NCBI GenBank assembly: GCA_009838735.1
Contig: VXQZ01000052.1
Location: forward strand, 75,332-139,331
Length of the DNA stretch: 64,000 nt
From: Chloroflexota bacterium
GTDB taxonomy: Bacteria > Chloroflexota > Dehalococcoidia > Bin125
Direction: 5' to 3'
This document shows, in pieces, positions 1-64,000 of the stretch. Each line of letters opens with the position of its first letter. Within the stretch, counting starts at the first letter, position 1. The notes beneath the pieces were generated by a model. It saw only the letters and a program-made list of their open reading frames with translations. It was not told the DNA's origin and did not search any database. Position numbers and translations under genes: made by a program.

Positions 1-1
1 G

Positions 2-1261
2 GCAACTCGTTCCGGCAAACTGTCCTTGCACGATCACATCGCCAGGACGCTCGATCGGCTGGAACAGGTTAATCCGCTGATCCGCGCGATCCTGCCTGAC
101 ATACGGATGCGCGAACGGTTGTCCTCTGAAGCGGCAGACATCGTGGACCGCTGGCCCGCGCCGTCGTCGCGGCCATCCTTGTTCGGCGCGATGGTGGCGG
201 TCAAGGACATCTTCAACGTCAGCCGGATGCCGACCCGCGCTGGTTCGGCAGTGCCGCCGGAGTCCTTCAGCGGGCGCGAGGCCGACGTCGTGGCGCGGCT
301 CAAAGAGGCCGGCGCGCTCGTGCTGGGCAAGGCCGTGACCACAGAGTTCGCTTACTTCGCTTCGGGGGCGACGGCCAATCCTCACAACAGGGAACACACG
401 CCGGGCGGCTCGAGCAGCGGCTCGGCGGCGGCCGTGGCCGCCGGAATCGCGCCGCTGGCGCTCGGATCGCAGACCGTGGGTTCGGTGATACGCCCGGCCA
501 CATTCTGCGGGGTGGTCGGATTCAAGCCGTCCTACGATCGGATTCCGACGGGCGGCTCGCTGTACTACTCCCCGTCGGTCGACACCATTGGCTACTTCGT
601 CAGCTCCGTCGCGGACGCATTGTTGGTTGCGCCCACACTCCTGCTTGGCTGGCGCGCTGGCGAAGATACCGACGCTGGATCTCCGCGCATTGGAATCCCG
701 GCAGGGGCCTTTCTGGATCAGGCTTCGGATGAGATGTTGGGAGCGCTTGGTGCAGCTCGCGACCGCTTGATCGCCGCCGGCATCAGCGTTGAGCCCACTC
801 CCACGCTGCATGACATCGCCGACATCAATGCCCGGCACCGAAATCTGACGACCTACGAGTTCGCCGAGGTGCATCAGGAGCGCTACGCGAGGTACGGGGC
901 GATGTTCCGCCCTCAGAGCGCTCAGCTGTATGAGGCGGGACTGCAGATTTCGGCGGATGACGCCGAAGCCGGCAGAGCAAGCCGGATCGCGTTGCGTCAG
1001 CGCCTGCACGAGCGGATGGATCGAGCCGGTATCGACGCCTGGCTGGCGCCGTCGGCGGTCGGAGCGGCGCCTCACGGTCTTGGATCGACTGGCGATCCGG
1101 CCATGAACCTGCCCTGGACCCACGCGGGCATGCCGGTGATTAACCTGCCGTTTGGCGAGGTGGACGGGCTGCCGCTTGGGCTGTCTCTCGTTGGGCGATT
1201 CGGGCACGACGAAAGACTGCTGGGTCAGGCGTTAACGGTTGAGGCGGCGCTGTCAGGCTGA
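2..1261 (+). CDS. Amidase signature family enzyme (5' end outside window)
   Basis: This is an amidase-signature hydrolase, a Ser-cisSer-Lys enzyme that cleaves an amide bond to acid plus ammonia or amine. The frame is open to the window edge. A TTG at 26 could start it, but the family's N-terminal helix (ending 'LEQVNPLIRAI') continues upstream of it, so the true start probably lies outside. Counting from that TTG, the catalytic Lys is K60 in 'VAVKDIF', the cis-Ser is S129 in the 'GGSSSGSAA' loop, and the nucleophile is S153 in 'TVGSVIRPA', with the usual 24-residue spacing. The pattern is closest to short malonamidase-like amidases. The substrate cannot be read from sequence. It ends 10 bases from the convergent MFS gene. 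Confidence 0.88.
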   Translation, partial: ATRSGKLSLHDHIARTLDRLEQVNPLIRAILPDIRMRERLSSEAADIVDRWPAPSSRPSLFGAMVAVKDIFNVSRMPTRAGSAVPPESFSGREADVVARLKEAGALVLGKAVTTEFAYFASGATANPHNREHTPGGSSSGSAAAVAAGIAPLALGSQTVGSVIRPATFCGVVGFKPSYDRIPTGGSLYYSPSVDTIGYFVSSVADALLVAPTLLLGWRAGEDTDAGSPRIGIPAGAFLDQASDEMLGALGAARDRLIAAGISVEPTPTLHDIADINARHRNLTTYEFAEVHQERYARYGAMFRPQSAQLYEAGLQISADDAEAGRASRIALRQRLHERMDRAGIDAWLAPSAVGAAPHGLGSTGDPAMNLPWTHAGMPVINLPFGEVDGLPLGLSLVGRFGHDERLLGQALTVEAALSG

Positions 1262-1271
1262 ACCGGGCAGA

Positions 1272-2540
1272 TCAGGAAGTGGCCGTGGGTTGAGTCTGGT
1301 CCGGGTCCGAGTGGGCGCCCTGTGATGGTCGGTTGCGGAATGTGAGCCAGAAGCTGAGCGCTGCGACGAGCAGCAACGCGGCTGCTCCGCCGTAGAGTCC
1401 CTGCAGCGCGGCCAGGCTGGCGAACGACAGCCCAATCAGGGGCCCGAGGGCGCTGCCCAGGTCGAGGAATGTGGCGTACGCGCTGAGCACGGCGTTGCGA
1501 CGGTCGGGCGGGGCGAGGTCGCCGGCGGTCGCGTGTAGGGTCACGGTGAGCGCGGTGGAGGCGACGAAGGCGGAGAGGACGGAGAGCAGCATCAACCAGA
1601 TCGAGTCGGTGGCTGCCAGGACGATCAGCCCGGCCGCGCCGGTCGCAAACCCGCCACTGATGACCAGGACCCGGCCGAAGCGATCGGAGAGGTAGCCAAA
1701 CAGCGGTGAGAGCGGCAACCACTGCGAGCCGAGCAGGATGCCGGTGGCGGTGGTGACGCCGAGGGCGACCCCGAAGACGGCGATCTGTTGGCCGAAGTGC
1801 GCGCTCAGGTAGAAGCCGAGGGAGGCGGTGACGAGGCCGGAGAAGACGAGGCCGGTGACCAGGATGGCCCCGCAGGTGACCAGCAAGCGGCGGTCTGCGA
1901 GCACGACGCGGAGGTCAGCTCGCTCTGAGCTTTCCGGCACCGCCTGTTCGGGCAGCGCCATACGCCGACTGGTCAGCACCCAGGTTGCGGCCGTCAGCGC
2001 CATGACGGCGGCAAAGAGGGTCAAGGTCAGACGGTGTCCGAACAGATCGGTGAGGGCGGCGCCGAGCAGCACGCCGCCGACCGAGCCCATCCGCACGATC
2101 GCGGAGTAGGAGCCCATCAGGAGCCCGCGATTGTGGTCGCCGGCCGCTGTCAGCACCGTCCAGAAGCCGCCGAGGCGGAGGGTGGACCAGCAGAATCCCC
2201 AGCCCATTCTCGCCGCCAGGAGCAGCGTGAATGCGGTTGACCAGCCGTAGCAGAGCGTGACCACGACGGACAGCACCAGGGCGGCGATGAACGGTCCGCG
2301 CTGGCCGAATCGCTGGAAGATCACCGCCGCTACCGAGTTGGTGACCAGCCGTACCAGTCGGTTGGCGGAGAGCAGGATGCCGACCGCGGGGAGCGAGAGC
2401 GCCCAGGCCTCGGGCTGCGAGGGCATCACGGCGTAGAGCATGGAGTCGCCGAGCAGCGTCGATGCAACCGCCAGCGCGACTGCGATCACCGGGAGCGGCA
2501 CGCCGCGCACGGCTCGCTTCTCGCCGGCGAGGTCGCTCAT
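1272..2540 (-). CDS. MFS transporter
   Basis: This 422-residue inner-membrane protein has about twelve hydrophobic segments in two halves joined by a charged loop near residues 195-215, typical of the major facilitator superfamily. The loop after TM2 ('FQRFGQRGPF') and the matching 'YLSDRFGRVL' in the second half are the MFS A-motif regions. It is likely a drug or metabolite exporter, but the substrate is unknown. The start is an ATG with only a weak ribosome-binding site. The upstream side is a gene-poor kilobase that contains a perfect inverted repeat about 77 bases before the start, a possible operator. Confidence 0.85.
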   Translation of the reverse strand: MSDLAGEKRAVRGVPLPVIAVALAVASTLLGDSMLYAVMPSQPEAWALSLPAVGILLSANRLVRLVTNSVAAVIFQRFGQRGPFIAALVLSVVVTLCYGWSTAFTLLLAARMGWGFCWSTLRLGGFWTVLTAAGDHNRGLLMGSYSAIVRMGSVGGVLLGAALTDLFGHRLTLTLFAAVMALTAATWVLTSRRMALPEQAVPESSERADLRVVLADRRLLVTCGAILVTGLVFSGLVTASLGFYLSAHFGQQIAVFGVALGVTTATGILLGSQWLPLSPLFGYLSDRFGRVLVISGGFATGAAGLIVLAATDSIWLMLLSVLSAFVASTALTVTLHATAGDLAPPDRRNAVLSAYATFLDLGSALGPLIGLSFASLAALQGLYGGAAALLLVAALSFWLTFRNRPSQGAHSDPDQTQPTATS

Positions 2541-3208
2541 CGCCGCAACGTATCAGCCACTGGCGCCATGAGCGGACCGATGCCACGGTCGCTTGGTCCA
2601 CCAAACTGGACAAAATCGAGAACCTTCAAGTTGAGGTTCTCGCTGGAACTATGATGCGTTGCCGATAGGCGCTCGCGCGAACTGCGCGTTAGCTCAAACC
2701 GAATACGTTCGGCGGGCTGTCTGAGCGGCTTCATCCTGGTCGGCGGCGAAGATCGCCTCAATGGTGTCGACAATCACGGCGGTGGGATGGAATCTGCCAA
2801 TAGCGTGCATCGAAATGCAGGCGATGAGGACCTTCGACAGACCAGCAGCGTCGGAGGTTGGGAGCTACGCCAGGAGTTCACGGAATCTGAAGTGTGCCGC
2901 AGAGGCCATGCGAGGCCATGTTTCGCATTGATGCGGTCGATTCGCGCGCGTTGGCTGTCCACGTCAACAAGCTGCGCGATAATTCGCGATCTCAGGAACG
3001 ATTTTGCCGAGCGCGTGCCTCTGGCTGTGTCGACGGCGGCTGCTCACCGCTGTTGTGCGACTCGTTGCTGCGCTGTGACGGCGCCGGCTCGATCCCTGGA
3101 ATGGCGCTGAAGCTGACGCGAAGCTCACTGGAGATGAGATTCTGATCCCAGATGTCAGATTCGAACCAACAGTGGACCATCACGCGCCATCGTGATTGCG
3201 AGAGCCGC
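2541..3208. other. Gene-poor stretch
   Basis: No convincing gene was found here. The open frames are short, overlap one another on both strands, lack ribosome-binding sites and have compositions unlike neighbouring proteins. Apart from the inverted repeat at 2617-2642, I see no repeat or RNA-like structure. It may be a decayed gene or the regulatory region of the MFS gene. Confidence 0.5.
2617..2642. repeat. Perfect inverted repeat, possible operator
   Basis: The arms CGAGAACCT (2617-2625) and AGGTTCTCG (2634-2642) are perfect 9-base complements around an 8-base spacer. The site lies about 77 bases upstream of the minus-strand MFS start at 2540. There is no T-run beside it, so a repressor site is more likely than a terminator. 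This is inference from symmetry and position only. Confidence 0.4.
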
Positions 3209-3403
3209 TCAAGACGAGGCAGCGTCCACGGTGTTGGGCCAGACGCCGAGCGAGATTCTGATCTCGTTGAGCGACATGCCGGACGTGATCGCCGCGGCAG
3301 CCTGGAGCGCATCGCCCTCGCTGGCGTCGCTCTGACCGCGAATCTCCTCGGATAGTTGCATGGTCATGCGTAGTCGCAGATTGGCTGGGGTCGGGGAGGC
3401 CAT
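3209..3403 (-). CDS. Small hypothetical protein (64 aa)
   Basis: This short frame has an AAAGGA ribosome-binding sequence seven bases before its ATG, the best such site in the otherwise gene-poor 2.5-3.5 kb stretch. The product is soluble with no membrane segment. It is fairly acidic and alanine-rich in the middle ('DALQAAAAITSGMSLNEI') and could fold as two or three short helices. I do not recognise a family. It lies between two MFS genes on the same strand and could instead be the remnant of a longer gene. Confidence 0.35.
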   Translation of the reverse strand: MASPTPANLRLRMTMQLSEEIRGQSDASEGDALQAAAAITSGMSLNEIRISLGVWPNTVDAASS

Positions 3404-3533
3404 AGACGGTCCTTTCAGGTATCAGTCGGCAGGCCAAATCATAAGTACGCTCTCAGCTGTCGGAAAAGAGCATTTTGATAGTGCGACGGTTAGCGGATCG
3501 ACCTCCGATCAATGGTCTCTTGGGCGGGCCGGG

Positions 3534-4844
3534 CTAGCGATCCCCTTCGCTCGCGCGCATCCAGTCGGCTGCGGTGAGATCCGTGTACATGCGCCGCCGC
3601 CAGAGCCACCAGCGGACGCGCGGCATCGAGAGGGCCAGCAAGGAGGCGCCGAGCAGGCAGGCGGCCATCGTCAACAGACCTCCCTGCGGCCGGAGCGATT
3701 CGACCAAGGCACCGGCAATCAGGGCGCCGATCAGAATCGTGCCCTGGACCAGGTTCATGAGCGTGAGCGCTTGTCCCCGCATCTCTTCGGGGGCGTGGGC
3801 GAGCAGGGCGAGGTTGGCCACGGTGGCCATGTTGTAGACGCACGCGGTGGCGAAGAAGACGCAGACCGCAACAACTGCCAGGTGTGGCGCCAGGGCGATT
3901 CCGATCAGGGAAGCGCCGCCGGTCGCGATCAGCCCGACCATGAGCAGGTTCGGGGAACGGATCTCCTTCAGCGAAGCTAGCCAGACTGCGCCCAGCGTCG
4001 CCCCGAGGCCACCGACGGCCGCCAGGTAGCCGACCCAGGAGCGGTGCTGGCCCAGTTCGTCGATCACGACCAGCGGCATGAGCACCGCTTCGTAGGGCTG
4101 AAGGAACATGTACGACATCGCCGAGATGACCAGCACCGCGATGGGCCAGCGCGTGTCGATTGCCCATCGCGCTCCGGCCGTGATCTGGCCAACGATGGAG
4201 CGCACTTCCTCCTTGCCATCTGGCTTCGGATGTTGCCGAGTCTGAATCATCCCTCCAAGCAGCGCGGCCAACGAGCTGAACGCAGTCATCAGACCGAACA
4301 TCCAGGTGAAGTCGGCGATGCTGAGCAGCAGGCCGGCGAGCAGCGCGCCACCGATTTTGACCGATGTCTGTCCCGTCTGCGACAGTGCCGTGGCCGAACG
4401 CAGGTGGGCTGACTCCACAATCACTGGCAGCAAAGCGCGTCGCGCGAGATTGAAGAACACGAAGCCGATGCCAGACAGGGCCGAGAGCGCGATCACCTGC
4501 CAGCTTTGGGCTTGGTCGACGATCAGCAAAACGAAGAGCACGCCGGATGCAACCGCGTTGGCCAGAAACGAGCCGATCCATACTCGCTGATAGGGATAGC
4601 GATCGACGATCACCCCGGCGAACGGCGAGAGCAACAGATTGGGCGCCATCCAGGCCGCGAGCACCGCGCCCAGCAGGACGGCGGAGCCAGTCAACTCGAC
4701 GATCAGTACGGCTCGGGCGACCAACTCCAGCGCCAGAGCGGCCGAGCGGACAAAGGTCGCTGTCCAGAGGACGCGGAAGTCGCGGTAGCTGAACGCCGAA
4801 AAGGTCTCCGGACTAAACAAAGGGCGCTCCTCGACGCTCGCCAC
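3534..4844 (-). CDS. MFS transporter, EntS-like (MFS_3)
   Basis: This 436-residue transporter begins with 'FSAFSYRDFRVLWTATFV', the N-terminal signature of the MFS_3/EntS branch that includes siderophore and drug exporters. 'FAGVIVDRYPYQRV' is the A-motif loop. About twelve hydrophobic segments follow, ending in a basic tail ('RVRWWLWRRRMY'). The start is a GTG directly after an in-frame stop, with no obvious ribosome-binding site. It is unlike the MFS protein at 1272-2540, so this is not a recent duplication. It is divergent from the histidine kinase gene across 284 bases, which may hold promoters for both. Confidence 0.85.
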   Translation of the reverse strand: MASVEERPLFSPETFSAFSYRDFRVLWTATFVRSAALALELVARAVLIVELTGSAVLLGAVLAAWMAPNLLLSPFAGVIVDRYPYQRVWIGSFLANAVASGVLFVLLIVDQAQSWQVIALSALSGIGFVFFNLARRALLPVIVESAHLRSATALSQTGQTSVKIGGALLAGLLLSIADFTWMFGLMTAFSSLAALLGGMIQTRQHPKPDGKEEVRSIVGQITAGARWAIDTRWPIAVLVISAMSYMFLQPYEAVLMPLVVIDELGQHRSWVGYLAAVGGLGATLGAVWLASLKEIRSPNLLMVGLIATGGASLIGIALAPHLAVVAVCVFFATACVYNMATVANLALLAHAPEEMRGQALTLMNLVQGTILIGALIAGALVESLRPQGGLLTMAACLLGASLLALSMPRVRWWLWRRRMYTDLTAADWMRASEGDR

Positions 4845-5128
4845 CTAACGGTTCCGCGCATTGCGAAAGTCGGCACCGATTGCGCGACAACGAACGAGTC
4901 CAAAAGCAAGAGAGTTGGACACAGACTCGCGGATCTCGCGACGGCGGCGTGACGTCCTCCTACTCCGTCGTTGAGATACAGCATTTCACTGCGCGCGTGG
5001 GTTGCGATAGAAGAAGCCGACCGCAGTGTGCTTTCACTTTTGCCTGCTTCACCTGTAGCGATGTGCCCGCTTGACATTGGTACGGGCCGCTCTCGTTGGT
5101 GCTGGCGATCCGACGTACATTCGCAGTA

Positions 5129-6442
5129 ATGACGGACGAGCAGCTTGAGGCAATGCGACACGACGCATATTGGTCGAGTCTGGCTCGTGCATTCCATGGC
5201 GCGCAGGAACGTCGTCCGCACGTGCTACGGGCCGTCGCGTACGCCGTGCGGAGAAGCCTGACACCGGGCAGCCTGAGCGAGCCGGGTGTTGTCCTATATG
5301 CGACCCGGATCTCGCTCTGGGGCCGCTGGTTCATCTGGTTGGTGGTCGTCTTTCTGACTGCGTATCGGCCGAGCTTCTGGTATCCGGGCATGGCCGAAGC
5401 GCTCGTCCTGCCAATCCTGCAACTGTTGGTCAACGGCCTGGTCCACTATCGGCTACGCAAGCAACGACCGATCACCCAGCGCCTGTTGCTGTTGCTGAGC
5501 GCCAGCGACGTGGCTCAGATCACGTTTGCGGTCCTCATCCTCGGCGGATACTCGAGCTTTGCTTTCGTCGCCTTCTACCCCGCGCTGGGCCTCTTCGCCG
5601 TGCTGTTCCCATCGCTCTCGGCCACGCTCGGTTGGACATCCGTGGCTGCGTTGCTCTACATCGCAGCCTGCCTCTGGAGCGGCGCAGGTCTGAGCCTCGA
5701 TCGCGGTCAGGAGATGGTCCTGGTCGGTCGTGTTGCCATGATGTACGTCGTTGCGGTTGGCATCGGCATGATTGTGCGCTTCGAGCGGCTCCGCTGGCAG
5801 TCGGCGCTCTCACGCGAGCAGCAGTTGCTCAACGATCGGATTGAGCTCTCCCAGCAGATCCACGACACGACCGCTCAGACGGCGTCAATGATCAATCTCG
5901 GCCTTCACCGCGCGAAAGCGCTGGCCGCCGAATCCCAACCGGAACTGCGGTCCGCGCTCGACGCGACCGCCGAGCTGACCAGGTCGGCGATGTGGGAGAT
6001 GCGCGGTCCGATCGATGCCGGGCACATAGTCGAAGGGCGGGAGTTGGGACGGGTCCTGTGGTCGCACTGCGCGACGTTCGAACGGATCACCGGTATCCCC
6101 GCCGTGCTGACGCAGTCGGGAACGGAGCCGGATCTACCGACCGCAGTGCGCTCCCAGCTCTTCGCCATCGCGCATAACGCACTGACCAACGCCTTCCTCC
6201 ACGGCGATCCGGGCCGGGTTGATGTCGGCTTGAGCTTCACCAACGATCGGATTCGACTGAGCGTCGCCGATGACGGAATCGGGCTGCCGGACGACTATGC
6301 CAGGCGCGGCCGCGGCATGCGCGGCATGGTGGATGATGCCGAGGACATGGGCGGCACGCTGAAGGTCGACGGCGCGGGCAGCGGGGGCGGAACCACTATC
6401 ACCTGTGTCGTGCCTCTTGAGGGGCGTGAGGGGGGAATCTGA
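5129..6442 (+). CDS. Membrane sensor histidine kinase, NarL/DegS type
   Basis: This is the sensor of a two-component system. From the chosen ATG it has 437 residues. A TTG eleven codons earlier (5096) is an alternative. About five or six membrane segments (roughly residues 60-220) form the input part, with no large outside loop, so the signal may be sensed in the membrane. A coiled linker leads to the phospho-acceptor helix 'LSQQIHDTTAQTA' with H245, typical of HisKA_3 kinases. The ATP-binding domain has the N box ('AIAHNALTNAFLHG') and G1 box ('VADDGIGLP'). Its stop is one base before the response regulator start, so the two are co-translated. Downstream lie two exported repeat proteins, which are possible targets. 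Confidence 0.92.
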   Translation: MTDEQLEAMRHDAYWSSLARAFHGAQERRPHVLRAVAYAVRRSLTPGSLSEPGVVLYATRISLWGRWFIWLVVVFLTAYRPSFWYPGMAEALVLPILQLLVNGLVHYRLRKQRPITQRLLLLLSASDVAQITFAVLILGGYSSFAFVAFYPALGLFAVLFPSLSATLGWTSVAALLYIAACLWSGAGLSLDRGQEMVLVGRVAMMYVVAVGIGMIVRFERLRWQSALSREQQLLNDRIELSQQIHDTTAQTASMINLGLHRAKALAAESQPELRSALDATAELTRSAMWEMRGPIDAGHIVEGRELGRVLWSHCATFERITGIPAVLTQSGTEPDLPTAVRSQLFAIAHNALTNAFLHGDPGRVDVGLSFTNDRIRLSVADDGIGLPDDYARRGRGMRGMVDDAEDMGGTLKVDGAGSGGGTTITCVVPLEGREGGI

Positions 6443-6443
6443 G

Positions 6444-7127
6444 ATGCCAACTCCCGAACCGATCACCGTGCTCGTTGTCGATGACCACCCGATCATGCGT
6501 CAGGGCATTTGCGACCTGTTGAATGGCTCAGGACGATTCTCTGTCGTCGGCGAAGCTGCAGATGGGGAGGAAGCGCTGCGCACGGCCGCGGAACTCAAGC
6601 CTCAGGTCGTGGTCATGGATGTGATCATGCCGCGCACGGATGGAATCGAGGCCTGCCGCGAACTCATGGCGCTGTTGCCTGATACCCGCGTCATGATGTT
6701 GACCGCTGCCGCGCAGGAGGATGCAGTGATCGACGCCATCGCGGCGGGTGCCACCGGTTTTGTCGAGAAGTACGCGCCGCCGGAGGAGTTCATCACTGCC
6801 GTGTCGGATGTGGCCGCGGGACGCCTGAGAGTGCCCGACGAGGCTGTGAAGCGCGTGTTCGCGATGCTGAGGGGGGAACGACCATTGGAGTCCATCAAGC
6901 CCCTGGAACGACTGACGGCGATTGAGCGGGAGACGCTGACCTACTTCGCCAGCGGAACGCCATATGGCGAGATCGCCAGGCAGCGAGGCATCAGCGTCGT
7001 CACGGTCCGTAACACGCTCTATCGCATCCAGGACAAGCTAGGCATCGAGACCAAGCCGGAACTCGTCATCTGGGCCGTTCGCAATGGTCTGGTCGACGAC
7101 ATCGTGGTCGGCATTGACGAGCAGTGA
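6444..7127 (+). CDS. NarL/FixJ response regulator
   Basis: This 227-residue DNA-binding regulator is paired with the upstream kinase. The receiver domain (about 1-125) has the acidic pair D13/D14, the phospho-acceptor D59 in 'VVVMDVIMP', T87 and K109. The C-terminal LuxR-type helix-turn-helix covers about 155-215 ('LTYFASGTPYGEIARQRG'). The ATG at 6444 was chosen over the upstream in-frame start at 6405 because the receiver begins right after it and a GAGGGGGG ribosome-binding site sits 8-15 bases before it. Two copies of TTCGTCTGA, 14 bases apart, lie just after the gene (7137-7145 and 7151-7159). They are within the leader of the next gene and could be binding sites. Confidence 0.93.
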   Translation: MPTPEPITVLVVDDHPIMRQGICDLLNGSGRFSVVGEAADGEEALRTAAELKPQVVVMDVIMPRTDGIEACRELMALLPDTRVMMLTAAAQEDAVIDAIAAGATGFVEKYAPPEEFITAVSDVAAGRLRVPDEAVKRVFAMLRGERPLESIKPLERLTAIERETLTYFASGTPYGEIARQRGISVVTVRNTLYRIQDKLGIETKPELVIWAVRNGLVDDIVVGIDEQ

Positions 7128-7330
7128 TTCAACTCATTCGTCTGAGGAGCTTCGTCTGAACAGTCTGTCTCAGCCCGGAAGCCCTGATGGCGAAGAGCTG
7201 ACGCTCGACGAAGAGACCAAGCGCTACACCGCGCCAGTACTAAGCGAAAGTCCAAGTTTGCACTTCTGATCTGTTGCCGCGCCAATGCTCGAAGTGAGAA
7301 TTCGACGCAGGCGTCCTCGGGAGGATCAGA

Positions 7331-10300
7331 ATGCGTATTCACTTCAAGAAGGCTCGGCTCCTTGAGAGTCGAACTGCCATCTGTGCTGTTGTTCTAATTG
7401 CGGCGGTTATCACCGTGGTGGCGCAGGTCCTGAGCGGCCAGGACGCCCGCAGCCAGGAGCCACGCGGTGACGGCGCTGCCGAGGTGCGCATTGCGGCGCA
7501 ACGTCTGGAAGACGGCGAGGTTCGATTCGGCCTACGGGTGCGCGACGGTAGCGGCGGATGGGTGGAGCCGATCACGCCTCGGGCGCATCGATTCGATCCG
7601 GCCACGGTCTCCATCGGGCGTTGGCTGGTCAGCTCTCCGCTGACGCTGGAAGTCGACGGAGCCGCACGCGGCCGACTCGCGCGCAGCGACCAGTTCGAGC
7701 CATTCGCTGCAGGCGAGACAACGCTGGTTAGCGGGCTGGAAGGATGGTACGGCGACGCGCGCTATTCCGCCTTTCACGATGCGGGAGGCGATCTCGTTAC
7801 GAGCGCCTCGTTGTACAGCGCAACAGTCGGGACGCCGGACGGCGAGCTGCGGACCACGATCACCTGTCAGAACGGCGAGATCTCGGTCAGTATCGGCGGC
7901 CTGCCGGGCCACCTGAGTGACGGTGCGCTCACGCAACGGACCTTAGTGGCGTGGAGCGTGGACCATGGGACGCAGCACAGAGAGCATCGCGCGGTGACAT
8001 CGAGGGCGAGCGGACCCGAGCTCGTCGAGAGCACCGAGAGTCGACTGCCCCGAGCGCTGCTCGGTGGCGGCTCGCAGCTCGCCTTGGTGATCGGCACGAC
8101 TCCGGAGCTCACGACCAACATCGACCTCGACGCGCTGCGTGCGCTGCCTGTCTACGACAACCTCCGTCACTGCGGCAGCGACGGCGCACGATCCGGACGC
8201 ACCGAACTGCGCATCCGCGCACAGGTCCGCGCCGACGAGCGCATCGAGTTCGCCGTCCAACAACGGATCGCCGGCGGCTGGAGCGACAACATCCTGCCGC
8301 GAGCGCGTGTCATCGCGGCCTTCGGAGAGGCAACCGACTGGCTGTCCTCGACCCCGGTCTCGGTGCGGGTCGAGTTGAATCCTCCGCAGGGGATCATTCT
8401 GCCCGACACCGTTGTACGACAGGCCCCAAAGCCGATCACGCCCGTGATGCGCAACGGATATCGCACCGCCTCGCTCGCCTATGGCGTCTACACCCAAGAC
8501 GTCGAGGGCTACTACCCGACCAAGCTCAACTCCGTGGTGGTTGCCTTCAGCGCCCAGGGTCTGCAACTGGTGGTCGGATGCTTGGGTGACGAACGTCGGG
8601 TGTCGCTAAGTGGCGCGCCGTCCGACGCGACGGGAGACTTGACCCTGACGATCGACGACAGGCAGTTGATCGCTGGATGGAGCGTCAGCCGCGACGAAGA
8701 CCGGGTCTCGCTGTCGCCAGTCGATAGCGAACGAACCATCCAACAGTTGCGCGAGGCTCAATCGCTCTCCATCAAGGTTGGATCGGACAGCGCAGCTCCG
8801 GTCTCGTTCGATCTGGTCGACCTGTTCGCGACGCCAGTTCAGGCGAACATTGACCAGTGCGGAAACTATGTGGACCCGGAATGGCAGCCGGTGATCAACA
8901 GACTCTTCGTCGAAAACGATCTCGGTGAGTACTACAGAGTTTCGTATCCGGAGGACAATGACTACCTGCGATCCAGCCAGGTCCGCGTCATTGCGATTGT
9001 GGACACGAGGCCGCCGGGTGTCGACCCGATCAATCTGGTCATGACCTGCAGTTCACAGGGGTTGACATTTCATGTCTGGGGTCTGCCGGAGCTGGGCCAA
9101 ACTCACACACTCAGCCTGCATTTGGGCGACGGCGACTGGTACGGCGAGCCCGTGAGCTTCTACTCGTATGAAGACGGCTCTACGATCGCCGAGTTCAGAA
9201 TCGCTCTCGACCGCCTCAAGCAGGACAAGATGTTGCAGTTTGTACTTGTACTCGATCGCCCCGTCCGGGGGTCATTCGACCTCACCAACCTGCTCGGCAC
9301 GCCGATCCAGACCAACTTCGACAACTGCGGTCGGGACTACTGGCCGCCGGAACGCACTTACGTGCCTGTGGTCGCTGCGGAACAGCAGAGTTCGCGGCAA
9401 TTGAGGTATCGGGCGCATGAGAACGAAGACGGGACAATCTCCACTAGCGTGCAGCTGACGGCGATAGCAGTGCTCGAGGATGAACGCGCAGTCTTACTGG
9501 GGGCCCACTGCTTGAGTAGCTCTGCGCTGCAGTTGGAACTCGCCGTACCCCAGATCCTGGAGCCGGGCGAGGTCGAAGTCACTCTGACCATTGATGACCG
9601 GCCTGCCCACACGAACACCTGGAATACTGCGACATGGAGAGCGAGCGGGTTCCTGCACCCGCCTTCGAACGCGCAGCTGATGGCCCAACTGCGCAGGGCG
9701 TCGGTGTTGACTGTGGAAGTACCTGAGCTGCTCACGGTACCGCTCATCTTTCAGCTGAGCGGAATGTTCGAGACGCCCGTGCAAGGCAACCTCGACGAAT
9801 GCGGCTTCTACAAGCCTGGTGAGGTTCGGACGCTGCCGCTCCCGCTGAATCTGTACGAGGTACAAGCCGCGTACGAGACAGACCGCGATCTGGGCGTGGT
9901 CCGATTTTGGGAGCGAATCCCACGCAGGACCATGCCCGAGACGAGCACGCTCGAACAACACCATCGTGAGGATGTCTTGTCGATTGGACTCGCGATGTTC
10001 TGCGGGAGTTACGGCGCCAGGCTGTCGATCTACGGTGCGGGCGCCCACGTGCTGTTAGGGGATCACGTGGAGGTGGAGTGGAGCGCAGACGGAGAGACCA
10101 CGCAGAGGGATAGCTGGAACGTGGAACGAAGCGGTGCCTCCGTCACAGTCAGTCCGCCGCGGGCGCGAGCGATCATCGCGATGTGGCGCCAGGCCTCAGA
10201 CCTCGAGCTTCAACTGGTTGGCGCCAGTTCGGACATCCACCGCTTCGATCTCGAAGCGATGTTCGACATACCGGTCATCGACACGTTCGACGCGTGCCTC

Positions 10301-10831
10301 GCCATGCAGATTCCGAGCCAGTCACCGCCCGTCACGGGTATTCCATCGACGACCAGCGGCGAGCTTACGTTCGCAGCAGGTTTCTTGGGCGGATCATCAT
10401 GGCTCATCAGCCACCTCCGCATTCGTGACCGCGGGGCAGCACCCGTGCGGGCTGACGAGCAGGACACCCGTTCATCGCTGAACATCGGATGCGGAAGGGC
10501 CGGTCTCGATCTCTGGATGTCAGATCTTGACGCAGCGGAATCGACGTTGATTTACGGCGACTCGGTGGCTGTCTCCTGGACCATCGACGGGCGCTCTCGG
10601 TCCGATACCTGGAACGCGTGGACGCAATCGCTCAGTTACGGCATTTCCCCTGTAGACGACCGGGCCTTCTACGAGGCGCTCAAGGGCGCGCGCACGCTGA
10701 CGATCCGGGTCGAATCGGATCCGCCGATCAGCAAGACCTACGAGCTGGCGAAGCACGACTTCTGGGGCACGCCGGTCCAGCCGAATCTCGATGCTTGTGG
10801 CGACGAGCCTGCATCGATTCAGTCTCGATAA
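7331..10831 (+). CDS. Large exported protein with six cysteine-paired repeats
   Basis: This 1166-residue protein has a basic N-terminus and one hydrophobic segment (about 15-33), giving export or a membrane anchor. Six units follow. Each has a central strand carrying one Cys (C179, C417, C573, C727, C891, C1054) and ends in a conserved block of the form 'TPVQxNxDxCG' carrying a second Cys (C281, C510, C666, C824, C989, C1156). The two are 93-102 residues apart, and apart from C18 in the membrane segment there are no other cysteines, so six disulfides are likely. Units 1 and 2 also begin with a roughly 55-residue module ('EVRIAAQRLEDG', 'ELRIRAQVRADE') that recurs in the protein at 11380-13266. 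A GGGAGG site supports the ATG. The family is unknown to me. It is probably cell-surface, in ligand binding or adhesion. Confidence 0.85.
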   Translation: MRIHFKKARLLESRTAICAVVLIAAVITVVAQVLSGQDARSQEPRGDGAAEVRIAAQRLEDGEVRFGLRVRDGSGGWVEPITPRAHRFDPATVSIGRWLVSSPLTLEVDGAARGRLARSDQFEPFAAGETTLVSGLEGWYGDARYSAFHDAGGDLVTSASLYSATVGTPDGELRTTITCQNGEISVSIGGLPGHLSDGALTQRTLVAWSVDHGTQHREHRAVTSRASGPELVESTESRLPRALLGGGSQLALVIGTTPELTTNIDLDALRALPVYDNLRHCGSDGARSGRTELRIRAQVRADERIEFAVQQRIAGGWSDNILPRARVIAAFGEATDWLSSTPVSVRVELNPPQGIILPDTVVRQAPKPITPVMRNGYRTASLAYGVYTQDVEGYYPTKLNSVVVAFSAQGLQLVVGCLGDERRVSLSGAPSDATGDLTLTIDDRQLIAGWSVSRDEDRVSLSPVDSERTIQQLREAQSLSIKVGSDSAAPVSFDLVDLFATPVQANIDQCGNYVDPEWQPVINRLFVENDLGEYYRVSYPEDNDYLRSSQVRVIAIVDTRPPGVDPINLVMTCSSQGLTFHVWGLPELGQTHTLSLHLGDGDWYGEPVSFYSYEDGSTIAEFRIALDRLKQDKMLQFVLVLDRPVRGSFDLTNLLGTPIQTNFDNCGRDYWPPERTYVPVVAAEQQSSRQLRYRAHENEDGTISTSVQLTAIAVLEDERAVLLGAHCLSSSALQLELAVPQILEPGEVEVTLTIDDRPAHTNTWNTATWRASGFLHPPSNAQLMAQLRRASVLTVEVPELLTVPLIFQLSGMFETPVQGNLDECGFYKPGEVRTLPLPLNLYEVQAAYETDRDLGVVRFWERIPRRTMPETSTLEQHHREDVLSIGLAMFCGSYGARLSIYGAGAHVLLGDHVEVEWSADGETTQRDSWNVERSGASVTVSPPRARAIIAMWRQASDLELQLVGASSDIHRFDLEAMFDIPVIDTFDACLAMQIPSQSPPVTGIPSTTSGELTFAAGFLGGSSWLISHLRIRDRGAAPVRADEQDTRSSLNIGCGRAGLDLWMSDLDAAESTLIYGDSVAVSWTIDGRSRSDTWNAWTQSLSYGISPVDDRAFYEALKGARTLTIRVESDPPISKTYELAKHDFWGTPVQPNLDACGDEPASIQSR

Positions 10832-10896
10832 GGCGCGAGCGCATGCGAATGAGGATGTGCAGCTAGACGAAGTCGAGTTGGCGGTAGCGACCGACC

Positions 10897-10971
10897 TGGT
10901 CCCCCCGGAAGGATTCGAACCTCCGCGCGCGGTTTAGGAAACCGGTGCTCTATCCCCTGAGCTACGGGGGG
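10897..10971 (-). tRNA. tRNA-Arg (anticodon CCT)
   Basis: The minus strand folds as a complete cloverleaf. The 7-base acceptor CCCCCCG/CGGGGGG is closed by A73 and an encoded CCA. The D arm has the GCTC/GAGC stem. The anticodon loop TTCCTAA gives anticodon CCT, reading AGG (Arg). The T arm has the TTCGAAT loop. The base pair at the top of the anticodon stem (27-43) is a C-C mismatch. It lies between the two repeat-protein genes on the opposite strand. Confidence 0.95.
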
Positions 10972-11064
10972 TGATTCTGAGTGTATGGCGAGTGGATCGT
11001 TGACCGACGTCCCGGGTTTCCTATTCTGGACACACAGTTCCTCGCGAGTCTCGGAGTCAGTTTC

Positions 11065-11316
11065 ATGCCGCTGTACGAGTATTACTGCCGCCCTTGCAAT
11101 GAGAAGTTCACCAAGCTGCGACCGATGAGCGCCGCGGCGGAGCCGTATGAGTGCCATTGCGGTCATATCGCGCAAAAAGTGCTGACGACAGCGATGGTGA
11201 CGGTTGCCGGGCAGTTCTCGGACATGGAGGCGGCGGAAGCGATGCCGACGGGCGGCGGTTGCGCCTGTGGCCGCGGCTCCTGCGGCTGCGGCGGCGGGGC
11301 CGGCGCACTGAACTAA
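11065..11316 (+). CDS. FmdB-family zinc ribbon protein
   Basis: This 83-residue protein begins 'MPLYEYYCRPCNEKFTKL', the hallmark of the FmdB/CxxC_CxxC_SSSS putative regulatory family. One Cys pair is in 'CRPC' and the next is 'CHCG', forming a zinc ribbon. The C-terminus is a Gly/Cys-rich tail ('GGGCACGRGSCGCGGG') with further metal-binding potential. The ATG at 11065 was preferred over an upstream in-frame start at 10981 because the family always starts at this methionine and a GGAG lies before it. The cellular role is not established for the family. Confidence 0.88.
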   Translation: MPLYEYYCRPCNEKFTKLRPMSAAAEPYECHCGHIAQKVLTTAMVTVAGQFSDMEAAEAMPTGGGCACGRGSCGCGGGAGALN

Positions 11317-11379
11317 GAACGAAGCTCGATTCGCTCCGACGTATTCGATCCTGTTCCCATGTTGTAAGGGGTTTGCCGA

Positions 11380-13266
11380 ATGATGAATCAACGTGTTCGT
11401 GTGCTTAGCGTGGGAACCTTGGTGCTCGGGATTGCCGTCGCTGCAATCTTCTTGAGCGGCGTCATTCCGCTTGATTTCGTGGCTAGTGAACATCACGGCG
11501 AGAGCGAGATCGATGTGCGCATTCAGGCGCGGCAGACCCAGAGCGGGCGAGTCGAAGTCCGCGCGCAATCAAGCGTCGCGGGCAGTGAGTGGACGACCCA
11601 CACTCCGCAGGCCCGGCTCCTGCCGAGTGAAGCTGAGCCCGGACGCTGGTACTCCAGCAGTTCGTTCGCAGTCAGCGTTGCTGTTCCGGTTCCCGATGTC
11701 ACCGATCCAGCCGGATACACCAAGTGGTTCGTCGAACAGGCGATCGCGCGATACGAACGCGACGGACGCGAGGCAATGCTCGCCTACTACAACTCCCCGC
11801 AGAGCATCGACGGCCAGTGGTACATGTTCATCATGGACGAGGACGATGTCGTCGTTGCACACCAGAATCAAGACTTGATCGGTGTGCCGGGTGTGGATGT
11901 CAACGGACCAGACGGTTATCCAGCCGGCCGGATGGTGATCGAGGTCGCCAGCATTGAAGGCTCCTGGGTCGACTACCAGTTTGACAACCTGGCTACAGGC
12001 CGGGCCGAAATAAAGCACTCCTGGATTGTGCGCCACGACGGCCTGATCTTCGGCTCCGGCTGGTACGAGTCTGCGCCGTCGAAGACGGACGACCCGGGGG
12101 GCTACACGAAGTCGTTCGTCGCACGCGCGATTGAGCTGTACGACGTGCTCGGCCGGGACGCATTGATTGAGTACTACAACACTGCCGAGAGCGTCGACGG
12201 ACCCTGGTATGTCTTCGTGATCGGCGAGGACGGGCGCAACGTCGCCCACCAGGTTCGCGACTTCATTGGTCTGGTGGCCGCCGAGGTTGACATTGACGGC
12301 TACCCGGCCGGCGCGATGGTTGTCGCCGTGGCCAGCGAAGAAGGCGCGTGGGTCGATTACTGGTACACCAACCTGGAGACCAATCGCTCGGAGACCAAGC
12401 ACTCCTGGGTGGTCAAGCACGACGGCCTAATCATCGGCTCCGGTTGGTACGAGGAAGGGCCCTCCAAAGAGCATGCGCCGGGCGCCTACACCCAGTCGTA
12501 CGTGCAGCGGGCGCTGGAGCTGTACCGGGTGTTGGGCCGCGATGCCACGTTCGAGTACTACAACTCCCAGGAAAGCATCGACGGCGAATGGTACCTCTTC
12601 ATCCACAACGTGGACGGTACCCGCCTGGTTAACGGCGCCCGTGCCGACCGGCCGGGCTGGCTGGGCAGCAACCTGCACGGCACCGGCGTCGACGTGACGG
12701 GATACGACTACACCGCCGACACGCTGTCGATCGAGACCAGCGGCTGGATCTCATACGTCTTCCCCAATCCCGACGCAGAATTGCAGTACCAGCGCAAACA
12801 CAGCTGGATCGTGCGCCAGGGAGACCTGCTCTTCGGCTCGGGCTGGTACGACCGCAACTACAACCTCGCCGAGCAGGATCCTGCCGGCTACGCCCGGGCT
12901 CTGGTGCAAGATGCAATCGACCGCTACGACGCCGATGGCCGCGAAGCGGTGATTGAGTATCACAACTCCCCACAGAGCGTCGATGGCGAGTGGTACGTGA
13001 GCATCTACGAACTCGACGGCACTCGGCTCGCGCATCCCTACTTGCCGCTCGGAGAGAACGTGCTCGATGGAGGCCCCGATGTCACGGGCCGACACTTCCG
13101 CGAGGAGTTCATTGCGATCGAGGATCGCGGTTGGGTGAGCTACGTGTTCCTCAATCCCGACAGCGGCGAGCAGGAACAGAAGCACACCTGGGTCGTGCGG
13201 CATGGGGACTTGTTCTTCGCTGCAGGCTGGTACGAGGCAGGCGCCTACGAGGCTCCAGAATCCTGA
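11380..13266 (+). CDS. Exported protein with four tandem Cache-like domains
   Basis: This 628-residue protein has an N-terminal hydrophobic signal or anchor segment (about 8-30). Next comes a module at about 44-103 ('EIDVRIQARQTQSG' to 'GRWYSSSSFAVSV') shared with the six-repeat protein at 7331-10831. Four copies of a roughly 120-residue domain follow, at about 109-230, 238-358, 367-490 and 500-619. Each runs from a helix ('GYTKWFVEQAI'), 'YYNSPQSIDGQWY' and a 'VAHQ' strand to a 'KHSWIVRHDGLIFGSGWYE' end. This is the pattern of single Cache extracellular ligand-binding domains. No kinase, methyl-accepting or cyclase output domain is present. It could bind small ligands at the surface and pass them to another protein. 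Copies 3 and 4 are the most diverged. Confidence 0.85.
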   Translation: MMNQRVRVLSVGTLVLGIAVAAIFLSGVIPLDFVASEHHGESEIDVRIQARQTQSGRVEVRAQSSVAGSEWTTHTPQARLLPSEAEPGRWYSSSSFAVSVAVPVPDVTDPAGYTKWFVEQAIARYERDGREAMLAYYNSPQSIDGQWYMFIMDEDDVVVAHQNQDLIGVPGVDVNGPDGYPAGRMVIEVASIEGSWVDYQFDNLATGRAEIKHSWIVRHDGLIFGSGWYESAPSKTDDPGGYTKSFVARAIELYDVLGRDALIEYYNTAESVDGPWYVFVIGEDGRNVAHQVRDFIGLVAAEVDIDGYPAGAMVVAVASEEGAWVDYWYTNLETNRSETKHSWVVKHDGLIIGSGWYEEGPSKEHAPGAYTQSYVQRALELYRVLGRDATFEYYNSQESIDGEWYLFIHNVDGTRLVNGARADRPGWLGSNLHGTGVDVTGYDYTADTLSIETSGWISYVFPNPDAELQYQRKHSWIVRQGDLLFGSGWYDRNYNLAEQDPAGYARALVQDAIDRYDADGREAVIEYHNSPQSVDGEWYVSIYELDGTRLAHPYLPLGENVLDGGPDVTGRHFREEFIAIEDRGWVSYVFLNPDSGEQEQKHTWVVRHGDLFFAAGWYEAGAYEAPES

Positions 13267-13979
13267 GCCGGAGCAAACCAACTACTTCGTCTCCGACGCC
13301 ATAGGTAGATTGCTGATCCAGCGCCAGCTGCGACAACGAACGCCAGCGTCACGCCGCCGATCAGCAGCGTCGTGTCAAAGAAGAACCGCTGGGGAAACAG
13401 CTGGATCAGCCCGTCGCGTGAGCTGAGTTGCCACAGATCGTTGGTGAAGAAGAGCAGGTGAAACTGCCGGAACGCGGAGTCGAATCCGCTGATCCCGATG
13501 ATGCCCAGCACCACAACCAGCAGCGCGACCACTCCGCAGGCGGACAGTGTCGATCTGGCCAGCGCCGACGGCGCTTCTTGGCGTCGCCGCCAAACGATTA
13601 CAGCGACGAAGGCGATGATGAATCCGAGAGCGGCCCAGCCCGCGTCGAATGTGCGAGCCATCAACCGCTTCACGTCGATCATGTGCAGGATCTCGCGCTC
13701 CGTGTAGAAGGGCTCTCCTGCCACATCGACGTCCAGCCGCTCTTCGTCATTGGTCAGATAGTCGCGAGTCTCCTCTGCGACCCGCAGTACTTCCGCCTGT
13801 GACAGACCGGTCCTACCAGTAGCGTCATAACGCTCGAAGCCACGCTCCCACCAGGACGCCGACGTTGTCGCGTATCGCACCGAGAAGGCGACCGGCAGGG
13901 TGAAGAGAGCGATGGCCAATGCAACTTCGGCCAGCATGCGGCAGAGACGGAGCGTGGCGTGTTGAGCGATAGGATTCAT
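13245..13979 (-). CDS. DUF1461/TIGR01906 integral membrane protein
   Basis: This 244-residue membrane protein has four to five hydrophobic segments. The segment 'GISGFDSAFRQFHLLFFTND' followed by 'LIQLFPQRFFFDT' is the characteristic core of the DUF1461 (TIGR01906) family, whose function is unknown. The start is the methionine in 'MNPIAQHATLRL'. The frame stays open much farther upstream, but that part overlaps the mazG gene antisense and is a shadow. The gene is divergent from mazG with 36 bases between starts, and its end overlaps the Cache protein gene by 22 bases. Confidence 0.8.
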   Translation of the reverse strand: MNPIAQHATLRLCRMLAEVALAIALFTLPVAFSVRYATTSASWWERGFERYDATGRTGLSQAEVLRVAEETRDYLTNDEERLDVDVAGEPFYTEREILHMIDVKRLMARTFDAGWAALGFIIAFVAVIVWRRRQEAPSALARSTLSACGVVALLVVVLGIIGISGFDSAFRQFHLLFFTNDLWQLSSRDGLIQLFPQRFFFDTTLLIGGVTLAFVVAAGAGSAIYLWRRRRSSWFAPAQDSGAS

Positions 13980-14015
13980 GTGTCGAGTAGAGCGTACTGA
14001 GCGCTGGAGTCTCCG

Positions 14016-14936
14016 ATGATGAAGCAACTGTCCGGAATCATCGAGGCCGCCGGACTGCAGGACGAATCGACCCTGGTCGTTGCCCGATCCTCGAGCGTGC
14101 CGCCGGTCACGACGGGCGTGCTGCTGCTGCTGATCGATGACGAGTCCGGCCTGCCCAACGCGTTGCGCCATTATCCGCGGGGGCACGGGCTGCGGATCGT
14201 GGACGACAACGACGCCATTAGCCGGACCACCGTCGATGAAGTCGTGGGCGGCGTCTGCCCGGGCATCACCGCGGCGATCCTTGACCCGATCGAGCTGTCC
14301 GATGTCAGGGACGCGCCCGACGGTGTTCGAGGGGTGATGGATCGTCTGCGCGATCCGATCGATGGCTGTCCCTGGGACAACGCCCAGACCCACGAGAGCT
14401 TGCGGCCTCACCTCCTGGAGGAGACGTATGAAGTGCTTGAGGCCATTGCTTCAGGCGACTCGACGGAACTCTGCGAGGAGCTGGGCGATTTGATGATGCA
14501 GGTCGTGCTCCACGCCAAGCTGGCGGAGCAGGCGGGCGACTTCACGCTTGACGACGTGTCGGAGGGCATTCGAGCCAAACTGGTGCGGCGGCATCCGCAT
14601 GTCTTCGGCGACGGCACGGCGGACACGCCGAAGCTGGTCGAGGGCGCCTGGGAACGGCTCAAGGCGCGCGAACGTCCGAATCGAGAATCCGTCCTGGACG
14701 GCGTCCCCAGGGCGCTGCCGGCTCTGGCCCGGGCCCAGTCGATCCTCGGTCGTGCGGAACGCAACGGATATGGCCGCAAGTCAAGCAAGTCGAAGGAGCT
14801 CGGTGAGCGCTTGCTCAATCTGGTGCAGGAGGCGCGGGACGCCGACGTGGCGGCGGAAGACGTACTCCGCGACGCCCTGGATGCGTTCGAACGGGGCATC
14901 CGCCAACAGGAAGCGCAGCAGCGTCCGGAGTCCTAG
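14016..14936 (+). CDS. mazG: MazG nucleoside triphosphate pyrophosphohydrolase
   Basis: The protein hydrolyses (d)NTPs to monophosphate and pyrophosphate and probably cleans the nucleotide pool. The core (about 105-200) has 'CPWDNAQTHESLRPHLLEE' followed by 'EELGDLMMQVVLHA', the Mg-binding EEXXE/EXXD motifs of MazG, and then 'RRHPHVFGD'. The N-terminal 100 residues look like a short, degenerate remnant of the tetrapyrrole-methylase-like domain found fused to MazG in some bacteria. A second alpha-helical half follows the core. Length is 306 residues. The start ATG-ATG is preceded by GGAG. The end overlaps the helicase gene by 4 bases. Confidence 0.92.
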   Translation: MMKQLSGIIEAAGLQDESTLVVARSSSVPPVTTGVLLLLIDDESGLPNALRHYPRGHGLRIVDDNDAISRTTVDEVVGGVCPGITAAILDPIELSDVRDAPDGVRGVMDRLRDPIDGCPWDNAQTHESLRPHLLEETYEVLEAIASGDSTELCEELGDLMMQVVLHAKLAEQAGDFTLDDVSEGIRAKLVRRHPHVFGDGTADTPKLVEGAWERLKARERPNRESVLDGVPRALPALARAQSILGRAERNGYGRKSSKSKELGERLLNLVQEARDADVAAEDVLRDALDAFERGIRQQEAQQRPES

Positions 14937-17215
14937 GCCCGTGTGAGATTGGCCATGGAGGCAAGCAGTCGCTTGACCCCGGTTTCGGCGAATCGCACTG
15001 TTACTTCGGCGTCGCGACCGATGGTTCGGAGTGAGATCACGACTCCGTGGCCAAAGATCTCGTGCGACACTTCGTCACCTTCTTTGAGACCCACCGATGG
15101 CGCGGCCTCCGGTTCTGGATCGAATGAATCGAAGTCGTCCCAGCGCACGGTGCGGTTACGGGCCGGGCGGACATCGGCGCCGACCTGGGCCTGCTGGCGC
15201 TGATGGCGCTGCACCAGGTCCTCGGGGATGTCGGCGAGGAACCTCGACGGTGGATTGTGTCCAGACCGCCCCTGGTATGAACGCCGGAAGGCGTGCAGCA
15301 AATGGAGCTCCCGCATGGCGCGAGTCATGCCGACGTAGCAGAGCCGTCGTTCCTCCTGCAGCTGGACCGGATCGTCAATCGAAAGCTGATGCGGCAGCAG
15401 GTACTCCTCCATGCCGACCATGAATACGACCGGAAACTCCAGTCCCTTGGCCTGATGCAGCGTGATCAGTGTGACGGCATCGGGAGGACCGTCCGGTAGG
15501 TCATCAACATCCGCGACCAGGGCGACGTCCTCGAGGAATGCATCCAGCGCCGCGCCCGGCGCGATCTCGGAGTAGTTCTCGGTCACCGTGATCAGTTCCT
15601 GGACGTTTTCCCAGCGGCTCTCGGCCTCGGTCTCGCTGTCCGACTGCCTGACCAGCCATTCGCGGTAGTGGGTCTTGACCAGGATCGCCCGAAGCGCGTC
15701 CGAGAGCGGCTCCTTCGAGGCTTGCAGGCGGGCGTCCTCAATCAGCGAGACGAACTCGCGAAGCGAACCGGCCGCTCGGCGAGAGACTTCGGGCGGGGTC
15801 AGGTAGCCGCCGAGCGCGTCGCTGTCGAGTCCGGCCGCGGCCTGGGCCGCCTGGTACGGCGAACGGGCATGGGTGGACGCCCAATCGGTCAGCATCTCAA
15901 TCGACTTCGCGCCGACCCCACGGGTCGGCACATTGACGACTCGGGCGAACGCAACGGCGTCCGCCGGATTGCGCACGAGTCGCAGATAGGCCAATAGATC
16001 CCGCACTTCACGGCGGTCGTAGAAGCGCGTGGCGCCGATCAGACGGTAGGGAATCCCGTGCTGGACGAGCGATTCCTCGATTGCCCGTGACTGCGCGTTG
16101 GTCCGATACAGCACGGCAGCGTCGCCGGGCCGAAGGACGCCTTCGCGCACGCCTCTCTCGACATGACTGGAGATGTACTCCGCTTCGTCGGACTCGCTGT
16201 ACGCCTCATGCAGACACGGCAGTGCTCCGCCGCGGTTATCCGTGACCAACCGCCGCTTGATCCGGTCGGCGGCGCGGTCGATCACGGCATTGGCGGCGTC
16301 AAGGATTTGCTGTGTGGATCGGTAGTTGTTGTTGAGCTGGACCTCCGTCGCGTCCTGGTGGTCACGCACGAAGTAGTTGAGATTGCGGATATCGGCCGAA
16401 CGCCAGGAATAGATCGATTGGTCCGGGTCGCCGACAACGGTCAGATTGCCGCTGCCGCCCGACCACGCGCGCGCCAACTGGTACTGAACCGTCGACGTGT
16501 CCTGGAACTCGTCGACCAGCACGTGGTCGAATCGCTCTTCATAGCTGCGCCGAATGTGATCCTGCTCGAACATCTCAAGCGTCTTCAGCAAGAGGTCGTC
16601 GAAGTCGAGCGCCGCAGCGTCTCGGAGCGAAGCTTCGTAGCGTTCCCAGACTCGCGCCGCGATCTCATCGAAGTAGGAGCCGGTTGATGAACTGAAGTCA
16701 GTGAGCGCGTCGCCTTCCGATTTCGCTTTCGAGATCCTGCTCAGCAACGCCCGCGGGGCGTACTGCTTCGGATCGATCTGCAGGTCCTTGAGCGCGCTAC
16801 GCACGACCTGCATCTGATCGTCGCTATCAAAGATGACGAAGTTGCGGGGCACACCGATTTCCTGGCCCTGCGATCGCAGCATGCGCACACAGATGCGGTG
16901 GAAGGTTCCCAGCCAGACCCGATTGCTGTCATCGTCCCCGATCAACGACTCGAGCCTCGATCGCATCTCACGAGCGGCGCGATTAGTGAACGTCACCGCC
17001 AGAATCCGCCATGGCGGAGTGCCTTGCTCGATCAGCCAGGCGATTCGATGCGTGATCACCCTGGTCTTGCCCGAGCCGGGACCGGCAATGACCAGCAACG
17101 GGCCGTGCGGATAGGTCACAGCGTCGCGTTGTGCGTCATTCAGTTGGTCGAGATCGAGCGCGCTGGGCGAACGGGTGGTTCCGGTGCTCGGAAAATCGCT
17201 CATCGTTGCGAGCAT
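14933..17215 (-). CDS. pcrA: UvrD/PcrA superfamily 1 DNA helicase
   Basis: This is a 3'-5' ATP-dependent DNA helicase for nucleotide excision repair, mismatch repair or clearing stalled replication. Motif Q/I is 'LNDAQRDAV' and the Walker A 'GPGSGKTR' (about 45-52). Motif II is 'VLVDEFQDTS', and motifs III-VI are present ('GDPDQSIYSWR', 'TLHQAKGLEFPVVF', 'RLCYVGMTRA'). The C-terminal block 'GDEVSHEIFGHGVV' is the Tudor-like RNA-polymerase-binding tail of PcrA. Length (760) is normal. The first ATG is used; a second ATG four codons on (17203) is also possible. It is divergent from the zinc-ribbon gene across 52 bases. Confidence 0.94.
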   Translation of the reverse strand: MLATMSDFPSTGTTRSPSALDLDQLNDAQRDAVTYPHGPLLVIAGPGSGKTRVITHRIAWLIEQGTPPWRILAVTFTNRAAREMRSRLESLIGDDDSNRVWLGTFHRICVRMLRSQGQEIGVPRNFVIFDSDDQMQVVRSALKDLQIDPKQYAPRALLSRISKAKSEGDALTDFSSSTGSYFDEIAARVWERYEASLRDAAALDFDDLLLKTLEMFEQDHIRRSYEERFDHVLVDEFQDTSTVQYQLARAWSGGSGNLTVVGDPDQSIYSWRSADIRNLNYFVRDHQDATEVQLNNNYRSTQQILDAANAVIDRAADRIKRRLVTDNRGGALPCLHEAYSESDEAEYISSHVERGVREGVLRPGDAAVLYRTNAQSRAIEESLVQHGIPYRLIGATRFYDRREVRDLLAYLRLVRNPADAVAFARVVNVPTRGVGAKSIEMLTDWASTHARSPYQAAQAAAGLDSDALGGYLTPPEVSRRAAGSLREFVSLIEDARLQASKEPLSDALRAILVKTHYREWLVRQSDSETEAESRWENVQELITVTENYSEIAPGAALDAFLEDVALVADVDDLPDGPPDAVTLITLHQAKGLEFPVVFMVGMEEYLLPHQLSIDDPVQLQEERRLCYVGMTRAMRELHLLHAFRRSYQGRSGHNPPSRFLADIPEDLVQRHQRQQAQVGADVRPARNRTVRWDDFDSFDPEPEAAPSVGLKEGDEVSHEIFGHGVVISLRTIGRDAEVTVRFAETGVKRLLASMANLTRA

Positions 17216-17231
17216 ACCGGCGAAATCGACC

Positions 17232-17237
17232 TATAGT
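17232..17237 (+). promoter_or_regulatory. Candidate -10 element (TATAGT)
   Basis: TATAGT lies 30 bases before the zinc-ribbon gene start. It resembles the hexamers before several other genes in this window. No convincing -35 box is seen at 16-18 bases. Confidence 0.3.
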
Positions 17238-17267
17238 GGCGACAGCGGGGTGCAGCAGAGGCGATCC

Positions 17268-17873
17268 ATGCTCGACGGAGTCGGCATTTCCTGGCCGGGT
17301 GGTTCTCCCGAGAACACCGGCCTGATTCTCGCACTGATCGTCGGCGCATATTTTGTGGTGCTGTGGTTCTCAGCGGTCGTCTGGACCGCCAGGGACATTC
17401 ACCAGCGCACCGTCGAGCCGATGGCGCAACTGGTGTTCACGCTGATCGTGCTGATCTTCAACTTCCCCGGACTGGTCGTCTATCGCGTGCTGCGACCGCC
17501 GTTGACCCTGCAGGAAGCCGAGGAGCACCGACTGGAGTCCAGCGCCTTGATGCGCGAACTGGAGCAAAGTCCTCCCTGCTCACGCTGCGGTTACCCGATC
17601 GCCGCCGACTATCTCGCCTGTCCGAAATGTACGATTCAGCTTCGCCTGGCATGCGATCAGTGTGATCGGGTATTGGACCCGGATTGGCGAATTTGCCCGT
17701 GGTGCGTCGCGGAGATCCGCATTCCGTCTGATGACGCTCCGCCGCCGCCGCCGAGCGCCCCGGCCGGAACCCCGCCGCGTGATATCGTCGCCCAAGCCAG
17801 CCGACCTCAGGCTTCTCAGAGCGCATCCGGAGCGACCAGTGTCCAGTCTTCGCGAGTCCCGACTTTCGATTGA
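17268..17873 (+). CDS. Membrane protein with double zinc ribbon
   Basis: This 201-residue protein has two membrane segments near residues 16-38 and 50-72. A cytoplasmic part follows, with two zinc ribbons built from four Cys pairs ('CSRCG', 'CPKC', 'CDQC', 'CPWC'), and a Pro/Ala-rich disordered tail. The ATG at 17268 is chosen over a farther upstream start that would overlap the helicase gene. AGAGGCG lies before it. The gene's last 35 bases overlap the start of the alpha/beta hydrolase gene, implying co-expression. The function is unknown. Such proteins may act as membrane adaptors. Confidence 0.78.
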   Translation: MLDGVGISWPGGSPENTGLILALIVGAYFVVLWFSAVVWTARDIHQRTVEPMAQLVFTLIVLIFNFPGLVVYRVLRPPLTLQEAEEHRLESSALMRELEQSPPCSRCGYPIAADYLACPKCTIQLRLACDQCDRVLDPDWRICPWCVAEIRIPSDDAPPPPPSAPAGTPPRDIVAQASRPQASQSASGATSVQSSRVPTFD

Positions 17874-18681
17874 CGGGGTGGCTGGAGTCGTGACGAGCGC
17901 CGGCGACTCCGGCAGTGCCGAAGCTGTCGTTTGCCTGCATAGCGTGCCCGGTTCGGGGCGCGACTTCCAGTGGCTACTGCCGGAGACTGCGAAGCTCGCG
18001 CGCTCCATCGCATTCGACCTGCCGGGATTCGGGCGGGCCGAGAAGCCACGTGACTTTCCCTACTCGATCGAGGGCTATCAGCAATGGCTCGCTCCGGCGA
18101 TCGACGAGTTGGGAATCAGACGTGCGCACCTTGTCTTGCACAGCTTTCACAGCCAGACGGGGCTGATGTGGGCGGCGATGAACCCTGACCGGTGCGCCTC
18201 GGTCACTCTGCTCGACGGCGGGATCCTCGAGGACTATCCGGGCAACCTGGTCGCCAACATCTGGCGCAAGAAGTACGCCGGCGAGATTCTGCAGTTCATC
18301 ACCACCCGCCCGATGTTCAAGCTGTTCATGCGGCTGGGCAATCCTCGCGGCCTCAACCCGCAGTGGTTGGATGAACTCATCACCGAAGACGACCGAGCCA
18401 CGCGACGCGTGACGTTGGAGCTTTACCGCAACACCAACTTCGACGACGCGAAGATCCTGCGCCAGGCACTCGCGCCGCGCGACGTTCCGATCCTCGTCAT
18501 TTTCGGCAGGAACGATCCGTTTATCAGCTGGCGCTACGCCGAGCGCCAGCGGGAAACGTTCGCGGACGCCGAAATCCACGTCTGGGACGACTGCGGCCAC
18601 TTCCCCCACGTCCAGCATCCGGAGCGGACGGCGGAGACAGTGACCGCGTTCCTGCAGACCGTGGTCGGGTCGGCTGGTTAG
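17839..18681 (+). CDS. Alpha/beta hydrolase with unusual nucleophile elbow
   Basis: This 280-residue alpha/beta-fold hydrolase of the haloalkane dehalogenase/epoxide hydrolase-like type starts at GTG 17839, with CCGGAG six bases before it. The oxyanion loop is 'HSVPGSG'. The nucleophile elbow reads L100-H-S102-F-H104, where family members have G-x-S-x-G, so both glycines are replaced. The acid D226 ('FGRNDPF') and His H254 ('CGHFPHVQHPE') are in place. Hydrolysis of an ester or carbon-carbon bond is likely, but the substrate is not known. It overlaps the zinc-ribbon gene by 35 bases and ends 4 bases into the convergent luciferase-like gene. Confidence 0.85.
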   Translation: MSSLRESRLSIDGVAGVVTSAGDSGSAEAVVCLHSVPGSGRDFQWLLPETAKLARSIAFDLPGFGRAEKPRDFPYSIEGYQQWLAPAIDELGIRRAHLVLHSFHSQTGLMWAAMNPDRCASVTLLDGGILEDYPGNLVANIWRKKYAGEILQFITTRPMFKLFMRLGNPRGLNPQWLDELITEDDRATRRVTLELYRNTNFDDAKILRQALAPRDVPILVIFGRNDPFISWRYAERQRETFADAEIHVWDDCGHFPHVQHPERTAETVTAFLQTVVGSAG

Positions 18682-20015
18682 TCGGTCGCTCCCAACTCGA
18701 CGGCGAGGTTAGCCGTCTTCTTCATCTGTTCGAAGCGTTCCATCTGCTCGCGGGCGCGTTCTTCTGCGCCTTCGTGATGGAAGTCGGACTCGCTTTGTGT
18801 TTCGCTGGCGACGACATCGAAGCCGTACGGACCGTACGTCGGGATGTCGTCGTCGGAGAGTTCCGCCATCATCTCGTTGCGCTCGGCCTTGCGCTTGAAC
18901 GCTTCCTCGATGTACGGCGCGAGCTCTTCCTGCTTCTTCGCTTCGCGTTCCGCCTCGAACTCTTTGAATTCGGGCATCACGTCGCGGGCGAAGATCTCGA
19001 GTGACTCGCAGATGTGCTCGTGACGGTTGTTGCCGGCTTGCTGGATGAAGACCGACTGGTCGACGCCGCAGTCGGAGAAGATGCGCAGATGCTCGCGCAG
19101 CTCGTCCGGCGTGCCGATGCCGCCCTCGCCGCCCTGCGGCGGCCAGGTGTCGCGCACATGCTCCCAGGCCTTCCAGATGTTGGTCCGGCCCGGCTTGTGC
19201 ATGCCGGCGGCGTAGTGGTGACCCAGCGCATATTGGAAGAAGCGGAAGCCGTCGCCGCCGCGGGCTTCGGCTTCGGCCGCGTCCGGGTGAACCGAGAACG
19301 ACGAAACCATCGCGATGTTCGCGTTGACAGAGTGTCCAATCGGCACGCACTCGGTCTTGATCGTTTCGTAGTAGTCGTTGACCCAGTGCTCGGCCTCTGC
19401 CGGGTCGATGAAGGCAAAGGTCAGGGCGCCGATGCCGAGCTTGGCCGCGAGGTGGATCGTGTCGCGGTTGGAGCAAGCGACCCAGAGCGGCGGGTGCGGC
19501 TTCTGCACCGGCTTGGGCACGACATTGCGGGTGGGCATGGAGAAGTACTGGCCCTCGTATCCGGGATATGGGTTCATGGCCAGCATGTTGGCGACCTGCT
19601 CGACGGTCTCGAGCCACATCGAGCGACGCTCTTCCGGATTGATCCGATAGCCCTCCAGCTCAGCTCGCGACGCGGACTCGCCGGTGCCGAAGTCGACGCG
19701 TCCGTTGGAGACGAGGTCGAGGGTGGCAATCCGCTCGGCCACACGCGCGGGGTGGTTGTAGCCCGGCGGCATCAGTACGATCCCATGTCCCAGGCGGATG
19801 TTCTTTGTCCGCTGTGACGCAGCGGCGAGGAAGACCTCGGGCGCGGAGGAGTGTGAGTACTCCTCGAGGAAGTGGTGCTCGACCTCCCAGGCGTGGTCGA
19901 TGCCCAGGTTGTCGGCGAGCTCGACCTGGTCCAGCGCGTCCTGGAAGAGTTGCTGTTCCTGTCCCTCGCTCCATGGCTTGGGCAGTTGGTGTTCGTAGAA
20001 GATGCCGAATTTCAT
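18678..20015 (-). CDS. Luciferase-like (LLM class) flavin-dependent oxidoreductase
   Basis: This TIM-barrel FMN or F420 enzyme of the bacterial luciferase family probably catalyses monooxygenation of an organic substrate. The N-terminus ('MKFGIFYEHQLPKPW'), 'GHGIVLMPPGYNHPARVAER' and 'VDFGTGES' are standard for FMN-dependent monooxygenases. At 445 residues it is longer than most relatives because of a charged, helical C-terminal extension of about 90 residues rich in Glu/Lys/Arg. An upstream CGGAG supports the ATG. It is the second gene of a likely two-gene operon, 34 bases after the tandem EthD gene. Confidence 0.9.
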   Translation of the reverse strand: MKFGIFYEHQLPKPWSEGQEQQLFQDALDQVELADNLGIDHAWEVEHHFLEEYSHSSAPEVFLAAASQRTKNIRLGHGIVLMPPGYNHPARVAERIATLDLVSNGRVDFGTGESASRAELEGYRINPEERRSMWLETVEQVANMLAMNPYPGYEGQYFSMPTRNVVPKPVQKPHPPLWVACSNRDTIHLAAKLGIGALTFAFIDPAEAEHWVNDYYETIKTECVPIGHSVNANIAMVSSFSVHPDAAEAEARGGDGFRFFQYALGHHYAAGMHKPGRTNIWKAWEHVRDTWPPQGGEGGIGTPDELREHLRIFSDCGVDQSVFIQQAGNNRHEHICESLEIFARDVMPEFKEFEAEREAKKQEELAPYIEEAFKRKAERNEMMAELSDDDIPTYGPYGFDVVASETQSESDFHHEGAEERAREQMERFEQMKKTANLAVELGATD

Positions 20016-20049
20016 ACGCGACTCCGTTTCGTGTCGGGTTGGATTGAGT

Positions 20050-20733
20050 CTACGAGACGACGACGATTTCGCGGCCCTGGAGGATCACCGTGGCCTCTGG
20101 ATCGATCAGCGGCGGGAAGGGATCGCCCGGCTCGTCGGAGGGCGGGATGCCCTTGAGCGCCGACTCGGCGTCGGTGTACCAGAGTTCGGCGACGCCGTCC
20201 CAGGGCCCGCCCTCGACGCCGTGATTGGCGTGCGAAGTGGTGTAGCGCAGGCAGCGGCCATCGGCGCGGGCGATGCTGTTAGCGACCCTTGGCGAATGGC
20301 CGTCGCTCCAGGCTGCGAACAGTTCTTCTCGCGTGACGCCCTCACCCATCTTGACGAATGCCACCCACTTGCAGGCGTCATCTGACGGCTCCGAGTCGAC
20401 AATGATGTTCTCGGTCGTGAACAAGCCGTCTGTGGTCGGCTCGATCAGATCGCCGAAGCCGTCGACCCCGCGCAATGCGCCTCGTTGTTCGCCAAAGGCC
20501 TGATTGAAGTGTTCGAAGTCACGGAACCAGAGTTCGGCGACCCCGTCGTACGGCATCTCGTCGGTGGCGGGCGGTCCGCCGAGCGAGCCTGGGCCGTCGA
20601 AGAAGGTGACGCAGTAGCGGACCGGCTTGGCCAGGTTGGCGACATGCGGTGCGTGGATGCACTGCCAGAACTCGTAGAAAGTGTCGCGGTCAACGCCTTC
20701 TTTCATCGTGACGGGAACGATCCATTTCAACAT
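20050..20733 (-). CDS. Tandem EthD-domain protein
   Basis: This 227-residue protein consists of two dimeric alpha-beta barrel (EthD-type) domains. The first is 'MLKWIVPVTMKEGVDRDTFYEFW' (about 1-110), shown here in part. The second begins 'CKWVAFVKMGEGVTREELF' (about 120-227). Each holds the 'FWxxxHAP' or 'AWSDGHSP' helix and a 'DGVAELW' strand. Single-domain EthD proteins accompany oxygenases, as in ether degradation, where EthD is required in an undefined way. Fusion of two copies would form a built-in dimer. It is the first gene of the operon with the luciferase-like oxidoreductase. Confidence 0.82.
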   Translation of the reverse strand: MLKWIVPVTMKEGVDRDTFYEFWQCIHAPHVANLAKPVRYCVTFFDGPGSLGGPPATDEMPYDGVAELWFRDFEHFNQAFGEQRGALRGVDGFGDLIEPTTDGLFTTENIIVDSEPSDDACKWVAFVKMGEGVTREELFAAWSDGHSPRVANSIARADGRCLRYTTSHANHGVEGGPWDGVAELWYTDAESALKGIPPSDEPGDPFPPLIDPEATVILQGREIVVVS

Positions 20734-20895
20734 CTTGCACTCGCTTTCCGTGGCGCCGGTGCAGGCGGCTCTGGGCGGATTCTAGGGCCTGTTCGGCTCG
20801 GCTGGATTTCGGTTTTCAGGTTTGAGCAGATTTTTTTCTTCGGACCGGCGCCGGCGCTGATCTCCAGTGTTTTACCCGAGATCGTACGTTTCGGG

Positions 20896-20965
20896 TTTCA
20901 GGTTTTTTCAGGTTTCTTCAGGAATTTCAGATCCGATTTGTTCGGGTCTGTTCGATCCTGTCCGG
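20896..20965. repeat. 10-bp phased repeats: TTTCAGG and TGTTCGG series
   Basis: TTTCAGG occurs at 20896 and 20906, CTTCAGG at 20916 and TTTCAGA at 20925. TGTTCGG at 20939, TGTTCGA at 20949 and TGTCCGG at 20959 follow. Spacing is 9-10 bases within each series, about one helical turn. The T-runs phased in this way would favour intrinsic DNA bending. A lone TTTCAGG is at 20814 and a lone TGTTCGG at 20790. Confidence 0.7.
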
Positions 20966-21037
20966 TTCGGGCCTGTCGCGACCCATCCTGGAGAGAGGGG
21001 ACTCGCGCCGGCGACGATTGAATTGCCGCTGATCGCG

Positions 21038-21083
21038 TGTTCGGATCGTTCGATCGTGTTCGGTCCTGTTCGGTCTCGTTCGG
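21038..21083. repeat. 10-bp phased repeats: (T/C)GTTCG(G/A) series
   Basis: Five copies of the 7-mer start at 21038, 21047, 21057, 21067 and 21077. They present the same face of the helix. The core matches the series at 20939-20965 and the TTGTTCGAT units at 45618-45656. Confidence 0.7.
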
Positions 21084-21339
21084 CACGGGGCAGTTCGATG
21101 CGGACGGGTGTCGGCAGGATCTGTCGGTTGTGGCAGGGGTCGGGACGGTTGACGATCTCGCGGTGGGGCACTGGTCTGTCCTCTCACGCACTCCGGCTCA
21201 GCTTCAAGAGGTTCGCGCAGAATCAATCAACATGCGCTGCGGTCGTGGGACCATCGTATACGCACATACGTGCTTGTCCAGGCCAATCGTATCCGGCTCT
21301 TCAGACGCGCCGGGGCTGTCCACGGGGGAAGGGTTTGGA

Positions 21340-22701
21340 CTAGCGAACCGCCACAAGCTGTTGGCTCACTTCACGAGCTCGCTGCGCCTGGCTACGGGCG
21401 ATCTCTGCGCAGGCGCCGGTGTATGTTGCCGGCTCCAGCAGCTGATCGAGTTCAGCTTCGGACAAATGCTGACGAACCTCTCGGTCGGCGACCAGCAGGT
21501 CGCGGAATGCGACCTCCTGCACGGCAGCATCCTGAGCGTGTTCGTAGACGACATCGTGGGCGCGCTGACGACCCATTTTCTCGCCCAGCGCCAGCATGAT
21601 GCGCTCGCTCATGATCAGCCCGCCGGAGAGTTTGAGGTTGGCTCGCATCCGCTCGGGCCGTACGTCGATGCCGTCGAACAGCAGGATCATCCGCGCGAGG
21701 ATGTCTCCGACCAGCTCTATGGAACCTTGAACGACGCGCTCGACCATGACGCTGGTCGATCCGTCGGCTTCATGTTCGGTGCGCATCGCGTCGAGCGCTA
21801 GCGGGAACAGGGTCGTGACCTGGGCCGCGGCCGCGCGGATGTCCTGGGAGAGCTTCGGGTTGCGCTTCTGCGGCATCGTGCTGCTGCCGACGGTGCCCGG
21901 CGGAACCGGTTCCTCGATCTCCCCGAACTCGGGCTTCATCAACGTGTATGTCTCGTCAGCCATCTTGCGGCAGGTCGCGGCAAGCATCGCGAGGATCGCG
22001 GCATATTCGGCGTGGTGGTCGTGGCTGGTGCGCCCCGGCACGGGCATGGGCACGAGATCCAGATGCTTCGCCATGCCGGCCTGGACATCCAGTCCGGGCG
22101 CGCCAAACGAGGCCAGGCTGCCCGCTGCGCCTCCGAGCATCGCAACGAAGATGCGCGGCTCGGCATCGTGTAGCCGTTCGACGTGACGGCAAAGCTCGTC
22201 AATCCAGGCGCCGACCTTGTAGCCGAATGTGGACGGGACGGCGTGCTGGCCGTGTGTCCGGCCGGCGCAGGGATCGTCGGCATGTCGCTCGGCGATTGGC
22301 GCGAGCAGTGACAACACCTGACCGATCTGGCCGAGGATGATCGAATGAGCCTGCCGCAGCTGCAGGATGTCGCCCGTCTGGGTGATGTTCTGGGTCGTCG
22401 CACCCCAATGGACATAACCGCCGACTTCTCCGCCGAGTATCCGGTCGAGCTCCCAGATCAATGGAACCAGCGGGTGCGCCGTGACGGCCAGGCCGGCCTC
22501 GATGTTGTCAACGTCGAGTAACTCGAGCCTGCAGTGATTGGCAATCTCCACCGCGGCGTCTGCGGGGATCATGTCGAGTTCCGCCTCGGCGCGGGCCAAC
22601 GCAGCCTCAACGTCGAGCCAGGCCTGCCAGCGAGCTTCGCGGGTGAACAACTGACGGATTCCCGGATCGGGGACTCGGGCGGCGGTCGGTCGGTGCTGCA
22701 T
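21340..22701 (-). CDS. Class II lyase (adenylosuccinate lyase / carboxymuconate cycloisomerase family)
   Basis: This 453-residue enzyme belongs to the aspartase/fumarase superfamily. The signature loop 'GSSTMPQKRNPKLSQDI' is complete, and 'HWGATTQNITQTGD' and 'GRTHGQHAVPSTFGYK' supply the other active-site residues. The spacing and 'TQN' motif favour the PcaB-like 3-carboxy-cis,cis-muconate cycloisomerase or related non-purine branch over PurB, though PurB cannot be excluded. It sits among catabolic genes rather than purine genes. A clear AAGGAG precedes the ATG. It is divergent from the CoA-transferase gene by 60 bases. Confidence 0.85.
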   Translation of the reverse strand: MQHRPTAARVPDPGIRQLFTREARWQAWLDVEAALARAEAELDMIPADAAVEIANHCRLELLDVDNIEAGLAVTAHPLVPLIWELDRILGGEVGGYVHWGATTQNITQTGDILQLRQAHSIILGQIGQVLSLLAPIAERHADDPCAGRTHGQHAVPSTFGYKVGAWIDELCRHVERLHDAEPRIFVAMLGGAAGSLASFGAPGLDVQAGMAKHLDLVPMPVPGRTSHDHHAEYAAILAMLAATCRKMADETYTLMKPEFGEIEEPVPPGTVGSSTMPQKRNPKLSQDIRAAAAQVTTLFPLALDAMRTEHEADGSTSVMVERVVQGSIELVGDILARMILLFDGIDVRPERMRANLKLSGGLIMSERIMLALGEKMGRQRAHDVVYEHAQDAAVQEVAFRDLLVADREVRQHLSEAELDQLLEPATYTGACAEIARSQAQRAREVSQQLVAVR

Positions 22702-22726
22702 CGTCGGCTCCTTCTCGCACGGCAGG

Positions 22727-22732
22727 TAGGAT
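22727..22732 (+). promoter_or_regulatory. Candidate -10 element (TAGGAT)
   Basis: TAGGAT lies 29 bases before the CoA-transferase start, in the short divergent gap. No -35 box is apparent. Confidence 0.25.
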
Positions 22733-22761
22733 CGGACTGCAAGCTAACGAAGGATTTGACT

Positions 22762-23976
22762 ATGGTTGCTCCGCTTGAGGGAATTCGCGTGATCGAGGCG
22801 GCGAACTGGCTGGCAGCGCCGTCGGCGGCGGCCCTGATGGCCGACCTCGGCGCTGACGTCGTCAAGATCGAGAATCCCGTGGGAGACGCCTGGCGCACGA
22901 CGCTGATGCGCGGTCGCAAACCGGATTTCGATCCCGAGACTGACGTCGACGCAGCGTACGAACTGGACAATCGCGGCAAACGGGGCGTGGCGTTGTCGCT
23001 TGAGGCGCCGGGCGCGAGCGACGTGGTCAAACGCATGGTCGCCGAGGCGGACATCTTCATCACCAACCTCACAGCGCCGCGAATCGCCCGGTACGACCTG
23101 TCCTGGGAGTCGCTGAAGCAAGTCAATCCCAGACTGATCTACGTCGTGCTGACCGGCTACGGCACTCGCGGTCCCGACAACGCCATGACCGCGTTCGACT
23201 ACTCCGCGTTCTGGTCGAGGTCGGGGATCATGAGCCTGATCGGCGAGCCTGACGGACCGCCGATGCCCTGCCGGCCGGGCCAGGGCGACCACGCGACGGC
23301 CCTCAACCTGCTGTCGGGGACCCTGGCCGCGTTGCGCCTTCGGGATCTGACCGGCGAGGGCCAGTTTGTCGAAGTCACGCTGCAGCGGACGGGGGCGTGG
23401 ACGATCGGCGCCGATGTTGCGACGTCGCTCATCCTGGAAGATCAACCGCCGCGAATCGATCGGGTGCAGCCCGGCAATCCGATGTTCAACTCCTACGAGA
23501 CGGCGGACGGCCGCTGGTTGATGTTGGTGATGCCGACGGGCGATCGCTACTGGCATCCGCTTTGCCGGGCATTGGAACAGCCGCAGTGGAGTGAAGACGA
23601 ACGGTTCTCGTCATTGATGGGACGGATGGAGCACACGGCCGAACTGACCGGCGCGATGCGCGAAGTGTTCAGTTCAAAGACGCTCGCAGAATGGACGCCG
23701 TTGCTCAATGCCGAAGCGCTGACCTGGGCGCCGGTCGCCGAGTTGCCAGAGGTGATTCACGACCCGCAGATGGATGCGATGAACGCCTGGACCGAGATCG
23801 ATGGTCCGGAAGGGCGGTTCCGGACGTTGAACACGCCATTCGACATCGCCGGAGCGGATGTCGGGCCCCGCGGACCGGCTCCGAAGACGGGTCAACACAC
23901 GCTTGAGGTGTTGCAAGAGTTGGGTCTGTCGGACGAGGAGTTGGCGGACCTGGCCGCCAGTGGCGCGCTCGCCTGA
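22762..23976 (+). CDS. CaiB/BaiF family class III CoA-transferase
   Basis: This 404-residue enzyme moves CoA between acyl-CoA and a free carboxylic acid through an aspartyl-CoA intermediate. The N-terminus 'PLEGIRVIEAANWLAAP' and 'LGADVVKIENP' are typical of the family. The likely catalytic Asp is D176 in 'RPGQGDHATAL', at the place of D169 of formyl-CoA transferase. The ATG at 22762 follows GAAGGA at a seven-base spacing. The frame extends upstream, but that part overlaps the divergent lyase gene. It is followed closely by an acyl-CoA dehydrogenase, so activation and oxidation of an acid is a plausible joint role. Confidence 0.9.
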   Translation: MVAPLEGIRVIEAANWLAAPSAAALMADLGADVVKIENPVGDAWRTTLMRGRKPDFDPETDVDAAYELDNRGKRGVALSLEAPGASDVVKRMVAEADIFITNLTAPRIARYDLSWESLKQVNPRLIYVVLTGYGTRGPDNAMTAFDYSAFWSRSGIMSLIGEPDGPPMPCRPGQGDHATALNLLSGTLAALRLRDLTGEGQFVEVTLQRTGAWTIGADVATSLILEDQPPRIDRVQPGNPMFNSYETADGRWLMLVMPTGDRYWHPLCRALEQPQWSEDERFSSLMGRMEHTAELTGAMREVFSSKTLAEWTPLLNAEALTWAPVAELPEVIHDPQMDAMNAWTEIDGPEGRFRTLNTPFDIAGADVGPRGPAPKTGQHTLEVLQELGLSDEELADLAASGALA

Positions 23977-24007
23977 ACGATGACAGGTTGTGGCCGGATG
24001 GTGGATC

Positions 24008-25156
24008 GTGAGTGAAGAACTCGACCTCATCGTCAATGCGGTCCGTCGTTTCGTCCGGCGCGAAATCTGGCTCGAAGAGAAGCGAATCGAATCGAACGCT
24101 CCGGGGCTCCCGGTCGATATCCACGCGAAACTCCTGAATCGCGCAAGCGAATTGGACATCGCGCCGCTGATGGCGCCGCGCGGATCGGTCGATGGACCGC
24201 AGATCGACCTGCCCGACGCTGATCGATTGCGGATTGCGGAGGAGTTGTCCCAACATCGTGCAGGCGTGATCAACCCTGCCTACGGTCTATTCGATCCAGA
24301 TCCGCCGCCGCAACTGTACGCAGCGACCGAGGACCAGAAAGATCGTTTTCTCTCTCCACTGCTTCGGCGCGAAGTCACCTGCTTCCGAGGTCTCGATGAT
24401 CCTGATCTCTCCTCGCTGCCGGTCGACGGAGTCCGCATCCGCGCACAGAAGCACCCGATGGGCTGGATGCTCGACGGCACGAAGTTGTTCGTGGCCGATG
24501 CCTCAGACGCGGCCTTCGGGATCGTCTATGCGAACACGGAGGAGGTACCAGGAGAGCGGATCGGGGTGTCGGCGGTCGTCGTCGAAACCGATCGGGTCGG
24601 ATTTCAACTCTGGCGTCCGTGGCCGACTATCGCTGTGGGCCGGGACACGATGGAGCTCAATCTGTCGGCCGTGAAAGTGCCGGAGTCGAATCTGCTGGGC
24701 GAGCCGGGCCGAGGTCCGGCGTTCGCGAACGATCTGGTGCTGCGCCGATGGCTGTTCACGGCTGCGCATCTGACCGGCATTGCCTCGGCGGCTCAGGACA
24801 TGTGCCGCGGCGTCGTATGGTCGCGGCGAGAGCACGGGGCACCGTTGGCCCAGGGCGAGCGGGCGCGCCTGGCCCTCGCTGACAACGAAATCGAGGTCGC
24901 CGCTGCTCGTGCCCTGTATCTGGCAGGAGCGGATCGGACGGAAGAATTGGCCCTGGCGGCGACGGCGAACGCGGTCGAGATGGCCACGGCGGTGGTTGAC
25001 CGTGCCATGGACCTGCACGGCGTCGCCGGAGGTTCGGCTGACTTGCCCCTGGAACGCTGGGCTCGGGAACTGCGCTGGCAACGAATCAGTCTCGGCGGAA
25101 CAGATCAGACAAAGCTGACCATTGCACAGCGCCTGGTTTCGACCTTCAAGAAGTGA
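24008..25156 (+). CDS. Acyl-CoA dehydrogenase-like flavoprotein
   Basis: This 382-residue protein has the acyl-CoA dehydrogenase layout: an alpha-helical N-domain ('LIVNAVRRFVRREIWLEE'), a beta domain around 120-225 ('GWMLDGTKLFVADASDA') and a C-terminal helical bundle ('MDLHGVAGGSADLPLERWARE') at the place of the FAD/dimer contact. FAD-dependent alpha,beta-desaturation or a related reaction is expected. GTG 24008 is used because it places the family helix at the N-terminus. A GTG at 23990 is an alternative. It follows the CoA-transferase by 31 bases and overlaps the convergent dehydrogenase by 11. Confidence 0.85.
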   Translation: MSEELDLIVNAVRRFVRREIWLEEKRIESNAPGLPVDIHAKLLNRASELDIAPLMAPRGSVDGPQIDLPDADRLRIAEELSQHRAGVINPAYGLFDPDPPPQLYAATEDQKDRFLSPLLRREVTCFRGLDDPDLSSLPVDGVRIRAQKHPMGWMLDGTKLFVADASDAAFGIVYANTEEVPGERIGVSAVVVETDRVGFQLWRPWPTIAVGRDTMELNLSAVKVPESNLLGEPGRGPAFANDLVLRRWLFTAAHLTGIASAAQDMCRGVVWSRREHGAPLAQGERARLALADNEIEVAAARALYLAGADRTEELALAATANAVEMATAVVDRAMDLHGVAGGSADLPLERWARELRWQRISLGGTDQTKLTIAQRLVSTFKK

Positions 25157-26339
25157 TATCCGGCAGCGGATCAAGGGCGGCCGAAGCGATGACCTCCAAG
25201 CCGCGCGGCGTGATGGGTGGGTTGTGCAGCGGACCCCGGACGTCGCGGTAGAAGCGCTCAAGCGGCTGTGATCGATGCAACGAGATGCCGCCGACCAGCC
25301 TCATGCAGCGATCGACGATGTCGACCGCCGCGTCGCCGGTATGCAGCTTCGTTGCGGCAACGCGCGGGCCGAGTTTGAATCTGGACTCGGCGTCGAGTTG
25401 GTCCCAGGCTGAAGCCGTCTCATGCAGGAGCGCCCGGGCCGACATGATTCGCAGATCGATTTCGCCTACCTGCGCGCGAACGGTGGGCAGACTGCCGATC
25501 ACGCCGGGCGCTCCGCCGGGGCGGCGGTTGCGGGCGAACTCGACCGTGTAATCGCGCGCTGCCTCGGCCACTCCGAGGGACGCCGCAGAGACCAGCAGGG
25601 CGAACCAGGCAAAGTCTCCGTGCCGTTGTCCGGCTTTCGCCGGATCTTGCCGGACCAGGAATTCGTCGTCCGTGATGGGCACGTCCTCGAACCAGACGTC
25701 GTGAGAGCCGGTTGAGCGCAAGCCGACCACGTCCCAGGTTTCTTCGATCCGCAGACCTGGTGAATCGCGGTGCACGGCGACACGCGCGAGCATTCCGGAA
25801 CCGTCCTCAACCGCGCAATAGGTCAGAAACCAGGTGAGATCGGGCGCGAGGGTCGTGAACGACTTGCGTCCGTTGATCAGCCAACAACCCGGACCGTCGG
25901 GAGTGAGCGCGGTCTGAGGGCGGCCGCCGCCCTGGGGTGACCCGAGTTCGGGCTCGGAAGCGACCTGGTTGCAGAGCGCGCCCTCTTCAATGATGGAAAG
26001 GAAGATCCGTTCGCGCAACGGCTCCGGCCACGAGCGATTCGAGCGCTCGGAGCCGACCGACATCAGGTGCATGCCACAGGCGAAGGCGAGAGCCATATCG
26101 ACCTTGGCCAGCGCGGTTTGCGCCGCGACCAGGTCGGCCAGCGAGCACTCTTCGCCGCCGTATTCGCGTGGAATCGGCGCGGCGATCCAGCCGATGTCGC
26201 GCAGCAACTGGAACGACGCGAACGGGAAGCTGGCGTCGCGGTCGTGACTTTCCGCGTACCCGGCGAGGGTCGGCAGATGCGGATCGAGCCGCTCGATCAA
26301 TGCTCGCCCGGCGTCGTTGGTTGGCGGAACGGGCGGCAT
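25146..26339 (-). CDS. Acyl-CoA dehydrogenase family protein
   Basis: This 397-residue acyl-CoA dehydrogenase-like flavoenzyme has an N-terminal helical domain, then 'LINGRKSFTTLAP' and 'GLRSTGSHDVWFEDVPI' in the beta domain. The latter is the conserved 'R-x-T-x-S' flavin and substrate face. A C-terminal bundle ends with 'RLVGGISLHRSQPLERFYRDV'. Some features, such as the HpaC/DszC-like 'SLHRSQPLERFYRDVRG' end, also occur in flavin-dependent monooxygenases of this fold (DszC, hydroxylases), so oxygenation is a real alternative. It is 21 bases downstream of the HU gene's stop on the same strand, with no clear ribosome-binding site. Confidence 0.85.
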   Translation of the reverse strand: MPPVPPTNDAGRALIERLDPHLPTLAGYAESHDRDASFPFASFQLLRDIGWIAAPIPREYGGEECSLADLVAAQTALAKVDMALAFACGMHLMSVGSERSNRSWPEPLRERIFLSIIEEGALCNQVASEPELGSPQGGGRPQTALTPDGPGCWLINGRKSFTTLAPDLTWFLTYCAVEDGSGMLARVAVHRDSPGLRIEETWDVVGLRSTGSHDVWFEDVPITDDEFLVRQDPAKAGQRHGDFAWFALLVSAASLGVAEAARDYTVEFARNRRPGGAPGVIGSLPTVRAQVGEIDLRIMSARALLHETASAWDQLDAESRFKLGPRVAATKLHTGDAAVDIVDRCMRLVGGISLHRSQPLERFYRDVRGPLHNPPITPRGLEVIASAALDPLPDITS

Positions 26340-26360
26340 TGGCGATTCGAGAATCGGGTT

Positions 26361-26678
26361 TTAGAGAACGTCGCGCAGGCGCTTCAGCGCCCGCACGCGA
26401 ACCTTGCCGCGGTCCAGTGCGGGGCGCGCGGCGATGGTGATGGCTTCACCAGTGGCGGGATTGCGTCCCTGTCGTTCGGGCCGCGCCGACTGCGAGACGA
26501 TGTCGACCTTGATCAAACCGGCGACGGTGGCAGAACCCGGCCCGCCGACTGACAGATCTTCGATCACAGCATCCGCCAGCGCATCCAGCACCTCGTTCAC
26601 ATCCTGGCTGCGGATTCCTGTCTTTGCTTCGATCGCCTTGGCCATCTGAGCCTTGGTCTTCGGCTTGGAGTCTGTCAT
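26361..26678 (-). CDS. hup: HU/IHF family DNA-binding protein
   Basis: This 105-residue histone-like protein bends and compacts DNA as a dimer. 'MAKAIEAKTGIRSQDVNEVLDALADAV' is the N-terminal helical dimer region. 'PERQGRNPATGEAITIAAR' is the HU beta-arm signature, which inserts Pro into the minor groove, here shown within two short motifs. The ATG at 26678 was chosen over one ten codons upstream because a GAGAGTGA site lies directly before it. It is transcribed away from the O-methyltransferase gene. A short A/S-rich N-terminal extension ('MTDSKPKTKAQ') precedes the HU core. Confidence 0.93.
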   Translation of the reverse strand: MTDSKPKTKAQMAKAIEAKTGIRSQDVNEVLDALADAVIEDLSVGGPGSATVAGLIKVDIVSQSARPERQGRNPATGEAITIAARPALDRGKVRVRALKRLRDVL

Positions 26679-26803
26679 CGTCACTCTCTTTCCATTTGGG
26701 CTAGTCAACGATGCGGGCCTTCACTGCTTACGTAGTGTTATCGGCAAGTTCGCATGGGGCAATAGCGTTCGGCACCTTTCGATGGGTGAGTTAACGTCCA
26801 GCC

Positions 26804-27466
26804 ATGCACTCTATTCGAACCACCCCGATCACTGAAGAACTGGCGAGATATCTCGAAGACACCTCGACGCGAGAGGACGATGTCTGGCGACGACTGAGAG
26901 CGGAGACCGCGGAACTGCCAGCCGGAGGCATGCAGATTGGTCCGGATCAGGCCCGCCTGTTGAGCTGGCTGGCGAAGCTGGTTGGCGCACGGCGCACTCT
27001 TGAGATTGGCACCTTCACCGGAGCGTCGGCGCTGGCTGTTGTTCAGGCGATGCCGGAGGATGGTCGGATGGTCGCCTGTGATGTGAGCGAGGAGTGGACT
27101 TCGATTGCTCGGAAGTACTGGATTGAGGCCGGGGTCCGCCACAAGATTGACCTTCGTCTGGGCCCGGCGTTGGACACGTTGGCCGCGCTGGGCCGAGAGG
27201 GAGGTGGGTTGTTCGATTTCGCCTTCATCGACGCGGACAAGGAGCCGATCTGGAGCTACTACGAGGGTGCGCTGGCCTTGCTGCGACCGGGAGGCCTGAT
27301 CGCTGTTGACAACACACTCTGGGGCGGTCAGGTTGCCGACCCGACTGTTCGCGATCCTGACAAGGAGGCGATCGACGCCTTCAATCGGCGGATCATCGAC
27401 GATCCACGCGTCGACGCGGTGCAACTGACGGTTGGAGACGGGCTGACGTTGTTGAGGAAGCTCTAG
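26804..27466 (+). CDS. Class I SAM-dependent O-methyltransferase (family 3)
   Basis: This 220-residue methyltransferase of the caffeoyl-CoA/catechol type (Methyltransf_3) has the SAM-binding 'LEIGTFTGASALAV' (about 66-79). The metal/substrate strand 'FDFAFIDADKEPIWSYYE' and the 'GGLIAVDNTLWGG' segment give the Asp/Asp-Asn metal site of the family. It probably transfers a methyl group to a catechol-like hydroxyl. The substrate is not inferable. It ends 7 bases before the convergent DRTGG-protein gene. Confidence 0.9.
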   Translation: MHSIRTTPITEELARYLEDTSTREDDVWRRLRAETAELPAGGMQIGPDQARLLSWLAKLVGARRTLEIGTFTGASALAVVQAMPEDGRMVACDVSEEWTSIARKYWIEAGVRHKIDLRLGPALDTLAALGREGGGLFDFAFIDADKEPIWSYYEGALALLRPGGLIAVDNTLWGGQVADPTVRDPDKEAIDAFNRRIIDDPRVDAVQLTVGDGLTLLRKL

Positions 27467-27473
27467 AGCGCGT

Positions 27474-28352
27474 TCAGACGAGTGCGGCAGTTGGCACGTT
27501 GTCAGCGACGAGCTCGATCGCGCGCGCGAGCTTACGTTCGCCGATGAACGCCGAGCCACCGTAGAGCGGTCCGATTGCTTCGACCGCCTCGAGCGTGGTG
27601 AGCGATGTGGTGATCAGGGCAAACGACTCGCGTTCGGCGCGCTGGGCGACGTAGGGCAGCGTCGGTTCGCCGCCGGCGAGGATCAGGCAGAGCGGCTCGT
27701 AGTCCAACGCTCCCAGCGCGATATCGATTCGGTCGTGGCGGGTAATCAGTGTCTTGTCCGGATACTTGCGGAAGTAGTCCATGCCCTCGTGCGCGCTGAC
27801 CGGACCGATCACGAGGTCCCGTGAGGCCTCGTCGAAGAGCTCCTCGTCGCCGGACAGCTCGCCCTCAATCGAGGGAGCAATGTCGCGAACCGTCGGCGCG
27901 GCCAAGTGACGGTCCTGTGGAATCGATGCCGCGGCATGGCCGCCCAGATCGGTGATGCGCTGCAGCGCGGCCGGACCTCCGTGCTCGGGTACGCCGTTGA
28001 CGACGACCGCGTCGGGTTGGGTCGAGAGGGCGCGCGAGACGGTGTCGTCGTCGGCTTCGCCGTGGCGGACTACCAGCACGGTGCGATCCGCTTCAATCGC
28101 CTCGGCCTCCAGCGCTTCGACGACCGTGTGGTCGGTGTCCGATGGTATCTCGGAGGCGGACACCGGTTCCGAGGCGCCGCGCACGCCGTTGACCCTGGCC
28201 AGCTGCCGGGCGTCGGCGGCCGCCGAGTCTCCGTCGTCGATCCGGACGAGCCGGACGGTCGCGCCGGTCGCTCGGAGCGCAGATGCAATTCCCGCAGCGA
28301 CGACCGATTTACCGTCGCCGGCCAGCGTTGATGTGACAAGAATTCGGGTCAC
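27474..28352 (-). CDS. BioD-like P-loop plus DRTGG-domain protein
   Basis: This 292-residue protein has an N-terminal nucleotide-binding domain related to dethiobiotin synthetase ('TSTLAGDGKSVVAAGIA', P-loop at about 8-24). A C-terminal DRTGG-like domain covers about 180-290. The pair matches the N-terminal regulatory half of large phosphotransacetylases (Pta), but here it stands alone without the catalytic Pta domain. A regulatory or ligand-sensing role in acetyl-phosphate or CoA metabolism is possible but unproven. The start is a GTG with CCGGAG before it. It is divergent from the small membrane protein gene. Confidence 0.75.
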   Translation of the reverse strand: MTRILVTSTLAGDGKSVVAAGIASALRATGATVRLVRIDDGDSAAADARQLARVNGVRGASEPVSASEIPSDTDHTVVEALEAEAIEADRTVLVVRHGEADDDTVSRALSTQPDAVVVNGVPEHGGPAALQRITDLGGHAAASIPQDRHLAAPTVRDIAPSIEGELSGDEELFDEASRDLVIGPVSAHEGMDYFRKYPDKTLITRHDRIDIALGALDYEPLCLILAGGEPTLPYVAQRAERESFALITTSLTTLEAVEAIGPLYGGSAFIGERKLARAIELVADNVPTAALV

Positions 28353-28453
28353 GAGGCGCTCCGGTTCATCTGATTGCAGTTCGCGTGCTGCCTAGCCAAG
28401 ACTAAACGGCAAGCGCGCTAAGGTCTGTTCGCACGTCGCGATGAGCGGCGAGG

Positions 28454-28470
28454 CCAGCGCCTGGCGCTGG
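28454..28470. repeat. Perfect palindrome in divergent promoter region
   Basis: CCAGCGCC and GGCGCTGG flank a single T, a perfect 8+1+8 palindrome. It sits between the divergent starts at 28352 and 28533, just upstream of a TAGACT hexamer. This is the place and symmetry expected of a dimeric repressor site, although it is also simple GC-rich sequence. Confidence 0.4.
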
Positions 28471-28487
28471 ACGCGATGATGCGCGGC

Positions 28488-28493
28488 TAGACT
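28488..28493 (+). promoter_or_regulatory. Candidate -10 element (TAGACT)
   Basis: TAGACT lies 39 bases before the small membrane-protein start and 17 bases after the palindrome. No -35 match is seen at normal spacing. Confidence 0.3.
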
Positions 28494-28532
28494 GAAGCCC
28501 CCGAACGAGCAGCGAGCGGCGGAGAGTTTGGG

Positions 28533-28763
28533 ATGGCGGAAGAGCAGGGCAATAGCGGAGATCTGTGGCCGCCTCCGGCGCCGGACTCGCCTGCCACCCG
28601 CCGACGTCGCCCGCCGCCGGAACGACATGCTCACTGGATCGACCATGAGAATCGGGCCGACGAGCCGCGCGAAGATGCGCCTCGCTTGCTCTGGTGGATC
28701 CTCGGCGCGCTGCTGATCTTCGGAGTGTTCTCGGTGCTCATCAGGATGTTCCTGGTCTTGTAG
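28533..28763 (+). CDS. Small single-pass membrane protein
   Basis: This 76-residue protein has a hydrophilic, Pro/Arg-rich N-terminus of about 50 residues and one C-terminal membrane helix ('LLWWILGALLIFGVFSVLI'), a tail-anchored arrangement with the N-terminus inside. The ribosome-binding site GGAGAG is seven bases before the ATG, which supports a real gene. No family is recognised. It precedes the CoA-transferase fusion gene on the same strand by about 110 bases. Confidence 0.65.
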   Translation: MAEEQGNSGDLWPPPAPDSPATRRRRPPPERHAHWIDHENRADEPREDAPRLLWWILGALLIFGVFSVLIRMFLVL

Positions 28764-28872
28764 ACCGCCAATCAACAACCTTCGGTATCTTGACTGGCAA
28801 TCCCTGCGAACCGTGCGGGTGCGTTCGGCATGTCGGTCGGATCGGTCACAGTTTCCGGATCGGAGCATCGAA

Positions 28873-31353
28873 ATGGCAAGTGAGGCGTCAGACACCCTGC
28901 TGGGCGGAGTGCGTGTGATTGATCTGGCGACATCACGGGCCGAGATGACAGGGCGTGTGCTTGCCGACATGGGCGCAGAGGTGATTAAGGTCGAGCCGCC
29001 CTGGGGGACGCCCTCACGCCAGTTGGCGCCCTTCAGCGAAGAGGATCCAGAGCGTTCGCTCTACTGGGCGGCCATGGGGCTGGGCAAGCGCAGCGTGATC
29101 ATCGACCTTGACGACGAACAGGGTCGCGCCGATTTCCGAGCCTTGCTTGGCACTGCCGACGTGCTGATCGAATCGTTCGATCCGGGGACGATGGCCGGCT
29201 GGGGGTTGAGCTACGACGACGTCAAGGACGCCCATCCGGATCTGATCTATGTCTCGGTGACCCCGTATGGGCAGGATGGTCCTCATGCAGACCGTCCGGC
29301 GACGGACCTGACCATCGAGTCGGCCGGGGGCCTGGTCGGTCTGCAGGGCGACGGCGATCGACCGCCGGTGCCGGTGGGTCTTCCTCAGGCTCCGATTCAT
29401 GCGGGCGTTCAGGCCGCGGCGGACACGTCGATTGCGCTGCGTGAGCGAGGCCTGTCCGGTCTGGGACAGCATCTGGACGTATCGATGCAGGCTGCCGTGG
29501 TCTGGACGCTGATGCACGCAACAGGGTTCCCGCCAAACACCGGGGACGATCCGCCGGGCACCTGCGCTCAGCGGAACATCGGCGGCGACAACATGGGTGG
29601 CGCAGTGATGGGGATACATCCCTGTCTCGACGGCTACATCGTGTTCAGCATCGTGCCGGGTGGGTTGGGGCTGCGGCACTCGACGTTGGTCCTGAAGTGG
29701 ATCGAGGAAGAGGGCGAGCTGATCGGTGAGCTTGAGGGCGCCGACATCGATGAGTGGGCGAAGAATGTCGCTCGGCTGGTGACGGAGGATCCGGCCGAAG
29801 TGGGCCGGCAGGTTCTGATCGCGTCCGACAACATGCATCAGTTCGTCGCCAAGCGGACGATGGCGGAGTGTTTCTCGCGGGCCGTCCGAGACGGCTTCAT
29901 GATGGCGCCGCTCTACACGATGGAGGACATTGCGAACGATCAGCACCTGGCAGCTCGGAATTACTGGGTAGACATTGACGGGCACCGGTACCCGGGGCCG
30001 TTCGCCAAGCTGTCCGAGACCCCCCTGGTGATCGATCGGGCGGCGCCGGCGCTAGGTCAGGACCAACATCTGCTGGCGGAGCTGAACGGCGCTCCGAAAC
30101 GCGCACGGAGGGCGCCGGTGTCGTCCAACGGCGTGCGTGGTGAAGACGGCGGCGCGCTTTCAGGCGTCAAGATCGCCGACTTCGCCTGGGTAGGCGTCGG
30201 TCCGCTGATCTCGAAGTCGATGGCGGACCACGGCGCGCAGGTGATTCACATCGAGTCGGCGACGCGTCCCGACGTGCTGCGTCTTGGGCCTCCGTTCAAG
30301 GACAATGAACCGGGCATGGACCGGGCGCAGTTCATGGCCAACTTCAACTCGTCGAAGCTTGGTGTCGCCTTGCGGCTCGATACCAGGGAGGGGCTGGAGT
30401 ACGCCCGGCAGTTGATCGACTGGGCCGATGTGGTGGTCGAGTCGTTCACGCCGGGCACGATGAAGCGGTTCGGATTCGACTACGCCACATTGAGCAAGGA
30501 ACGTCCTGAGCTGATCATGCTCAGCACCTGCCTGCGCGGGCAGACCGGACCCGAATCGAGCTACCCGGGATTCGGTCTGCAGGGGGCCTGCCTCTCCGGC
30601 CTGCACCGAATCACGGGTTGGCCCGATCGGCAACCATCGGGGACCTGGGGTGCGTACACCGACTTCATCAACCCGCGCTTCGGCTCTGGTGCGCTGGCGG
30701 CCGCGATCCGTTATCGGGACCGAACCGGCCGAGGCCAGTACATCGATCTGGCACAGACCGAGGCCGGTATCCACTTCGCCGCGCCACTGCTGCTCGACTA
30801 CCTGGAGAACGGCCGGATCGCCGAAGCGGTCGGGCATGGATCCATGTACGCGGCGCCGAATGGCGTCTTCCGGGTGGGCGACGGCGAGCGCTACGTCGCG
30901 ATAGCGACAGAGACAGCGGAGCAGTGGCATGCGCTGAGAACCGCGACCGGCCTTGAGAACTGGTCGGGCTCGGAGTACGACGACCTGTCGGCCAGAATCG
31001 CCGCGAAGGCAGAGATTGAAGCCGTGATTGCCGAGTGGTGCGCCCCGCAGACGGCTGAGGCGGTGGTCGAGCGGCTGACCGCGGCTGGAGTACCCGCGTC
31101 GCTCGTCGAGTGGCCGTCCGACCTCTACGAGGATCCGCAACTCACGCATCGTGATTTCTTCGTCACGCTCGACCACTCGGTCATGGGGCCGACCCCGTAC
31201 GACGGACTCGTGACCAGGTTCTCGGGCGGGACGGCGCGTCTGCGCCGGGCCGCGCCGGCGATTGGCGAGCACACGCACTACGTGCTCTCGGAGATCCTGT
31301 CTGTTCCGGATGAGGAGATCACTGAGGCGTTGGTCGCGGGGGCTCTGCAGTAG
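28873..31353 (+). CDS. Double-length CaiB/BaiF CoA-transferase fusion
   Basis: This 826-residue protein contains two complete class III CoA-transferase domains, residues about 8-410 and 429-826, where usual members have about 400 in total. The second domain keeps the likely catalytic Asp (D597, 'YTDFINPRFG') and the 'TGRGQYIDLAQ' helix. In the first domain the aligned position is Pro174 ('PQAPIHAG'), so that half may be structural. The normal enzyme is an interlocked homodimer, so the fusion may act as a pseudo-dimer with one active centre. CGGAG lies seven bases before the ATG at 28873. The thiolase gene follows 198 bases later. Confidence 0.88.
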   Translation: MASEASDTLLGGVRVIDLATSRAEMTGRVLADMGAEVIKVEPPWGTPSRQLAPFSEEDPERSLYWAAMGLGKRSVIIDLDDEQGRADFRALLGTADVLIESFDPGTMAGWGLSYDDVKDAHPDLIYVSVTPYGQDGPHADRPATDLTIESAGGLVGLQGDGDRPPVPVGLPQAPIHAGVQAAADTSIALRERGLSGLGQHLDVSMQAAVVWTLMHATGFPPNTGDDPPGTCAQRNIGGDNMGGAVMGIHPCLDGYIVFSIVPGGLGLRHSTLVLKWIEEEGELIGELEGADIDEWAKNVARLVTEDPAEVGRQVLIASDNMHQFVAKRTMAECFSRAVRDGFMMAPLYTMEDIANDQHLAARNYWVDIDGHRYPGPFAKLSETPLVIDRAAPALGQDQHLLAELNGAPKRARRAPVSSNGVRGEDGGALSGVKIADFAWVGVGPLISKSMADHGAQVIHIESATRPDVLRLGPPFKDNEPGMDRAQFMANFNSSKLGVALRLDTREGLEYARQLIDWADVVVESFTPGTMKRFGFDYATLSKERPELIMLSTCLRGQTGPESSYPGFGLQGACLSGLHRITGWPDRQPSGTWGAYTDFINPRFGSGALAAAIRYRDRTGRGQYIDLAQTEAGIHFAAPLLLDYLENGRIAEAVGHGSMYAAPNGVFRVGDGERYVAIATETAEQWHALRTATGLENWSGSEYDDLSARIAAKAEIEAVIAEWCAPQTAEAVVERLTAAGVPASLVEWPSDLYEDPQLTHRDFFVTLDHSVMGPTPYDGLVTRFSGGTARLRRAAPAIGEHTHYVLSEILSVPDEEITEALVAGALQ

Positions 31354-31363
31354 CAGTGGCGGG

Positions 31364-31444
31364 CCCTCACCCCCCGCCTTCGCGGGGGCAGGCTCTAACT
31401 CCCCGCATCAAGTGCGGGGCAGGCTTCTCCCTCAGGGAGAGGGG
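31364..31444. repeat. REP-like palindromic element
   Basis: Three adjacent hairpins: CCCCCGC/GCGGGGG (31371-31388), CCCCGCA/TGCGGGG (31401-31419) and TCTCCC/GGGAGA (31426-31440). The first part reappears in inverse orientation at 62794-62826 with about one mismatch over some 32 bases. It lies after the CoA-transferase fusion gene. Confidence 0.75.
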
Positions 31445-31510
31445 ACCGGAGTGGGAGCCATCCGTTGGCGAGTTAGGGGTGCGACCACGGTGAATCTTGC
31501 GACCATCATC

Positions 31511-31516
31511 TAAACT
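31511..31516 (+). promoter_or_regulatory. Candidate -10 element (TAAACT)
   Basis: TAAACT lies 35 bases before the thiolase start. No -35 box is seen at the right distance. Confidence 0.25.
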
Positions 31517-31551
31517 GCCTGCGTAGAGACGCACAGGGAAGGACTTGTGAG

Positions 31552-32733
31552 ATGGGCAACCGCACGATGCGCGGCGAAGTGGCGATCATCGGCGTCGGTG
31601 AGACGACGTATTACAAGCGGGGACGATCACCCGATTCCGAGTTCAAGCTGGTGATCGAGGCGATCCTCAAGGCCAGCGCCGACGCGGGAATCGACCCGCG
31701 TGAGATTGACGGCTTCGCCTCGTACTCCAACGACCGCAATGACCCCTCGCGGATTGCGGCAGCGCTGGACATCGCCGACCTGCGCTTCTCCAACATGGAG
31801 TGGGGCGGCGGCGGTGGCGGCGGCTCGGCGGCCTGCGCTCACGCAGCTTCAGCAGTCGCCACCGGTCTCGCCGATACCGTGGTTGTCTTCCGCGGACTGG
31901 CGCAGGGTCAGTTTGGGCGTTTCGGGCAGGGCGCTCGCGTGCCCTACGTGCGCGGCGACCAGGCCTATACGGCGCCGTACGGACTGATGTCGCCGGCGCA
32001 GTCCTTCGCCATGCGCATCCACCGACTGTATGAAGACCACGGCATCACCCAGGACACGCTCAAGGCGTGCTCGCTGGCGTCGTACCACCACGCGCAGAAC
32101 AACCCGCGCGCGGTGATGTACGGTCGTCCGCTGACTCCAGAGGACTACGACGCCTCGCGCTGGATCGTGGAGCCCTTCCACCTGTTCGACTGCTGCCAGG
32201 AGAACGACGGCGCAGCGGCGATGATCTTCGTCTCGGCCGACCGGGCCAAGGATTACGCCAAGACGCCGGTTTACTTCCTCGGCGGGGCGGTCGGCTCGGG
32301 CAACCGCGCCGGCTCGGGCTCGCACAATGCGACCGACTACGCCACTTCCAACTTCAAGACGGTCGCGCCTCGCATGTACGACATGGCGCAGGTCAAGCCG
32401 GAAGAGGTCGACGTGGCGCAGGTCTACGAGAACTTCACCGGCGGCGTCGTGATGAGCATCATCGAGCACGGCCTGACGAGCTACGAAGAGGCCAACGACT
32501 TCATTACGTTCGACAACCTGATCGCACCCAGCGGGAAGATGCCGATCAACACGAGCGGCGGCAACCTGGCCGAGTGCTACATGCACGGTCTCGAGCTGAA
32601 CATCGAAGCCGTCCGCCAGGTGCGGGGCGAGTCGTGCAACCAGGTCGATGACGTCAATGTGTCGCTGGTCGCCTCGGGTCCGATGGTGACGCCGGTGTCC
32701 GACATGATCGTCGGTTCAGAGGCGGTGCTGTAA
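31552..32733 (+). CDS. SCP-x type thiolase / lipid-transfer protein
   Basis: This 393-residue thiolase-fold protein belongs to the non-decarboxylating SCP-x/Ltp group, acting on acyl-CoA or forming or cleaving a beta-ketoacyl-CoA or aldol bond. The N-terminus 'RGEVAIIGVGETTYYKRG' is typical. The nucleophile loop reads 'GGGGGGGSAACAHAA' with one Cys. The C-terminal 'HGLTSYEEANDF' and 'NTSGGNLAECYMHG' are the usual ends. AAGGAC supports the ATG. Its stop overlaps the start of the next gene (TAATG), so the pair is translated together, as is standard for thiolase plus DUF35 partner. Confidence 0.9.
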   Translation: MGNRTMRGEVAIIGVGETTYYKRGRSPDSEFKLVIEAILKASADAGIDPREIDGFASYSNDRNDPSRIAAALDIADLRFSNMEWGGGGGGGSAACAHAASAVATGLADTVVVFRGLAQGQFGRFGQGARVPYVRGDQAYTAPYGLMSPAQSFAMRIHRLYEDHGITQDTLKACSLASYHHAQNNPRAVMYGRPLTPEDYDASRWIVEPFHLFDCCQENDGAAAMIFVSADRAKDYAKTPVYFLGGAVGSGNRAGSGSHNATDYATSNFKTVAPRMYDMAQVKPEEVDVAQVYENFTGGVVMSIIEHGLTSYEEANDFITFDNLIAPSGKMPINTSGGNLAECYMHGLELNIEAVRQVRGESCNQVDDVNVSLVASGPMVTPVSDMIVGSEAVL

Positions 32734-33191
32734 TGGCGAATCCTGGAAGGTACTACCTGGGCGAGGGCATGCCCGCGCCCGCTCCGTCGGTCGACGGACT
32801 CGACACCGAGTACTGGGAAGGCATCAAGCAGCACAAGCTGTTCGTCCAGCACTGTCACACATGCGACCGACCCCAGTTTGGCCCCGAGTGGGTCTGCCAC
32901 ATCTGTCACAGCTTCGATATGGGCTGGCGTGAGGTAGAGGGCAACGGACGCATCTACTCCTGGGAGCGCGTCTGGCACCCGGTCCATCCCGCGCTGCAAG
33001 ACTCCTGCCCGTATCTGGTTGTGCTGGTGGAGTTGCCGAACCACGAGAACGTCCGCATGGTCGGCAACCTCGTCGGGGACCCGATGCAGACGGTCGAGAT
33101 CGGCGCGGAAGTTCGTCCTGTCTTCGAGGATCACGAGGGGACCGACGAGACCGAACCGTTCACCCTGGTTCACTGGGAAGTGGTCGGGTAG
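32733..33191 (+). CDS. Zinc-ribbon/OB-fold thiolase partner (DUF35)
   Basis: This 152-residue protein has a rubredoxin-like zinc ribbon ('CHTCDRPQFGPEWVCHICHS', four Cys) followed by an OB-fold ('GRIYSWERVWHPVHPAL'), the DUF35 or acyl-CoA-associated family. Such subunits bridge a thiolase or Ltp2 aldolase to its partner (ChsH2-like, or archaeal HMG-CoA complex). It shares one base with the thiolase gene. The pair probably forms a complex in acyl-CoA chain shortening. Confidence 0.9.
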   Translation: MANPGRYYLGEGMPAPAPSVDGLDTEYWEGIKQHKLFVQHCHTCDRPQFGPEWVCHICHSFDMGWREVEGNGRIYSWERVWHPVHPALQDSCPYLVVLVELPNHENVRMVGNLVGDPMQTVEIGAEVRPVFEDHEGTDETEPFTLVHWEVVG

Positions 33192-33211
33192 GTCGAACGC
33201 GGCTCTCCGAG

Positions 33212-36094
33212 TTACCCCGTATTGCGCAGGCCGGCGGCGACGCCGTTGACGCTGCGCAGGATCGCTTCGAGGGTGTCGGCGTACTCGGGATCGTCCTCTG
33301 GCAGATCGCGGATGCGGCTGAGCAGTTCCACCTGGAGGAAGCTCAGCGCATCGACGTAGGGATTGCGCAGCGCGATCGAGCGCTGCAGGACTGGCGATCC
33401 GTCGAGTAGTCGATCCTGATCGGCCAGCAGATTCACCATGGCGACGGTCCGATTGAACTCTTCGCTCAGACGGCCAAAGGTGCGTACGTCGCGGTCGCCG
33501 TCACCGAGGGTGCGGGCGTAATGTTCGGCGACGTCGAAGTCGGCTTTGGCCAGCACCATTTCGACGTTTGAGAGCAGCGTGTTGAAGAACGGCCAGCGGG
33601 CGCGCATGTCGCGCAGCAGATCCTCGCCAGCCTGGCCATGCCGGTGAATGTACTGTTCGATCGCCTTACCCACGCCCATCCATCCGGTGATCACGTGCCG
33701 GGTCTGCATCCAGGCGAAAACCCACGGGATTGCGCGCAACGAGGTCAGCGACGCGTCCGAGCCAGGCCGGAAGGTGGGTCGTGAGCCGATGGCGAGGTTG
33801 CCCAGCATGCCAATCGGTGTGACACGCTGGAAATAGGCATGCAAGTCGTCATCGTCGACGACCTGCGATCGGTACGCCTGCTGGGCGGTCGCTGCGAGTT
33901 CGTCCATCGCGGCGTGGTAGCGCTCGCGCTCGGCGTCGGGCGTGTCGTTGTGGTCATGGTCGAAGCGTTTGACGACGGCTGCGGCCAGCGTCTGTTCGAG
34001 GTTCCACTTCGCCAGTCCGGGCATGCCGTAGGTGAACTGGATCATCTCGCCTTGCTCGGTGAGCTTGATTCCGCCCTCGGTCGTGTGCGGCGGCAAGGCA
34101 AGGATGGCGTCGTGCGACGGTCCGCCGCCGCGGCTGACGGTGCCGCCGCGGCCATGGAAAAACATCAGATCCACGTCGAAGTCGCGAGCGACCTCGTGCA
34201 TCGCGTCCTGCGCTCGATAGAGGCCCCAGAGCGACGGCAGCACGCCGGCATCCTTGGCCGAATCGGAGTAGCCGACCATGACTTCCTGCAGGTTGTTGTG
34301 AGCCCTGAGATGTCGCTGATACGCGCCATGACTGAAGAGCGAGCGCAGAACGGACGGAGCCCGATCGAGGTCGGCGACGCGCTCGAACAGGGGCGCAATC
34401 CGAATGCGGCCGGCCGGTGCGCCGAGGTGGATGTCGTTGAGACCAGCCTGCCTGGCGACGAGCAGAGGCGCCAGCACGTCGGCGGCGTGCTCCGCCATTG
34501 AGACGATGCATGTCTGCACGGCCTCATCTCCGCAGATTCGCTGGATACGTCGAGCCGTGCGGAACCGGCGCAAGGTGTCGTCGTCGTGCGTTGACATCGC
34601 ATGACCGACCGGGAAGTAGTCGCGGTCGAGCTCACCGGCCAGGAACGCTTCTTGCTGATCCTTGTCCAGCTCGAGATAGCTTCCCCCAGGGGGCTGGATG
34701 TCCAGCCCCTTGAGCACTTCGTCGGCGGCGGCGTGGAATCGATCGGCGTGATCGCGGATGTCGAGCGTGGCCAGGTGGAAGCCAAACGTTTTGGCACGGT
34801 CGATCAGGGGCTGGACGACCTGGTCGGCGCCTGAGTGCGCGCCGTGATGCCGCAAACTGTCCGCGATCGCTTGCAAGTCGTCGACGAAGTCGCGGGCCGA
34901 GTCGTAGGGGACGCCATCGGGCTCGTTGGCGGTCAGTCTCGCATCGTGGATCTGTGCTGCTCGAGTGTCCAGCAGCGCGTAGTCGGCCTCCAGCGTCGCC
35001 TGCAGGCGAGCGGTCATGTAGCGGATCTTGTGGCGGTAGCGCTCTGCCTGGTTTCTGTTCTGCAATCGTTCCTCGACCCGCGGCATCCGGCGGGCGTCTC
35101 GCTGGAGTGAGGCGTCCAGGTCCTGCGACGTCGCGACGCGCCGCACCGAGTGGGGCAGCATCGCGTCCATGGATCTGACCGCATCGAGGTGCATGCGCAG
35201 CACCCGGGCGCGCATAGTCAGCGCCGTCTGCCAGGTCAGGTCGGGGGTCACATTGGGGTTGCCGTCGGCGTCTCCGCCCATCCAGGATCCCAGCACGATG
35301 GGCGCGGGCGCATCGACTGCGGTGACGCCGGTGGCCTGGCGAAAGCGGCGTGTGACCTCGGGGACCGCGTCCCAGAGCGTGGTCTCGAACGTACGCAAGA
35401 GCAGACGCGACTCTTCGAGCACGGTCGGGCGGCGATGGCGCAGGTGGTCCGCCTGCCAGAGACCCTCGATGTGGGTCCTGAGCGCCATATCAATGTCGTC
35501 GAGTTCGGCTGGGATGGCGTGTTCTCGCTCCAGCAACAGGCGATGAACGTCCTGCAGGGTGCCGAGCATGGTCAGGCGCTGCGACTCCGTTGGGTGGGCG
35601 GTGAACACCGGTTGTAAGTGAATCCCTGCAGCCTGCTGGCGAATCATTGCTTCGTCGTATCCCTGAGACAGCAACTGTTCAACCACGGCCGCAATGGAGC
35701 GCGGCGCGGCGCTGGTGTCGGAGGAGCGCACACGGCGGCGTCGAATGCGGTGTGTCTCCTCAGCCGTGTTGGTGAGCAGGAAATAGGTCAGGAAGGCGTT
35801 GCCGACCTCGGCCGCCAGCCACAGCGGCCAACTCTGAACGAGGTTGACGATTTCGGCGGTCAGCTGCGGCTCAGGTTCCTGGCGGACGCCGCGTCGGCGC
35901 TGGGCCAGGCCGCGAAGCTGTTCAACGGCATTGAACACCTCCTCGCCGTCGACCACCCGGATGGTGTTGCCGAGCAGACTGCTGAGCAACCTGACATCGG
36001 CCGCCAGAGGCGCATCGACCAGGGCGCGGTCGTGGTTCGGACCCGGCACGGTCGGGCTGGTGACTCGAACGCTTCCCTCAGAAGAGTCGGCCAT
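33212..36094 (-). CDS. ppc: Phosphoenolpyruvate carboxylase
   Basis: The enzyme adds bicarbonate to phosphoenolpyruvate to give oxaloacetate and replenishes the TCA cycle. The catalytic His is H167 in 'VFTAHPTES'. The PEP/metal region is 'GSWMGGDADGNPNVT', and the 'FHGRGGTVSRGGGPSHDAIL' loop is the mobile bicarbonate/phosphate loop. The C-terminus ends in the conserved 'LRNTG'. Length (960) is normal. GGGAGGTGA before the ATG is strong. Allosteric control by acetyl-CoA or aspartate is typical of the family but was not checked residue by residue. Confidence 0.96.
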   Translation of the reverse strand: MADSSEGSVRVTSPTVPGPNHDRALVDAPLAADVRLLSSLLGNTIRVVDGEEVFNAVEQLRGLAQRRRGVRQEPEPQLTAEIVNLVQSWPLWLAAEVGNAFLTYFLLTNTAEETHRIRRRRVRSSDTSAAPRSIAAVVEQLLSQGYDEAMIRQQAAGIHLQPVFTAHPTESQRLTMLGTLQDVHRLLLEREHAIPAELDDIDMALRTHIEGLWQADHLRHRRPTVLEESRLLLRTFETTLWDAVPEVTRRFRQATGVTAVDAPAPIVLGSWMGGDADGNPNVTPDLTWQTALTMRARVLRMHLDAVRSMDAMLPHSVRRVATSQDLDASLQRDARRMPRVEERLQNRNQAERYRHKIRYMTARLQATLEADYALLDTRAAQIHDARLTANEPDGVPYDSARDFVDDLQAIADSLRHHGAHSGADQVVQPLIDRAKTFGFHLATLDIRDHADRFHAAADEVLKGLDIQPPGGSYLELDKDQQEAFLAGELDRDYFPVGHAMSTHDDDTLRRFRTARRIQRICGDEAVQTCIVSMAEHAADVLAPLLVARQAGLNDIHLGAPAGRIRIAPLFERVADLDRAPSVLRSLFSHGAYQRHLRAHNNLQEVMVGYSDSAKDAGVLPSLWGLYRAQDAMHEVARDFDVDLMFFHGRGGTVSRGGGPSHDAILALPPHTTEGGIKLTEQGEMIQFTYGMPGLAKWNLEQTLAAAVVKRFDHDHNDTPDAERERYHAAMDELAATAQQAYRSQVVDDDDLHAYFQRVTPIGMLGNLAIGSRPTFRPGSDASLTSLRAIPWVFAWMQTRHVITGWMGVGKAIEQYIHRHGQAGEDLLRDMRARWPFFNTLLSNVEMVLAKADFDVAEHYARTLGDGDRDVRTFGRLSEEFNRTVAMVNLLADQDRLLDGSPVLQRSIALRNPYVDALSFLQVELLSRIRDLPEDDPEYADTLEAILRSVNGVAAGLRNTG

Positions 36095-36146
36095 CGTTCA
36101 CCTCCCGTCACATCGACCGCTTTCGGTCGAAATCCGGCGCGTCGCC

Positions 36147-36152
36147 TACGAT
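36147..36152 (+). promoter_or_regulatory. Candidate -10 element (TACGAT)
   Basis: TACGAT lies 32 bases before the S9 peptidase start in the 90-base divergent gap with ppc. No clear -35 is seen. Confidence 0.3.
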
Positions 36153-36184
36153 GATTGCACGTTTGCAGTGAGGGAGGGGTAACG

Positions 36185-38155
36185 ATGAGTGAGGAGTCGG
36201 GTACACAGCGGGTGGCTCCGTACGGCGCCTGGGAGTCTCCAATCGCTACAGAGATGCTGACTGCCGGCGCCCTCCGCTTTGACGAACTCGACGTGGACGG
36301 TGACGACCTCTACTGGGTCGAGTCGCGGCCGGACGAGCAAGGACGGTATGCCGCCATGCGCTATTCGTCCAACGGTGAGATCTCAGAAGTGACGACTTCG
36401 GAGCACAGCGCGCGGACGCTCGTCCACGAGTACGGCGGCGGCTCGTCAGCCGTCTCCGGCGGCATTGGATACTACTCCAACTTCACCGATCAGCGCCTGT
36501 ACCGCCGGGCGGTTGACGGCTCGGAGCCGCCGACCACGCTGACGCCTGAGCTTCCCATTCGCTATGCGGACGCCACGGTCGACGATGCGCGTGGGCGACT
36601 GATCTGCGTCGCCGAGGACCACAGGCGAGAAGGTCTGGAGGCCGCAAACTACCTGGCCTCAATCCCCTGCGACGGTAGCGGCGCAGATGCGGACGACATC
36701 ACTCGATTGCACGAGGGGTTCGACTTCTGTTCGTCGCCGCGGTTGAGTCCCGATGGGCGGCGGTTGGCCTGGATTTGCTGGAATCATCCCAACATGCCCT
36801 GGGACGCCACAGAGCTGTGGCTGGCCGAGGTCGCAACCAACGGTTCGCTGCTCGCGCCGCAGCGAATCGCGGGCAACGCCAACGGCGACGTTTCGATCAC
36901 TGAACCGCAGTGGGGTCCCGACGGCACGCTGTACTGCATCTCCGATGCTTCCGGCTGGTGGAACATCCAGCGCTGGGACGGAACCCAGCTCGTGCCGGTG
37001 CTCTCGATGGAGGCTGAGTTTGGTCAGCCGCAGTGGGAGTTCTCGATGTCCACCTACGCCGTGATGGACGAGTGTTGCCTGGTCGCGCAGTACGGCAACG
37101 CCGAGGGTCGGCGGATCGGCGTGATCGACATGGACGAAGGAGAGCTGAGAGAACTGGAAACGCCATTCAACAGCTTCGGTTACTTCACTGCAGCTGTCGG
37201 GCCACGCGTCATCTGCGCCGCCGCAGGGCCGGAGACCGGGGCGGCGATCGTGGCGATCAACGTTGACAACGGGGAGATTGAAACCCTTCGCGCTTCGGCA
37301 GCGCCGGAAATTGATGCCGACTACTTCTCGGCCGCTGAAGCCATCGAGTATCCAACGACGGACGGAACGACGTCCCACGCGTACTACTATGCGCCGCGAA
37401 ATCCTGAGTTCCAGGCTCCAGACGGTGAACTCCCGCCGTTGGTGACGTTCATCCACGGCGGTCCGACCAGCGCGACCAGTCCCGGTTTCAACCTGGCGAT
37501 TCAATACTGGACCACGCGGGGGTTCGCCGTGGTCGACGTCGACTATCGAGGCTCCACCGGCTACGGCACCGCATACCGGCGGGCGCTGAACGGACGCTGG
37601 GGAATCGTCGACCGGGAGGACTGTGAGGCCGCTGCGAAGTTCCTGGTCGAGCGCGGCGATGTCGATGGCTCGCGCCTCGCCATACGTGGCGGGTCGGCCG
37701 GCGGCTACACCACCCTGTGCGCGCTGACCTTTGGCGACGTGTTTACCGCCGGCGCGTCGTACTACGGCGTATCCGACGCGGCTGCGCTGGCCGAGGATAC
37801 GCACAAGTTCGAGTCGCGCTACCTCGATTCGCTGATCGGTCCGTATCCCGAGCGGGCCGAGTTGTATCAACAGCGGTCGCCGATACACGCGGTTGACCGG
37901 CTGTCCTGCCCGATCATTTTTCTGCAGGGGCTGGAAGACAAGATTGTGCCTCCCAACCAGGCGGAGCGGATGGTCGATGCGTTGCGGGAGAAGGGGTTGC
38001 CGGTTGCGTACCTCGCCTTTGAGGGCGAGCAGCACGGATTTCGGCAGGCGGCCAACATCCAGCGCGCGACCGAAGCGGAGCTCGACTTCTATGGCCGCAT
38101 CTTCGGGTTCACGCCGGCCGGGGAGATTGAGCCGGTCAAGATCGAGAACCTGTAG
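36185..38155 (+). CDS. S9 family prolyl oligopeptidase-type peptidase
   Basis: This 656-residue cytoplasmic peptidase (dipeptidyl aminopeptidase/acylaminoacyl-peptidase type) has an N-terminal beta-propeller (about 20-380) and a C-terminal alpha/beta-hydrolase domain. The triad is S504 ('RGGSAGGY'), D585 ('LEDKIVPP') and H617 ('GEQHGFR'), all in place. No signal peptide is seen. A GAGGGAGGGG site precedes the ATG at 36185; an upstream in-frame GTG-type start is less likely. Its stop is directly followed by the amidase ATG, so the two form an operon for breaking down short peptides or amides. Confidence 0.92.
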   Translation: MSEESGTQRVAPYGAWESPIATEMLTAGALRFDELDVDGDDLYWVESRPDEQGRYAAMRYSSNGEISEVTTSEHSARTLVHEYGGGSSAVSGGIGYYSNFTDQRLYRRAVDGSEPPTTLTPELPIRYADATVDDARGRLICVAEDHRREGLEAANYLASIPCDGSGADADDITRLHEGFDFCSSPRLSPDGRRLAWICWNHPNMPWDATELWLAEVATNGSLLAPQRIAGNANGDVSITEPQWGPDGTLYCISDASGWWNIQRWDGTQLVPVLSMEAEFGQPQWEFSMSTYAVMDECCLVAQYGNAEGRRIGVIDMDEGELRELETPFNSFGYFTAAVGPRVICAAAGPETGAAIVAINVDNGEIETLRASAAPEIDADYFSAAEAIEYPTTDGTTSHAYYYAPRNPEFQAPDGELPPLVTFIHGGPTSATSPGFNLAIQYWTTRGFAVVDVDYRGSTGYGTAYRRALNGRWGIVDREDCEAAAKFLVERGDVDGSRLAIRGGSAGGYTTLCALTFGDVFTAGASYYGVSDAAALAEDTHKFESRYLDSLIGPYPERAELYQQRSPIHAVDRLSCPIIFLQGLEDKIVPPNQAERMVDALREKGLPVAYLAFEGEQHGFRQAANIQRATEAELDFYGRIFGFTPAGEIEPVKIENL

Positions 38156-39580
38156 ATGACCGAAATCTACGAACTCTCGGCCCGAGAGTTACGAGCCGGG
38201 TACGAGGCTCGCACATTCTCGCCGGAGGAGGTCGTGGTAGCGATGTTCGAGCGCGTCGATGCGCTCGAGCCGTCGCTGAATGTGTTCATCAGTCAAACTC
38301 GGGACCTGGCGCTTGAGCAGGCGCGCGACGCCGCTCTGGCGTGGCGCTTGCGAGACGGGAAGCAACTGCCTCCGTTGCTCGGCGTCCCGATCACGATCAA
38401 GGATCTCGTTGACGTTCAGGACGTTCCAACGACGATGGGATCGCTGGTCACCGACCACCGGCCGGCACCGAGCGACGAGTTGTTTGTCGAGCGGCTGCGT
38501 GAGGCAGGCGCCGTCTTCCTCGGCAAGACCAACACGTCCGAGTTCGGGCTGGCGGCGCAGACCATGAATCGACTGGGGCCGCCGACGGCGAATCCCTGGA
38601 ATCTGGAGCGGACTGCCGGTGGTTCGAGTGGCGGTGCTGCAGCGGCGTGCGCCGCCGGCTATGGTCCGCTGCATCACGGTACCGATGGCGGCGGGTCGGT
38701 CAGAGTCCCGGCGGCACATTGCGGTGTGGTTGGTCTGAAGCCGACCGGCCGCCGGATTCCTCGCCGAACGCGCGGGGCCGGGATGTCGCAGATCTCCACT
38801 GACGGTGTGCTGGCTCGAACGGTGGCCGACGCGGCCCTGATGGTTGATGTGATGGCCGGCTCGGAGGAATGGAACCCCCATGTCAAGAACACCCGTTCCG
38901 AGCCGGCTATCGCCACATTATCCGAACGCGGGTTCGATGTACAGGGGCTGCGGGTTGCGTGGACGACACAGCTCGGTTGGCCGACTCCCTGCGAACCGCT
39001 GATTGCGGAGCGAGCCAAGGTCGCGGGGGAGATGTTGCAAGCCGCCGGCGCCGAGGTGGTCGAGGCGACGCCGGACATCTCGGATCCGAATGAGATTTTC
39101 CCAACGCTCTCGGCCGTCGGTGCGGCTGCCAACTACGGCGAGATGTGCGTCGGACGGGAAGAGGAACTGAATGACTACACGGTCGGCAGTCTTCGACGCG
39201 GACGCTCGTTGACCGGGGTTCGGGTCGCGCAGGCCTATGCAGCGCTCGACCGACTGTCGCGAGCGATGGACGCATGGTTCGATGATTTCGACGTGCTGCT
39301 GACGCCGACCAGCGCGATCGTCGCCCATCCGCACGGAGCGGTCATTGACGAGATTGCTGGGAAGTCGGTCACGCCCTGGACGATCTCGATCCTGTACACG
39401 CCGCTGGCCAATCTGATCCAGGCGCCGGCGATTGCGATGCCGGCGGGGCTTGACGGCGACGGACTGCCAGTATCGGTCCAGCTGATTGCCCGGGAGGGCA
39501 ACGACGACCTCGTCCTCCGTTGCGCGGCCGTCCTGGAAGAGGCGGGCTTGAACGACGCTAGTCCTCTAGCACCAGTGTGA
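38156..39580 (+). CDS. Amidase signature family enzyme
   Basis: This 474-residue amidase has the complete triad: Lys82 in 'ITIKDLVD', cis-Ser S157 in 'GGSSGGAAAACAAG' and nucleophile S181 in 'DGGGSVRVPAAHCG'. The N-terminal 'LSARELRAGYEARTFSPEEV' is the usual family start. Its ATG abuts the S9 peptidase stop, so it is co-translated. It could release ammonia or amine from an amide product of the peptidase, but the substrate class (GatA-like, nitrilase-like) is not decided by sequence. It overlaps the convergent xthA by 23 bases. It is distinct from the partial amidase at 2-1261. Confidence 0.93.
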   Translation: MTEIYELSARELRAGYEARTFSPEEVVVAMFERVDALEPSLNVFISQTRDLALEQARDAALAWRLRDGKQLPPLLGVPITIKDLVDVQDVPTTMGSLVTDHRPAPSDELFVERLREAGAVFLGKTNTSEFGLAAQTMNRLGPPTANPWNLERTAGGSSGGAAAACAAGYGPLHHGTDGGGSVRVPAAHCGVVGLKPTGRRIPRRTRGAGMSQISTDGVLARTVADAALMVDVMAGSEEWNPHVKNTRSEPAIATLSERGFDVQGLRVAWTTQLGWPTPCEPLIAERAKVAGEMLQAAGAEVVEATPDISDPNEIFPTLSAVGAAANYGEMCVGREEELNDYTVGSLRRGRSLTGVRVAQAYAALDRLSRAMDAWFDDFDVLLTPTSAIVAHPHGAVIDEIAGKSVTPWTISILYTPLANLIQAPAIAMPAGLDGDGLPVSVQLIAREGNDDLVLRCAAVLEEAGLNDASPLAPV

Positions 39581-40334
39581 CCGGCGCATGGTCGGACGGC
39601 TTGTCGCCATCTCCCTCCATCCGTCGCTCTTCAACGTCGATTTCGACTGCAGCGGCGCGCTCCACGAGCGGCGCGCTGATCAGGTGATGGTCAATCCGCA
39701 GTCCGTTGCCTTGCATGACGCCGCCGGTGCGGTAGTCCCACCAGGTGTAGACGCCTGCAGATTCGTCGAACATCCGCAATGCGTCCGTGAGGCCCCAATC
39801 GATCAGCGCGTTGAGTCGTTCCCGCTCAGGGGTTGAGCAGAGGATTCGCTCGTGCCAGAACTCGGGATCGTTCACATCTCGGTCATCGAACGTGATGTTG
39901 TAATCGCCGGTGAGGACCAGATCGGTAGTTTGATCCTGCCCGTCGAGCCATGAGCGGAGGCGGTCGAACCATTCCAGCTTGTAGTGGTACATCTCATGGC
40001 CGACCTCGCGGCCGTTGGGGCAGTACAGGCTGACCACGCGCACGCCGTTGACTTCAGCTGCGATGCCGCGGGAATGTTCGTCCTCGGGCCAGGGCACTGC
40101 TTCCTCGACCCAATCCGGATAGTCGAGGGAGAGAATCGCGACGCCGTTGTAGGACTTCTGTCCATGTAGAACGACGTTGTAGCCGAGCGCGTCGAAGCCG
40201 TCGAAGGGGAATTGCTCCTCGGTGCATTTGAGTTCTTGCAGGCAGAGCACGTCGGGCTGGTGCTGGTCGAGCCAGTTGAGGACGCGGTCTTCGCGCGCCC
40301 TGATCGAGTTCACGTTCCAGGTCGTGATTTTCAC
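39558..40334 (-). CDS. xthA: Exodeoxyribonuclease III / AP endonuclease
   Basis: This 258-residue base-excision repair nuclease cleaves abasic sites and degrades DNA 3' ends. 'MKITTWNVNSIRA' carries the metal-ligand Asn, 'LCLQELK' the Glu, 'LTGDYNI' the Asp-Asn and 'PSDHAPV' the catalytic Asp-His. The start is a GTG whose GTGA overlaps the stop of the upstream rRNA methyltransferase gene, indicating coupled translation. Confidence 0.95.
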   Translation of the reverse strand: MKITTWNVNSIRAREDRVLNWLDQHQPDVLCLQELKCTEEQFPFDGFDALGYNVVLHGQKSYNGVAILSLDYPDWVEEAVPWPEDEHSRGIAAEVNGVRVVSLYCPNGREVGHEMYHYKLEWFDRLRSWLDGQDQTTDLVLTGDYNITFDDRDVNDPEFWHERILCSTPERERLNALIDWGLTDALRMFDESAGVYTWWDYRTGGVMQGNGLRIDHHLISAPLVERAAAVEIDVEERRMEGDGDKPSDHAPVTLVLED

Positions 40335-41113
40335 GTGGCGCTCCCCTCGTGAACCCTCTCATACGCATGATGAAGGATGATGCCGGCGGCCACATTGACG
40401 TTGAGCGATTCGACGCCTTCGCCGATCGGCACGGCGATACGCGCATCGATCAGGTCGTCAAACTGCTTCGCGACACCTGCACCTTCATTGCCGAAGATCC
40501 ACACGATCATTGACGGCAGCTTCTGTTCCTGCAGCGGTACGCCTCGCTGGTCGGCCGCCAAGACGGCCGCGCCCTGTTGACGGAGTTCGGTGAGGTCAGT
40601 ATGCAGGTCCACTGAGCGACTAATCCGGACGTTGAACCATGCGCTTGTGGCCGCTCGCGTGACCCTGGGGTGGGTGGGATCGGCGCTACCCGGCCCGACC
40701 AGCACCGAGTCGACGCCGAATGCTGCGGCGGAGCGGATGATCCCTCCGACGTTGCCGGCGTCCTGGACGGCGTCCAGTGCGACGACTTGCCAGCGGTCGG
40801 ACGATGGGATCTGGAGCTCGCCGAGCTGATCGCGAATCAGCGCGAAGTGCCCCTGCGGTGTCCGCGTGTCCGAGAGTCGCTCGGCGTCTGCCTGGCCTAG
40901 CGCTGTGAGCGGTAGATCGGCGTTCTGCCAGAGTTCGGGAGTCGTTGACAGGATCTCTACGATCGGCGCGCAGGCATCGAGTGCGTCGCGGACGAGCTTC
41001 TCGCCATCGATCAGAAAGAGTCGCTGTGCGCGTCGCTCGCGAGCGGTCCTGAGCTTCTGTAGTTGGCGCAGGCGGGCGCGCGTGAGTCGCTGGACTGGAC
41101 CCTCGTCGCTCAC
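40331..41113 (-). CDS. SpoU/TrmH family RNA 2'-O-methyltransferase
   Basis: This 260-residue SPOUT methyltransferase has an N-terminal substrate-binding domain (about 1-100). The knotted domain follows, with 'ALDAVQDAGNVGGIIRSAAA', 'IFGNEGAGV' and 'VESLNVNVAAGIILHHAYE' (motifs 1-3). It 2'-O-methylates a ribose in 23S rRNA or tRNA, and the exact target is not determinable. It starts with GTG 41113. An AGGGGGG ribosome-binding site is provided by the edge of the REP-like element upstream. It is coupled to xthA. Confidence 0.92.
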   Translation of the reverse strand: MSDEGPVQRLTRARLRQLQKLRTARERRAQRLFLIDGEKLVRDALDACAPIVEILSTTPELWQNADLPLTALGQADAERLSDTRTPQGHFALIRDQLGELQIPSSDRWQVVALDAVQDAGNVGGIIRSAAAFGVDSVLVGPGSADPTHPRVTRAATSAWFNVRISRSVDLHTDLTELRQQGAAVLAADQRGVPLQEQKLPSMIVWIFGNEGAGVAKQFDDLIDARIAVPIGEGVESLNVNVAAGIILHHAYERVHEGSAT

Positions 41114-41116
41114 CGG

Positions 41117-41172
41117 AGCCCCCCTCTGCCTTCGGCATCTCCCCCCGCTCCGCGGGGGGAGATGGGAGAGGG
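41117..41172. repeat. REP-like palindromic element
   Basis: It has a perfect 12-base-arm hairpin at 41137-41163 (ATCTCCCCCCGC/GCGGGGGGAGAT around TCC). A CCCTCTGCC/GGGAGAGGG flank of the same composition as the other REP-like elements surrounds it. It lies between the luciferase-like gene stop and the SpoU gene start, both minus strand, so it is transcribed in the SpoU leader. Confidence 0.7.
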
Positions 41173-41182
41173 CATTCGGAAT

Positions 41183-42034
41183 CTAGCCGCCGTTGAACTC
41201 CGCCTTGACGTCGTTGTAGCGGTCGAGCAGCGGGATTACGGTTCCGGCATCGGCGGCCGGTAGACCGAAGATGATTCGCTGGAAGCCGATGTCGATCAAG
41301 TCCTGGACCTGCTTTGGATCCGGTCCGACGCCGAATACGGTCCGGTTGATCGTCTCGAAGTCTCGATCCGCACGGTCGGCCGCGGCCTTCAGCTGTTCCA
41401 TGTCGGCCCGCATGTCTCCGCGCAAGGCGATGGGCAGCCAGCCGTCGCAGTAATCGACGACGCGGTCGAATGCCCACTTGGATTGCGCGCCGAGCAGGAT
41501 GTCGGGGCCGTTCTCCTGGGCCGGCTTGGGATAGCTCCAGACCGGGTCGAAGTCGATGAATTCGCCGTGGAACTCCGGCTCGTCCTGGGTCCAGAGCTCG
41601 CGCCAGGCCAGCACGATCTCCCGGGTCACCTTCCAGCGATCCTTGAAGTTCCAGCCGTGGTTCTCAAGCTCCTCCGCGTTCCAGCCGGCGCCGATGCCGA
41701 GAATCAGGCGTCCGCCGGAGATCATGTCCAGCGAAGCCGCGGACTTCGCCGAGACAATCACGTCGTGCTCTGGCACCAACAGGATGCCGGTGCCGACCTT
41801 GATTGTCTCCGTGGCAGCGGCGGCGGCCATCAACGAGACGAATGGGTCGTGGGTGTGCCAGTACTCCTGGGGCAGGTCGCCGCCGCCCGGCCAGGGCGAG
41901 ATCCGCGAGGTGGGGATATGCGTGTGCTCGGGGAACCAGAGCGACTCGAAACCGCGCGCTTCCACTTCTCGCCCAAGTTCGGGCGGCTGGATCGCGTAGT
42001 CGGTCGGGAACATCGATACGCCGAAGTCGGTCAT
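41183..42034 (-). CDS. LLM class F420-dependent oxidoreductase
   Basis: This 283-residue luciferase-fold enzyme matches the TIGR03619 F420-dependent group. 'FGVSMFPTDYAIQPPELGREVEARGFESLWFPEHTHIP' (residues 4-40, not repeated in full here) contains the typical 'ESLWFPEHTHIP' end, and 'GRLILGIGAGWNAEELENHG' is the cofactor-phosphate loop. It likely reduces or oxidises with F420 rather than FMN. The substrate is unknown. It is distinct from the larger enzyme at 18678-20015. Confidence 0.9.
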   Translation of the reverse strand: MTDFGVSMFPTDYAIQPPELGREVEARGFESLWFPEHTHIPTSRISPWPGGGDLPQEYWHTHDPFVSLMAAAAATETIKVGTGILLVPEHDVIVSAKSAASLDMISGGRLILGIGAGWNAEELENHGWNFKDRWKVTREIVLAWRELWTQDEPEFHGEFIDFDPVWSYPKPAQENGPDILLGAQSKWAFDRVVDYCDGWLPIALRGDMRADMEQLKAAADRADRDFETINRTVFGVGPDPKQVQDLIDIGFQRIIFGLPAADAGTVIPLLDRYNDVKAEFNGG

Positions 42035-42104
42035 CCTGTGTCCTGTCTGTTTGTGTCGGATCGTTCGCGAATGAGGATATCGCCTGCCTCGGTCTGCTCA
42101 GGAA

Positions 42105-42641
42105 TCAGATGGTCAACCCGCCGAGTCCGAGCAGGCCGCGGGCGTGTTCGATCTCGCCGACGTGACGGAAGCCGTGGTAGAGGAGCATGCCCGTGAGTGC
42201 CTGCCAGATGGTCATCGGCGGGGTTGGGCGGATGACGATCTCCTCAGAGAGGTCATTCTCGGTCAGGGTCGAGACCCATTCTCGCGTGACGACCCACACT
42301 CCCTGCTGGTAGGTGAGCCAGGCGTCGACGTCGTTGAGCAGAACGGCGTCGGCTTCCTCTTTGGTCATGCCGGTGCCCTGCGAGGTTCGGTGCAGGCCGA
42401 AATGCTGATCCCATTCGCCGTCGAGCCAAACCGTCGGACGGCGATGGACAACCCAGTTCACGATGTTGTCCTCTGTCCGGACGTAGTGCCAGAGCGAGAA
42501 GAAGGCGCTGACGCCCTCGCCGGCGGGCCGGGCGTTCCATTGGTCGGCGGACATGTCAGGGACAGCTCTGTCCAGCATGGCGTGCATGCCGTCGAGGCCT
42601 TCCTGGATCACTTCCAGTTGCGAGAGAGGCATCAGACTCAT
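42105..42641 (-). CDS. DinB family protein
   Basis: This 178-residue four-helix-bundle protein of the DinB/YfiT superfamily has the metal-binding His spread as 'LWHYVRTEDNIV', 'WVSTLTENDL' and 'HGFRHVGEIEHARG'. The three-His pattern is consistent with a divalent metal. Some relatives are thiol-dependent transferases (mycothiol or bacillithiol). The substrate here is unknown. A GGTGGAGG site precedes the ATG at 42641. Confidence 0.82.
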   Translation of the reverse strand: MSLMPLSQLEVIQEGLDGMHAMLDRAVPDMSADQWNARPAGEGVSAFFSLWHYVRTEDNIVNWVVHRRPTVWLDGEWDQHFGLHRTSQGTGMTKEEADAVLLNDVDAWLTYQQGVWVVTREWVSTLTENDLSEEIVIRPTPPMTIWQALTGMLLYHGFRHVGEIEHARGLLGLGGLTI

Positions 42642-42707
42642 CCTCCACCTGATAGGGACGCCCGTCGATCATAAGCTGAGCCAAGCGTTGAGCGCGAGGA
42701 GAGTGCC

Positions 42708-43013
42708 ATGGCCAGCCGAGTCCAACCCGACGAGTACCGCGAGATGCTGCGGCACGGGACCATGTCGGTGGGGCTGTACACGCCGCATGAGGTGGACAAG
42801 CAGAGTCCACATAATCAGGACGAGGTCTACATCGTGGCTTCAGGCACGGGCGTGTTTGCGCTGGGAGAGCAGCGCATGGCCTGTGGTGCGGGCGATACCT
42901 TTTTCGTTGGCGCGGGCGCTCGGCACCGGTTCGAGGAATTCAGCGACGACCTGGCAGTCTGGGTGGTGTTCTACGGGCCCGAAGGCGGGGAACAAGGTTC
43001 TGGGGCGGAATGA
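42708..43013 (+). CDS. Cupin domain protein
   Basis: This 101-residue single-domain cupin has the two conserved motifs 'HNQDEVYIVASGTGVFALGE' (metal His/Glu) and 'GDTFFVGAGARHRFEEF' (second His). It probably binds a metal and a small molecule. Enzymatic function is unknown. It starts after GAGGAG. The stop overlaps the start of the next membrane-protein gene by four bases, so the two are co-translated. Confidence 0.88.
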   Translation: MASRVQPDEYREMLRHGTMSVGLYTPHEVDKQSPHNQDEVYIVASGTGVFALGEQRMACGAGDTFFVGAGARHRFEEFSDDLAVWVVFYGPEGGEQGSGAE

Positions 43014-43489
43014 TGGCCGAGGACACATCCGGAGCGCGATTGGCATACGACATCGCGTTCTGGCGTTTGCGTGAGCAGATTGAGTACGGGAGATCGCTCG
43101 ACTCCAAGCTCGGTAGCGCGTTTGCTCTCAGCGCGGCGATGATTGCCCTCCTGGGATCGGCGTTGATCTTTGCTGCGCCGGTGGAACAAGTTGGCGTTGA
43201 AGCGGCGGTGGTTTCAGCGGCGAGTGTGTTCATTGCCAACATCGTCGTTTCGACAGCGGCGCTGCTAATCGGCCATATGAGCGTAGGTCCGGCTTCTGAA
43301 GAAATCGTGAACGAGGTCGCAATCGGTGACGATGAAGTTCCTTGGCAACGGACAGCCGAGTATCTGGCGGTCGCAGAGCAGCGCAACGAGCGGGTACTGC
43401 GGATCAAGTCTTGGTTGGTCGGCGCGGCGTTGCTGCTGACGGCTGCTACGACAATCGCTATTGCAGCGGCCGCGATTCTTGCTGTCTAG
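43010..43489 (+). CDS. Small membrane protein with three predicted helices
   Basis: This 159-residue protein has three hydrophobic segments: 'AFALSAAMIALLGSALIF' (about 44-61), a second at about 69-90, and 'WLVGAALLLTAATTIAIAAA' at the C-terminus. An N-terminal hydrophilic helix ('AFWRLREQIEYGRSLDSKLG') comes first. The layout recalls SLATT or Pycsar-type effector membrane domains, but the similarity is too weak to name. Its start overlaps the cupin stop. An oppositely oriented 57-residue gene overlaps its end. Confidence 0.6.
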   Translation: MMAEDTSGARLAYDIAFWRLREQIEYGRSLDSKLGSAFALSAAMIALLGSALIFAAPVEQVGVEAAVVSAASVFIANIVVSTAALLIGHMSVGPASEEIVNEVAIGDDEVPWQRTAEYLAVAEQRNERVLRIKSWLVGAALLLTAATTIAIAAAAILAV

Positions 43490-43631
43490 CCTTCCGCTCC
43501 CGCCACCAATCGCGCACAATGAAGTACAGAGTCCAAGGCGGCTCGACGCCCATCAACCGGACGGTTTCCCGCTCCGTTTCAGGTGGGTGCGCCTTGGGCT
43601 TCTGGTTGTCCGTGGGTTTGGCGGTTGCCAT
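43458..43631 (-). CDS. 57-residue hypothetical protein
   Basis: This short minus-strand frame begins at ATG 43631, preceded by GGAGG at nine bases. The peptide is highly hydrophilic at the N-terminus ('MATAKPTDNQKPKAHPPETE'). A tryptophan-rich C-half follows, read from 'VRLMGVEPPWTLYFIV' on to 'WWRERKA'. Codon use looks normal for this genome. It overlaps the end of the plus-strand membrane protein gene by 32 bases. No family is recognised. The strong ribosome-binding site makes a real gene more likely than chance. Confidence 0.5.
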   Translation of the reverse strand: MATAKPTDNQKPKAHPPETERETVRLMGVEPPWTLYFIVRDWWRERKARQQESRPLQ

Positions 43632-43681
43632 ATCGGTACCTCCGCCTCACTGTACGTCCATGTTACCCAGACGCGGCCGCC

Positions 43682-44161
43682 TCAGTAGACGCCGCCGAGC
43701 TTTTCGTGATCCCAGCTGTAGACGCGGGTGGGGTTGATGCGCACGACGGCTCGCTTGGAGGCCTGACGGACTCGTTGTTCGTCGTCCATGGGAGTTGAGG
43801 AGCGGCCCTGGGCGTTGGGGTTTCGCTTTTCTCCAGTGGCGTCCTGGACGGCCATGACGAGCTGCGGGTCGTTCTCGATCACGTCGGCTTCGCCTTCGAT
43901 CACGAGGCCCTTGATCTTCGAATACTCGACGCCCGACTCGAGCATCACCGTGATCCGCGGGTCGCGCTTGAGGTTGAGCACCTTTTGCGCCTTGGCGTAG
44001 GTGGTGAAGTGGATCTTGTCGTCGATCACGCCGTACCACATGGCGACCATGTGCGGGAATCCGTTGTTTCCGTTCGAGGCGACCTGCAGTGTCCAGCCGG
44101 TCTCGATGAATTCTTTAGCTTCCTCGTCGGTCATGGCGATCATGTTGCGTCGACTGGGCAT
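43682..44161 (-). CDS. PPOX-class flavin/F420-binding protein
   Basis: This 159-residue split beta-barrel protein of the pyridoxamine 5'-phosphate oxidase-like superfamily has 'FIETGWTLQVASNGNNGFPH' and 'MWYGVIDDKIHFTTY' as the strands facing the cofactor. 'KIKGLVIEGEADVI' continues the barrel. F420-dependent reductase (deazaflavin, DDN-like) or FMN use are both possible. It is the last gene of the minus-strand run containing fumC. Confidence 0.85.
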   Translation of the reverse strand: MPSRRNMIAMTDEEAKEFIETGWTLQVASNGNNGFPHMVAMWYGVIDDKIHFTTYAKAQKVLNLKRDPRITVMLESGVEYSKIKGLVIEGEADVIENDPQLVMAVQDATGEKRNPNAQGRSSTPMDDEQRVRQASKRAVVRINPTRVYSWDHEKLGGVY

Positions 44162-44196
44162 GGGTGCTCCGATTCAGATCTTGCGGTGTTGGCAGT

Positions 44197-45585
44197 CTAG
44201 GGGCGGGTCATCTCTTCAGGCTTGACCCACTCGGCGAACTGTTCTTCGGTGAGGAGGCCGAGTTCGAGGCCGGCGGAGAGGAGGGTGCCGTTGTCGGCGT
44301 GGGCCTTCTTGGCGATTGCGGCAGCGTTGTCGTAACCGATGTGCGGGTTGAGCGCGGTGACCAGCATGAGCGAGGAGCGCATCAACTCGTCGATTCGGCC
44401 GTAGTTGGGCTCGATGCCGACCACGCAATTGTCGGTGAAGGAAACGGCGGCGTCGCCGAGCAGCTTGATGCTCTGCAGGTTGTTGAAGGCCATCACCGGC
44501 TTGAACACGTTGAGTTCGAAGTGCCCGTTGGAGCCGCCGACCGAGACCGCGACGGCGTTGCCCATGACCTGGGCGCAGACCATCGTCAGCGCTTCGGACT
44601 GAGTTGGGTTGACCTTGCCGGGCATGATCGAAGAGCCGGGCTCGTTGGCCGGGAGCACCAACTCGCCGAGACCGGCGCGAGGGCCGGAGCCGAGCATTCG
44701 GACATCGTTGGCGATCTTCATCAGCGAGACGGCGATGGTGTTGAGCACGCCGGCCAGCTCGACCTGGGCGTCGTGTGCGGCGAGCGCCTCGAACTTGTTC
44801 GGCGCGGTGACGAAGGGCAGGCCGGTGAACTCGGCGATCTCCTCGGCGACTTTGACGGCGTAGTCGGGGTGCGAGTTGATGCCGGTGCCGACGGCGGTGC
44901 CGCCCAGGGCCAGCTCGTAGAGGCGTGGCAGCGTCTGCTCGGCGCGCTTGATGCCGTAGGCGACCTGCTGGACGTAGCCGCTGAACTCCTGACCCAGCGT
45001 CAGCGGGACCGCGTCCATAACGTGCGTGCGTCCGATCTTGACGATCTCAGCCCATGCGTCGGCCTTGGCCTGCAGCGCGTCGTGGAGGTAACGCAGGCTG
45101 GGGATCAGGTGTTGGACGGTTTGCTCCGCCGTGGCGATTGCCATGGCGCCGGGGAAGACGTCGTTGGACGACTGCGACATGTTGACGTGGTCGTTGGGGT
45201 GGACCGGCGACTTGGAGCCGATTTCACCGCCGAGCAACTCGATGGCGCGGTTCGAGATCACCTCGTTGGCGTTCATGTTCGATTGAGTGCCGGAACCGGT
45301 CTGCCAGACGACGAGGGGAAAGTGATCGTCGAGATCGCCGTCGATGACCTGTTGTCCGGCGGAGCGGATCGCGTCGGCGAGTTCGGAGTCCAGACGGCCG
45401 AGCTTCTGATTGGCGCTGGCCGAGGCGTGCTTGACGATGCCCATGGCTCGGAGGATCGAACGGGGCATGCGCTCGCCGCCGATCTTGAAATTCTCCAGTG
45501 ATCGCTGGGTCTGCGCGCCCCAATAGCGGTCGGCGGGAACCTCGATGGTTCCCATCGTGTCGGATTCGACTCTGATCTGGTTCAT
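44197..45585 (-). CDS. fumC: Class II fumarate hydratase
   Basis: This 462-residue homotetrameric TCA enzyme interconverts fumarate and malate. The superfamily loop '[16 protein letters not shown]' (about 315-330) is complete. '[14 protein letters not shown]', '[14 protein letters not shown]' and '[14 protein letters not shown]' supply other active-site parts. The opening '[19 protein letters not shown]' is exactly that of FumC. It lies downstream of mdh and acn on the same strand. A tandem 20-base repeat sits in the mdh-fumC gap. Confidence 0.96.
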
Positions 45586-45617
45586 GTTCGGTCCTCAGCG
45601 GGGTCTGGGCGTCCTCG

Positions 45618-45656
45618 TTGTTCGATCTTGGACGATTTTGTTCGATTTTGGACGAT
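45618..45656. repeat. Two 20-base tandem repeats
   Basis: TTGTTCGATCTTGGACGAT at 45618 and TTGTTCGATTTTGGACGAT at 45638 differ by one base and are 20 bases (two helical turns) apart. The TGTTCGA core also occurs in the phased arrays near 21 kb. The site lies upstream of fumC and downstream of mdh. Confidence 0.75.
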
Positions 45657-45699
45657 TCGGGACGGTTGTTGGACGACTTCGGCCGGTGGATGTGCGGGA

Positions 45700-46647
45700 T
45701 TATCCGCCGTTGTGTTGGCTGAGACGGGCCATGTCGTCAACCAGACCCTGGACGGCGTCGGCGGAGTGATTGAGCTGAGACTGCTCCTCGTCAGTGAGGC
45801 TGATTTCGAGGATCTGCTCGATGCCATTGCTGCCGAGGATGACCGGCACGCCGATGAAGAGACCGTCGACACCGTACTCACCGTTGAGCAGCGCGGCGCA
45901 GGGTAGGATGCGGCGCTTGTCGAGCGCGATCGCGTCGACCATCTGGGCGACTGCGGCTGACGGCGCGTAGAAGGCGGAACCGGTCTTGAGCAGGTTGACG
46001 ATCTCCGCGCCGCCGTCGCGGGTTCGCTGAATGATCTGGTTGAGCTGGTCCTGAGGCAGCAGTTTGGTGATCGGGATGCCGGCGGCGGTGGTGTAGGAGG
46101 CGAGCGGGACCATGGTGTCGCCGTGGCCGCCGAGGACGAAGGCGTTGATGTCTTCGACGGAGACGTTGATCGCCTCGGCGAGGAAGGAGCGGTAGCGGGC
46201 GGTGTCGAGAATGCCGGCCATGCCAACGACGCGCGAGCTGTCGATGCCGGCGGCGTCGTAGGCGACGTGGCACATGGCGTCGAGCGGGTTGGAGACGACG
46301 ACGATTGTCGCGTCCGGTGATTCGGCGATTGCGGCGCGGGTGACTGAGTCGACGATTCCCATGTTGATTTGCAGGAGATCGTCGCGGGACATGCCGGGCT
46401 TGCGGGCAACGCCGGACGTGATCACGATGATGTCGGAGCCGGCGGTCGGGCCATAGTCGGTCGCGCCGGTGATGCAGGAATCGACGCCGATGACCGGGGA
46501 GGCTTCGTACATGTCGAGGGCTTTGCCCTGGGGCAGGCCGTCGACGATGTCGACGAGGACGACGTCGGCGTAACCGCGCTCGGCGAGTCGCTGGGCGGTG
46601 GTCGCGCCAACATTTCCGGCTCCGATGACGGTCACCTTCGTTCGCAT
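45700..46647 (-). CDS. mdh: Malate dehydrogenase
   Basis: This 315-residue NAD-dependent dehydrogenase is of the lactate-dehydrogenase-like malate type. The NAD fold '[20 protein letters not shown]' is followed by the acidic D33. Substrate arginines lie in '[10 protein letters not shown]' (R82, R88) and the catalytic H175 in 'VLGGHGDTM'. It oxidises malate to oxaloacetate. A GAAAGG site precedes the ATG. The gene is between aconitase and fumarase, forming a TCA block. Confidence 0.95.
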
Positions 46648-46774
46648 GAGTACGGGCCTTTCAGGACACGGGCAGCCACACCCGCGGGATAGATGTCGGG
46701 GTCAGTTCAATTGTTATCCGATGGCAGGCTTTGGGTCTGCCACTTGAATGGCGGAGGCGGCGAGACTGGCCACG

Positions 46775-46811
46775 GGGGCCCTCACCCTAGCCCTCTCCCA
46801 GAGGGAGAGGG
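46775..46811. repeat. REP-like palindromic element
   Basis: The hairpin CCCTCTCCC/GGGAGAGGG around AGA (46791-46811) is preceded by GGGCCCTCACCC, as in the other copies. It lies between the aconitase stop and the mdh start and would also be able to act as a transcript stabiliser. Confidence 0.75.
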
Positions 46812-46849
46812 AATTGGCGCAGAGGATTGAGGCGTGAGCTCCCCCAGGA

Positions 46850-49117
46850 CTATTGCGACGCGGCGATCTTGTTCAGGGCACTGCCGGCCTGGAACCAGGT
46901 GATTTGCTCGTCGGTGTAGCTGTGGTTGACTGAGACCTCGTTGCTGGAGCCGTCCTCGTGGTCGATGCGCAGCGTGAGCGGTTGGCCGGGTGCGAAATCG
47001 GCTAAACCGAGGATGCTCAGGCGGTCGAGCTGGCCGACGAGGTCGTAGTGCGCCGGGTCGCTGAAGGTGAGGGCGAGGATGCCCTGCTTCTTCAGGTTGG
47101 TCTCGGCGATGCGGGCGAAGGAGCGGGCGATCACGACGTAGCCGCCGCTCCAGCGAATCTCCATTGAGGCGTGCTCACGGCTGGAACCTTCGCCATAATT
47201 CTCGTCGCCGACGGCGACCCAGCGGATGCCGGCGTCCTTGTAGGCGCGGGCGACATCGCTGATCGGCTGGCCGGACTGACCGCTGATCTGATTGAGGGTG
47301 GTGCCGGTCTCCCCAGTGAAGGCATTGACGCCGCCGCTGAACAGGTTGCCGGAAATGTTCTCGAGATGACCTCGGAATCGGAGCCAGGAGCCGGCCGGCG
47401 AGATGTGGTCGGTCGTCGTTTTGCCCTGTGTCTTGAGCAGCAGCGACATAAAGGTGTAGTCGTTGCCGTCCCAGGTGTTGAACGGGGTCAGCCGCTGCAG
47501 GCGGTCGCTCTCGGGGCTGACGATCACATCGACGTCGCTGCCGTCTTCGGGCGGAGCGATGAAGCCTTCGTCGCCGACGTCGAATCCGTCGGCCGGCAGC
47601 TCGTCGCCGGTGGGAGCGGAGAAGCGGAATTCGCCTGATTGGGTGGCAATAGCGTCGCTGCGCGGATCGAAGCCCATCTCGCCGGCGAAGGCCGTGGCGA
47701 CGACCAGCTCGGGCGACCCGATGAAGGCGAGCGTGTTGCGATTTGCGTCGTTGCGGCCGGGGAAGTTGCGATTGAAGGAGGTGACAATCGTGTTCTGCTC
47801 GTCGCCCTCGATGTCTTCGCGTTTCCACTGACCGATGCAGGGGCCGCAGGCGTTGGCGAGGACAGTCGCACCGGCCGACTCGAAGGCCTCAATCTGACCG
47901 TCGCGCTGGGTCGTGGCGCGAATCTGTTCGGAGCCGGGAGTCACGAGCAGCGGTGAGCGGAGCTCGAGCCCGGCATCGGCCGCCTGGCGGGCGATGTCCG
48001 CGGCGCGACTCATGTCCTCGTAGGAGGAGTTGGTGCAGGAGCCGATCAGCGCGTTGGTCACGTTGAGCGGGTACGCTTCGGACTCCATGAATCCGCGGAT
48101 CTCGGCGACCGTGTTGCGCAGGTCGGGCGTGTGCGGTCCGACCCAGGCCGGCTCAAGCTCGCTCAGGTTGATCTCGATCACGCGGTCGAAGATCTCGTGT
48201 CTGGCGTCTGCGACTCCGTCGTCGGCGCGTAGATGCTCGGCGTTGGCTTCAGCCAGCTCTGCGATTTCGGCGCGATCCGTGCTGCGCAGGTAGTCGGCTG
48301 TTCGCGAGTCGAAGGGAAAGAGCGAGGTCGTCGCGCCGATCTCGGCGCCCATATTGGTCACCGTGCCGCGGCCGGTGGCGCTCATCGAGTCGAGGCCGGG
48401 GCCGAAGTACTCGACGATCGCGCCGGTCCCGCCCTTGACCGTGAGCTCGTCGGCGACGCGCAGGATCACATCCTTGGGCGCGGTCCAGCCGTCGAGTTCG
48501 CCGGTCAGGTAGACGCCGATCAGCCTGGGCATGGTTACACCCCAGCCGAGGCCGGCCATCACGTCGACTGCGTCGGCGCCGCCAACCCCGATCGCGATCA
48601 TGCCCATCCCGCCGGCGTTGGGCGTGTGCGAGTCGGTACCGATCATCATGCCGCCGGGGAACGCGTAGTTCTCGAACACGACCTGGTGGATGATGCCCGA
48701 GCCGGGCTTCCAAAAGCCGGCGCCGTAGCGGGCGGCGGCGCTGCGCAGGAACTCGTAGACTTCTTCGTTTTCGCTGACAGCGACCTGGAGATCGGCATCG
48801 GCGCCGATCCGCGCCTGGATCAGATGGTCGCAGTGGACGGTGGTCGGCACGACGACGCGCTGCAGTCCCGCCAGTTCGAACTGGAGCAGCGCCATCTGGG
48901 CTGTGGCGTCCTGCAAGGCGACACGATCGGGCTGCAGTGCCGCGTGGTCGACGCCGCGTTCGATCGGTTGATTGGCCGGGTCGGTGAAGTGGCCGAACAG
49001 GATTTTTTCGGCCAGGGTCAGCGGCCGGTCGATTCTTCGTCGGGCCACGTCGATGCCGTCACGCAGCTTGGAGTACGCGGCGTCGATGCGCTGGAGGGCG
49101 TCGGGTTCAATAGCCAT
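46850..49117 (-). CDS. acn: Aconitate hydratase, mitochondrial type
   Basis: This 755-residue iron-sulfur enzyme isomerises citrate to isocitrate. The [4Fe-4S] ligands are one Cys in 'IGSCTNSSYED' (about residue 359) and two in 'NACGPCIGQWKRE' (about 422 and 425), the positions of mitochondrial aconitase. 'IGTDSHTPNAGGMGMI' and the C-terminal swivel domain with 'GSSREHASMEIRW' are present. It is shorter than AcnA, consistent with the mitochondrial-type branch. It is part of the minus-strand TCA block. Confidence 0.95.
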   Translation of the reverse strand: MAIEPDALQRIDAAYSKLRDGIDVARRRIDRPLTLAEKILFGHFTDPANQPIERGVDHAALQPDRVALQDATAQMALLQFELAGLQRVVVPTTVHCDHLIQARIGADADLQVAVSENEEVYEFLRSAAARYGAGFWKPGSGIIHQVVFENYAFPGGMMIGTDSHTPNAGGMGMIAIGVGGADAVDVMAGLGWGVTMPRLIGVYLTGELDGWTAPKDVILRVADELTVKGGTGAIVEYFGPGLDSMSATGRGTVTNMGAEIGATTSLFPFDSRTADYLRSTDRAEIAELAEANAEHLRADDGVADARHEIFDRVIEINLSELEPAWVGPHTPDLRNTVAEIRGFMESEAYPLNVTNALIGSCTNSSYEDMSRAADIARQAADAGLELRSPLLVTPGSEQIRATTQRDGQIEAFESAGATVLANACGPCIGQWKREDIEGDEQNTIVTSFNRNFPGRNDANRNTLAFIGSPELVVATAFAGEMGFDPRSDAIATQSGEFRFSAPTGDELPADGFDVGDEGFIAPPEDGSDVDVIVSPESDRLQRLTPFNTWDGNDYTFMSLLLKTQGKTTTDHISPAGSWLRFRGHLENISGNLFSGGVNAFTGETGTTLNQISGQSGQPISDVARAYKDAGIRWVAVGDENYGEGSSREHASMEIRWSGGYVVIARSFARIAETNLKKQGILALTFSDPAHYDLVGQLDRLSILGLADFAPGQPLTLRIDHEDGSSNEVSVNHSYTDEQITWFQAGSALNKIAASQ

Positions 49118-49171
49118 GGCGGGATCCAGTTCGGTGCTGACGATCAGACAGCGAGTCCGGCGAAGCGTTGC

Positions 49172-50758
49172 TCAGAGGGGAATGTTCCCATGCTTCTTGG
49201 GCGGCGAGGTGTCGACTTTGTCTGCGAGCATATCGAGCGCGCGGAAGATCGCGGTGCGCGTGTCGCGGGGATGGATCACATCGTCGATGAATCCGAGTTC
49301 GGCCGCCTGGTACGGGCGATAGAACTCTGCCTCGTACTCGGAGATGGCCAGCGCCCGTTCGGCGTCCGGGTCGTCTGCGGCGGCGATTCGGCGGCGGTGG
49401 ATGATGTTGACCGCGCCGTCGGAGCCGGTCACGGCGATCTGCGCGGTAGGCCAGGCGAGGTTGATGTCGGATCGCAGGTGTTTGCTGCTCATCACGACGT
49501 ATGCGCCGCCGATTGACTTACGCAGGGTGACGGCGACCTTGGGCACGGTCGCTTCGGCATAGGCGTAGAGCAGCTTGGCGCCATGCGCGATGATCCCGCC
49601 GTACTCCTGTTGGGTGCCGGGCAGGAAGCCGGGGACGTCGACCAGTGTGACGATGGGGATGTTGAAGCAGTCGCAGAAGCGGACGAACCGCGCGGCCTTG
49701 CGTGAGGCGTCAATGTCGAGCACGCCGGCGAGCGTGTCGGGATCGTTGGCGACGATGCCGACGCCGTAGCCACCCATATGGCCGAAGCCGATCGCCACGT
49801 TGCGAGCCCACTGGGCCTGGATTTCCATGAACTCGCCGTTGTCGACGATCTCGCGGATCACGCGTCGGATGTCGTAGGGCCGCGTCGAGTCGGCCGGGAC
49901 GATGTCGACGAGATTGTCGAGCTTGCGCTCTGGCGAGTCGCCGGTGTCGGTCCAGCGGGGATCTTCCATGTTGTTCTGCGGCAGGAAGGTCAGCAGCTGG
50001 CGAACGCTGTTGAGCGTGGCCTCCTCGCCTGGAATGCAGAAGTGGGCGACGCCGGTCCTGGTGGCGTGGGTCATCGCGCCGCCGAGCTCTTCGTGGGTTA
50101 CTTCTTCACCCGAGACGGCGCGGATCACGTCGGGACCGGTGATGTACATCTGTCCGGTTCCCTGGACCATGAAGATGAAATCCATGATTGCCGGTGAGTA
50201 GACGCCGCCACCGGCGGCGGGGCCGGCGCAGACGGCAATCTGGGGGACGAGCCCGGACGAGAGCGTGTTGCGCAGGAAAATCTCGCCGTAGCCGCGCAGC
50301 GATGTCACGCCTTCCTGGATGCGGGCGCCGCCACCGTCGTTAATCGCGACGATTGGCGCCCCAACCTTCATGGAGAGGTCCTGGATCTTGGCGATCTTCT
50401 CGGCTGCGGCCTCGGAGACGGAGCCGCCGTACAGCGTGAAGTCCTGGGCGTAGGCGAAGACCGTGCGGCCGTCGACCGTGCCGTGTCCAACGACGACGGC
50501 GTCGCCTTCGGGGCGGTTGTTCTCGAGCCCAAACCCTGAGCCCCGGTGTTTCACAAAGGGGTCGATTTCGGTGAACGAGCCTGCGTCAAAGAGGATGTCC
50601 AGCCGCTCACGGGCGCTGAGTTTGCCGCGTCCGTGTTGACGTTCCATCGCGGCGGTTCTGGCCTCGCTGGCGTTGCCGTTGAGACGTCGCTGGGCGACTT
50701 CTTCGAGCAGGAATTCGATGCCGCGCTGCGTGGAATTCTGTGCGGGTTCAGAGACCAT
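49172..50758 (-). CDS. pccB: Acyl-CoA carboxylase carboxyltransferase (beta) subunit
   Basis: This 528-residue carboxyltransferase of the propionyl/acetyl-CoA carboxylase type moves a carboxyl group from carboxybiotin to acyl-CoA. Two crotonase-like halves are visible: 'GRTVFAYAQDFTLYGGSVSE' with 'INDGGGARIQEGVTSL', and 'IVTLVDVPGFLPGTQQEYGG' with 'RKSIGGAYVVMSSKHL'. Whether it prefers propionyl- or acetyl-CoA cannot be read here. The alpha (biotin) subunit is not in the window. AGGTGA precedes the ATG. It lies upstream of acn, with 54 bases between. Confidence 0.92.
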   Translation of the reverse strand: MVSEPAQNSTQRGIEFLLEEVAQRRLNGNASEARTAAMERQHGRGKLSARERLDILFDAGSFTEIDPFVKHRGSGFGLENNRPEGDAVVVGHGTVDGRTVFAYAQDFTLYGGSVSEAAAEKIAKIQDLSMKVGAPIVAINDGGGARIQEGVTSLRGYGEIFLRNTLSSGLVPQIAVCAGPAAGGGVYSPAIMDFIFMVQGTGQMYITGPDVIRAVSGEEVTHEELGGAMTHATRTGVAHFCIPGEEATLNSVRQLLTFLPQNNMEDPRWTDTGDSPERKLDNLVDIVPADSTRPYDIRRVIREIVDNGEFMEIQAQWARNVAIGFGHMGGYGVGIVANDPDTLAGVLDIDASRKAARFVRFCDCFNIPIVTLVDVPGFLPGTQQEYGGIIAHGAKLLYAYAEATVPKVAVTLRKSIGGAYVVMSSKHLRSDINLAWPTAQIAVTGSDGAVNIIHRRRIAAADDPDAERALAISEYEAEFYRPYQAAELGFIDDVIHPRDTRTAIFRALDMLADKVDTSPPKKHGNIPL

Positions 50759-50876
50759 GGTTCACCTGACGCTGGGTGCGCACTGGCAAGAAAAATCGCC
50801 GCTTCGCAGGAATCGAGGCTACTACAGGCCCAACCCGCCCACAATCAAGCGCGAACCGGATTGCCGGCACAGGGCA

Positions 50877-51539
50877 TCAGCCCGGAGGTTCGGTGGGTCC
50901 TTGCTCCTGTGCCGCTTCCTCCTGTGCGGCGGGCGGCGGCGGAATGATCAATGCCTGGCCAATCTGAATGTTGGCCGCCTGCGCCTCTGTCAACCCGTTG
51001 TAGTTCATCAGGTCGACCCAGGTATAGCCAAAGGCGGCAGCGATCTGAGCCAGTGTGTCGCCTTCCTGGACGATGTAGATTTCACCGGGCGGTCGCTGCG
51101 GACCCTCCGGCTCTTCGCTGTCGGCGGTGGCTGGCGAGGCGACGCCGCAGCCGCCTTCGCGGATCGGGATGCGCAATTCCTGACCGACGCTGAGCGTGTC
51201 AACGTCGACGATGTTGTTGAGTCGCTGGATTTCCTCAACGGTGAGACAGAACTGGGTGGCTATCGTGGCGAGGGTGTCTCCGGGTTGCACGACATAAATT
51301 GTTTCGGTGATCGGCGCTTCCTCAAAGACGACGTCGTCGCGAAAGAGATACGGCGCAGGCAGCGGATCAGGCAGCGCCTCGACGGGAATGTCTTCTTCAA
51401 CAGCCGTGTTCTCGGCGGCGGGGACGGTCTCCGGAATCTCGGCTACGGTCTCGGCCCCGCTCGTGCATCCAGCGGTGATTCCGCCGGAGAAGAGCACCGA
51501 CAGCCCGATCAATGCGCCGATGATGGGGTGGAGCTTCAC
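50877..51539 (-). CDS. LysM-domain lipoprotein
   Basis: This 220-residue protein has an N-terminal signal ending at C25 ('GGITAGC'), a lipobox with Thr at -3, weaker than usual. Two LysM domains follow at about 80-125 ('VVQPGDTLATIATQF') and 153-200 ('IVQEGDTLAQIAAAFGYTW'), which bind peptidoglycan. A Pro/Glu-rich linker and tail surround them. The GTG start at 51539 overlaps the M28 peptidase stop as GTGA, so the two are translationally coupled. It could anchor the peptidase or another complex to the wall. Confidence 0.8.
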   Translation of the reverse strand: MKLHPIIGALIGLSVLFSGGITAGCTSGAETVAEIPETVPAAENTAVEEDIPVEALPDPLPAPYLFRDDVVFEEAPITETIYVVQPGDTLATIATQFCLTVEEIQRLNNIVDVDTLSVGQELRIPIREGGCGVASPATADSEEPEGPQRPPGEIYIVQEGDTLAQIAAAFGYTWVDLMNYNGLTEAQAANIQIGQALIIPPPPAAQEEAAQEQGPTEPPG

Positions 51540-53041
51540 TCCTCTAGTGTCGCACGTGAAGCCGGTTGCGGTTCCTCTTCGCCGCATGAGATAGACGGTG
51601 AGATCGGGCTGCCAGCGCGCTGCAGCAGACAGGCGAGGATGCCGTGATTCAGCCTGGCGATGTCTTCGAACAATTCGAGGTCGACGTTGTCCAGGTTGTC
51701 CAACGGCGTGTGCAGGATCGCCCCGGGTGGAAAGACGAAGACGACAGGAATGCCGACACGAGAAAAACTGGCGTGGTCGGAGCCGAGGTTCAAGGGTAGG
51801 CTCCCCGGTCCGGCGGTGATCTGCAGCTCGGCGGCCACTGCGTTGCTGATTTCGCTGATCTCCACCGAAGCAAGAATGCGGTACGGCGGCCGTCCGTCGC
51901 CAATCGCGTCAAGGTTGACCATGGCAGTCACCTCGGACAATCGGTCTTCAAGGCGGAGTTGCCTGACGTATTGGCGGGAGCCATGCAGGCCAAGTTCCTC
52001 GGCCCCGAAACCAATGAAACAGATGTCGCTGGAACTCGGGTGATCAGCCCAGATTGCGGCCAGGGCCAGGGTCAGCGCAGTGCCGGATGCGTTGTCGTTG
52101 GCGCCGTCGACCTCGGGCACGGTGTCGTAGTGGCCACCCACGACCACGCGGCAAGCGCCAGCGGGTTTGCGCGCGACGACGTTCTGTGATTCGCCAGCGC
52201 TCGGCGATGACGCCGGAATGGAGGCGATCTCTCCCAAGCGGGCGCGGATCTCGTCTCCTGCCTCCTTGCCGACGTGGAGAATCGGAATCGAGACCGTATC
52301 GTCGCCCAGAGAACCGCCGATTGATTCGTTCAGCGTCGGGTTGGTGACAATCAGCGCGATCGCGCCGGCAGCCTCGGCATGCGCCGCCTTGTCGCGAAAC
52401 TCGATCACTCCGCGATCGACAATCGCGATCCTGCCGGCCACGTCGGCCAAGGCGAAGTCGTCCACATTGCCGACTCCCGCAACGTCAACAAGTTCACCCT
52501 CGGTCGGTTCATTCGAGGAACCCGAGAAGCGGAACGCGAAGTTGCTGGAACCGTCGGCCAGGTCGATCCTCGCGATCTCCGCCTCGGCGGTGTAGGTGAA
52601 CTGCTGGATCTCGACTTCGTATCCGAGGCCGCGGAAGACCTCCGCCATGTATTCGGCGGCGGCGCGTTCCTGCTCGGTGCCCGACGCTCGTGGTCCCAGC
52701 TCTCCGGCGAGGTGATTGAGATAGCCGACGGCGATCGCGACATCGAACTCTGGCTCCGGCGGGCCGCCGGGACTGCGGGGCTGCGACTCAGGCTGGACTG
52801 GCGGCTCGTCCGAGAGCGATTGGGACTCTTCCCGCTCCGCTTGCTGCTGTTCCCGTACCGGCCGTTCTTGCCCCGGTGCCGACGCATCTGTCTGTTGCTG
52901 TCGCTGTGGTTGCTGTTGTGCAGCTGATTGTTGGGATTGCCGGTCGGCCGGTGCAGCAACCGGCGGCGGCTCGCCCTCGCTGTGGCAGCTGACAAGGAGG
53001 ATCGAAGCAGTGAGGCAGCAGATCAGGAATCGAATCAGCAC
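51536..53041 (-). CDS. M28 family metallopeptidase lipoprotein with PA domain
   Basis: This 501-residue exported zinc aminopeptidase has a lipobox 'LLVSC' with C19. A Gln/Glu/Pro-rich linker (about 25-105) precedes a protease-associated (PA) insert at about 150-270 ('AGRIAIVDRGVIEFRDKAAH'). The M28 domain has all five metal ligands: His and Asp in 'GGHYDTVPE' and 'GANDNASG', two Glu in 'GFGAEELGLHG', Asp in 'NLDAIGDG' and His in 'GSDHASFSR'. It starts at GTG 53041, just before the hydrophobic signal, with no clear ribosome-binding site. It frees amino acids outside the cytoplasm. Confidence 0.88.
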   Translation of the reverse strand: MLIRFLICCLTASILLVSCHSEGEPPPVAAPADRQSQQSAAQQQPQRQQQTDASAPGQERPVREQQQAEREESQSLSDEPPVQPESQPRSPGGPPEPEFDVAIAVGYLNHLAGELGPRASGTEQERAAAEYMAEVFRGLGYEVEIQQFTYTAEAEIARIDLADGSSNFAFRFSGSSNEPTEGELVDVAGVGNVDDFALADVAGRIAIVDRGVIEFRDKAAHAEAAGAIALIVTNPTLNESIGGSLGDDTVSIPILHVGKEAGDEIRARLGEIASIPASSPSAGESQNVVARKPAGACRVVVGGHYDTVPEVDGANDNASGTALTLALAAIWADHPSSSDICFIGFGAEELGLHGSRQYVRQLRLEDRLSEVTAMVNLDAIGDGRPPYRILASVEISEISNAVAAELQITAGPGSLPLNLGSDHASFSRVGIPVVFVFPPGAILHTPLDNLDNVDLELFEDIARLNHGILACLLQRAGSPISPSISCGEEEPQPASRATLEE

Positions 53042-53058
53042 GAGCGTGCCGGGTCGGG

Positions 53059-53460
53059 CTAGCGGTTGCGGCGGAAGAAGCGTTTCAGCGGACTCTGGTT
53101 GGACTGTTCGTAGCTGATGTATCGATCGCGCCAATAGCCGCCGCGCGGTTGACCGGCTTGTCGATTTCCGCCTCGCGAGGTCCAGAACAGGCCGATCACG
53201 AACACCACGATGCCGACCACCGCGAGCCACAGGCCTCCACCTCGAAGCACCAGGCCAATGATCAGCAGTGCGGCCCCAAGGAGCAGCAGGTGGTTAGCGG
53301 TGAGCGCTGTCGCTTTGCCCACGACCGCCGAACCGAATCGTTGGATGGCCAGTCTGATCGGCCCTGGTCTGCGCGATTGTCTCCGTCGCCAGTCAAAGTC
53401 CTCAATGTTCGACAGGACTTCCTCAACGTCGCGTTCGAGTCGGTCAGAACCGTCCGACAT
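53059..53460 (-). CDS. Small two-helix membrane protein
   Basis: This 133-residue protein starts with an acidic helix ('SDRLERDVEEVLSNIEDFDW'). Two membrane segments follow ('HLLLLGAALLIIGLVL' and 'LWLAVVGIVVFVIGLFW') and a basic tail rich in Arg, Gly and Tyr. The ATG at 53460 has a strong GGAGGAG site and is preferred over an upstream in-frame start at 53538. The function is unknown. It sits between hyuB and the M28 peptidase on the same strand. Confidence 0.75.
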   Translation of the reverse strand: MSDGSDRLERDVEEVLSNIEDFDWRRRQSRRPGPIRLAIQRFGSAVVGKATALTANHLLLLGAALLIIGLVLRGGGLWLAVVGIVVFVIGLFWTSRGGNRQAGQPRGGYWRDRYISYEQSNQSPLKRFFRRNR

Positions 53461-53491
53461 GGTCGCTCCTCCGCTGCCCGTTGCCACCAGT

Positions 53492-55099
53492 TTAGCGCGG
53501 TTCGAGACGTCCCCACCCGCCGCCGCCAGGGGTTTCAACGCGGATCACGTCGCCAGGCTCCACATTGATCGTGATCTTGCCCGGCAGCTTGCGGCGCACC
53601 GGCCGTCCACTGGCGGAAGTCGTTTCCAGGCTGTTGCGACCTGTTCTTCCCGGCTCGCCGTCCTGTGATCCCCAGGGCTGCTGGGTTCGTCGCTCAGTGA
53701 TGAGCGTCAGTTGAGCGGATCCAAGGAATTGGGTCCGGCGAATCAAGCCGTGTCCTCCACGATGCTGGCCGCTCCCGCCGGATCTCGGCCGGATGCTGTT
53801 CTCGACGACGCGGAGGGGATAGGCCAGCTCGAGGGCCTCGGCCGGTGTGTTCAGGGTGTTGGTCATGTGTGAGTGCGCGGCGTCGAGGCCCGGTCCCTCC
53901 GGACCGCCGCCCAATCCACCGCCCGACGTTTCGTAGTACGCCCAGGGTTGGCCGTTGCGAGGGTCGATCCCGCCCGCTGTGAGATTGTTCATCGTTCCCG
54001 ACGAGGCCGCAGGCATCCGCTGCGGCAGCAACTGATTAAACGCACCCCAGACGGTGTCGACGATGCGCTGCGAAGTCTCCACGTTGCCGGCCGCGACCGC
54101 GACTGGCGATTGCGCGGCGACCACTGATCGTTCCGGTAGCGTGAATGTGATCGGCCGAAAGAGCCCTGAGTTCATTGGTGTGTCGGGCGGTAGCAAGCAG
54201 CGAATCACGTAGTAGCAGGCCGACCGGGTGACAGGGGCCACGGCGTTGATCGAGGCGGCCCGTTGCGGGGCACTGCCGGAGAAATCGAAGTGCGCGCGAT
54301 CCTCCGACAGGATCAGCTTGAGTCTGATGGGAACCGGTTCGGGCGAATGTCCGTCGTCGTCCAACGAGTCACTGAATTCCCACGTCCCGTGCGGCAACTG
54401 CGTCAGCGCTGCACGCGTCAGCCGCTCTCCGTAGTCAAGTAATGCCTGAGTCGTCCCCAGATAGCTGTCGTCTCCGTAGTCGCGATGCAGGTCGGCGATC
54501 CGGCGTTCGCCCAATCGTTGCGCGGCGATCTGGGCATTGAAATCGCCGCGCCGTTCGTCGGGTGTTCGGACGTTGCGCAGGATCAGGTCCATCGCCTCTT
54601 CGACGAGGTTGCCGGCGCGATAGAGGCGGATCGGCGGGATCACGATCCCTTCCTGGATCAACTCTCGCGCGACCGGCATCGAACCGGGCGCCATGCCGCC
54701 GATGTCGGCCTGATGGGCGCGGCTGGCGACGTACCCGATCGGCTCGCCGCCGTCCGCTGCGTCGTGGGCGAAGACCGGCGAGACCATGGTCACGTCGGGC
54801 AAATGGGTACCACCGAGGAACGGGTCGTTGAGGATAGCCAGGTCGCCCGGTTGCCAGGGCGCCAGACGCTCGACGGCACGAACCGACTCCGGCATCGCGC
54901 CCAGGTGGACGGGGATGTGAGCAGCCTGCGCGAGCAACTGGCCTTCCCGGTCGAAGACGGCGCAGGAAAAGTCGGCGCGTTCCTTGATGTTTGGCGAGAG
55001 CGCAGTATGGCGAAGCGCGGCCCCCATCTCTTCGGCGATCGAGCTGACCAATGAGTCGAAAATGGCGAGCCGCGCAGGGTCAATGTTGACATCTGTCAT
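53492..55099 (-). CDS. hyuB: Hydantoinase B / oxoprolinase-type subunit
   Basis: This 535-residue subunit of the N-methylhydantoinase/5-oxoprolinase/acetone-carboxylase superfamily opens with 'RLAIFDSLVSSIAEEMGAAL', the standard start, and includes 'REGQLLAQAAHIPVHLGAM'. It ends in the typical glycine-rich C-terminus ('ETPGGGGWGR'). With HyuA it performs ATP-dependent hydrolysis or carboxylation of a cyclic amide, ketone or similar compound. It is 11 bases downstream of hyuA. A GAAGGT site precedes its ATG. Confidence 0.92.
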   Translation of the reverse strand: MTDVNIDPARLAIFDSLVSSIAEEMGAALRHTALSPNIKERADFSCAVFDREGQLLAQAAHIPVHLGAMPESVRAVERLAPWQPGDLAILNDPFLGGTHLPDVTMVSPVFAHDAADGGEPIGYVASRAHQADIGGMAPGSMPVARELIQEGIVIPPIRLYRAGNLVEEAMDLILRNVRTPDERRGDFNAQIAAQRLGERRIADLHRDYGDDSYLGTTQALLDYGERLTRAALTQLPHGTWEFSDSLDDDGHSPEPVPIRLKLILSEDRAHFDFSGSAPQRAASINAVAPVTRSACYYVIRCLLPPDTPMNSGLFRPITFTLPERSVVAAQSPVAVAAGNVETSQRIVDTVWGAFNQLLPQRMPAASSGTMNNLTAGGIDPRNGQPWAYYETSGGGLGGGPEGPGLDAAHSHMTNTLNTPAEALELAYPLRVVENSIRPRSGGSGQHRGGHGLIRRTQFLGSAQLTLITERRTQQPWGSQDGEPGRTGRNSLETTSASGRPVRRKLPGKITINVEPGDVIRVETPGGGGWGRLEPR

Positions 55100-55110
55100 A
55101 TTGCCGACCT

Positions 55111-57129
55111 TCAGGACTCGCGTCTGAGCAGCAAGCTGCCGGATGGTAGCGAGGACGCTGCCCAGCCGGGAGGAACTGTCACGGTTGTGTCGAGCTGGGT
55201 GATGACCGCGGGTCCGGAAACAGACGCAGAGATTGACTCGCGCGGCAATATCCGAGTCTCGAGCGGACGCTGCCAGGTGACCACCGCAGTGCGTGGTTCG
55301 CCCGACCTCCCTTCGTGCGACGCGGCGACCGCTCCCTCGTAGCCGGGATGGCGGGCCTTGGCTCGCGCTGTCACGACCTCAACAGGCGTGTCGAGCGAGG
55401 AGAAACCGAATCGTTCGCGGTGCGCATCATGGAACGCACTGCGTACTAACTCCGCCTGATGCCCATCGTTCAGCGACACGGTGAGTTCGTGAGATTGACC
55501 GCGATAGCGAAGGTCGGCGGCATACTCAACGCTGACCGCCTCGTCGTAGCCATCTTCCGCAATCGCCTGACGGACTTGCGCGTCGATACTGGCAAGCGCG
55601 CTGTCGAGGGGTTCAACGGCGCCTGTTGCATCAGGCTGGATGGTGAGGTGCAGCCCCTGTTCCGCGTCCCGGGTGATGTCCGAAATCAGCATGCCGGAGG
55701 CAGACAACACACCCGGAGACGTCGGGATCAGCGCCTGCGGGATTCCCACCACATCGGCCAGATCGCACGCGTGCAGCGGACCGGCGCCACCGAAAGCGAC
55801 GAGCGTGAAGTTGGCCGGATCGTAACCACGCTCAACCGAGATCACTCGCAAGGCGCGAGCCATGTTGGCGTTGACCACATCGATCACGGCCTGCGCGGCG
55901 GATTCGACCGATCCAAACGGCTCGGCGATCGTAGCGATCGCCTGGCGGGCCCGTTCAACGTCCAATGAGACGGTGCCGCCGAGCTGTTGCTCGGGCCTCA
56001 GGCGGCCGAGCACCGTGTGAGCGTCGGTCACGGTGGGCTGCGAGCCGACTCCGTACGCGGCGGGACCAGGATCAGCCCCGGCGGACTGTGGGCCAACCCG
56101 CAAGGCGCCCCCCGGATCGAACCAGGCGATCGAGCCGCCGCCCGCGCCGACCGTGTGCAAGTCGACGGCCGGCGTGCGAATCGGCATGTCGTCGACGACC
56201 AGGTCGGTGCGTTCCAGCAGCCGCCCGGGACAGAGCGCAACGTCGGCGGAGGTGCCCCCCATGTCGAAGGTGATTGCCTGCGGGAAGCCATCGGATTCGG
56301 CGGCCGCAAACGCCCCGGCGACGCCGCCGGCCGGCCCGGAAAGAACGGTGCGGACGGCGTTGCGTCCGGCCGATCCGGCCGTCAGCGATCCGCCGTTGGA
56401 TTGCATGATTCGCAGTCGCACGCCGTTCGCGCCGTCGCGATTGAGTTGTGCTTCCAGGGCGTCGAGATAGTTGGTCATCACCGGAGCGAGGTACGCGTTG
56501 GCGGTCGTGGTGCTCATCCGCTCGAACTCGCGGTGCTGGGGGAGCACTTCGTATGAGGCAGAGACGTTGAAGCCGCGATTCCGGGCTCGGACTGCGGCCA
56601 GCTCTTCGTGCGCGGAGTTGATGAAGCTAAAGAGAAAGCAGATCGCGACGCTGCGCACGCCCGTCCGCTCGATTCGATCGAGCACCGTATCAAGCTGCTC
56701 CAGGTCCAGCGCAGTGACCAGCTCTCCGTCGGCGGCAATTCGTTCGTCCACCTCGAAGCGCCAGCGCTGTGGGACCAACGGTTCGTGTCGTTGAGGATGC
56801 AGCGCATACAGATCTGGCCTGGCCTGGCGTCCAATCACGAGCGTGTCGCGGAACCCCCTGGTGGTGATCAGCGCCGTGGGCGCGCCGGTTCGGGTGAGCA
56901 GCGTGTTCGTGGCCACCGTCGATCCATGCACGACCTCCTCGGGCGACCAGCCGAACTCGGTCAGTCCGGCGATGATCGCGCGGCCGGGATCATCGGGCGT
57001 GGATGGCCGCTTGGCGATGCTGATCTCGCCGTTTCGGAGGAAGACGAAATCGGTGAAGGTGCCGCCGACATCGACGCCAAGCAGCAGATCGTGCTGTGGC
57101 GACGCTTGGTCAGGTTCGTTGGTTGGCAT
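55111..57129 (-). CDS. hyuA: Hydantoinase A / oxoprolinase-type subunit
   Basis: This 672-residue ATP-binding subunit paired with HyuB has the N-terminal actin-like ATPase start 'LLGVDVGGTFTDFVFL'. 'HGSTVATNTLLTRTG' and 'TFDMGGTSADVALCPG' are also classic. A second 'FGGAGPLHACDLADVVG' is near residue 440. It phosphorylates or activates the substrate for ring opening. The exact substrate (hydantoin, 5-oxoproline, acetone, acetophenone) cannot be told from sequence. There is no ribosome-binding site, and TAGACT lies nine bases before the ATG, so the transcript may be leaderless or nearly so. Confidence 0.93.
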   Translation of the reverse strand: MPTNEPDQASPQHDLLLGVDVGGTFTDFVFLRNGEISIAKRPSTPDDPGRAIIAGLTEFGWSPEEVVHGSTVATNTLLTRTGAPTALITTRGFRDTLVIGRQARPDLYALHPQRHEPLVPQRWRFEVDERIAADGELVTALDLEQLDTVLDRIERTGVRSVAICFLFSFINSAHEELAAVRARNRGFNVSASYEVLPQHREFERMSTTTANAYLAPVMTNYLDALEAQLNRDGANGVRLRIMQSNGGSLTAGSAGRNAVRTVLSGPAGGVAGAFAAAESDGFPQAITFDMGGTSADVALCPGRLLERTDLVVDDMPIRTPAVDLHTVGAGGGSIAWFDPGGALRVGPQSAGADPGPAAYGVGSQPTVTDAHTVLGRLRPEQQLGGTVSLDVERARQAIATIAEPFGSVESAAQAVIDVVNANMARALRVISVERGYDPANFTLVAFGGAGPLHACDLADVVGIPQALIPTSPGVLSASGMLISDITRDAEQGLHLTIQPDATGAVEPLDSALASIDAQVRQAIAEDGYDEAVSVEYAADLRYRGQSHELTVSLNDGHQAELVRSAFHDAHRERFGFSSLDTPVEVVTARAKARHPGYEGAVAASHEGRSGEPRTAVVTWQRPLETRILPRESISASVSGPAVITQLDTTVTVPPGWAASSLPSGSLLLRRES

Positions 57130-57138
57130 GCTCGTGCC

Positions 57139-57144
57139 AGTCTA
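57139..57144 (-). promoter_or_regulatory. Candidate -10 element (TAGACT, minus strand)
   Basis: The minus strand reads TAGACT nine bases before the hyuA start. With so short a gap the transcript would have little or no leader, which fits the missing ribosome-binding site. Confidence 0.3.
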
Positions 57145-57247
57145 CGAGGCGTGTGCGATTTGCTTGACTGCCCTTACATGCCCTCATAGCGTCAGTTGAT
57201 AGGCTCTCTGACGACCGGCGAAACACGCTTGAGATGGATGGATTGCG

Positions 57248-57913
57248 ATGTCTGACGCTGCCGAAATCGTGCTGCAAACGAAGAGTCGGTCGGTGCTGGG
57301 CAAACGAGTCAAGCAACTGCGCCGTGACGGCCTCGTCCCTGGGAACCTCTACGGTCGTGGCCGCGACTCCCGCGCCATCCAGGCCGATCTCACGGAGATC
57401 GAACGCGTCTTCGGCACGGTCGACCGTAACGCTGTAGTAGACATGTCCATTGATGGCGCCAGCGCGACGATTCCGGTCGTCTTGCGCGAAATCCAGCGTC
57501 ACCCGGTCAGCCGCAGCCTGCTGCACCTGGACTTCTACGAAGTGGATCTCACGCGTGCGATTCACTCCGAAGCTCGTCTGGTCCTGATTGGCGACTCGGA
57601 GGCCGTGGCGATGGGCGGTACGGTCGTGCAATCGCTCGACACGATCACGCTTGAGGCGTTGCCGACCGAGATGCCTTCCGTGCTCGAGGTCAACATTTCG
57701 GTGCTCACCGAGTTTGGACATTCCGTCCTCGTTCGCGACATGACCTTGCCCGAAGGCGTCATCGCCATCACCGACGGCGCCGTGGCCGTAGCGACTGCGC
57801 TCGCGCCTCGCGTGACCGAGGAAGAAGAGGAAGCCGAAGAGCTGGCGGCGGAAGAAGCCCTGGCCGAGGCCGCAGAAGGAGAAGCGGAAGAAGAGGAAGA
57901 GTCGGAGGAGTAG
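57248..57913 (+). CDS. rplY: Ribosomal protein L25/Ctc with acidic tail
   Basis: This 221-residue 50S protein of the long CTC form binds 5S rRNA. The L25 domain is residues 1-95 ('RSVLGKRVKQLRRDGLVPGN', 'HPVSRSLLHLDFYEVD'), followed by the beta domain (about 100-185). The C-terminal tail of about 35 residues is almost all Glu/Ala ('EEEEEAEELAAEEALAEAAE'). It is convergent with rlmN, with 4 bases between. Confidence 0.94.
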   Translation: MSDAAEIVLQTKSRSVLGKRVKQLRRDGLVPGNLYGRGRDSRAIQADLTEIERVFGTVDRNAVVDMSIDGASATIPVVLREIQRHPVSRSLLHLDFYEVDLTRAIHSEARLVLIGDSEAVAMGGTVVQSLDTITLEALPTEMPSVLEVNISVLTEFGHSVLVRDMTLPEGVIAITDGAVAVATALAPRVTEEEEEAEELAAEEALAEAAEGEAEEEEESEE

Positions 57914-57917
57914 CTCG

Positions 57918-58955
57918 CTACTCGGAGATCGCAATCCGATCGCCGCGGAGCTGCCCACAGGCCGCGGCGATGTCGCGCCCCTGCTCGACTCGAATGGTCG
58001 TTGGCACGCCGGATTCCTGGAGCGCCTGCTGGAAGCCCAGCGTGGCCCGGCGCGACGGCCGCTCCCCGACCACGCCTGGCGACGGATTCAGCGGAATCAG
58101 GTTGACATGCGCCCGCAGCCCGCGAATCCGCTCGGCCAAACGCCGGGCATGACCACGGCTGTCGTTGACGTCACGCAGCAGGACGTACTCAAACGTCACC
58201 CGACCACCTGTCTCCCGATTGTGGTCGCGGACCGCGTCGAGGATGTCGTCAACGCTGGCGCCGTCAACCGGGACCAGCTCTCGCCGGAGTCCCTGCGTCG
58301 GCGCATGCAGAGAGACTGCGAGATTGACCCGCGGATGATCGACGGCGAGCCGTCGAATGTTCTGCGGGATGCCGACCGTTGACACCGTGATCCGGCGGGG
58401 CGACATGGCGAAGCCGTCGGGATCAGTCAGGCGGTCAATGGCCCTGCTGACACTGGCGTAGTTGGCCAGCGGTTCGCCCATGCCCATGAAAACCACGTGG
58501 CTCAGCTCCCGACCCTCCGCGCGCGACCAGGACCGGGCGAGAATCGCCTGCCTCATGATCTCACCGACCGTAAGTTGGCGCCTCAGGCCCTGAAGTCCCG
58601 TGGCGCAGAAGACGCAACCCATGGCGCAGCCGGCCTGCGAAGACAGGCAGACCGTGTCGCGAGGCCTGGAGCGAATCAACACCGTCTCGATCAGTTCGTC
58701 GTCGCTGAGTCGCAATAGCGCCTTGCTGGTTGAGCCGTCGGCAGAGGTCTGCAATTCGAGCGGTTCCTGCGAGTCCTCGACCTGCTCCGACAGGCGGCGG
58801 CGCATCTCTCCGGGGAGGTCGGACATCTGATTCGGATCGGTGACTCCGCGCTGGTACATCTGGCGCCAGAGCTGCCTGGCTCGGTAGGCGGGCTGACCAA
58901 GCGATTCCACCAGCTCCGCCAGTTCTGATTGGTCGAGGCTAAGCAGATCAGTCAT
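57918..58955 (-). CDS. rlmN: 23S rRNA (A2503-C2) methyltransferase RlmN
   Basis: This 345-residue radical-SAM enzyme methylates A2503 of 23S rRNA and A37 of some tRNAs. The [4Fe-4S]-binding Cys are C110, C114 and C117 ('CAMGCVFC'). The C-terminal 'AAACGQLRG' carries the catalytic Cys. 'GMGEPLANYASVSRAID' and 'VNLIPLNPSP' are typical of the family. Its ATG overlaps the fmt stop by 8 bases. Confidence 0.96.
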   Translation of the reverse strand: MTDLLSLDQSELAELVESLGQPAYRARQLWRQMYQRGVTDPNQMSDLPGEMRRRLSEQVEDSQEPLELQTSADGSTSKALLRLSDDELIETVLIRSRPRDTVCLSSQAGCAMGCVFCATGLQGLRRQLTVGEIMRQAILARSWSRAEGRELSHVVFMGMGEPLANYASVSRAIDRLTDPDGFAMSPRRITVSTVGIPQNIRRLAVDHPRVNLAVSLHAPTQGLRRELVPVDGASVDDILDAVRDHNRETGGRVTFEYVLLRDVNDSRGHARRLAERIRGLRAHVNLIPLNPSPGVVGERPSRRATLGFQQALQESGVPTTIRVEQGRDIAAACGQLRGDRIAISE

Positions 58956-59898
58956 CTTCGGTTCCGAACCGGCGACCGATCAGATCACGCGTACCCCGGA
59001 CGAATTCCTCGGCGCTCAGCTCTCGCTTGCCGGCGCGCTGGATTCGGACGATGTCGAGCACGCCTGTGCCCGCTGAGACCGTAATGTGATGACCGGCAGA
59101 AACGATCGTGCCGGGAGATTCCGTCGCCTCACCTTCACCGACGACCGCCTCCGTGATGCGAATGGCAGTCTTGCCCAGATGTGTGGATGCGCCGGGCCAG
59201 GGCGTGTAGGCCCGGATTTGCCGGGCGATCACTAGCGCTGAAGAAGACCAGTCGATCTGGCCTTGCTGCTTCTTCACGCGCCGAGCCCTGCTTGCCTGTT
59301 CATGCTGCTGCGCGACCGGGGCAATCGACCCCTCCAGCCAGTCGGGGATGGTCTCAAGCAGCAACTCGGCCCCCAGCTCGGCGAGCCGATCGCTGAGATG
59401 ACCGGCATGTTCGGCTGGATCGATCACGGTCACCCGCTGGCGCAAAATGTCGCCCGTGTCCTCGGTTTCGTCGACCAGCATGATCGTCACGCCGGTTTCG
59501 GCGTCGCCGTGGAGGATCGCCGCAGAAATCGGCGAGGCGCCGCGCCAGCGTGGCAACAGCGAGGCGTGAACGTTGAGGGTGCCGTGTGCCGGCAGATCGA
59601 GTATCTCGGTCGGAATGATCTGGCCGTAGGCGGCGACCACCTGCAGATCGGGTTTCAGGCTCCCAATCTGTGCAATCGCTGCAGGATCGCGTAAGCGCGC
59701 GGGCTGTAGAGCAGGGATGCCGTGCTCGGCGGCCAGCTCTTTGATTGGTGGTGGCTTGAGTGAGCGGCCGCGTCCGGCACGCGCGTCCGGCTGGGTGACG
59801 ACCGCGATCGGCCGGTAGGGACTGTCGATCAACGCTCGCAGCGTCGGCAAAGCGAAGTCAGGCGATCCATAGAAGAGGACTCGCGGCGCGTCGGGCAT
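58948..59898 (-). CDS. fmt: Methionyl-tRNA formyltransferase
   Basis: This 316-residue enzyme formylates initiator Met-tRNA using formyl-tetrahydrofolate. 'VLFYGSPDFALPTLRAL' opens the N-domain. 'AYGQIIPTEILDLPAHG', 'LNVHASLLPRWRGASPI' (Asn and His) and 'MLVDETEDTGDI' (Asp) complete the active site. The C-terminal OB-like domain (about 205-310) binds tRNA. A CAGGA site precedes the ATG. It is upstream of rlmN in the same operon. Confidence 0.96.
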   Translation of the reverse strand: MPDAPRVLFYGSPDFALPTLRALIDSPYRPIAVVTQPDARAGRGRSLKPPPIKELAAEHGIPALQPARLRDPAAIAQIGSLKPDLQVVAAYGQIIPTEILDLPAHGTLNVHASLLPRWRGASPISAAILHGDAETGVTIMLVDETEDTGDILRQRVTVIDPAEHAGHLSDRLAELGAELLLETIPDWLEGSIAPVAQQHEQASRARRVKKQQGQIDWSSSALVIARQIRAYTPWPGASTHLGKTAIRITEAVVGEGEATESPGTIVSAGHHITVSAGTGVLDIVRIQRAGKRELSAEEFVRGTRDLIGRRFGTEDD

Positions 59899-59926
59899 GG
59901 TCCTGCCGAGAAGCTGTCGAGCGCAG

Positions 59927-60154
59927 TCAGACCTGGGTGGCGGCGATGCTGAGCCCGACGAAGATGAGCATCAGCACGATCGTGCCCCGGAACAGCGTGC
60001 GCTCCAGGCCGCGGCGTGTTCGGTACGACGACTCCGCGCCGGCGCCGCCGAAGATGTTGCCCAGTCCGGCGCCCTTGGCCTGCAGGATGACAGCGGCGAT
60101 CACGACGAGCGCCACCAGGATTTGTATGACGTTGAGGAGTTCAGACGTGCTCAC
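59927..60154 (-). CDS. secG: Protein translocase subunit SecG
   Basis: This 75-residue two-helix component of the SecYEG channel has 'NVIQILVALVVIAAVILQ' as helix 1. The 'GAGLGNIFGGAGAESSYRTR' loop is conserved, and 'GTIVLMLIFVGLSIA' is helix 2. It starts at GTG 60154. It lies 28 bases upstream of fmt on the same strand. Confidence 0.93.
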   Translation of the reverse strand: MSTSELLNVIQILVALVVIAAVILQAKGAGLGNIFGGAGAESSYRTRRGLERTLFRGTIVLMLIFVGLSIAATQV

Positions 60155-60187
60155 GCTCTTGTTGTACCTGACTTCACTGCTTGTGGG

Positions 60188-61606
60188 CTATTCCGGAATC
60201 GTCACACGCTGCGGGCGGCGAGGCCGCACGCCGGCTTCCCGGCCCTCATGGTATGCCGTCATGATCGCGTCGGCGAGCTTGTCACTGTCGTGACGGTAGC
60301 GGTTGCCGGTGTCGACGATGTCCGCCTCGATGATCCGCAATCCGCCGGCCGGATCCGATCGATCGTCTGACGGCTCGACTCGTACCGGCTCCGACTTCCA
60401 ACCGCGGGGCAGTCTCGCCCGGCTGTTGCTGTTGGCGACCACCGCGTCAAACGGCAGACCGCCGATGTGGTCGGCGATCACGCGGACGTGATCCTGAACC
60501 GAGAAATTGTCGGTCTCACCATGCTGAGTGGCGACGTTGGAGATGTAGAGCTTCATCGCCGCCGACTCCTGGAAGGCAATCCGCAGGTCGGGAACCAGCA
60601 GGTTGGGCAGCACCGAAGTGAACAGCGAGCCGGGTCCGACCACGATCAGATCCGCGTTGCGAATCGCATTGAGCGTTTCCGGGTACGCCGGCGGATGCTG
60701 CGGTTCGAGGTTCAACTGTGCGATTCGCTGTCCGGCCTCTGTGATCGACGACTCACCTCGAATCCGCTCGCCGTCTGCGGTGACCGCGGCGAGTCGAATG
60801 TTCTCCAGCGTCGACGGGAGGATCTTGCCACGCACGGCGAGAACGCGACCGGTCTCATGAATCGCCTCCTCCATCGAACCAGCCACGTCCGACATCGCCA
60901 CGATGAAGAGGTTGCCGAACGAGTGCCCCTCGAGTCCGTTGCCCGATCCCTCCGGGAAGCGGTACTGGAAGAGGCGTGTCATCAGGGGCTCGGTTTCGGC
61001 CAGCGCAGCGATGCAATTGCGCAGGTCCCCAGGCGGAATAATGCCGAGATCGCGCCTCAGCCGTCCCGACGAACCGCCGTCGTCGGCGACGCTGACCACT
61101 GCCGAGAGGTTGTCCGTGTACGCCTTCAGGCCGCGCAAAAGCACGGAAAGACCAGTGCCGCCGCCCATGCAGACAATCCGGATGCCGCGACCGGCGAAGC
61201 GTTGCCGGTGGAGCAGGTCAACCAGCGGCTCCTCGCCGCCGGCCCTGCTGTCCGAGGAGCGAGCCGCGACGACCAGTCCGGAAGTGAACTTGCCGATGCC
61301 CACGCCAACGCACAGGATGGCCAGGCCGATCAGCACCGCGCCGCGCACGGCATACGGCAGAAACTGAAGCGTGATGTAGTAAAACGCGTCCGGCAACGTG
61401 ACGGTCAGGTACAACTCTCGGGCCAGGAACGACACCCCAAGCCCCAACAGCGCCATGCCAAAGAGCAGCAGGACGAACCAACGCTTGATTCCGATTCCCG
61501 GCGCGAGCCACTTGCGCAACTGCCACTCGGGCCGCGAACCGTTACCGCTGCCGTTCTCGCCGAGTCTGTCCGGCTTGGGACCGTTTCCTCGGCGGAGTCG
61601 GAACAT
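60188..61606 (-). CDS. mgfK: YvcK/CofD-like gluconeogenesis factor
   Basis: This 472-residue protein has two N-terminal membrane segments (about 50-70 and 90-115). The cytoplasmic YvcK domain then starts at 'RIVCMGGGTGLSVLLRGLK', followed by 'VVSVADDGGSSGRLRRD', 'GIIPPGDLRNCIAAL' and 'GHSFGNLFIVAM'. YvcK proteins bind UDP-sugars and control peptidoglycan precursor supply and gluconeogenic growth. The ATG at 61606 was chosen over the frame's far start at 61678, because a CACTATAGTG palindrome with a TATAGT hexamer lies six bases before it and the upstream part is not conserved. The membrane anchor is an unusual addition. Confidence 0.88.
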   Translation of the reverse strand: MFRLRRGNGPKPDRLGENGSGNGSRPEWQLRKWLAPGIGIKRWFVLLLFGMALLGLGVSFLARELYLTVTLPDAFYYITLQFLPYAVRGAVLIGLAILCVGVGIGKFTSGLVVAARSSDSRAGGEEPLVDLLHRQRFAGRGIRIVCMGGGTGLSVLLRGLKAYTDNLSAVVSVADDGGSSGRLRRDLGIIPPGDLRNCIAALAETEPLMTRLFQYRFPEGSGNGLEGHSFGNLFIVAMSDVAGSMEEAIHETGRVLAVRGKILPSTLENIRLAAVTADGERIRGESSITEAGQRIAQLNLEPQHPPAYPETLNAIRNADLIVVGPGSLFTSVLPNLLVPDLRIAFQESAAMKLYISNVATQHGETDNFSVQDHVRVIADHIGGLPFDAVVANSNSRARLPRGWKSEPVRVEPSDDRSDPAGGLRIIEADIVDTGNRYRHDSDKLADAIMTAYHEGREAGVRPRRPQRVTIPE

Positions 61607-61612
61607 AACGTC

Positions 61613-61618
61613 ACTATA
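61613..61618 (-). promoter_or_regulatory. Candidate -10 element (TATAGT, minus strand)
   Basis: The minus strand reads TATAGT six bases before the YvcK-like start, inside the perfect palindrome CACTATAGTG. If it is a real -10, the mRNA would be almost leaderless. Confidence 0.35.
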
Positions 61619-61696
61619 GTGCCGACTGAAGTGAAAGCGGTAGCTTAGGCGCTGCGCATCCATTCGGCATCCAACCAACTAGACAGGAATCAAGCC

Positions 61697-62728
61697 ATGG
61701 AACAGCGACGATTTGGAAACAGCGATCTGGTCACCTCCGCAGTCGGATTCGGCACCTGGGAGATGAGCACGACGATGTACGGCCACATCGACGTGGATGA
61801 AGCAGCACAGGCCGTCAATATGGCGATCGATCGCGGAATCACCCTCTTCGACACCGCCGAGGTCTACGGTCCGAATCATTCGGAAGAACTGCTGGCCAAG
61901 GCGTTGGGCAACCGGCGCAACGAGATTGAGCTGGTGACCAAAGTTGGCTTCGAGTACGACGACCAGCCACAGGTGATTGGTCTCAACGCGAAGAAGCAAC
62001 ACATCATCGAGCACACCGAGGGCTGTCTGCGCCGGCTGAACACCGACTACGTTGACCTGATGTTGATCCACTGGCCCGACTTCAGTACTCCGATTGAGGA
62101 GACGATGGAGGGTCTCGAGGAACTCAAGCAGGCCGGCAAGATCCGCCACTACGGCGTCTCGAACTTCGATATCGACATGATGGAGGAGTGCCAGCGGCAC
62201 GGAACCATCGTCGCCAACCAGGTCGGCTACCACATGTTCGACCGGCGAATGGAATCCCGAGTGCTGCCCTGGTGCATGGCCAACGGCGTCGGCTTCATGT
62301 CATACGGATCGCTCGCGTTCGGTCTACTGACCAACGCGTTCGCCCCGGAGCACGAGTTCGGCGAGGGAGACTGGCGAGCCAACGGCGTCGCGTTCAACCT
62401 GCCGCTGTTCGAACGCGAACGTTTCCGCCAGGAGGTCGAGATCGCCAATCGTCTGGCCGTGTTGGCCGACGGCTACGGCAAGACCTGCGCCCAGCTCGGC
62501 ATCGCCTGGGTGCTCGATCACCCCGGCGTCACCTGCGCGCTCGTTGGAATGCGCAACGAGCGCGAGCTCGAAGAGAACGTCGCCGCCACCGACTGGAAGC
62601 TGACCGAAGAGATCCGCCGAGGGATCAACGAAATCTTCGACGATGTCGGCGTCCCCACCTACCAGAACCTGGACCAGGTCATCCACGTCGGCCGAGCCAC
62701 CGGCCAGCGCCGAAACATCCGCGAATAG
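61697..62728 (+). CDS. Aldo/keto reductase (copy 1)
   Basis: This 343-residue NADP-dependent oxidoreductase of the AKR superfamily (TIM barrel) starts 'MEQRRFGNSDLVTSAVGFGT'. The tetrad is D (about 52) and Y (about 57) in 'LFDTAEVYG', K (about 82) in 'LVTKVGFEY' and H (about 117) in 'LMLIHWPD'. The C-terminal coenzyme site is 'NERELEENVAATDWK'. It reduces a carbonyl compound, and the substrate is unknown. The first of three near-identical genes in a row. This copy has a slightly longer C-terminus ('VIHVGRATGQRRN') than copy 2. Confidence 0.93.
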   Translation: MEQRRFGNSDLVTSAVGFGTWEMSTTMYGHIDVDEAAQAVNMAIDRGITLFDTAEVYGPNHSEELLAKALGNRRNEIELVTKVGFEYDDQPQVIGLNAKKQHIIEHTEGCLRRLNTDYVDLMLIHWPDFSTPIEETMEGLEELKQAGKIRHYGVSNFDIDMMEECQRHGTIVANQVGYHMFDRRMESRVLPWCMANGVGFMSYGSLAFGLLTNAFAPEHEFGEGDWRANGVAFNLPLFERERFRQEVEIANRLAVLADGYGKTCAQLGIAWVLDHPGVTCALVGMRNERELEENVAATDWKLTEEIRRGINEIFDDVGVPTYQNLDQVIHVGRATGQRRNIRE

Positions 62729-62744
62729 CTGGCCTTCCCCGCTC

Positions 62745-62826
62745 TCACCGCTCCCCTATCCCTCTGGATCCTCCTCACAGAGGGAGAGAGCTGGAGCCAG
62801 CCCCCGCGAAGGCGGGGGGTGAGGGT
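62745..62826. repeat. REP-like palindromic element
   Basis: CCCTCTG/CAGAGGG (62760-62784) is followed by GAGCCAGCCCCCGCGAAGG and GGTGAGGG, the reverse complement of the element at 31364-31395 with about one mismatch. It separates aldo/keto reductase copies 1 and 2. Confidence 0.75.
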
Positions 62827-62856
62827 CGGGGATGAGACAACGGAAGGTATGCAGCC

Positions 62857-63846
62857 ATGGAACAGCGACGATTCGGCAACACCGACCTCGTAGCCTCCGC
62901 CGTCGGCTTTGGCACCTGGGAGATGAGCACCACGATGTACGGCCACATCGACGTCGATGAGGCCGCCCGCGCCGTCAACATGGCCATCGATCGCGGCATC
63001 ACCCTCTTCGACACCGCAGAGGTCTACGGCCCGTACCACTCCGAGGAACTGCTGGCCAAGGCACTGGGCAATCGGCGTAACGAGATCGTCCTCGTAACCA
63101 AGGTCGGCTTCGACTACGACGACACGCCGCAGGTAATCGGCCGCAACTCGAAGAAGGCCCACATCATCGAGCACACCGACGACTGCCTGCGACGGCTGGA
63201 CACCGACTTCGTCGACCTGATGCTCATCCACTGGCCCGACCACGACACGCCGATCGAGGAAACCATGGAGGGCCTCGAGGAGCTCAAGCAGAGCGGCAAG
63301 ATCCGTCACTACGGCGTCTCCAACTTCAACATCGACATGATGGAAGAGTGCGAGCAGTACGGACACATCGCCGCCAACCAGGTCGGCTACAACATGTACG
63401 ACCGCCGCATGGAATCCCGCGTCCTGCCCTGGTGTCAGGCCAACGGAGTCGGCTACATGGCCTACGGCTCGCTCGGCTTCGGCCTTTTGACCGGAGCCTT
63501 CACGCCTGACACGACCTTCGAGGAGGGCGACTGGCGACGCAGCGGCAACGCCTTCAACCTGCCCCTCTTCCAGGAAGAGCACTTCCGCAAAGAGGTCGAA
63601 GTCACCAACCGCCTCGTCGAACTCGCCGACGGTTACAACAAGACGGTCGCCCAGCTCGCACTCGCCTGGGTCCTCGACCACCCCGCCGTCTCCTGCGCCC
63701 TGGTCGGCATGAGAAACGAGCGAGAGCTCGAAGAAAACGTCGCCGCCACTGACTGGAAACTCAACGAAGAGATCCGAATCGGGATCAACGAGATCTTCGA
63801 CGACGTCGGAGTCCCCACCTACCAGAACGCCCCTCAAGCAATCTGA
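62857..63846 (+). CDS. Aldo/keto reductase (copy 2)
   Basis: This 329-residue paralogue is similar to copy 1 along nearly its full length, with the same catalytic tetrad ('LFDTAEVYG', 'LVTKVGFDY', 'LMLIHWPD') and the same 'NERELEENVAATDWKL' end. Many differences are conservative or synonymous. The C-terminal 14 residues of copy 1 are missing, so it ends in 'YQNAPQAI'. Tandem duplication followed by divergence explains the pair. Distinct substrate preference or added dosage are both possible. Confidence 0.93.
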   Translation: MEQRRFGNTDLVASAVGFGTWEMSTTMYGHIDVDEAARAVNMAIDRGITLFDTAEVYGPYHSEELLAKALGNRRNEIVLVTKVGFDYDDTPQVIGRNSKKAHIIEHTDDCLRRLDTDFVDLMLIHWPDHDTPIEETMEGLEELKQSGKIRHYGVSNFNIDMMEECEQYGHIAANQVGYNMYDRRMESRVLPWCQANGVGYMAYGSLGFGLLTGAFTPDTTFEEGDWRRSGNAFNLPLFQEEHFRKEVEVTNRLVELADGYNKTVAQLALAWVLDHPAVSCALVGMRNERELEENVAATDWKLNEEIRIGINEIFDDVGVPTYQNAPQAI

Positions 63847-63871
63847 CACGGCGCGCGGAAAGCGCAGATCG

Positions 63872-64000
63872 ATGGAACAGCGACGATTCGGCAACACGGA
63901 CCTCGTCTCCTCAGCAGTCGGTTTCGGCACCTGGGAGATGAGCACCAACATGTACGGCCACATCGACGTCGACGAGGCGTCGAAAGCCGTCAACATGGCC
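63872..64000 (+). CDS. Aldo/keto reductase (copy 3, cut by window end)
   Basis: The first 43 codons of a third aldo/keto reductase run off the end of the window. Its beginning 'MEQRRFGNTDLVSSAVGFGT' and 'YGHIDVDEASKAVNMA' match copies 1 and 2 almost exactly. It starts 26 bases after the copy 2 stop, with no REP element between. Whether the array goes on cannot be told. Confidence 0.85.
   Translation, partial: MEQRRFGNTDLVSSAVGFGTWEMSTNMYGHIDVDEASKAVNMA

Follow-up and report, generated by a model that had tools for sequence, protein, structure and literature searches.

A four-gene cassette of Chloroflexota combines an exporter and a NarL-type two-component pair with a putative surface protein of six IalB-like domains

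Introduction

The membrane-embedded kinases of LiaS/DesK-like systems of the NarL/LuxR type resemble the kinase of the locus described here. These systems, like ours, combine a HisKA_3 kinase that crosses the membrane several times and lacks an outside domain with a receiver-GerE regulator, but their partners are different: an ABC transporter or a desaturase in LiaS/DesK-like systems, and here an MFS_3 exporter and a protein with six IalB-like domains.

The repeat of the latter protein, which we call REP, shares its predicted fold with IalB of Bartonella henselae (PF06776; structure 3dtd). IalB is an envelope or secreted protein that is required for erythrocyte invasion (PMC6299047), and REP is likewise predicted to be exported. 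However, IalB is a small single-domain protein of about 20 kDa, whereas REP has six tandem domains and two copies of a 57-aa module, is found in Chloroflexota, is 15-18% identical to IalB, has no Pfam match and is encoded beside a two-component pair. Erythrocyte invasion is a role of IalB that we do not transfer to REP.

A broader likeness is to the surface proteins of sponge symbionts, in which exported repeat and adhesion-type proteins (cadherin, Fn3, ankyrin and similar) are enriched and laterally exchanged (PMC8163846, PMC6306507). REP is also a repeat protein that is probably exported, and among the genomes compared here paralogous kinase loci carry an Fn3 protein. The searched passages of these two papers mention neither a protein of six IalB domains nor the 57-aa module. 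Bin125 itself derived from Aplysina aerophoba (PMC5649159).

Results

The exporter and the two-component pair

The window analysed is a stretch of 64,000 nucleotides from contig VXQZ01000052.1. The genes that precede REP, and the regions between them, are:

3534..4844, minus strand: MFS_3-type exporter (PF05977), divergent from the kinase, a constant cassette member
4845..5128: intergenic region with putative divergent promoters; weak candidate regulator site near 5004 (10-mer TGATCTATCG)
5129..6442, plus strand: sensor histidine kinase (HisKA_3, HATPase_c; ORF open from 5096)
6444..7127, plus strand: NarL-type response regulator (Response_reg, GerE; probable ATG at 6444, ORF 6405-7127)
7128..7330: intergenic region upstream of REP; weak candidate regulator site at 7267

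Profile searches matched the kinase to HisKA_3 (4e-8) and HATPase_c (1.7e-10) and the regulator to Response_reg (8.6e-28) and GerE (1.4e-7). About six clustered transmembrane stretches precede the two kinase domains, and analysis of domains and membrane stretches found no outside sensor domain. His245 and the residues of the N, G1 and G2 boxes are invariant in all ten orthologues. With a HisKA_3 domain that has its catalytic histidine, a HATPase_c domain and an adjoining receiver-GerE regulator, the pair has the features of a NarL-type two-component system, for which phosphotransfer and DNA binding are predicted. The divergent gene encodes a predicted exporter that clearly passes the PF05977 cut-off (102 bits against 27).

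A 10-mer, TGATCTATCG, occurs with at most two mismatches in both intergenic regions of all nine genomes compared, while shuffled sequences reached at most six of nine; the sequences are related to each other, and we take the 10-mer as a candidate site and as weak support for common control. The gap ahead of REP is itself conserved, at about 170-330 bp with conserved blocks, which suggests that REP has its own promoter. Scans for sigma-70 promoters and terminators performed no better than on shuffled sequences.

Domain anatomy and predicted fold of REP

The sequence-only reading of this stretch had described six repeats in REP and a module common to REP and a nearby Cache protein, and both descriptions hold. 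The anatomy of REP is as follows:

7331..10831, plus strand: REP, exported protein of 1166 aa (signal or membrane stretch, module, repeat 1, module, repeats 2-6)
7481..7654, plus strand: 57-aa module, copy 1 in REP, aa 51-108
7853..8176, plus strand: IalB-like repeat 1, aa 175-282
8204..8371, plus strand: 57-aa module, copy 2 in REP, aa 292-347
8567..8863, plus strand: IalB-like repeat 2, aa 413-511
9035..9331, plus strand: IalB-like repeat 3, aa 569-667
9497..9805, plus strand: IalB-like repeat 4, aa 723-825 (the repeat modelled, with its leading segment)
9989..10297, plus strand: IalB-like repeat 5, aa 887-989
10478..10801, plus strand: IalB-like repeat 6, aa 1050-1157

A profile search with the whole protein returned no Pfam match and no enzyme domain, and a sequence search of the PDB with the repeats or the module gave nothing significant. 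The relationship to IalB comes from structure prediction. An AlphaFold model of repeat 4, built on an alignment of 44 rows, reached a pLDDT of 91.1 and a pTM of 0.85, and its top matches in the PDB (Foldseek) were five chains of 3dtd, with probability 1.00, TM 0.54-0.58 and E-values of 3e-3 to 1.6e-2; these were the sole strong PDB hits. In a viral library, one match to the model was also annotated as IalB. The PF06776 profile was not matched by whole REP, by single repeats or by the repeat consensus, and we therefore describe the repeat as IalB-like by predicted fold and not as a member of the IalB family by sequence. The only Pfam matches of the consensus, both below cut-off, were VasI/TagO (PF11319, a type VI secretion accessory protein; E 0.03) and DUF1176 (PF06674; E 0.14). 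Membership of the VasI/TagO family was rejected, as the consensus scored 14.4 bits against a cut-off of 26.5 and PF11319 had no match in this genome; no type VI secretion genes were seen around the cassette.

Each repeat contains one pair of cysteines. All 12 cysteines are invariant in the nine full-length copies of REP and no additional one occurs within the repeats, so that one disulfide per domain of an exported protein is predicted. Together with the hydrophobic N-terminus, the cysteine pairs indicate that REP is probably exported. REP is also the fastest-changing member of the cassette, with a mean identity of 59% against 89% for the exporter, 78% for the regulator and 74% for the kinase. 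Within REP, identity is 46-64% for the IalB-like domains and 79-84% for the modules.

The cassette in related genomes

We compared 61 genomes, namely this genome and 60 relatives. A kinase orthologue (66-83% identity) was present in nine relatives, all of them congeners. Kinase, regulator and REP are adjacent in all ten congeners with the kinase, this genome included, albeit with a broken REP in one (G009), where the cassette parts are separated and a full copy of REP lies on another contig. The five congeners without a kinase orthologue also lack full-length REP. A close orthologue of the exporter (84-94%) adjoins the kinase in eight of the nine relatives. Where the kinase is missing, only exporter paralogues of at most 66% are present, as far as searched. 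Eight of the cassettes were found again in named contigs. The genes flanking the four vary between genomes, and the edges fall at exactly these four genes in eight of the nine relatives; the neighbouring ORFs included no recognisable transposase or integrase.

In five genomes, paralogous pairs of kinase and regulator from the same subfamily adjoin large exported proteins other than REP, the Fn3 protein among them. Four other paralogous pairs (L108, L111, L114 and L116) adjoin metabolic genes.

As a reference for the history of the cassette we used a tree of six genes of the FmdB block described below, a single locus whose tree is possibly not the species tree, which may itself have moved and in which the rows of G007 and G008 are short. 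At least three changes between presence and absence of the cassette are required on this tree. In AU tests, whose p-values are optimistic because the groups were named after quick trees had been seen, the FmdB-block tree rejected a single clade of the four genomes lacking the cassette (p 9.5e-7) and also the deep split that the kinase-regulator and REP trees have in common (p 7e-5), while the kinase-regulator and REP trees rejected the pairs of the FmdB-block tree (p at most 1.6e-4). The exporter tree, made with FastTree only, has the same main split as the other two cassette trees. Thus, judged from these trees, the most economical account is that related Chloroflexota, within the genus, have gained, lost and exchanged the cassette as one unit.

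Insertion beside a tRNA-Arg gene

Downstream of REP the window holds a block of genes outside the cassette:

10897..10971, minus strand: tRNA-Arg (CCT), border of the recipient block
11065..11316, plus strand: FmdB-family zinc-ribbon protein, constant neighbour of the Cache gene by synteny (TIGR02605, 48 bits, cut-off 31)
11380..13266, plus strand: exported four-Cache protein of 628 aa (dCache_2, sCache_2)

The sequence-only reading had placed kinase, regulator, REP and the Cache gene on the plus strand, and ORFs and domains confirm all four. Its description did not include the tRNA-Arg gene, the FmdB gene, the constant MFS exporter partner or the genome-wide spread of the module. The Cache protein matches dCache_2 (1.3e-17) and sCache_2 (4e-17), and profile searches agree with the earlier view that neither it nor REP has an enzyme domain.

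In the 12 relatives checked the Cache gene always lies away from the cassette, within a block that is just as constant and comprises tRNA-Arg, FmdB, Cache, Lit, MazG and UvrD, among other genes. This block is kept in four relatives that lack both kinase and REP (G002, G007, G008 and G013), and where a single contig holds both cassette and Cache gene (G004 and G006) they are 325-337 kb apart. In G007, G008 and G010 an amidase gene abuts tRNA-Arg and the insertion site is empty; G004 has a second MFS gene alone in this gap, and in the present genome the gap is filled by the cassette together with that MFS gene. The empty site and the constancy of the Cache block elsewhere therefore show that the adjacency of cassette and Cache gene is an insertion beside tRNA-Arg that is specific to this genome. 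Integration into the tRNA gene with duplication of its end was considered and rejected, since there is no direct repeat of at least 12 bp on the cassette side, and we accordingly limit the claim to insertion beside tRNA-Arg. Conserved co-occurrence, which had been named as support for a joint system, is thus found for kinase, regulator and REP, jointly present in ten congeners and jointly absent from five, but not for the Cache gene; the link between the first three is strongly supported.

The 57-aa module

The existence of the module, about 57 aa long, is confirmed by two copies in REP and one in the Cache protein, and this genome has 44 copies in about 31 open reading frames. In the loci selected for reading, its partners are periplasmic binding proteins, Cache domains, IalB-like repeats, propeller-like domains and other exported domains, the last four being calls read from the sequences. 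A structure model of the module reached a pLDDT of 86, and the fold had no match in the PDB (Foldseek, best E 0.96) and no Pfam family.

Among 301 genomes sampled across the phylum, the module was found in its own genus and in one distant genome only. A scan of GTDB found it in MAGs from other lineages, where the copy numbers were 41, 37, 29, 17 and 2 and the partners were RCC1-like or LRR-like repeats. Misbinning is an unlikely explanation for the matches in other phyla, as four of the five genomes hold 17-41 copies. The MAG with two copies only belongs to the Gemmatimonadetes and is possibly misbinned. The codes RHO, IRC, APA and COS of the MAGs would fit the sponges of PMC8163846.

Discussion

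Exporter, kinase, regulator and REP are inherited together and move together, and we consider it fairly probable that they form a functional cassette in which a membrane-sensing kinase acts through its regulator on the exporter and a surface protein. As the kinase crosses the membrane about six times and lacks a domain outside, it would probably detect changes within or at the membrane, possibly a compound handled by the exporter, and would phosphorylate the regulator, which in turn would probably switch on the divergent exporter/kinase promoter and the promoter of REP. At the cell surface, REP would probably be either anchored or secreted, with its modules near the membrane and the variable IalB-like domains outside, where they might bind, or shield against, a molecule of a host or neighbour.

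The sequence-only reading had proposed a different arrangement, a single sensory complex in which the Cache protein binds an outside ligand, REP is its surface partner and the kinase responds. This is very improbable, even though the genes for REP and the Cache protein lie on the same strand only 0.5 kb apart in this genome and both products are exported and carry the module. The tRNA-Arg and FmdB genes separate the two, and the Cache gene, consistently elsewhere in all 12 relatives and retained where the cassette is missing, goes against membership by the very test that the earlier reading had set. Nor does the shared module argue for a joint function, as about 31 of the proteins encoded in this genome carry it. 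We read the Cache protein as an exported protein that binds ligands, is unrelated to the cassette and stands outside it.

It is also possible to see REP not as an output of the pathway but as an accessory sensor that binds a ligand outside and signals to the membrane kinase, which itself lacks an outside domain and whose pair always has REP directly downstream. We regard this as unlikely, because the exporter is the better conserved partner and REP diverges fastest, unlike a partner held in contact with a kinase, and because the conserved gap ahead of REP suggests a separate promoter. Quite unlikely, too, is the reading of the four genes as cargo of mobile DNA that travels together by chance and has no joint function. 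Horizontal exchange, the different surroundings in each genome and the persistence of separated parts in G009 would agree with such cargo, but neither a recognisable transposase or integrase in neighbouring ORFs nor a tRNA-end repeat of at least 12 bp accompanies the genes, the edges stay at exactly four amid variable flanks in eight of nine relatives, and co-inheritance has been long with catalytic residues intact.

The preferred reading, a regulated cassette of four genes, defines a unit that can be tested and whose borders have been corrected to exporter, kinase, regulator and surface protein. The last of these combines six IalB-like domains, whose fold is tied to the entry of host cells in Bartonella, and several of the bacteria concerned dwell in sponges. 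The 57-aa module may matter more, as its 44 copies here and the 17-41 copies per MAG in other lineages offer a way to study how the surfaces of sponge symbionts are built and exchanged. We tentatively suggest, as a possibility and with more doubt than confidence, that the module identifies a class of surface proteins, as yet without a name, that unrelated sponge symbionts have in common: a small beta module, in one to three copies and mostly directly after the export signal, that would tether to the envelope outer domains as diverse as IalB-like arrays, periplasmic binding proteins, Cache, RCC1 and LRR, among others, and that would have spread between phyla of one host. If this is true, the cassette would be a regulated and exchangeable member of a module-marked surface repertoire.

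Insertion hotspot beside tRNA-Arg

Within the genus, DNA insertions recur in the gap that separates the amidase gene from tRNA-Arg, a hotspot.

Window 1262-10896: insertion hotspot, from the amidase gene to the adjoining tRNA-Arg (10897-10971)

It is empty in three relatives' genomes (G007, G008 and G010), holds one MFS gene in G004 and the cassette (MFS exporter, kinase, NarL-type regulator and the six-repeat exported protein, REP) in the genome of the window, and is occupied by other DNA in other genomes. Two further copies of REP were found in genome G009, on separate contigs.

Locus L093, 2617-3300: truncated REP, adjoining the kinase
Locus L094, 7018-10440: full-length, more distant REP

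Shorter REP paralogues of ~655 aa, composed of modules and three IalB-like repeats, occur at loci L121, L122, L125 and L126, with no adjoining kinase pair within the stretches examined. At L109, L110, L112, L113 and L115, kinase-regulator paralogues of the same subfamily as the cassette pair are neighboured by large exported proteins other than REP: proteins of 1422-1453 aa, one with Fn3 and one of 656-727 aa.

Neighbouring genes and the 57-aa module

The Cache protein (window 11380-13266; relatives L069-L080) carries about two to four Cache domains depending on the species and measures 371-628 aa, being longest in the genome of the window.

Window 13245-14411 (-): Lit ORF as listed, overlapping MazG

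The true start of Lit is probably near residue 144 (~13982), where relatives' matches likewise break.

The N-terminal 57-aa module common to REP and the Cache protein matched no Pfam family and no known fold; its consensus is EVRIAARRLEDGRVEFALQQR..W.ERILPRARFLPA....GRWLVSSPV.

Window 7481-7654, 8204-8371 and 11512-11679: copies of the 57-aa module (further loci L137-L145)

Genome-wide, the genome of the window has 44 copies in ~31 exported-type proteins, and MAGs of other lineages have 17-41 copies.
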